Source: a virus
IMG/VR virus record: IMGVR_UViG_3300042892_001165
Span: 1-24,764 of that record
Length of the DNA: 24,764 nt
Direction: 5' to 3' (one strand)
Part shown: positions 1 through 24,764 of the stretch, piece after piece
Numbering within the stretch: the first letter of the stretch is position 1
Layout: every line of letters begins with the position of its first letter
The notes under the pieces: model-generated
Database searches by the model: none
What the model was told of the DNA's origin: nothing
What the model saw: the letters and a program-made list of their open reading frames with translations, nothing else
Made by a program: the position numbers and the translations under genes

Positions 1-3000
1 ATCTCATCACCACTTGTCAATTCATTAATGGTTGATGTTAATAAATCTGATTTTGTAAACAACGGTGACATTGCAATATAAAATCTATTATAAGCACACT
101 CTACAAACAATGGTGTATTTTTCAAATTAAAAGTACAACCATTACCATTTTCTATTGTAGAAGAATTAGGTTTGAAATTTTCAGTTAATATTTGTGATCC
201 TGTTAATAAGTCTTCAAATTTATTTATAGCCTCAGGTACTTTCACCGTAAATACATTAGATATTGACCCCTCAGTAGTAGCCGGCGCAAAAAATGTATCA
301 CCACTTAAATCATAAAGTTGTGGTGTATTATTGGTATTTAATTCACCATCTAATTTAGATGACACAACATCTAATTGTCTAAAAATATTATTTAATTCAG
401 TAGTGTTTTGAATTAGGTTAGTTGTGGTACCGTTTAACACGTCCAATATCGCACCTTGTCTTTGATCAACAAGAAGGTTTAGTTTGTCTTTTAATTCCCT
501 TTTTTGTTTGTTAGTTACATTAGGATAATTTTCAAAGACTTTATAAGTAATCGGGTCACTACCGTCATCAACATCTTTTTTAACCTTCTTAATTAAATTT
601 TCAACAAAATCTTGATATTTGTTATTTTTACCAAATAGTGTTGTTTCTTTTTTATCTTGAGTGTATTCTGAAACAACCCCTTTTGTGTATGACCTATCTC
701 TCAAATACAATTGTAATATACCGTAATTGTAGTCAGTGTTAATCTTCTCTAATGTATCGTAGTATGTTGTTAAATAACCCCTTAAACCATCTTGTAATGA
801 TGTTAATACAGGCGCATAATCCATATCGGTCGCATTTGCAATAACCCCAACAGTACTTCCACCTTTTTTAGGTTGTATATTATTCACTTGTGCCTGTTGT
901 TGTGTAGTTGCAGGTGGTAATCCTCCTGTTATTTTTTCAACAATATATTGATCTAATTTACTCGTATCTTCGGTAGGTGTCGCTCTTTCATCATAAATCT
1001 CAGTATTAGCGTAGTAATTAAATGAAAGCGCATTTTGTAATTCCTGTACGGGTTCTTTAATACCCATACCTCCAATTATGTTAAAACTTAAACTTATCTT
1101 AGCCAACATTGGTTGTACCCCAATACCTTCTGGATTCATATCCAACGTTAATGGATCATAAGTAATACCTAAACTTGTTGGTACTATTTTAGTATTATAG
1201 AAGTCACCAACCCTTAACACTAATATTGGTGGTGCTCCGAATGACGTATTTAATGCGTCATTGTATTTTGGTCTCCCATCAGGACCGATAATAGGTATTG
1301 TTTGACCTGGTCTCGTACACTGTTGTAAGAATGTTAATCTAGCATTCAAACCTTCAGGTGTCATCGAGTGGAAAGCCGGACTAAAGAATTTTATCTTATC
1401 TTTAATCGTATCGTAAATCATAGGATCCGTTTCTTTAATAACTTGGAAATAATCACATTCCGTAAATAAGTTTCTTAAAATCTTCTTGGATATACCTTCT
1501 TTGATTTTTTGTTCTATCGTTATTTTTGGTTCAGGTTTAACACTTTGGGTTGTCGATGTAAGTATGTTTTGTGGGTTTGGTGTTTCATCACCATCTGTTT
1601 CCGGTATATCATTAGGTTTATCCTCAACCTTTTCAGGTGGTATCGTTGCGACGATTTTTTGAATTGAAACTCGTCTACAAGCCATTGCAGGAATACTATA
1701 CCATTGAGCTTCATTTGGTGTGGTTTGATCAGGAATAACTTGCCCCTGAGCGTTTAATGCGACGATGTCATCAGTACAATTAACTTGAGCGGATAAAATA
1801 CTACCACCTGTTGATGTAGTAACAGACACATCGGTAGGATCCGCAGTTGCATCAGCTTCTTTTTGTGTTTTAGGTATCACCAATTGTTCACCCGAACCTT
1901 TAAAGGTCATGGTAAACTTTTGGGAGTCAGCATATTTTTGTATAGTATCTCCGTTAGATAATTTATATTCTAACATCCATTTTTTAACAGAGTCGTTTCT
2001 TCTTTCGGATAGTTTTTGATTATATGAAACTTTTGCAGGTGCCGATGCGGATCCAATCATATCAATTGTGATTGATCCCCCTTTTAATAAAATTTCATCA
2101 ATTTCTTTCATCAACCCACTTTGTATGTAATTAAAGTTTCCTGTAATCACATCACTAAAAAACTGAGGAATTCCACCCTTTTGGAACTGTTGTCCTCCTG
2201 ATGATACGGTTGCCGGTGCCTCTGTTTGATATGTCGTATTTTCTAATGCAATATAAGAATTGTAGTAAACGTTAAACGGTGACGCGGCTACTGACCCAGG
2301 ATTTCCTTTTGGGATATCATTTTCAAAATAGAATCCATATCCAACATATTTGTTAAGATCAACGTCAGTTGGTTTTGTGTTTTCCGCAGTTTGAGTACCG
2401 GTTCCGGTAGTACCAGGATTACCATTGGCACCGGTTGATTTGTTTGGTTGATCGGTACCTTGTTCTTGAGGAATACTTTCGAATACTTGTATTTGTTCTT
2501 CTGTTGTTAATCTTGGGTTGTTTAATATTTGTTGGTACGTAAATAAATCCTTTGTTGGTATCATATTAAATTTGATAGCCAAATCATATAAATCATATTT
2601 AGTACATCCCGCAAAGAAAGAGTCAACAACACTTTGAACTCGGTCTTTTGATACTCCGTTCATTTGTTTTTCAATGATTGTATTTAACATTGCAGGATTA
2701 TCAACAATAATCGTCCAACTTAATTGACCTGTTCTACTCGTATTTTTATAGGTATAGATTGGTTCAGGTCTACCCATAAAGAAAGTGGAGTTAAAGTCTG
2801 GTTTTGAGTCATCAGAGAATTTTAAATCATAAGGTGGAAACCACATAATTCTACCACCATTAGGTCCTTTTTCACATACAGGTAAATCATCATAAGTATA
2901 ACCCGGTCTGTCTGAAGTTCTCCAAGCTAAATTCTCAATAGAGAACATATACTTCTTAACCTTTCCATCAACAATGTTAGTTGATCCAGGGTTTCTTAAT

Positions 3001-4781
3001 GGTGCAATGTTTAGGTTGTATGTATTATCTAAAATTGAATAATCTACTCTTCTACCTGATGTTGTAATACCGTCAGATTTTTGTAAGTCAGCATAGGTAT
3101 AATATGGAGTATCTTTTTGGAATACTCGACAATATTCAAGTCCAGCTTGTGTTCCATCTGCTTGATTAACATACGACAGAACCATAGACCCTTTGGTCAT
3201 TTCTTTATACCCGTCATTGAATACTTTCGATACTTGGTTGATCGCATTACCAACATGTTTTAATCTTGCTTGACCTTGCACTTGATCCGCTGAATCTACT
3301 AATCTTTGTGTTTCATAAAGAATAGACCCCGGTCTAAATGGAATATCTATTGATTGATATCTTAAATAGTCGGCAGATATCTGATTAAAATCATCATCTA
3401 AACTACCCGCACCACCACCTTTAGTTGCCCTAAATCCGGCATTATCTTTATATTTAGGTGATGTCCAAATTAATTGACCTGACGTACCACCACCATCACT
3501 ATACGCTCTACCTTTTAAACCAAAATTAATCGACTCTTCATTTCCTTCATATAAAATACCAAGAGCGTCAGGTCCATATACGATACTTTGTTGTTGAACT
3601 CCGAACTGATTAACGGGTAATTGGTTTGGTGGTCCGTCAATTTGTGCTGGTTCTGAAGTTTCACTACCAACATAATACCCTGAAGATTGTTGTTTATCTT
3701 GATTAAATAATCTATTAACCGCAGCAGATGCTCCAGCTATTAAACCACCAATAATACCACGATTGTACGCCGGTCTATAAAGGTTATAATCTAATGATGA
3801 AAACAAAGCCGATCTTTGTCCATTACCTGTATTTGCAACAAAAACCTCAGAAGGATTTCTATACTTATTTAGTATAGGTGCTAATAATCCACCTGTTAGA
3901 TTGTTTGCAACTCCAAGTGCCGCTTCCGCTTGTGGTCCATTTATCGGATTATCATCATCAAAGTAATCACCAGGAATAAATGAAACGGGGAAGTATGTAC
4001 CTGATAATCTGTTTGCCAAAGATACGGTTGCTAAAACAGGATTTTCGGGAACTGTAATTTTCCAATTTCTAATAAAGAATGGTTGTTGTCCTGTCGCTAA
4101 TAAACTCGCAGAAAAAGGATCACTAATAGTATCAAGGTTTATTACCCCAACAGTTGCCTGTTCTAATTCTTGAGCAACTCTTTCGTTAAATGCAAATTTT
4201 AATTGTGATGCACCAATTTTAGCTAAGAAACTATCCGAAGATAAAGGTCCGTTTGAACCTAATGGGTCGTCTTGGAATACAATATTGAATGTTGGGTATG
4301 ATGAATAACTATAATATCCAGGATCCCAATATGGTTGATATATATTACCCGCATTCTGTATATCGGTAATAATAACTAAATCTTTATAACCACCGCTAGG
4401 TCCCCACTTATTAGTCACATATGCGGACTCAATAAAGAATTCGTTAATAACATCTAAAACAGTATCATTTGGATCGTAAGGTCCTTGATTTGTACCTTCG
4501 GGGTTGTTTGTCGAAGCAACTGAATTAATCCCTATAGGGTTACTAAATCCACCTTCAGGTCCGTATTCATTCAAAGGATATAAATCCTGAGCAAATAAAT
4601 TTGTTGATACGTAATTGTTTGGTGAGTCGATAACATTATTAACAGAAAGCACCGTTTCATAATCAACAGGGTTACCAGGTGATGTGTAGGTTCCAGGAAC
4701 ATTATATGGTGTTAAGTTTTTAACTAATAATTGTTTCCTAAAAGCTGCAGAATTACCAAACGATAAAAAACTTTCAGACAT
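1..4781 (-). CDS. Giant baseplate/tail protein with OmpA-like domain (3' end outside window)
   Basis: A frame of 1593 codons is open from the ATG at 4781 to the left edge without a stop, so the C-terminus is missing. It directly follows the tape-measure gene, where baseplate hub and tube-cap proteins usually lie. About residues 640-695 read GRIMWFPPYDL, then FMGRPEPIYTYKNTSRTG, a pattern I associate with contractile-tail baseplate/tube-initiation proteins (from memory, moderate certainty). About residues 870-965 resemble a C-terminal OmpA-type peptidoglycan-binding fold: a helix, a strand SITIDMIGSASAP, then YNQKLSERRNDSVKKWM. The Arg of LSxRR is kept, but the Asp of the usual GHTD motif is replaced. 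About residues 1190-1235 hold VGDFYNTKIVPTSLGITYDP and NPEGIGVQPM, followed by beta strands ending IIGG, typical of baseplate proteins. Gly/Asn/Pro-rich stretches separate the parts. Likely role: a baseplate scaffold that docks on the cell wall. Baseplate assignment is fairly sure, exact T4 counterpart is not. Confidence 0.7.
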   Translation of the reverse strand, partial: MSESFLSFGNSAAFRKQLLVKNLTPYNVPGTYTSPGNPVDYETVLSVNNVIDSPNNYVSTNLFAQDLYPLNEYGPEGGFSNPIGINSVASTNNPEGTNQGPYDPNDTVLDVINEFFIESAYVTNKWGPSGGYKDLVIITDIQNAGNIYQPYWDPGYYSYSSYPTFNIVFQDDPLGSNGPLSSDSFLAKIGASQLKFAFNERVAQELEQATVGVINLDTISDPFSASLLATGQQPFFIRNWKITVPENPVLATVSLANRLSGTYFPVSFIPGDYFDDDNPINGPQAEAALGVANNLTGGLLAPILNKYRNPSEVFVANTGNGQRSALFSSLDYNLYRPAYNRGIIGGLIAGASAAVNRLFNQDKQQSSGYYVGSETSEPAQIDGPPNQLPVNQFGVQQQSIVYGPDALGILYEGNEESINFGLKGRAYSDGGGTSGQLIWTSPKYKDNAGFRATKGGGAGSLDDDFNQISADYLRYQSIDIPFRPGSILYETQRLVDSADQVQGQARLKHVGNAINQVSKVFNDGYKEMTKGSMVLSYVNQADGTQAGLEYCRVFQKDTPYYTYADLQKSDGITTSGRRVDYSILDNTYNLNIAPLRNPGSTNIVDGKVKKYMFSIENLAWRTSDRPGYTYDDLPVCEKGPNGGRIMWFPPYDLKFSDDSKPDFNSTFFMGRPEPIYTYKNTSRTGQLSWTIIVDNPAMLNTIIEKQMNGVSKDRVQSVVDSFFAGCTKYDLYDLAIKFNMIPTKDLFTYQQILNNPRLTTEEQIQVFESIPQEQGTDQPNKSTGANGNPGTTGTGTQTAENTKPTDVDLNKYVGYGFYFENDIPKGNPGSVAASPFNVYYNSYIALENTTYQTEAPATVSSGGQQFQKGGIPQFFSDVITGNFNYIQSGLMKEIDEILLKGGSITIDMIGSASAPAKVSYNQKLSERRNDSVKKWMLEYKLSNGDTIQKYADSQKFTMTFKGSGEQLVIPKTQKEADATADPTDVSVTTSTGGSILSAQVNCTDDIVALNAQGQVIPDQTTPNEAQWYSIPAMACRRVSIQKIVATIPPEKVEDKPNDIPETDGDETPNPQNILTSTTQSVKPEPKITIEQKIKEGISKKILRNLFTECDYFQVIKETDPMIYDTIKDKIKFFSPAFHSMTPEGLNARLTFLQQCTRPGQTIPIIGPDGRPKYNDALNTSFGAPPILVLRVGDFYNTKIVPTSLGITYDPLTLDMNPEGIGVQPMLAKISLSFNIIGGMGIKEPVQELQNALSFNYYANTEIYDERATPTEDTSKLDQYIVEKITGGLPPATTQQQAQVNNIQPKKGGSTVGVIANATDMDYAPVLTSLQDGLRGYLTTYYDTLEKINTDYNYGILQLYLRDRSYTKGVVSEYTQDKKETTLFGKNNKYQDFVENLIKKVKKDVDDGSDPITYKVFENYPNVTNKQKRELKDKLNLLVDQRQGAILDVLNGTTTNLIQNTTELNNIFRQLDVVSSKLDGELNTNNTPQLYDLSGDTFFAPATTEGSISNVFTVKVPEAINKFEDLLTGSQILTENFKPNSSTIENGNGCTFNLKNTPLFVECAYNRFYIAMSPLFTKSDLLTSTINELTSGDE

Positions 4782-4793
4782 ATTGTTTTATTT

Positions 4794-4801
4794 TATAAAT
4801 A
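4794..4801 (-). promoter_or_regulatory. TATTTATA promoter-like motif before the giant baseplate gene
   Basis: The minus strand reads TATTTATA, 12 nt before the ATG, followed by an A-rich leader. It lies in the 46-bp gap after the tape-measure stop codon. One of a set of motifs recurring in the window. Confidence 0.5.
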
Positions 4802-4827
4802 GAGGTTTGGTATATTTTTTATCACCA

Positions 4828-6654
4828 TTATTTGTTTTTAGATCCTGTGGTAGCGCTTGGTTGATTCCCTCCCGCAAGTTGACCATTTATTGCACTTGAA
4901 AATTCAGGTTTCGCAAAAGATTCTTTTACAACAGTCTCAATCTGTGTTGCATTCATACTTCTTGTATTCTCATCGCCAGTTATATTTACATTAACATTGA
5001 TTTCAGATTTAGTTTCAACTTTTTGTGGTTGCATATAGGCTTCCTTAAATCTATTTGAAATGTCTGTCATTGTGGTTGTTAAGAAGTTTTGGGCACTTGC
5101 AGTAACTTTTGCCTCCGTATCAATCAACGCTTGTAAAAAATCTTTTTCGGCAGCCTGTTGTCTCCCTTTATCACCGGAAATTCCACCAACAATGTAATCC
5201 TCCATTGGTTGTGCTATTGACCCATATCCTGATCTAATATCTTTAGTGGTTGCCTGTTTTTCCAAGTTTCTTGTAACATCAACTTGAGCACCCATTATGG
5301 ATGTGTATAATTTTTCCAAAGGTTCTGCGGTCGCTTTACCATATTCAACTGTTTTAATATAACCAGCAGTGTTATATTCAATTTGTTTTGATATACTCAA
5401 TTGTTCTCTAGCAACCTCTTCTATTGTCATACTATCTTCTTCTTGAGTTTTTTTCAAACTTTCAATATCAGATGCGGTAAGTTGATCTACTTGTGTCAAT
5501 TTAACCTCACCCGTTTGTTCATTCTTAACATTAATAACAGCTTTACCATCCTTTAACTGAGCCATACCAGCAATCATCTCTTTTGTTTCATCGTCTGTCG
5601 CTAAAGAAGGGAATTGAATTTGTTTCATCTTCATGTCGAAATCAGCCGCTTTAATTGACATTGATGCTAATTCTTCAGCAGGTATTCCCATTTCTTTTGC
5701 TATTTCTCTCAACCTTCTTTTAGAACCCGGCATAATTTCAAATTTACCATTTGATTCATTAAATTTGGTAAATTCTTTAGTTACGTTAATAATTTCTTTT
5801 TGTAATCCTTCAGGATCATTTGCCGCCAAATCCATCGCTCTTAACGGATCTAATAATCCACTTGCGGTAACACCCAATCTTTGTAGTCCCGCAGCCATTT
5901 CAATAGCACCTTCAGGGTTGTATATTTTTTCTGAAAAATCAAAAACGGTTTGCATACTAATACCCATACGTTCTGAAGTTGCAGCCATCTTAGCAAGACC
6001 TTTAATTCCGTTATCAAAATTGTATAGATTCATCTTACTTAAATTTCCAACTACTTTTTCGGAAACTCCAGCAACAGATACCCCAACACTACGTGCGTAA
6101 TCAGTAACCTCTTTCATTTGATCACCAACATCATATACGGATACACCAACTTCCCTAAAATTATCCGCTAATTTACCGATATCAACTCTCGATATTGAGG
6201 CAGCGGCGGATAATTCAGTAATTGCCTCAGTACCTAAGGTTGCAGAACTTCCCATACTATCCATAACTTTCGCCATGTTCGTTAACGCTTCTTCTTCGGT
6301 TATCCCCATTTTAATTAATTCGGGAACAGTATCCGCAATACTTTGTTTGAATCCGTCTATACTACCTTTTGTTGTACCAAACTCCCTTTGGAGTTGAGTT
6401 GCTCTTTCGTCTAAATTTTCAAAAGCGGACAGATTAGTTGGGTCGGCAGCATTTGCTAAATCTTTTAATGCTCCCTCAACAGAATTACTAAATTTTTTCA
6501 TATCCAAAGTCCACTGACCTAAATACGCACCTTGATCATCAACCGTTCTTTTGGTATTTGTTGCGAATCGACTTGATTGGTCATTTAGTTTTTGATACGA
6601 CTCGACTTGTTTTTTAAGTTCTTCATTTTGTTTTTTAAGTTCTTCCTCGGTCAT
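4828..6654 (-). CDS. Tail tape measure protein (gp29-like position)
   Basis: A 608-residue, largely helical and Ala/Glu/Lys-rich protein. It starts with a heptad-rich coiled coil (EELKKQNEELKKQVESYQK). Residues of about 95-300 form repeated amphipathic helices with the segments SAAASISRVDIGKLADNFRE and GLAKMAATSERMGISMQTVF, which resemble the TP901-type tape-measure core. The C-terminal about 60 residues turn beta-like (EINVNVNITGD) and end in a Gly/Ser/Asn tail. In tailed phages the tape measure sets tail length at roughly 0.15 nm per residue, so about 90 nm is expected here; T4 gp29 is similar in size (590 residues). Its place between the chaperone pair and the baseplate gene is the standard one. 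No transmembrane segment or lytic domain was recognised, unlike many longer tape measures. Confidence 0.8.
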   Translation of the reverse strand: MTEEELKKQNEELKKQVESYQKLNDQSSRFATNTKRTVDDQGAYLGQWTLDMKKFSNSVEGALKDLANAADPTNLSAFENLDERATQLQREFGTTKGSIDGFKQSIADTVPELIKMGITEEEALTNMAKVMDSMGSSATLGTEAITELSAAASISRVDIGKLADNFREVGVSVYDVGDQMKEVTDYARSVGVSVAGVSEKVVGNLSKMNLYNFDNGIKGLAKMAATSERMGISMQTVFDFSEKIYNPEGAIEMAAGLQRLGVTASGLLDPLRAMDLAANDPEGLQKEIINVTKEFTKFNESNGKFEIMPGSKRRLREIAKEMGIPAEELASMSIKAADFDMKMKQIQFPSLATDDETKEMIAGMAQLKDGKAVINVKNEQTGEVKLTQVDQLTASDIESLKKTQEEDSMTIEEVAREQLSISKQIEYNTAGYIKTVEYGKATAEPLEKLYTSIMGAQVDVTRNLEKQATTKDIRSGYGSIAQPMEDYIVGGISGDKGRQQAAEKDFLQALIDTEAKVTASAQNFLTTTMTDISNRFKEAYMQPQKVETKSEINVNVNITGDENTRSMNATQIETVVKESFAKPEFSSAINGQLAGGNQPSATTGSKNK

Positions 6655-6666
6655 TATACTTTTTTA

Positions 6667-6674
6667 GATAAATA
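6667..6674 (-). promoter_or_regulatory. TATTTATC promoter-like motif before the tape measure
   Basis: Minus strand reads ATATTTATC and the spacing to the ATG at 6654 is 12 nt. The motif lies directly behind the stop codon (6676-6678) of the chaperone extension frame. Confidence 0.5.
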
Positions 6675-6675
6675 T

Positions 6676-6832
6676 TTAATTATTGGTTTTGGTCTCTTCA
6701 ATATGTTTTTGGATCAAATATTTACGTACATATGTGGGCATATTCATAAACTCAGAGTACTGTGTTCTGAATATTCTTGAGAAATAATAAAACTCGTCTA
6801 ATATAACGGTCTTATACTGATAAGAAAGGCCG
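6676..6832 (-). CDS. Frameshift extension of the tail chaperone (51 residues)
   Basis: This frame overlaps the end of the 256-residue chaperone and has no ATG or ribosome site of its own near the junction; only a TTG at 6861 could start it. The frames meet at GAA TTT TTT CGG (6841-6830). A +1 slip of the tRNA-Phe from TTT to TTC, with CGG waiting in the A site, would continue as GLSYQYKTVILDEFYYF and end KHIEETKTNN, giving a 301-residue product. The segment YSEFMNMPTYVRKYLIQKHI looks like the short helical second half of tail-assembly chaperones. Known of the family: many phages make a G/GT-type pair by frameshifting just upstream of the tape measure, usually -1, with -2 and +1 variants known. 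The -2 slip reaches the same frame and cannot be excluded. A separately started small protein is the alternative. Confidence 0.55.
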
Positions 6833-7582
6833 AAAAAATTCCACCCCAAAAGTGATATCAACTACCACTTTTTCTCCTGACGGGGCTATAACTTCTTTTG
6901 ATAGGTCTAATCTTGGTTCATTGTTCAAGATAAATCTTCTAATAAATTTAGAATCAGAAATAGGCATTTGTTCAACAAAGACACTGATTTTATTTCTATC
7001 TTCATCACCATCAATTGCTACAATGTGTTTTAACAATTTAGTTGTAACAACAGGTGCCGTTCTTTCAGAAGGATATGATTTAATTATTTTATCTATTTCA
7101 ATTTTGTCTGAAATAGTTAATAGTTTTAAGGTAACCGTTTTTTTCGTAACAGGTAGAACGGTTTGGAAATATCCGTTTTCATCGGGTTCTACCTCTGTTT
7201 TTTTATAATTTAATTCATCAAGTAAAATGGAAGCATTAAATCTTTCCTCCGTTTCGGGATCTGTTGATGAAACTCTATACTCAGGACCAAAAGATGTGTT
7301 ACGTAAAAAAAGTAAAACAGCTTCGATATCACCATCCAAAAGTTCTTCAGGTCTAATATCTCTTTCATAAATTTTATTTCTTAACAAAGGAAGAATAATC
7401 CCCTCATTAACATTTTTTCTATAATCAATTTCAGCCAAGACATTTTCATCTGCGGCAGTTAAATAACCAACTTTAATTGATTTCTTTTTTGATTTGTAAA
7501 ACTTACCTTGTGTTGGTAATTGGATCACATCGTGAGGTAAATTAAAACTCTCTTGTCCAGCTGTATATATATCTTGTTCCAT
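6812..7582 (-). CDS. Tail assembly/baseplate hub chaperone, T4 gp26-type (PF12322-like)
   Basis: A 256-residue soluble protein. The N-terminus has the family pattern LPTQGKFYKSKKKSIKVGYL, then TAADENVLAE, the segment NEGIILPLLRNKIYER and the conserved DGDIEAVLLFLRNTSFGPEY. This matches the T4 gp26/hub-chaperone family as I know it. No zinc-binding CxxC pair, present in some relatives, is seen. The second half is beta-rich and ends VDITFGVEFFRPFLSV. The gene sits between tail tube and tape measure, the position of tail chaperones that coat the tape measure before tube polymerisation. The ATG at 7582 follows the terminator of the tube gene; only a variant motif, TATTTTTA (7607-7600), lies 17 nt upstream. 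Near its end it contains a slippery run that probably yields a longer isoform. Confidence 0.7.
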   Translation of the reverse strand: MEQDIYTAGQESFNLPHDVIQLPTQGKFYKSKKKSIKVGYLTAADENVLAEIDYRKNVNEGIILPLLRNKIYERDIRPEELLDGDIEAVLLFLRNTSFGPEYRVSSTDPETEERFNASILLDELNYKKTEVEPDENGYFQTVLPVTKKTVTLKLLTISDKIEIDKIIKSYPSERTAPVVTTKLLKHIVAIDGDEDRNKISVFVEQMPISDSKFIRRFILNNEPRLDLSKEVIAPSGEKVVVDITFGVEFFRPFLSV

Positions 7583-7600
7583 AAACTATCTTTTATTATT

Positions 7601-7640
7601 AAAAATAAAAAAAGACCGTAACTAGTAAAGTATACGGTCT
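7601..7640 (-). terminator. Rho-independent terminator after the tail tube gene
   Basis: On the minus strand AGACCGTA and TACGGTCT form a perfect 8-bp stem around a 12-nt loop (7613-7640), followed directly by TTTTTTTATTTTT. It lies 25 nt after the tube stop codon and separates the abundant tube protein from the chaperone gene. Confidence 0.85.
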
Positions 7641-7664
7641 AATATAATTTGTATGTAATTTTTC

Positions 7665-8153
7665 TTAGTAAACCAAGATACAACGGTCCATTCTCATGTT
7701 TGTGGTTATTTTCGCCAGTCCGTCACTTGAATAAGATAAAGATCCTCCATCATATCCTGTTAAGTATGTACCTTCTAAAATCCATTTCTCAACGACAACT
7801 CCTGTTGGATCTAACATTTCAAGGTCAACATTTTTTTTATAACCCGCAGCATAACCCATACGTCCTGTAACTGACTCAGCGCACAGTCTAATCCATTCCA
7901 TAACCGCTTGTGATGCTGAAGGACCAATCGGGTCACGGAAAGTCACAGGAAGTTCTTGCCATGTAAATCTACCTGCAACATATGTTGAGGTGTTTAGGAA
8001 TTGAATCTCTGTTGAACCAATTTGTAGTTTCGGTCTAGAGGTCGTCTCAACGTACCACTCATTAATACCAAGTGAAGATGGGAATCTCAAGATCCATCGG
8101 TTTTCCCTTTTCGGTTCGTAAGGGATCGGCATTTTCATTAACAAATCAGCCAT
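7665..8153 (-). CDS. Tail tube protein, T4 gp19-like
   Basis: 162 residues, nearly the length of T4 gp19 (163). The pattern is that of tube proteins: an early RWILRFPSSLGINEWYVETT strand pair, a RPKLQIGSTEIQFLN segment, the conserved strand RFTWQELPVTFRDPIGPSAS, a central helix ASQAVMEWIRLCAESV, and a late TYLTGYDGGSLSYSSDGLAK strand pair before the final TNMRMDRCILVY. Such proteins stack as hexameric rings to make the inner tube for DNA passage. The gene lies downstream of sheath and upstream of chaperone and tape measure. It starts at an ATG after a 33-nt A/T-rich leader and ends before a strong terminator, consistent with high late expression. No strong Shine-Dalgarno site; AAAAGAAAAA lies some distance upstream. 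Confidence 0.85.
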   Translation of the reverse strand: MADLLMKMPIPYEPKRENRWILRFPSSLGINEWYVETTSRPKLQIGSTEIQFLNTSTYVAGRFTWQELPVTFRDPIGPSASQAVMEWIRLCAESVTGRMGYAAGYKKNVDLEMLDPTGVVVEKWILEGTYLTGYDGGSLSYSSDGLAKITTNMRMDRCILVY

Positions 8154-8186
8154 ATCTTATTTTTTAAATTTTTCTTTTATTTTTAT

Positions 8187-8194
8187 TATAAATA
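8187..8194 (-). promoter_or_regulatory. TATTTATA promoter-like motif before the tail tube gene
   Basis: Minus strand reads CACTATTTATAATAAAA; gap to the ATG is 33 nt, longer than at most other sites. The 111-bp region 8154-8264 otherwise holds only A/T runs. Confidence 0.5.
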
Positions 8195-8264
8195 GTGTGA
8201 AATAAAAATTTTTCTATTTACTTCAATTATTTTTTAAATTATATCTCTACTAGACCCAGTTAAA

Positions 8265-9092
8265 TTAATATTTAGTTTTCTTTCCTCCTCCAGTATGATA
8301 GATTTCTAAACCAGATTCATCATCAAAATGTTTCTTCATTGCTTGAACATTCCTTAAGTCATCATCTGAAAAACCAATATAAGGAACAAAATAATTGCTA
8401 ATCTTATTTTTCATAAATGCCTTTTCTTGTAATTGTCTAGAAAGGTTTTGAACGTAGGTCATAAATTCTTTCATAGCATCTACTTTTAATTGTTCAGGGT
8501 TGGCAGCCGAACCTTGACCGAAACTTACAGGGTGATATCTATTCATATCTAAATAAGATCGTACTAGTTCATCGTCAGACAAATCTTCCTCATCAGCCAA
8601 TTCTCTATACTTTTTTAAGTTTTTAACCAATTCTTTTTCACTAATACCGTGTTTGTTTTTCTTAATAAGATTATAAACAGCATTTTTAAGAATGGTTGGG
8701 GTGTGTCCCCTTGCTGTAATGATTGAAAAGACCGACCCGTTATTAACCGCCTCAACAAAATCGTCCCATGCCGGTCCTGTAGGTGCTTTCATTGCATCTC
8801 TTAAGAAACCTTCATCTCCAGGTACATTGAAGTCTCTGAACGGATTTTCATCAAAACCAACTATAGTGTGTCCCTCATAATCAAAAGGTTCTTTCCCGAT
8901 CTCAGTTCTGTATTCTGCAAAATCTTCTGTGGACATACCAACAACTTTACCCTTATCGTCTTTAGTATAAATCTTTGTTGGCATATACATAAGGTTATCG
9001 TCCCAATCAAAAGCATAATACTTCATCGTAGGTTTCATTTGATCGTGAATGATCTCCGAAATAATCTGTTTAACAACTTTTTTGTAATTCAT
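8265..9092 (-). CDS. HAD-superfamily phosphatase-like enzyme, possibly capsid-targeted
   Basis: 275 residues from the ATG at 9092. A GTG at 9107 is in frame, but it would place the TATTTAT repeat inside the gene, so the ATG is preferred. HAD motifs: KYYAFDWDDNLMYMPTKIY with Asp29/Asp31 as nucleophile and general acid (DxD), FSIITARGHTP with Thr126 as motif II, and YIGFSDDDLRNVQAMKKHF with Asp243-245 as the Mg-binding acidic motif. A helical insert of about 100 residues separates motifs II and III, suggesting a C2-type cap or recognition domain. The substrate is unknown; phosphate on a nucleic acid end or a nucleotide is possible. The first 13 residues, MNYKKVVKQIISE, resemble the T4 capsid-targeting leader. 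The gene is inserted between sheath and tube, an unusual place for an enzyme, behind the sheath terminator and its own promoter-like motif. Confidence 0.65.
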   Translation of the reverse strand: MNYKKVVKQIISEIIHDQMKPTMKYYAFDWDDNLMYMPTKIYTKDDKGKVVGMSTEDFAEYRTEIGKEPFDYEGHTIVGFDENPFRDFNVPGDEGFLRDAMKAPTGPAWDDFVEAVNNGSVFSIITARGHTPTILKNAVYNLIKKNKHGISEKELVKNLKKYRELADEEDLSDDELVRSYLDMNRYHPVSFGQGSAANPEQLKVDAMKEFMTYVQNLSRQLQEKAFMKNKISNYFVPYIGFSDDDLRNVQAMKKHFDDESGLEIYHTGGGKKTKY

Positions 9093-9107
9093 ATAAATAA
9101 ATATCAC

Positions 9108-9115
9108 TATAAATA
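9108..9115 (-). promoter_or_regulatory. TATTTATA promoter-like motif before the HAD gene
   Basis: Minus strand TATTTATA ends 15 nt before the ATG at 9092. A second copy, GATATTTATTTAT, follows and abuts the start codon. The motif overlaps the T-run of the sheath terminator. Confidence 0.45.
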
Positions 9116-9145
9116 AAAAAAGGGGAAACTTTCGTCCCCCCTTTT
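9111..9145 (-). terminator. Rho-independent terminator after the sheath gene
   Basis: On the minus strand AAAAGGGG pairs with CCCCTTTT around a loop GGACGAAAGTTT, followed by TTTATTT. It lies about 20 nt after the sheath stop codon. Confidence 0.8.
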
Positions 9146-9164
9146 CATATGAATATAAACCAAC

Positions 9165-12100
9165 TTATATATTCTCAAACGATGCTCCTGTCGGAGTAAT
9201 GTAGAATGTGATGTCGATGAATTCAAGTGATCTTGTAGGTTTGATATAAATCTTACCTGTCAATTGGTTTCTATCAATATCTTCAGGATCGTTGGATACC
9301 GTAACTCTAAAGTCATATAAACCTCGATCTCTTCTGATTGCATCTAAGATTGGATTAACCGCGTTTAAGAAATCTTGTCTTACTTGTGCGTCGTTTTGTT
9401 CAAACAATAATCTTACAGATACTGCTGATATCAATTTACGAGCTTGTAGTAACAATCTTCTTACGTTAATTCTGTCAAGAGCAGATTCTCTAACTTGTAA
9501 AGTTTTGTTACCCCAAATTACCGTACCTACATCAGAGAAGGTTGCAATTGGGTTAATTCTACCTATGTAAAGAATGTCTCTATCTTCTTGAGTTAACTTC
9601 TTACGAGCTTTAATACAATTAACAATACCACGAGTGTAACCCGCCGCCGCGAACCAAGGGAATGCGATGTTATCTGTTAATGCCAAGTTTCTCGTAACCT
9701 CTGCTGTTGGTGGGATGTAGATTTGAGTGTTATTAACACTATCTCTTGTCAATACCCACGGATAGTAAGTAGCGGTGTAGTTAGAGTCAATTCCTGTGTT
9801 GTCTAAGTTGTCAACCGCCTCAGTTGGGTAGATTAAATAATCTTGTCCGTTAAGAGAAGGAACATACATATCAACGTCAGGTGTAGTACACACATAAAGC
9901 GAATCCGCTCTGTTGAACTCAATCATCTCAATTGCTGACTCAACCAAGTTACTATTGTTAACATAATCAATACCCGGTGTTACAAACACGTTGATGTTTA
10001 CCGCTTCAGGGTTTGCAAATGTTTGTTGACCTAACAAGTATGCGTAGTAGTCAGAGTTTGCAAAGTTTTGAGTTCCATCACCTAAAGAAATTTCTTTAAA
10101 TGCTCCCCATCCTGTAGCGTTAGGGTATCTTGTAGAAGGACAAGCCCCTCTTAAGAATCCGGTTCTACCAATTTGGAAATTATCAGTGTTTGTTCTCCAC
10201 TCTCTGTAGATATCCCATCCGTCAAAACCACCTTGTACTAAGAATGTGAACTTACGAGCGAACAATCTATAGTAAGCGTTTGTTGGTAATTCAGGATCAG
10301 TAATGAATGGTGAATTACCACAGATGAATCTTGGGTCACCACTTGTTGAGAACTCAGGTCCGATTGTTAAACCACTTGCATTTACATCCATGTGGAAACC
10401 AGCTGATCTGTAATTAAATGGTAAACCATCAATATCACAAGTGTTGATTGGGTTTCTCTTACCAACATATTCGAAATATGCCGGATCCCAACCTAAACTA
10501 TTAGATATACCTAAGTAAGTTCTTCTTACGTTATCTCCTGGGCTAATTAAAGCATCATCATTACCCGTTGATAAACCAAATGGTGGGTTATAGATAACTT
10601 CACCAGGGAAGTCGTATTTACCTTTGATAATTGGGAATGGTGAACTAGCACCCGCATAATTTCTAAAGTTGAATCCGTTAAATCCACAAGGTAATGCGTC
10701 GATCGGAGCGTCTTCACTCATTTCAACCATAACATATTTAGAGTTCAATGCGTACTCACCATCTAATGTACCAATCTTATTAGCAACGAAGTTGTTTTCA
10801 GTTGGGTTCATTGAACAGTTTGTAAATTTCTCTATAACAACTGGATTTGCATCAGTATCAAAATAATCACGGATCAATACATCAAAAGTTAAATTGTTGT
10901 AAGTTTGATTAATGATTGAGATTTTAATTAATGTGTTTGCCGCGTCACCATCGGATACTGTATAGAATCTAAATAAGTCATAAACTTTATTACCTCTTAA
11001 TTCAGATACCACATAAGGTGAAGCCGGTGTTTGCCATTTGTCTAAGTACCAACCAATTGAGTTAGCGTCACCACTCTGTGCTGATTCTAAAGCGATTAAG
11101 TTAGGGTTTAAACCTTTGATATAACCTTTTCTCCAAGAGTAATTTAAGAATGATTGGAATACCTCTTCAGCAAAAACAGGAACTTCAATTCTTGGTTTTT
11201 GGAAGTTAGTAATACCGAACACTTTAGTTACGTATTCAGGATCATTTTGAGTTAACGATGTTTCGAACTTAAATGCCGTACCGAATTTGTCTGTCACATT
11301 AACACCGAATGTTAGGTATGGATTTTTAAGAACACCAGCATATTGACCTGCCATATCTAATGTTACTTCAGATGTACCTGTCACAGAATATGCTGGGTTA
11401 TTATCTGTTGTATATGTAGATATACCTCTTGATCTTAATGTGCTAACAACAACGTTATCGTAATCAACATAAGATGTACCTGTATAATAGTATATCTTAC
11501 CAACAATAGTACCTGAATAACAATCTATGTTTACAGGTGTTGGTGTAGGTGTTGGTGATGTGAAAGGTGAAGGTGTAATACAAGGATTAACAAACGACGG
11601 AGTCGGTGTTGGTGATGCGGTTACTCCTGGTGTAGGTGTTGGGTTAGGGAAATATGCCGTTAAACCTGACACATACGTAAAGAATGAGAAACCAGAATAA
11701 TTTGTATTACCATTATTGTTAAATAATGCGTAGTACCAAGAGTCGTTAAGTGGTGATAATAAATCAGTTTCATCTAACGATACTGAAGGAACTTCAAATA
11801 CATTAGTTTCAACATTAAATCCTGAACCATTTAAAACATCATAATCATCAGTTGCAATAGAACCGAAGTATGCGATTTGTTCGTCTTCCGCAGTATACGG
11901 ATTAGAACTTGTGATTATGTTAAAAATTAAGTTTTGGATTTGAGTATTTAATGTTGAAGTATCTCCATTAAACTCTTCGTATTGACTTAATAATAAACTT
12001 TCAATTTCTGGTGGGAATGATGTTTGATAACCAATAGTTGTTGAACTATTTGTACATCCGGTGAACTCAACACTGAATGTTAATTCTTTTGGTGTTACAC

Positions 12101-12515
12101 AAGTTGTTACACAAGTGGTAAAGTCAGTTACTGAACTTAAACACCATACATCAATCGTACTTGGGTCAACATTAGCTACAGTTGTGATAGACCAAGACGG
12201 TCCAGCATCGTAGCCAGATAAACCAAGAATTCTAGTTACAAACAATTGGTTAGATTGTTGTAAATATGCTTTTGCGATATACGCGGCTTCGTACTTTGGA
12301 ATCTGAGTATTAACAAATTTTTCAGGTGAGGTCCCACCGAATACGGTTTGGAATTCATCAAAACTTGTAATAAAGATTGGTTCAAAAGCCGGTCCTATCA
12401 AAGTTTCTCCCGCAATACCCAAAGTAGTAACTCCGACACTTTGTGCTACAAAGCTCAAGTCAACCTCTGAAGTATAGACGCCTGGTGAAACAAAAACCTT
12501 ACTGTTTGTTGCCAT
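9165..12515 (-). CDS. Contractile tail sheath protein, T4 gp18-like, with Pro/Thr-rich insert
   Basis: 1116 residues against 659 in T4 gp18. The N-terminus is a classic sheath start: FVSPGVYTSEVDLSFVAQS, GETLIGPAFEPIFITSFDEF, then FGG. The C-terminal about 130 residues carry the family core: VIWGNKTLQVRESALDRINV, RRLLLQARKLISAVSVRLLF, and late strands TGKIYIKPTRSLEFIDITFY before TPTGASFENI. The extra length is in the middle. About residues 288-330 form a low-complexity hinge (PTPTPGVTASPTPTP, then PFTSPTPTPTPVNIDC) with Cys on both sides, followed by beta-rich segments probably displayed on the tail surface. Sheath subunits wrap the tube and contract to drive it through the envelope. The gene has its own promoter-like motif, a 31-nt A/T-rich leader and a terminator, so it is probably a single highly expressed unit. 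Confidence 0.92.
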   Translation of the reverse strand: MATNSKVFVSPGVYTSEVDLSFVAQSVGVTTLGIAGETLIGPAFEPIFITSFDEFQTVFGGTSPEKFVNTQIPKYEAAYIAKAYLQQSNQLFVTRILGLSGYDAGPSWSITTVANVDPSTIDVWCLSSVTDFTTCVTTCVTPKELTFSVEFTGCTNSSTTIGYQTSFPPEIESLLLSQYEEFNGDTSTLNTQIQNLIFNIITSSNPYTAEDEQIAYFGSIATDDYDVLNGSGFNVETNVFEVPSVSLDETDLLSPLNDSWYYALFNNNGNTNYSGFSFFTYVSGLTAYFPNPTPTPGVTASPTPTPSFVNPCITPSPFTSPTPTPTPVNIDCYSGTIVGKIYYYTGTSYVDYDNVVVSTLRSRGISTYTTDNNPAYSVTGTSEVTLDMAGQYAGVLKNPYLTFGVNVTDKFGTAFKFETSLTQNDPEYVTKVFGITNFQKPRIEVPVFAEEVFQSFLNYSWRKGYIKGLNPNLIALESAQSGDANSIGWYLDKWQTPASPYVVSELRGNKVYDLFRFYTVSDGDAANTLIKISIINQTYNNLTFDVLIRDYFDTDANPVVIEKFTNCSMNPTENNFVANKIGTLDGEYALNSKYVMVEMSEDAPIDALPCGFNGFNFRNYAGASSPFPIIKGKYDFPGEVIYNPPFGLSTGNDDALISPGDNVRRTYLGISNSLGWDPAYFEYVGKRNPINTCDIDGLPFNYRSAGFHMDVNASGLTIGPEFSTSGDPRFICGNSPFITDPELPTNAYYRLFARKFTFLVQGGFDGWDIYREWRTNTDNFQIGRTGFLRGACPSTRYPNATGWGAFKEISLGDGTQNFANSDYYAYLLGQQTFANPEAVNINVFVTPGIDYVNNSNLVESAIEMIEFNRADSLYVCTTPDVDMYVPSLNGQDYLIYPTEAVDNLDNTGIDSNYTATYYPWVLTRDSVNNTQIYIPPTAEVTRNLALTDNIAFPWFAAAGYTRGIVNCIKARKKLTQEDRDILYIGRINPIATFSDVGTVIWGNKTLQVRESALDRINVRRLLLQARKLISAVSVRLLFEQNDAQVRQDFLNAVNPILDAIRRDRGLYDFRVTVSNDPEDIDRNQLTGKIYIKPTRSLEFIDITFYITPTGASFENI
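11525..11650 (-). repeat. Degenerate Pro/Thr-coding repeats inside the sheath gene
   Basis: The plus strand shows imperfect iterations of GGTGTTGGTGTAGGTGTTGG, read on the minus strand as CCA/CCT and ACA/ACC codons. The tract splits into two blocks separated by a Cys-containing stretch. Similar DNA occurs at 23040-23158. Confidence 0.7.
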
Positions 12516-12546
12516 ACTATAAATTTCTTTTATTTATTTATTTTCC

Positions 12547-12554
12547 TATAAATA
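12547..12554 (-). promoter_or_regulatory. TATTTATA promoter-like motif before the sheath gene
   Basis: Minus strand reads AGTATTTATAGG, 31 nt before the sheath ATG. It is arranged back to back with a plus-strand copy 36 bp away, so the 120-bp gap is a divergent promoter region. Confidence 0.5.
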
Positions 12555-12590
12555 CTTGTCAAAACACGAAAAACTTTACATTATAGAAAG

Positions 12591-12598
12591 TATTTATA
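12591..12598 (+). promoter_or_regulatory. TATTTATA promoter-like motif before the ribbon-helix-helix gene
   Basis: Plus strand reads AGTATTTATATTTTGG, 37 nt before the ATG at 12636. It shares the AGTATTTATA core with the divergent sheath motif. Confidence 0.45.
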
Positions 12599-12611
12599 TT
12601 TTGGTAAGATT

Positions 12612-12632
12612 TTATTCTGCCTTAATTCTGCC
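12612..12632 (+). promoter_or_regulatory. Tandem operator-like direct repeats
   Basis: TTATTCTGCC (12612-12621) is followed at once by TTAATTCTGCC (12622-12632), ending 3 nt before the ATG of the small gene. The TTCTGCC cores are 11 bp apart, one DNA turn, as in sites bound by ribbon-helix-helix dimers. Binding here would cover the leader and start region of the small gene. Confidence 0.4.
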
Positions 12633-12635
12633 CCT

Positions 12636-12800
12636 ATGTCTAAAGATAATAAGAAGATAAAAAACCTTAAAATTGACGTTGATGTTCACGGTGTCCTGAA
12701 GGCATATTGTGACAAACGTGGTATTAAAATGTATAGGTTTTTGGAGAACTTAATTATGGAAAAATGTCAAGAAAAAAAAGACATTTATGGGGAACGTTAA
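12636..12800 (+). CDS. Small ribbon-helix-helix (Arc/CopG-like) DNA-binding protein
   Basis: 54 residues starting at an ATG. A lysine-rich N-terminus (MSKDNKKIKNLK) leads into a short strand, KIDVDVHG, then helix VLKAYCDKRG, turn IKMYR and helix FLENLIMEKCQEKK. Strand-helix-helix in about 45 residues with a basic arm is the ribbon-helix-helix layout; such proteins bind DNA as dimers through the paired strand. It is the only plus-strand gene in the 14-kb minus-strand tail region. Its stop codon overlaps the stop of the converging tail-terminator gene (TTAA at 12797-12800). The tandem repeats just before its start suggest that it regulates itself and perhaps the divergent sheath promoter. No T4 counterpart is recognised. 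The fold assignment rests on pattern alone. Confidence 0.6.
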   Translation: MSKDNKKIKNLKIDVDVHGVLKAYCDKRGIKMYRFLENLIMEKCQEKKDIYGER

Positions 12801-13834
12801 ATTAATTTCTGACTGAACGATAGTGATGTTGGCATATCGTCAATTAATTTAACAATATCAATCCTCAAATTATCATCAGTATTAATTTGTATTTCAGTTA
12901 CATCATCACCATAATAATTGTCGTTAATGTAAACCGAATATGATTCGATGTTTTCCGATTGTTCAAAATATAAATTACAAGTGTAACTGAAAAAATATTC
13001 CTGACTATCAACACCTAAAGGATAATTAAACCCAATTGTTTCAAGTTGTGTTGGTTGTTGTCTTTTTTGTGGTCGTTTAACAGGTCTTTGATCCACCTCA
13101 TACATTTGGAATGCTCTTGAAATTGCCGGTGTTACCTCAAAATCGTTTTCGTCCATTAAGAATCCCATCATAGTGAATTCATATTTTTGGATATAATATT
13201 TTCTTTTTTCTAAATCTAAAGATGATTCATCGGAGAACCCGTCATTTATAATTGGAATGTAGTGTCCTTTAATTACTTGATACGCTTGTCTTGATGCGAA
13301 CGTTTCCATAACTCTTTGGTTAAGGGTGTTCGCCTCCCTCATTCTATTACAGATAATTGCAACCGTAAATTTAATATCAATAGGAACTGGCTGAGGTATT
13401 TTGTAAATGTCAGCACCAACTCTATTACCGTCCCAAGTCGGAACTTCCATATAATAATACATTCTCCTGTTTGGTATGTTATACATAACCGCAGGATTGT
13501 TTCCGTATTTAACTTCAGGATTTCTGATTACCGTAATGAATGGAGGTTCGACGTTCTTATCTATATTTTGAAAGTCCCACGTCTCAACAAACTGTGACCA
13601 GTTTTGAGTTGTCACCAAAATATCAACAACAGGTATTGTTTTACCTTCGGAAGTTATGTTAAATTTTTCCTTAACAAAATCTAAAAACCCACCATCCAAA
13701 TCGGCATGCAACAAAGATTTAGGAAGGTAAGTACCGTCCTTTGTGATCATGTCCTTTATTTGTTCCCTTCTCGGTAAAAGAGTTTTGGGGTACGTTAAAG
13801 GTAATGTTGGTTTAACTTTTTTTGGTAATGCCAT
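12797..13834 (-). CDS. Tail terminator / sheath stabiliser candidate (gp15-like)
   Basis: 345 residues. The central part (about 105-235) is the most recognisable: NIPNRRMYYYMEVPTWDG, QPVPIDIKFTVAIICNRMRE, then ASRQAYQVIKGHYIPI and KYEFTMMGFLMDENDFEV, a beta-rich segment similar to T4-type gp15 and related sheath-terminator proteins. The N-terminus is Pro/Lys-rich (MALPKKVKPTLPLTYPKTLL), and a basic stretch RPVKRPQKRQQ (about 252-262) joins an extra C-terminal beta domain. The ATG overlaps the stop of the preceding neck gene by one base (TAATG), so translation is probably coupled. In T4 the order is 13-14-15 before sheath and tube; this gene occupies the gp15 place in front of the sheath. T4 gp15 is shorter (272). 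Family identity is inferred from order plus pattern and is not certain. Confidence 0.5.
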   Translation of the reverse strand: MALPKKVKPTLPLTYPKTLLPRREQIKDMITKDGTYLPKSLLHADLDGGFLDFVKEKFNITSEGKTIPVVDILVTTQNWSQFVETWDFQNIDKNVEPPFITVIRNPEVKYGNNPAVMYNIPNRRMYYYMEVPTWDGNRVGADIYKIPQPVPIDIKFTVAIICNRMREANTLNQRVMETFASRQAYQVIKGHYIPIINDGFSDESSLDLEKRKYYIQKYEFTMMGFLMDENDFEVTPAISRAFQMYEVDQRPVKRPQKRQQPTQLETIGFNYPLGVDSQEYFFSYTCNLYFEQSENIESYSVYINDNYYGDDVTEIQINTDDNLRIDIVKLIDDMPTSLSFSQKLI

Positions 13835-14346
13835 TATAATCCTCTAAATTCATTTGGTCCAACAGGAGCCGCGATTATGGTTTTGTAAAATGGTTTGTAT
13901 CCTTTGTATGTGTGTTTCAAATCCGATACCACACGACCATCATTAACAACCGTATAATATCTAACAAAGTTTTCACTATCGTAATATCCTATATAATCAC
14001 CAAAATCAATATCAATATCTAAGTCGTTTAAAGTTTTAATATAAACAGAAACTGTAATATTACCCGGCTCTAATTGATCTATTCTTGTTGACCCCAACAT
14101 TTTATTTTCAGGTGCCGCAATCCCAACATAAGCATTAAACTCAACAGGTGGTAAATATTTGATCCCATCTTGGACCACCTCACCATAAACGTCATCAGTT
14201 TTTATTTTGTTTTTATCGACTCTATAAAGAACACAAGTGAAGTTCATATCACCAATTAACCATTCTTGACCCATCCCAACCTCAAGGTTAAAATCGTTCT
14301 CACCAAAAAATTTACCTAATCTACTAATTGGAACACTACCATTCAT
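13834..14346 (-). CDS. Neck / head-closure protein candidate (gp14-like)
   Basis: 170 residues, first gene of the minus-strand neck-tail block. It reads as a compact beta protein: VGMGQEWLIGDMNFTCVLYR near the N-terminus, VEFNAYVGIAAPENKMLG, then DFGDYIGYYDSENFVRYYTV, and a C-terminal YKGYKPFYKTIIAAPVGPNE. The last part resembles the C-terminus of T4-like gp14 neck proteins as I recall them, and gene order (directly before the gp15-like gene) supports this. T4 gp14 is longer (256), so the identification is tentative; a siphovirus-type head-tail connector is the alternative. It would join the portal vertex to the tail. It starts at an ATG 14 nt behind a TATTTATC motif and is coupled to the next gene through TAATG. 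Confidence 0.45.
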   Translation of the reverse strand: MNGSVPISRLGKFFGENDFNLEVGMGQEWLIGDMNFTCVLYRVDKNKIKTDDVYGEVVQDGIKYLPPVEFNAYVGIAAPENKMLGSTRIDQLEPGNITVSVYIKTLNDLDIDIDFGDYIGYYDSENFVRYYTVVNDGRVVSDLKHTYKGYKPFYKTIIAAPVGPNEFRGL

Positions 14347-14360
14347 ATTGATCTTTTATT

Positions 14361-14368
14361 GATAAATA
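14361..14368 (-). promoter_or_regulatory. TATTTATC promoter-like motif before the neck operon
   Basis: Minus strand reads GAATATTTATCAATAAAAG, 14 nt before the ATG at 14346. It shares the 56-bp divergent gap with a plus-strand variant TATTTTTA (14382-14389) lying 13 nt before the helicase start. Confidence 0.5.
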
Positions 14369-14402
14369 TTCTTTTTATGATTATTTTTAATAAAAACAAA
14401 TT

Positions 14403-16172
14403 TTGGATAACACTAAAACACTTATTGAACATAAGGCTTTGGATTTACTTGAGGTATATAGTGGAGCAAATAACTACATTCTATATCTAAAACACAAGAA
14501 AGAAGTGTCAAGTAAATTTTATCCTACAAGAAGTCAGGCTGAATATATTACAACATATTATGACACCGCACCAAAGGTTGCTCGTAAATGGGTTGAGTTA
14601 GACACATACTTCGCAAAAAAGTTCGCAGAAGAAAAATATCTACTACAAGTTCCTGAACAAATTTACGTTGAGAAACTTTTGGTTGAAAAAGAAAAATCAT
14701 ATCATGTTTGGGGAAAGTTTTTTGATTCAGACAAATTAAGTGAGCTTTGGGTACCAAAATCGGCACTCATCAAAACCCATAAAGTTGAGTCCGTTAGTAT
14801 TGATTACTCAAAGTATTCTCACCGACCACCATTAGAACATCAAAAAATCGCAATTGAAAAATTAGCAGGTTCAAAACGATTTATTCTTGCCGATGATATG
14901 GGTCTTGGTAAAACAACATCAACAATTATCGCAGCGTTAGAGGCGGGTTCTAAAAAAGTTCTCATTGTGTGTCCCGCGTCTTTAAAGATAAATTGGCAAA
15001 GAGAAATCGCAAATTATTCAGATAGACCTGTTTTTATTGCGGAAGGAAAGAAATTCTCAACCGAACATGATTTTGTTATTATAAATTACGACATCCTTAA
15101 AAACTTTCACGACTCAGACCCAAAGAAAAAAGATGAGTCATTATTATTGCAGAGTGGATTTGATTTAGTGATTTTGGATGAAGCACATATGATCTCAAAT
15201 GTTCAAGCACAAAGAACAAAGATCATAAATAGTTTTGCAAAAAAAGTAGATAAGGTTTGGTTATTAACGGGAACACCTATGACATCTCGTCCTATGAACT
15301 ACTACAACTTATTGAACTTAATCGAGAGTCCTGTTGCTCAGAATTGGAAAGCATACGCAATTAGATATTGTCAAGGGTTTCAATTCACTGCCGGTAAAAG
15401 AAAGGTTTGGAACGTAATGGGAGCATCAAATCTTGAGGAATTAAGAGATAGAACATCAAAACAAATTCTTCGTAGATTAAAAGAGGAAGTTTTAGATTTA
15501 CCTGATAAAATTATCACACCTGTTTATTTGAGGTTAAAATCAAAAGAGTATGAAGATTTGATGGGTGAATATTTTGATTGGTATGATAGAAACCCTGATG
15601 AGTCATCATCTCTTACGGTTCAGTTCTCTAAACTAATGAAAGTTAGAAAGGTTATTGCAAATGAAAAAACAAAACAAACAATTGAGTTTGTTGAGAACAT
15701 TTTAGAACAAGGTAAGAAAGTTATTATATTCACCAACTTTACGGACACACTTCAAACGATCTATCAACATTTCGGAAAACAAGCGGTTTATCTTGATGGT
15801 AGTTGTTCTAATGCGGTTCGTCAACAAGCTGTTGACTCATTTCAAAACGATGATAAAACAAGAGTATTTGTTGGGAACTTAAAAGCCGCGGGTGTTGGTT
15901 TAACTTTAACTGCTGCTGAGGTTGTTATAATGAATGACTTGTCTTTTGTTCCCGCAGAACACGCGCAAGCTGAAGATAGAGCGTATCGTTATGGTCAAAA
16001 ATCTAATGTATTGGTTTATTATCCTTTGTTTGAAAATACAATAGAGGGGGCAATCTATGACATTCTAAATCGTAAAAAACAGATAATCAGAACCGTTATG
16101 GGTGACGAACAACCTGAAAATACCGGTGACATAGTTGAGGAAATCTTAAATCTAATTAATAAGAGACGATAA
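14403..16172 (+). CDS. SNF2-family DNA helicase/translocase
   Basis: 589 residues with all major SF2/SNF2 motifs: QKIAIEKLAG region (Q-like), motif I ILADDMGLGKT (Asp164-Thr171), Ia VLIVCPASLKINW, II LVILDEAHMIS (DEAH 259-262), III WLLTGTPMTSRP, IV KKVIIFTNFTDTLQ, V AAGVGLTLTAAEVVI and VI AEDRAYRYGQ (523-532). It is closest in type to SMARCAL1/HARP-like annealing helicases and bacterial SNF2 proteins; in phages such enzymes take part in fork remodelling, recombination-dependent replication or repair, as UvsW does in T4. The N-terminal 140 residues carry no domain I know. The start is TTG: a TAA at 14391 closes the frame just upstream and no ATG follows nearby. It heads the plus-strand block, divergent from the neck genes. 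Confidence 0.88.
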   Translation: MDNTKTLIEHKALDLLEVYSGANNYILYLKHKKEVSSKFYPTRSQAEYITTYYDTAPKVARKWVELDTYFAKKFAEEKYLLQVPEQIYVEKLLVEKEKSYHVWGKFFDSDKLSELWVPKSALIKTHKVESVSIDYSKYSHRPPLEHQKIAIEKLAGSKRFILADDMGLGKTTSTIIAALEAGSKKVLIVCPASLKINWQREIANYSDRPVFIAEGKKFSTEHDFVIINYDILKNFHDSDPKKKDESLLLQSGFDLVILDEAHMISNVQAQRTKIINSFAKKVDKVWLLTGTPMTSRPMNYYNLLNLIESPVAQNWKAYAIRYCQGFQFTAGKRKVWNVMGASNLEELRDRTSKQILRRLKEEVLDLPDKIITPVYLRLKSKEYEDLMGEYFDWYDRNPDESSSLTVQFSKLMKVRKVIANEKTKQTIEFVENILEQGKKVIIFTNFTDTLQTIYQHFGKQAVYLDGSCSNAVRQQAVDSFQNDDKTRVFVGNLKAAGVGLTLTAAEVVIMNDLSFVPAEHAQAEDRAYRYGQKSNVLVYYPLFENTIEGAIYDILNRKKQIIRTVMGDEQPENTGDIVEEILNLINKRR

Positions 16173-16189
16173 TCTTTCGATTAAATGAA

Positions 16190-16197
16190 TATTTATC
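16190..16197 (+). promoter_or_regulatory. TATTTATC promoter-like motif before the fusion gene
   Basis: Plus strand reads GAATATTTATCAAAG, only 4 nt before the ATG at 16202, in the 29-bp gap after the helicase. If it acts as a promoter the transcript would start inside the gene or be leaderless, so the spacing is atypical. Confidence 0.35.
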
Positions 16198-16201
16198 AAA
16201 G

Positions 16202-18337
16202 ATGAAACTTTCAATCAAATACGAAAACCCCGATTTAAAAAAACACAAAGACCTTGTTAATGAGTTTGTAATACTTTTGCAACAAGAATATCCATTAAAA
16301 AAAGATTTAAAAGTACTCTTTGTGGATGGTCGAAAGGGTGACATGTCTACGGGAAGTAGACGAGGTGATAACCTAATTAAAGTTTTAGCTAAAGGTAGAT
16401 TAAATCGTGATATCATGAGAACACTCGCACATGAGTGGGTTCATGAATATCAAATGACTATTTTAGGTAGAGAACCCGGACCAAACATCGGTGGTAAAAA
16501 CGAAGATGAGGCAAACGCATTTGCTGGTCAATTAGTTAAAAAGTTTGAAGAAAAACACCCTGACTTAGAAAAACTTATGTATGAAAACAAAGGTATTAAT
16601 GGTAGGGTTAATATTTTATCAGAACAAATTTTATTAACAGAGAAAGAAACAATCAAAGAAAATTTATTGGTTGAGATGAAAAAAGTAGGTATTGAAAAAC
16701 TACCTTACTCATATTCAGCGTTACAAAGATTTATCGATTCTAAGACGATGAATATTCACTATAACAAACACTATAAGGGTTATGTTGATAAGTTGAACAA
16801 ATCGATCAAGGATAAAGAGGGTGATATGGATTTAGAAGAAATTGTAAAATCCATTAGTAAGTTTGATGATAAAGTTAGGAACAATGCCGGTGGAGCATTT
16901 AATCACGCTTTGTTTTGGAAAATGTTATCACCAAAGAAACAATTACCAAAAGGTGAAATTTTAAAAAAGATTAAAGAAGATTTTGGTAACATCAAAAAAA
17001 TGAAAGATGAATTTAATCAAGCCGCTAAAGATCGTTTTGGTTCTGGTTGGGCTTGGTTATATTTGACAAAGGGTGGTAAGTTAAAAATTATGTCCACACC
17101 AAATCAAGACAATCCACTTATGAACATTGTTAAAGGTGGTGGATATCCTTTGTTGGGTCTTGATGTTTGGGAACACGCTTACTATCTAAAGTATCAAAAC
17201 AAACGTGATGAATATATCAATAAGTTTTGGGATGTCGTAAATTGGGAATTTGTTGAGGAACTCTACACGTCAAAAAACAATAAGAAAAATCTGAAAGAAG
17301 ATATTGAGGATAGTGATGTAATAACGGAAGCAATGAAAAAATCCTCCTTTCCTCTAACCCCAACTCAACTTAGAAAGTTAATTAATACTCAATATGAAGG
17401 TTGTTTTAATCAACAATTCAAATACGGATGTATTGGTAAAATACAAAAAAGAAAATGTAAAACAGACATTGGTGTTTTAGGTGGTGATTTTGCGGAAAGG
17501 AAATATGGTGGAACAAGTCAATGGTCTATCATAAATCGTTTTGATACCAATTCATTGGTTCATGCTGAAATACAAAAAATATGGATGGAAGAAACCGAAG
17601 GGTTGGAAGATTTCGGTAATTGGATTAATTCACATGCCTATGATCTTTTTTCTAATGATGGTATGTACACCGAAAGATTAGTTAACCTTAATAAAACCAC
17701 CATTGAGTCCGGGCATTTAAATGAAGATTACGCTAAAAACATAATCAGAGAATCTTATAAATTACTTCCTGAAAATGAAGGTATTACTTACGAATTGTAC
17801 GAACATTGTTCAGGTGACGTTAACGATAGAAAAAAAGGTCAGGACATCGTTCTAAAGTTTAAGAATGGGGAAACGATTTATTTCCAAGTCAAACCTGTTG
17901 AAAGTAATAATATTAAATTATACGATGGTGGTGAAAGAGGTTATTATTTCGTAATTCCGTCTTGGGTTAAATCAACTAAGTATAAGAGTGATAATGTTGA
18001 TGTTTTTGTTTTTGTCGATAGAAAAGAACAAAAGTATTTAATGTTTAGAAATGATCCAAGTAGAATATTAACAATAGATAACCCTAACTATACGTCAACA
18101 TTTTTAATTTATTTTTATGAATTACCATTGAAAAGTAATTTCAAAGTAGACGTAACTAGTGAACCTATTAAGACACCAATCAAAAAAACTTTAGAGAGGG
18201 ACAAACAAAAAGAAATACAATATTATCAAGACAGGATAAAGTATTTCAAAAACAAAATCAAAGAATTAGGTAGTTCTGAATCTCTTTCAGAGAGAGTTAA
18301 TTTCTATAAGAAACAATTGGAAAAAATTATTATCTAA
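16202..18337 (+). CDS. Fusion: zinc metallopeptidase, Mn-type superoxide dismutase, nuclease-like domain
   Basis: 711 residues in three parts. Residues 1-130: zincin-like peptidase, HEWVH at 77-81 (HExxH) and a probable third ligand in EDEANAFAG (Glu101 or Glu103). Residues 167-355: complete Fe/Mn superoxide dismutase, starting LPYSYSALQRFIDSKTMNIH, with metal ligands His186, His235, Asp321 and His325 (DVWEH). NNAGGAFNH and STPNQDNPL follow the manganese type. SOD converts superoxide to peroxide and oxygen. Residues 380-650: unknown, with Asp548 in KKGQDIVLKF and Gln562-x-Lys564 in YFQVKP, resembling the QxK variant of the PD-(D/E)xK nuclease core (Mrr-like). A Lys/Glu coiled coil ends the protein. 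The linkers at 135-160 and 360-380 contain several (I/L)xE tripeptides. No signal peptide or membrane segment is seen. Peptidase and SOD parts are well supported, the nuclease part is inference. Confidence 0.82.
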   Translation: MKLSIKYENPDLKKHKDLVNEFVILLQQEYPLKKDLKVLFVDGRKGDMSTGSRRGDNLIKVLAKGRLNRDIMRTLAHEWVHEYQMTILGREPGPNIGGKNEDEANAFAGQLVKKFEEKHPDLEKLMYENKGINGRVNILSEQILLTEKETIKENLLVEMKKVGIEKLPYSYSALQRFIDSKTMNIHYNKHYKGYVDKLNKSIKDKEGDMDLEEIVKSISKFDDKVRNNAGGAFNHALFWKMLSPKKQLPKGEILKKIKEDFGNIKKMKDEFNQAAKDRFGSGWAWLYLTKGGKLKIMSTPNQDNPLMNIVKGGGYPLLGLDVWEHAYYLKYQNKRDEYINKFWDVVNWEFVEELYTSKNNKKNLKEDIEDSDVITEAMKKSSFPLTPTQLRKLINTQYEGCFNQQFKYGCIGKIQKRKCKTDIGVLGGDFAERKYGGTSQWSIINRFDTNSLVHAEIQKIWMEETEGLEDFGNWINSHAYDLFSNDGMYTERLVNLNKTTIESGHLNEDYAKNIIRESYKLLPENEGITYELYEHCSGDVNDRKKGQDIVLKFKNGETIYFQVKPVESNNIKLYDGGERGYYFVIPSWVKSTKYKSDNVDVFVFVDRKEQKYLMFRNDPSRILTIDNPNYTSTFLIYFYELPLKSNFKVDVTSEPIKTPIKKTLERDKQKEIQYYQDRIKYFKNKIKELGSSESLSERVNFYKKQLEKIII

Positions 18338-18345
18338 CAATAAGA

Positions 18346-18353
18346 TATTTATA
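18346..18353 (+). promoter_or_regulatory. TATTTATA promoter-like motif before the gp13-like gene
   Basis: Plus strand reads AGATATTTATAGAG with 12 nt to the ATG. The leader also contains AGAG-AAAA-CTCT, a short perfect inverted repeat ending at the start codon. Confidence 0.5.
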
Positions 18354-18365
18354 GAGAAAAACTCT

Positions 18366-19493
18366 ATGGCAATTATCAACGAACCAGAAAGAAGTGAATT
18401 CTACCAAAAAGTAAGACACCTTTTAGGTGCTCCTTTAAGATCGGTGGAATTAGAAGATGAAATGATGGATACTCTTTTGGAGTACTCTATTGATGACTAT
18501 ACCCAATATGTTCAAGATTGGTTAACTGAGTCCCAATGGACCTCATTATATAATTTAAATCTCGACACACAATCTTTATCAAGAGCATTTGTTACGAAAA
18601 GTTTGGACTTTGAGACAAGGTATACATATGCTTATTCTAAGATTGTTGGTCTACAAGCAGGTGGTGATTGGGAAATTAAAAAAGATTATATACAACTTGT
18701 TCCCAACCAACAAATTTACGAAATACCTGCGGGTCGTGAAATAAATGAGGTTTTATGGTTTACTCCATCAACATTAAATAATTTAATGTTTGGTTTAGGT
18801 GGTTTTGCTGGTATTGGAACTGGAACTGGTTTAGGTGGTGGTGGTGGACTTGCTCAAATTGGTAATATGGCGGGAAGTTATTATTTAACACCCGTTTTTG
18901 ATACGTTATTAAGAATGCAAGAGGTTAACATACAAAGAAGAATATTTGCCGGTGATTTAACATATTACATTACCGCACTTCCGGGTGGTAAAAAAGCATT
19001 ACACCTTTTAAATACACCTGGTGGTAAGTTTGACTTTGGTAATCAAGAATTGGCTCAGGGTCAAGTTTGGTATTGGTATTATGATACTTCACAAGGTGAT
19101 AGGGACAAATGTTTGGCAGATAATCCAGATATCGTATTATTACCTTCTGACGTTCCGTATAATAAGATTAGTTGGTACAAACTTAATAACCCCGCACAAA
19201 TTTGGGTGAGAAGGTGGTTTACAGCTTATTGTAAAGAAACACTGGCAAGAGTTCGTGGTAAGTTTAGTGGTAATTTAAAAGCACCTGATGGTGATTTGAC
19301 TATGGATTACGCATCTTTATCAACAGAGGCTAAAGATGAAAAAACAAAACTTATAGACGAATTGATAGGACCTGAAGGTAGGTTAACAAGATTACGTCCT
19401 GAAAAGATTATGGAAAGAGAAGCATTACTTGCCGAAAACTTAAACAAACAACTTAAGTTTAGAGCAATGCCTCGTCAAATATATGTAATTTAA
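18366..19493 (+). CDS. Neck protein candidate, T4 gp13-like
   Basis: 375 residues. The N-terminus is acidic and helical (FYQKVRHLLGAPLRSVELED, then LLEYSIDDYTQYVQDWL). A beta segment follows (DYIQLVPNQQIYEIPAGREI and EVLWFTPSTL). The C-terminal third holds the pattern WVRRWFTAYCKETLARVRGK, FSGNLKAPDGDLTMDY, then helices to the end. That combination matches T4-like gp13 neck/connector proteins, which close the portal and accept the tail. A glycine-rich loop of about 40 residues in the middle (GFAGIGTGTGLGGGGG) appears to be an insertion; T4 gp13 has 309 residues. Unlike T4, where 13, 14 and 15 are adjacent, this gene is on the opposite strand and 4 kb from the other neck genes. It is followed after 3 nt by the next gene, so the two are probably cotranslated. 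Confidence 0.6.
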   Translation: MAIINEPERSEFYQKVRHLLGAPLRSVELEDEMMDTLLEYSIDDYTQYVQDWLTESQWTSLYNLNLDTQSLSRAFVTKSLDFETRYTYAYSKIVGLQAGGDWEIKKDYIQLVPNQQIYEIPAGREINEVLWFTPSTLNNLMFGLGGFAGIGTGTGLGGGGGLAQIGNMAGSYYLTPVFDTLLRMQEVNIQRRIFAGDLTYYITALPGGKKALHLLNTPGGKFDFGNQELAQGQVWYWYYDTSQGDRDKCLADNPDIVLLPSDVPYNKISWYKLNNPAQIWVRRWFTAYCKETLARVRGKFSGNLKAPDGDLTMDYASLSTEAKDEKTKLIDELIGPEGRLTRLRPEKIMEREALLAENLNKQLKFRAMPRQIYVI

Positions 19494-19496
19494 TAT

Positions 19497-19844
19497 ATGT
19501 CAATCGTAAAAGAAAAACCAAACAGAAAAACGGTAATACGTGGTGAACGATCAATAAACATTGATACGTTTGAAACCGTAATAGTCAGTGATGAATTTTA
19601 TTCTACTAATGGTGAATTACTTATTGTTGTTAGAGATGTCAGTCATTGTAAAATAAAATTAGATTCTACAACAACTGACAAAATCAAAATCAAAACTCTA
19701 ACTAATTGTGTTATCATACCTGATATTGGTAGGATAGATGAAGATTGGGATGAAATTTCCGTTGGTCGTGGAGCTTGTGTTGAATTACAAAACGTTGGTG
19801 GTATTTGGTATATTCTATCCTCAGATGGACTAAAGATGGAATAA
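19497..19844 (+). CDS. Small beta-rich protein of unknown function
   Basis: 115 residues, ATG 3 nt after the stop of the gp13-like gene, so probably cotranscribed and translationally coupled. The sequence alternates short strands: KTVIRGERSINIDTFETVIV, ELLIVVRDVSHCKIKLDSTT, KIKIKTLTNCVIIPDIGRID, and a last segment with GACVELQNVGGIWYILSSDG. The closing pattern, a hydrophobic strand then a glycine turn and WxILSSDG, is common in short beta-sandwich or beta-prism modules of phage tail and head decoration proteins. No catalytic motif, signal peptide or membrane helix is visible. I do not recognise a family. Position beside a neck gene suggests a virion role, but that is inference. It ends 4 bp before the converging polymerase stop codon. 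Confidence 0.6.
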   Translation: MSIVKEKPNRKTVIRGERSINIDTFETVIVSDEFYSTNGELLIVVRDVSHCKIKLDSTTTDKIKIKTLTNCVIIPDIGRIDEDWDEISVGRGACVELQNVGGIWYILSSDGLKME

Positions 19845-19848
19845 CACA

Positions 19849-22632
19849 TTAAATGTGATTCTTCCACCCTTCTTCGGCCAATTCATACATATAGTTAGGG
19901 TCAATACCTACTGATTCCCAAAATTCAACTTCACCTTGTTCCATCTTGATTAAGTTTTCATAAACATCATCTTGATCACCAGGACTAAATGGTTTACCGT
20001 TAATCAATTTACATTGGTCTGTGGTATAGAAACTTCTATCTTCAGGATCCTTAATTAATAATGAATCTCTAACCTCATCATCAAATACGATTAATAAAGG
20101 TTCCACACGTTTGTTAAAGGTTGCGATTGCTCTTTGGATGTTGTACTCACCTAACATTTCAGGATTGTTTTCTAAATCAGACGGTTCAATACGGTAACAA
20201 TTCAACTCAATATGAGAACCAAGAACAGGCATCTTACCGTGAGTCGCGAAGTACGCATCTTTATCTTTCTTAGACATTTTTTCATTAACCTTCTGAACAT
20301 CTCCGTGTGACGCTTTGGTTCCGTTATTAACATAAAGAATCATATCTCCAAGGTTTGCTTGTATACCATCTCTAATGAGAAGTTCCATGTGAGCCATTCG
20401 TGAGTTAAGGTTGCCCGCTTTAGTTGTTTGTTTACTTCGTTTAATGTAATCCTCAATTGACAACTTAACTTTCGCTTTTGACGCAATTTCAGCTAACGGA
20501 ATTCTTTGGTCAAATATCTTTTGGATGTATTCATAATACCACTCAATAAATTCTTTACCCTCACCTTTAAGTAATTGTTTGATCCCTTTATCCAAGAACT
20601 TCTCAATATACTTTGGCATCTTCTTAGATTTGATACTATTACCGGTTAATTTGATCTTACCGTTGTGCTCCATCGTTGCGTAGTTCTTACGTGCCAAGTT
20701 AATACAAGAATCCCAAGTTCCATCACAATCAAGTCCCATTTCACCTTTCATAAAGATGTCATTAAACTCTGCCACATCAGCATCATAACCACGATACTCC
20801 TTACCTTCTTTAACCAACCAGTTTAATCCTTTACCGATATAAACTCTATCATCAACACCACCCTCAGGTAATGAGAAGTTCATACCATCGGTATCACATA
20901 CCAAAGGACTGTATCCTCTCTTACTGAAGAAGTTTAACATCTGTCTTAGGTATTGTCTACCTGTACAGGTGATCTGTTCTCCCATGTCAATATCACCCCA
21001 AGGGAATACGTGTGGAGCTGATAACGATCCGAAGAATGCGTTGATAAATATCTTGATTGGTAATTGTTTACGGTCAAAAGATGTTGATTTCTTTTTATCG
21101 ATCGTCTTGTACTCTGCCGCCAAGTTCTTGTACATGATACGAGAGTTACGGAAGTATGTTAACAATCCCTTCATCGCTCCCGTTATATCACACTCAGGGA
21201 ACACGTCGTGAACTAACTGAATGGATGGGTATAGTGATGAGTAGTCAAGTTTTAAAACGTCCTTAGAGTAACCCACTTTAAGTAATCGGGATAAACCTCC
21301 TACAAAGTTTCTTTTTTCTTCTTTTTTAGGAATTGCAAGTCCGTTCTTATAAGACCAAGCCAACATCACCATTTTCCATAATGTCGCTGTTCCCATTGTG
21401 GATGCTCTCTCATATGTTGTTGGAACCAAAGATGCTAATAGAAACGTTGCTTGGTTGAACTCGTCATCCACAATCAACGTTTCGTCAAGGTCATCGTCAA
21501 GATAACGCTCAACTATGTCGTCCCCCGTTGTTTTAACATATACATCACCTCGTCTTACACATATTTCATCAACCTTTGGATCGATACCCACTTTCTTGTA
21601 ATTACCATTATCTGTGTTTAACCAATACTCTTCTTTCTTGGCGTACATAGGTCCGATACTTGTGTGATCAATGTAGATACGATCTTTTGCTTCAGCATCA
21701 ATATACTTGGTAATATACTTCAAACCCGCCTCTTTGATACTTGAGTTAATTGCTTGTGCTCTACGAACTGAGTGGATGATATCAATTACGTTATACCCCC
21801 ACATTTGAACTTGATTATATCTCTCAACCTCATTTGCCAACTTTAACATTGACTCTCTTTGTGAGATTGTTTTTGCCGCGTTCATTGAAATTGCGATCTT
21901 CTTGATGTCTAAGTTCAAAGCCTTACATCTTTCGAATATCCAAAACCAGTCAAAGTTTGCTGAATTGTACCCTGAAATGATTGATGGTTTGAGTTCATCT
22001 ATGGTTCTAAAAAATTCAACAAGACCTCTTCGTTCGTCGTCAGCATCTTTACACTCAATTACTTTCATGAACCCTTTGTTTGTTTTCATTCCAATCATGA
22101 ATATACGACCGTCTTTTGGTTCTAACGCGGTCGTCTCAAGGTCAAATACAAACCTCGTGATGTCATTGTATTCCTCAAACCCTTTAAACAATCGTTTCTC
22201 TTTTGAAACTAAGTATTGTTCTACAGGTGATAACAATGTGATAAGATCTTTTGTTTTTTCTCCCCAAGGATCTACACCACCCTCTCTAAAAAACTGAATA
22301 AGGTTTCTATAACCTTTCATGGACTTAACTAAAAATGTTAATCCATTCTCCAATCTTTCATTACCATCGGTTCTTAATTTCTCAATGATAATTCCATGTT
22401 TTGTCATCGCTTCTTTTTGCAATGCCTTTGATGATGAATAGAAATTTTGACCACGTAGGTCACCAACCCAAGCAAATGAGATCAATGTGTCTCGTTGGAT
22501 TTCTTTACCTTTACCAGGTATTTCTTTTATTTTGTAAATTTTGTCGGAAACATAATCGTATTCTACCGCTACGATAAATTGTTCGGGGTCGTTTCCTTCT
22601 AGGAAACTTTTGATTTCTTCTTGTGGTATCAT
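19849..22632 (-). CDS. 43: DNA polymerase, family B (T4 gp43-like)
   Basis: 927 residues, close to T4 gp43 (898). The 3'-5' exonuclease is intact: Exo I FVFDLETTAL (Asp164, Glu166), Exo II SGYNSANFDWFW (Asn223, Asp228), and a probable Exo III YLDDDLDET (Tyr377, Asp381). Polymerase motifs are also intact: motif A DYSSLYPSIQ (Asp463), motif B KIFINAFFGSL (Lys527, Asn531, Gly535), motif C VCDTDGMNF (Asp580, Asp582), where Ser of the usual DTDS is Gly. The N-terminus (about 1-140) corresponds to the gp43 N-terminal domain, which in T4 binds RNA and represses its own translation. It replicates the phage genome together with clamp and primosome proteins not in this window. A 56-nt leader separates its promoter-like motif from the ATG. 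Its stop lies 4 bp from the stop of the converging gene. Confidence 0.95.
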   Translation of the reverse strand: MIPQEEIKSFLEGNDPEQFIVAVEYDYVSDKIYKIKEIPGKGKEIQRDTLISFAWVGDLRGQNFYSSSKALQKEAMTKHGIIIEKLRTDGNERLENGLTFLVKSMKGYRNLIQFFREGGVDPWGEKTKDLITLLSPVEQYLVSKEKRLFKGFEEYNDITRFVFDLETTALEPKDGRIFMIGMKTNKGFMKVIECKDADDERRGLVEFFRTIDELKPSIISGYNSANFDWFWIFERCKALNLDIKKIAISMNAAKTISQRESMLKLANEVERYNQVQMWGYNVIDIIHSVRRAQAINSSIKEAGLKYITKYIDAEAKDRIYIDHTSIGPMYAKKEEYWLNTDNGNYKKVGIDPKVDEICVRRGDVYVKTTGDDIVERYLDDDLDETLIVDDEFNQATFLLASLVPTTYERASTMGTATLWKMVMLAWSYKNGLAIPKKEEKRNFVGGLSRLLKVGYSKDVLKLDYSSLYPSIQLVHDVFPECDITGAMKGLLTYFRNSRIMYKNLAAEYKTIDKKKSTSFDRKQLPIKIFINAFFGSLSAPHVFPWGDIDMGEQITCTGRQYLRQMLNFFSKRGYSPLVCDTDGMNFSLPEGGVDDRVYIGKGLNWLVKEGKEYRGYDADVAEFNDIFMKGEMGLDCDGTWDSCINLARKNYATMEHNGKIKLTGNSIKSKKMPKYIEKFLDKGIKQLLKGEGKEFIEWYYEYIQKIFDQRIPLAEIASKAKVKLSIEDYIKRSKQTTKAGNLNSRMAHMELLIRDGIQANLGDMILYVNNGTKASHGDVQKVNEKMSKKDKDAYFATHGKMPVLGSHIELNCYRIEPSDLENNPEMLGEYNIQRAIATFNKRVEPLLIVFDDEVRDSLLIKDPEDRSFYTTDQCKLINGKPFSPGDQDDVYENLIKMEQGEVEFWESVGIDPNYMYELAEEGWKNHI

Positions 22633-22688
22633 ATATTTTTTACTTTTGGTGTATTAGCTACCGAATTAGGTCGGCATTTACCTTCGTA

Positions 22689-22696
22689 AATAAATA
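22689..22696 (-). promoter_or_regulatory. TATTTATT promoter-like motif before DNA polymerase
   Basis: Minus strand reads ATATTTATTTACGAAGG, 56 nt before the ATG at 22632. The leader between them holds a three-codon reading frame preceded by AAGG and a 4-bp CCGA/TCGG hairpin. Confidence 0.4.
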
Positions 22697-22717
22697 TAAA
22701 ATAAAAAACACAATACG

Positions 22718-23566
22718 TCAATCGTGATCTTCACAATCAATAATTTCTGTGATTACACCATCACTAATATACATCATTCTATAATTACCTTCATAATATG
22801 TTAAGAAATACCCTGTGTCATTTGTTTTATAACATGAGATCTCATTATCAAAAACTAAGGAACCAACATTTAAAGTTGGTAAATTAAAGAACCTTACAAG
22901 GTAATCTGAGGTAGTACAGTTTCCTTGTAGGAAACATAAATAAGCGTAACATAAGTCATTCACATCATTGAATGGTCCAAATTGATCAGATCCATAAACC
23001 AAAGTTTGCATCACAGGGTGAGGACAAATTGGTTGATTTGGTGTTTGAGTTGGGGTTGGTGTAACCGTAGGTGTTGGTGTTGTTGATGGTGAGGGTGTAG
23101 GACTAATCACTGGTGCCTTTGTTGGTGTTGGTGTTGGGGATGGGAATGGGGTTGTACAACAAATATAATTTAAAGTATAACAAGGGTTGTAAGGTAAACT
23201 ATCTGAAATAAAACTTTCCACAACATTAATAAATAAAGGTTCTCTAATTGGTAAAACCAAAGTACCATCTTCATTTATAAACATGAACTGACCTTCGTAA
23301 CGACCTATCCTACTTGTGTCTTGTTGTGTAAATCTATAGTAAACATAATATTCAGGTGATGCATTCTCATTCATCTCAAGTTTCTCAACAAAACCTGCGG
23401 ACTTGGTATATACTTTTGGTATACCCGTATCCGTACTAACCATAGAAAAGAAAATTGATGATCGTTCAATGAACTCCATCATATCCTCAAAGTTCTGTGT
23501 ACCATCTTTCACTACTTGCATCTTAAGTACCGGAAGTGAAGCGTTTTGACCTATAGTGAATTCCAT
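22718..23566 (-). CDS. Virion surface-type protein A: Ig-like N-domain, Pro/Thr hinge, Cys-rich C-domain
   Basis: 282 residues from the ATG at 23566. Residues 1-125 form a beta-rich domain with LPVLKMQVVKDG, IFFSMVSTDTGIPKVYTK, EYYVYYRFTQQDTSRIGRYE and GTLVLPIREPLFINVVESFI, similar in strand order to the N-terminal domain of baseplate-upper (BppU-type) proteins. A CCTTPFPSPTPTPTK stretch opens a Pro/Thr hinge of about 45 residues. Residues of about 175-282 are a separate module with spaced Cys and DNEISCYKTNDTGYF, YRMMYISDGVITEII, DC. The next gene upstream encodes a paralogue of the first domain. Length, hinge and lack of catalytic motifs fit a fibre or decoration protein; whether it sits on capsid, neck or tail cannot be told. 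A signal peptide is absent. The ATG lies 13 nt behind a TATTTATA motif. Confidence 0.6.
   Translation of the reverse strand: MEFTIGQNASLPVLKMQVVKDGTQNFEDMMEFIERSSIFFSMVSTDTGIPKVYTKSAGFVEKLEMNENASPEYYVYYRFTQQDTSRIGRYEGQFMFINEDGTLVLPIREPLFINVVESFISDSLPYNPCYTLNYICCTTPFPSPTPTPTKAPVISPTPSPSTTPTPTVTPTPTQTPNQPICPHPVMQTLVYGSDQFGPFNDVNDLCYAYLCFLQGNCTTSDYLVRFFNLPTLNVGSLVFDNEISCYKTNDTGYFLTYYEGNYRMMYISDGVITEIIDCEDHD
23040..23158 (-). repeat. Degenerate Pro/Thr-coding repeats in surface-type protein A
   Basis: The plus strand carries imperfect iterations of GGTGTTGGTGTTGG-like units. On the minus strand they encode the hinge between the two domains. The sequence resembles the tract inside the sheath gene at 11525-11650 and is a candidate for slippage or recombination. 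Confidence 0.7.
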
Positions 23567-23574
23567 CAATTCTT

Positions 23575-24108
23575 TTAATTATAAATAGTTGTTGTTGAGG
23601 TTATGGGTATTGTAGTTGTACTAGTTAGTGGTATTGTAGTACTCGTTGTTGTTGGCCCGGGAGGTACAGGTCCGGGAGGTGTTGGTATAAATCCAGTACA
23701 ACAAGGGTAATCAACAACATAACAGCTTTGGAACTCCATGTCGTCAAGAATAAAACTATCCGTTACATTAATATAAATCTCCTCGTTAAGTGGTAAAACT
23801 AAAACACCTGTATCATCTCTGAATAAAAATTGACCTTTGTATCTACCAACTTTTTTTGTATCAAAAGGCGTAAACTGATAATAAACATAATAATCGGAAG
23901 TGGATGCGGACAACGGGGCAATTTTTGACATCAAACCAGCAGGTCTCGTTGTGATTCTCGGGATGTTAGTTTGTGTGTCAACCATAGAAAAGAACACATC
24001 AGTTTCAGATAGAAACTTCATGGATCTATTATAATCACTTCTACCGTCTTTAATTACGTTAATTTTTAAAACGGGAAGTGTTGCACCTTTCTTGATAAAA
24101 AATTCCAT
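23575..24108 (-). CDS. Virion surface-type protein B: paralogue of A with short Pro/Thr tail
   Basis: 177 residues from the ATG at 24108, preceded by AAAGG; an in-frame TTG at 24123 would sit in the promoter-like motif and is not preferred. The N-terminal 125 residues align without gaps to protein A: LPVLKINVIKDG, VFFSMVDTQTNIPRITTR, DYYVYYQFTPFDTKKVGRYK and GVLVLPLNEEIYINVTDSFI. By eye about half the positions agree. Both then carry a CY...CC pair and a proline stretch, here FIPTPPGPVPPGP, but B ends in a Ser/Thr/Ile tail (TTTSTTIPLTSTTTIPITST) instead of a second domain. B may be a truncated or ancestral form of A. The end of this gene overlaps the promoter-like motif of A (23580-23587). 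Function is unknown; a structural role is inferred. Confidence 0.6.
   Translation of the reverse strand: MEFFIKKGATLPVLKINVIKDGRSDYNRSMKFLSETDVFFSMVDTQTNIPRITTRPAGLMSKIAPLSASTSDYYVYYQFTPFDTKKVGRYKGQFLFRDDTGVLVLPLNEEIYINVTDSFILDDMEFQSCYVVDYPCCTGFIPTPPGPVPPGPTTTSTTIPLTSTTTIPITSTTTIYN
23580..23587 (-). promoter_or_regulatory. TATTTATA motif for protein A, inside the last codons of protein B
   Basis: Minus strand reads ACTATTTATAATTAAAAG. The same bases encode the final Thr-Ile-Tyr-Asn of protein B. Gap to the ATG of A is 13 nt. Confidence 0.5.
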
Positions 24109-24121
24109 TAAACCTTTTATC

Positions 24122-24129
24122 AATAAATA
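24122..24129 (-). promoter_or_regulatory. TATTTATT promoter-like motif before protein B
   Basis: Minus strand reads GAGTATTTATTGATAAAAGG, 13 nt before the ATG at 24108. It lies in the 27-bp gap after the glycosyltransferase stop codon. Confidence 0.45.
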
Positions 24130-24135
24130 CTCCGT

Positions 24136-24764
24136 TTAACATTCTTTTCTCAAATGACCTTCGTAATGATCAAAACGATTGTGTTCAGTTGGGGTCATAA
24201 GTAAGACACCAGCATTTATTCTACCTTTTACGGTTTGCTTATAACAATGACTCATAAGAGTTTGTTCGTATGGATGAGCAAATTTAGTTTCAATATAACA
24301 TTTGTAATTACCTTCTTTTGATAACAAAATTGGCCAGTTAGATAAATAAACTTCACCTGTTGCATATGAAATACCTTCGTGTGATTTAATGTGTTTAAAT
24401 TCTAAATTGGGAGTATTTGGACTTTCTCCGTGATGAGCCAAGTTTTGGTTAAAAGGCCAATGACTTTTTCTAAACTCTTGATCCACATTAAACCAAGACC
24501 ATTGTTTTTCGTGACTACCATAAAACTCAGTAAAGTTAAATTTTAGAAAATCAAATTGTTCTTTTCTTGCAATTTGTAAAACTTTTTTATATAATTTCTT
24601 TGTCTTTCTATTAAATCCATTTTTACAAGTTTCCTCAACTCCGTTGTGGAATAACATGTCGTCCTCAAAGAAAATATAATAATCCATTTCAGATCTATCA
24701 AAATGTTCGGCAATAAAAACACGACCACCTGTAATCCCTATATTATCTTTTTTGATGTGTTCAA
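24136..24764 (-). CDS. Glycosyltransferase-like protein (5' end outside window)
   Basis: The frame is open to the right edge (about 208 residues visible), so the ATG at 24687 is internal. The visible start reads NIGITGGRVFIAEHFDRSEM followed by DYYIFFEDDM, with a hydrophobic strand ending in an EDD acidic cluster. This is the layout of the metal- and sugar-nucleotide-binding DxD region in GT-A type glycosyltransferases. Later segments include FDFLKFNFTEFYG, YATGEVYLSNWPILL and FAHPYEQTLMSHCY, and His/Trp-rich stretches possibly for acceptor binding. In phages such enzymes modify DNA bases, virion proteins or host surface sugars; the sequence does not decide between these. The adjacent genes encode Ser/Thr/Pro-rich proteins that could be acceptors, which is inference. 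No membrane segment is seen in the visible part. Confidence 0.6.
   Translation of the reverse strand, partial: EHIKKDNIGITGGRVFIAEHFDRSEMDYYIFFEDDMLFHNGVEETCKNGFNRKTKKLYKKVLQIARKEQFDFLKFNFTEFYGSHEKQWSWFNVDQEFRKSHWPFNQNLAHHGESPNTPNLEFKHIKSHEGISYATGEVYLSNWPILLSKEGNYKCYIETKFAHPYEQTLMSHCYKQTVKGRINAGVLLMTPTEHNRFDHYEGHLRKEC

Follow-up and report, generated by a model that had tools for sequence, protein, structure and literature searches.

A superoxide dismutase of large phages within a modular polyprotein whose joints resemble prohead protease sites

The gene described here joins a zinc metallopeptidase, a Mn-type superoxide dismutase (SOD) and a nuclease-like module in one chain, and is probably the precursor of virion cargo that a prohead protease would cut into three. 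It lies in what we call the window, the whole stretch of 24,764 nucleotides that was analysed (IMG/VR record IMGVR_UViG_3300042892_001165, positions 1 to 24,764); the gene, its parts and its neighbours are located in Table 1. Because both joints between the enzymes carry capsid-protease cut signals, packing in the head and cutting into separate enzymes are probable. The initial annotation of this DNA had described a single three-part enzyme; since the joints resemble cut sites, three separate proteins are the more probable working products. Two points go beyond that annotation and are new: the locus is modular, and the joints resemble leaders of the capsid type. The domains with their intact active sites, the swapping of modules, the equivalence of leaders and linkers, and the protease gene of related genomes are established at the level of sequence; from these we infer packaging and cleavage.

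Table 1. Location of the precursor gene, its parts and the neighbours that border the cargo site (positions in the window)
Feature	Position	Strand	Evidence
Whole precursor, 711 aa, 83 kDa: zincin + leader + SOD + leader + C1 nuclease-like	16202..18337	+	Open frame, Pfam SOD, relatives
Zincin-type metallopeptidase, residues 1-127 (H77, E78, H81, E103)	16202..16582	+	Invariant residues, model, structure matches
Linker 1 = SOD leader, residues 129-163; LSE, LTE, IKE, LVE/M	16586..16690	+	N-terminus of SOD-first relatives
Mn-type superoxide dismutase, residues 165-353 (H186, H235, Q302, D321, H325)	16694..17260	+	Pfam, solved relatives, ligands
Linker 2 = third-module leader, residues 356-380; LKE, ITE/A	17267..17341	+	Leaders of stand-alone C1 genes
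C1 module, PD-(D/E)xK nuclease-like, residues 382-711 (E508, D548, Q562-x-K564)	17345..18334	+	Alignment, model, structure matches
SNF2-type helicase neighbour, left edge of cargo site	14403..16172	+	Pfam SNF2-rel_dom E 1.9e-30
Neck (head-tail adaptor-like) neighbour, right edge of cargo site	18366..19493	+	phrog_211 E 6e-10

The central domain had been read as a Mn-type SOD with His186, His235, Asp321 and His325 as metal ligands, and this numbering proved exact: the three histidines and one aspartate are in place, and Q302 is the glutamine of the Mn type. Both Pfam domains were found over their cut-offs, Sod_Fe_N (PF00081) at residues 165-243 (E 1.2e-21, 77 bits) and Sod_Fe_C (PF02777) at residues 249-353 (E 9.9e-41, 138 bits), so the profile search places in the Fe/Mn SOD family the region that had been assigned to it as residues 167-355. 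The top solved relative is 6gsc ('Superoxide dismutase', E 8e-69), followed by 5a9g ('manganese superoxide dismutase', E 2e-68). Is the active site equally intact in the relatives? Every SOD ligand is kept in 98/98 distinct related modules from IMG/VR, counted by alignment column, which argues that the enzyme is active, as we predict. A crude text-pattern count had hinted at ligand loss; by column count, none was lost.

Where did this SOD come from? The best-matching cellular SODs (the 80 closest found) are mostly from Bacteroidota. In a quick tree the phage SODs form a single clade (SH-aLRT 100) on a long stem, and on this topology the SOD of the phage group is one old capture. Since most peptidase-first proteins cluster (SH-aLRT 97) inside the diversity of SOD-first proteins in the quick tree, the peptidase was probably added in front of the SOD at a later time; this would account for the present internal position of the leader. 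The initial annotation called SOD genes rare in tailed phages. This stands for annotated phages, but in the present phage group SOD occupies most of the neck loci sampled, and occurs once per contig in the six large contigs carrying the gene. The carriers are very large freshwater phages whose hosts are probably Bacteroidota. SODs 45-50% identical to the query are also present in several unannotated records named as Staphylococcus, Listeria or Enterococcus phages (OR850395, OR844989, OR846594 and similar), which may be bacterial contigs deposited as phage.

The HExxH peptidase proposed in front of the SOD has a zincin fold in the model. The motif is H77-E78-x-x-H81; these residues and E103, the third acidic ligand, are invariant in the N-domain alignment of the window with related loci that was used for modelling. 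The model (pLDDT 90.6) matches Wss1 with a probability of 1.00 and several zincins with Z 8.9-10, and the domain thus combines HExxH, third acidic ligand and fold, as zincins do. Pfam profiles of the SprT-like and M78 families gave weak matches in some relatives (best E 0.006 and 0.035, respectively) and none for the N-domain of the window itself; with family profiles weak and in relatives only, we label the domain a zincin without assigning a family. The zincin also exists as a stand-alone gene with no fused SOD: cyanophage S-SRM01 has one, as do at least 129 related stretches (L082:3944-4342, L177-L256).

Behind the SOD, the 'QxK' of the initial annotation corresponds to Q562-x-K564, which is accompanied by D548. 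Together with E508 these residues are invariant in 14 sequences, in the pattern of D, Q-x-K and helix Glu. The model of this module, C1 (pLDDT 88.6), has the homing nuclease I-Ssp6803I as its top Foldseek match (probability 1.00, with a moderate E of 4e-3), and the list of a structure aligner is headed by nucleases at Z 7.1-7.3, below the decisive level. Residues and fold agree on a nuclease-like region, although the fold scores are only moderate; on sequence and model, C1 is likely a PD-(D/E)xK nuclease. A search of annotated phages gave no protein match to C1. Relatives have at least three further third modules, namely C2 (L034-L058), which has a conserved E-x-K, one in L269, L318 and others, and one in L296, L301 and L332; none of the third modules other than C1, C2 included, has a firm family in Pfam or PHROGs. 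Profiles of the N-domain, C1 and C2 searched against solved structures gave nothing useful.

Compared across relatives, the locus is modular, with the SOD as a hub that stands alone or has the peptidase ahead and one of several swappable modules after it. We distinguished 119 SOD-containing proteins, which were collected by seeded searches, so that the counts are not natural frequencies. The architecture of the window, peptidase, SOD and C1, accounts for 44 of the 119; SOD with another module follows with 25, peptidase, SOD and C2 with 21, peptidase and SOD only with 12, and peptidase, SOD and another module with 7. SOD with a short tail (5/119), SOD with C1 and C2 (3/119) and SOD with C1 (2/119) complete the set. 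The helicase and neck genes take the same positions in the loci of relatives, the neck gene of the window beginning 28 bases past the precursor end on the same strand. A survey that took a distant relative's neck gene as its anchor found various occupants of the site between helicase and neck: SOD-first proteins, a lone C1, SOD followed by C2 as a gene of its own, or a lone module of another kind. In one locus (L158) two extra modules follow the SOD, and these resemble a pair of neighbouring stand-alone genes whose products begin MKIIITES. A short tail with ILES persists in the SOD-only proteins of 257-262 aa (L275, L276, L280, L290, L308); it may be what is left of a lost module, or a C-terminal propeptide. 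In another relative (L069:8001-10145) the frame is broken within the SOD into 190 + 506 aa, by a sequencing error or in a decaying copy. The window holds no tRNA or Rfam RNA.

What joins these modules? Both linkers of the window protein carry a conserved L/I-x-E signal, a point absent from the initial annotation, and the main cut in linker 1 is predicted after E158 (nt 16675), that in linker 2 after E376 (nt 17329). In SOD-first relatives the segment equivalent to linker 1 is the N-terminus of the protein itself, e.g. MKKIEEKINLITEQLIIEEKKENQTLFLTE/MKKIGIEKLPYA. Where linker 2 lies, stand-alone C1 genes have leaders such as MKEIILEILKEYIKENINED ahead of the conserved module start. Stand-alone C2 genes begin like MKILISESQ; the stand-alone forms of C1, C2 and the small L158 modules each have a leader of their own. 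Among 104 distinct SOD modules, P1 of the site preceding the SOD is Glu wherever the site is internal (72/72) and wherever it belongs to a complete N-terminus (31/31); P3 is I or L, with V in five, and P2 takes many residues. The published cut motif of T4 gp21 is L/I-X-E (PMC9026906), a rule that the pre-SOD site obeys in its sequence. The density of L/I-x-E is 0.078 in linker 1 and 0.082 in N-terminal leaders, about ten times that in the peptidase and SOD domains (0.008). Behind the SOD the triplet is found in 107/107 proteins that have further sequence and in 0/12 that end after the SOD, counted with an offset and with L or I only at P3, V being excluded because the end of the SOD domain (VEE) confounds the count. 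Composition-keeping shuffles gave far lower counts of L/I-x-E than observed, a comparison that overstates significance because the sequences are related.

Could the linkers be simply flexible spacers, rich in Glu and Lys, of an uncut three-domain enzyme that is made late and works in the infected cell? The domains are intact in a single frame, the linkers are indeed rich in Lys, Glu and Asn, and the plain SODs of other large phages are leaderless and lie among genes of cell function. A spacer, however, need not fix L or I at P3 and Glu at P1 while P2 varies; the linker is the N-terminus of other family members; and the site vanishes when no module follows. Given the conservation of P1 and P3 and the 107/107 versus 0/12 split, we judge linkers that serve only as spacers, and an uncut enzyme with them, unlikely.

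Cleavage at these sites would call for a protease, and a T4-type S77 prohead protease is present in 4/8 related contigs; the window stops short of head genes. One relative (L174) encodes a C1 homologue as a separate gene, flanked by the prohead protease gene on one side and by the scaffold and capsid genes on the other. The gp23-type capsid protein of related phages has a propeptide ending in FLINEA, which contains the same motif and resembles FLTEA, the site in T4 gp23. The signal is also enriched across proteomes: in the first 35 residues of the proteins of two contigs (273 and 291 kb), L/I-x-E counts exceed those of interior windows (181 vs 95+-9 and 172 vs 107+-9). The sequences of these contigs suggest dozens of packaged proteins without an assigned function. 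Many of their proteins (L083-L111) start leader-like (MKIIITES..., MKRIVRLTESDLTRIVRRVISEQ...) and are rich in L/I-x-E. Ten such leader-bearing proteins were scanned with Pfam; one matched, with M23 peptidase and tail lysozyme domains, and the other nine had no match. In the window, the minus-strand gene at 8265-9107, between the sheath and tube genes, encodes a protein that starts with the leader-like MNYKKVVKQIISEIIHDQ and continues with MKYYAFDWDDNL, a stretch resembling a HAD phosphatase motif; it has no Pfam match and is possibly another packaged enzyme. The tail sheath itself (9165-12515, minus strand) is very long (1116 aa), and sheath profiles match its last 200-300 residues only.

Might the N-terminal zincin cut the polyprotein itself? 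It stands at the front of the chain with a complete active site, and processing by zincins has been proposed for the metallopeptidases of polyvalent proteins (PMC5512222). Yet the sites are equally kept in SOD-first proteins that have no zincin, many unrelated proteins in these genomes begin with motifs of this kind, and the site rule matches the prohead protease (PMC9026906); we regard self-cleavage as quite improbable. That the frame is an assembly chimera, conceivable for a short metagenomic contig, is effectively refuted, because the protein recurs at 99.9-100% identity in two further IMG/VR contigs and the three-part order, which it had been proposed to seek in viral metagenomes, is identical in about 30 contigs at 55-72% identity.

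On balance we favour the reading in which a modular polyprotein is split within the capsid by the head-maturation protease of the phage; a single gene and a single packaging event would then supply several enzymes, an active Mn-SOD included, while cassettes of leader plus domain are gained and lost. The precursor would probably be expressed late, jointly with the neck gene just downstream, and its in-chain leader segments would recruit it to the prohead core. As the head matures, the T4-type S77 protease would cut after L/I-x-E at both joints, leaving in the capsid a zinc peptidase of ~16-18 kDa, a Mn-SOD of ~25 kDa and a PD-(D/E)xK-like protein of ~39 kDa. On ejection into the cell, the peptidase and the nuclease-like protein could attack host proteins and DNA, or those of competitors; the SOD would remove superoxide, whether within the particle or, as infection begins, within the cell. 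Delivery with the DNA, which the initial annotation had raised, finds strong if indirect support in the joint signature, the S77 protease and the C1 gene of the head cluster, and it is from these that we infer packaging and ejection.

Several points count against the cargo reading. The leader is internal in peptidase-first forms, the window protein among them, and N-terminal in SOD-first relatives; we therefore do not file this protein as plain T4-type cargo, and propose only that it works like one. The stand-alone peptidase of L172 has no leader, and further L/I-x-E triplets lie inside C1. A folded SOD dimer would probably need unfolding to pass the tail tube.

If the cargo reading is right, this would be a tailed-phage SOD with a likely role in the virion, and would clearly exemplify a phage cargo polyprotein with capsid-protease sites as joints. 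From sequence alone, the leader rule could serve to predict many of the proteins that uncultured giant phages package. It would become testable whether antioxidant enzymes are brought into the cell or shield the DNA inside the particle, and in what way internal cargo is put together and exchanged. We found no open-access report of a SOD within a cleavable phage polyprotein, and no virion-proteome paper for Flavobacterium phage immuto, which is among the closest cultured phages by capsid protein.

How does this protein compare with known systems? Fe/Mn-type SODs occur in other large tailed phages, the PA5oct-like Pseudomonas phages and Vibrio phage 2.275.O; unlike the SOD described here, these are stand-alone genes, 27-30% identical, with no fusion or leader seen. 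For giant eukaryotic viruses, a SOD is reported among the particle proteins (PMC9405923), but the Megavirus enzyme cited there is a Cu,Zn-SOD, of another fold and from a virus that infects eukaryotes. The polyvalent proteins of phages and conjugative elements are likewise chains of many domains that include a zincin metallopeptidase (PMC5512222), and the precursor, with at least two effector-type domains per chain including a zincin, shares this property; superoxide is absent from that account, and the joints here fit prohead protease sites. In the phiKZ-like giant phage SPN3US, head proteins are cut after Glu by the prohead protease (PMC5694885); its ejection proteins have N-terminal propeptides with A-x-E or S/A-x-E, whereas L/I-x-E is found here at the joints between enzymes. 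In T4, the gp21-cut cargo proteins IPI-III and Alt have, as here, a short leader ending in L/I-x-E, and T4 shares with the related genomes an S77 protease and a gp23-type capsid protein. The capsid-targeting sequence of T4 is N-terminal, in contrast to the internal leader of the peptidase-first proteins; unlike IPI-III and Alt, the phages described here would package several enzymes per chain, with internal leaders and a SOD in the cargo.
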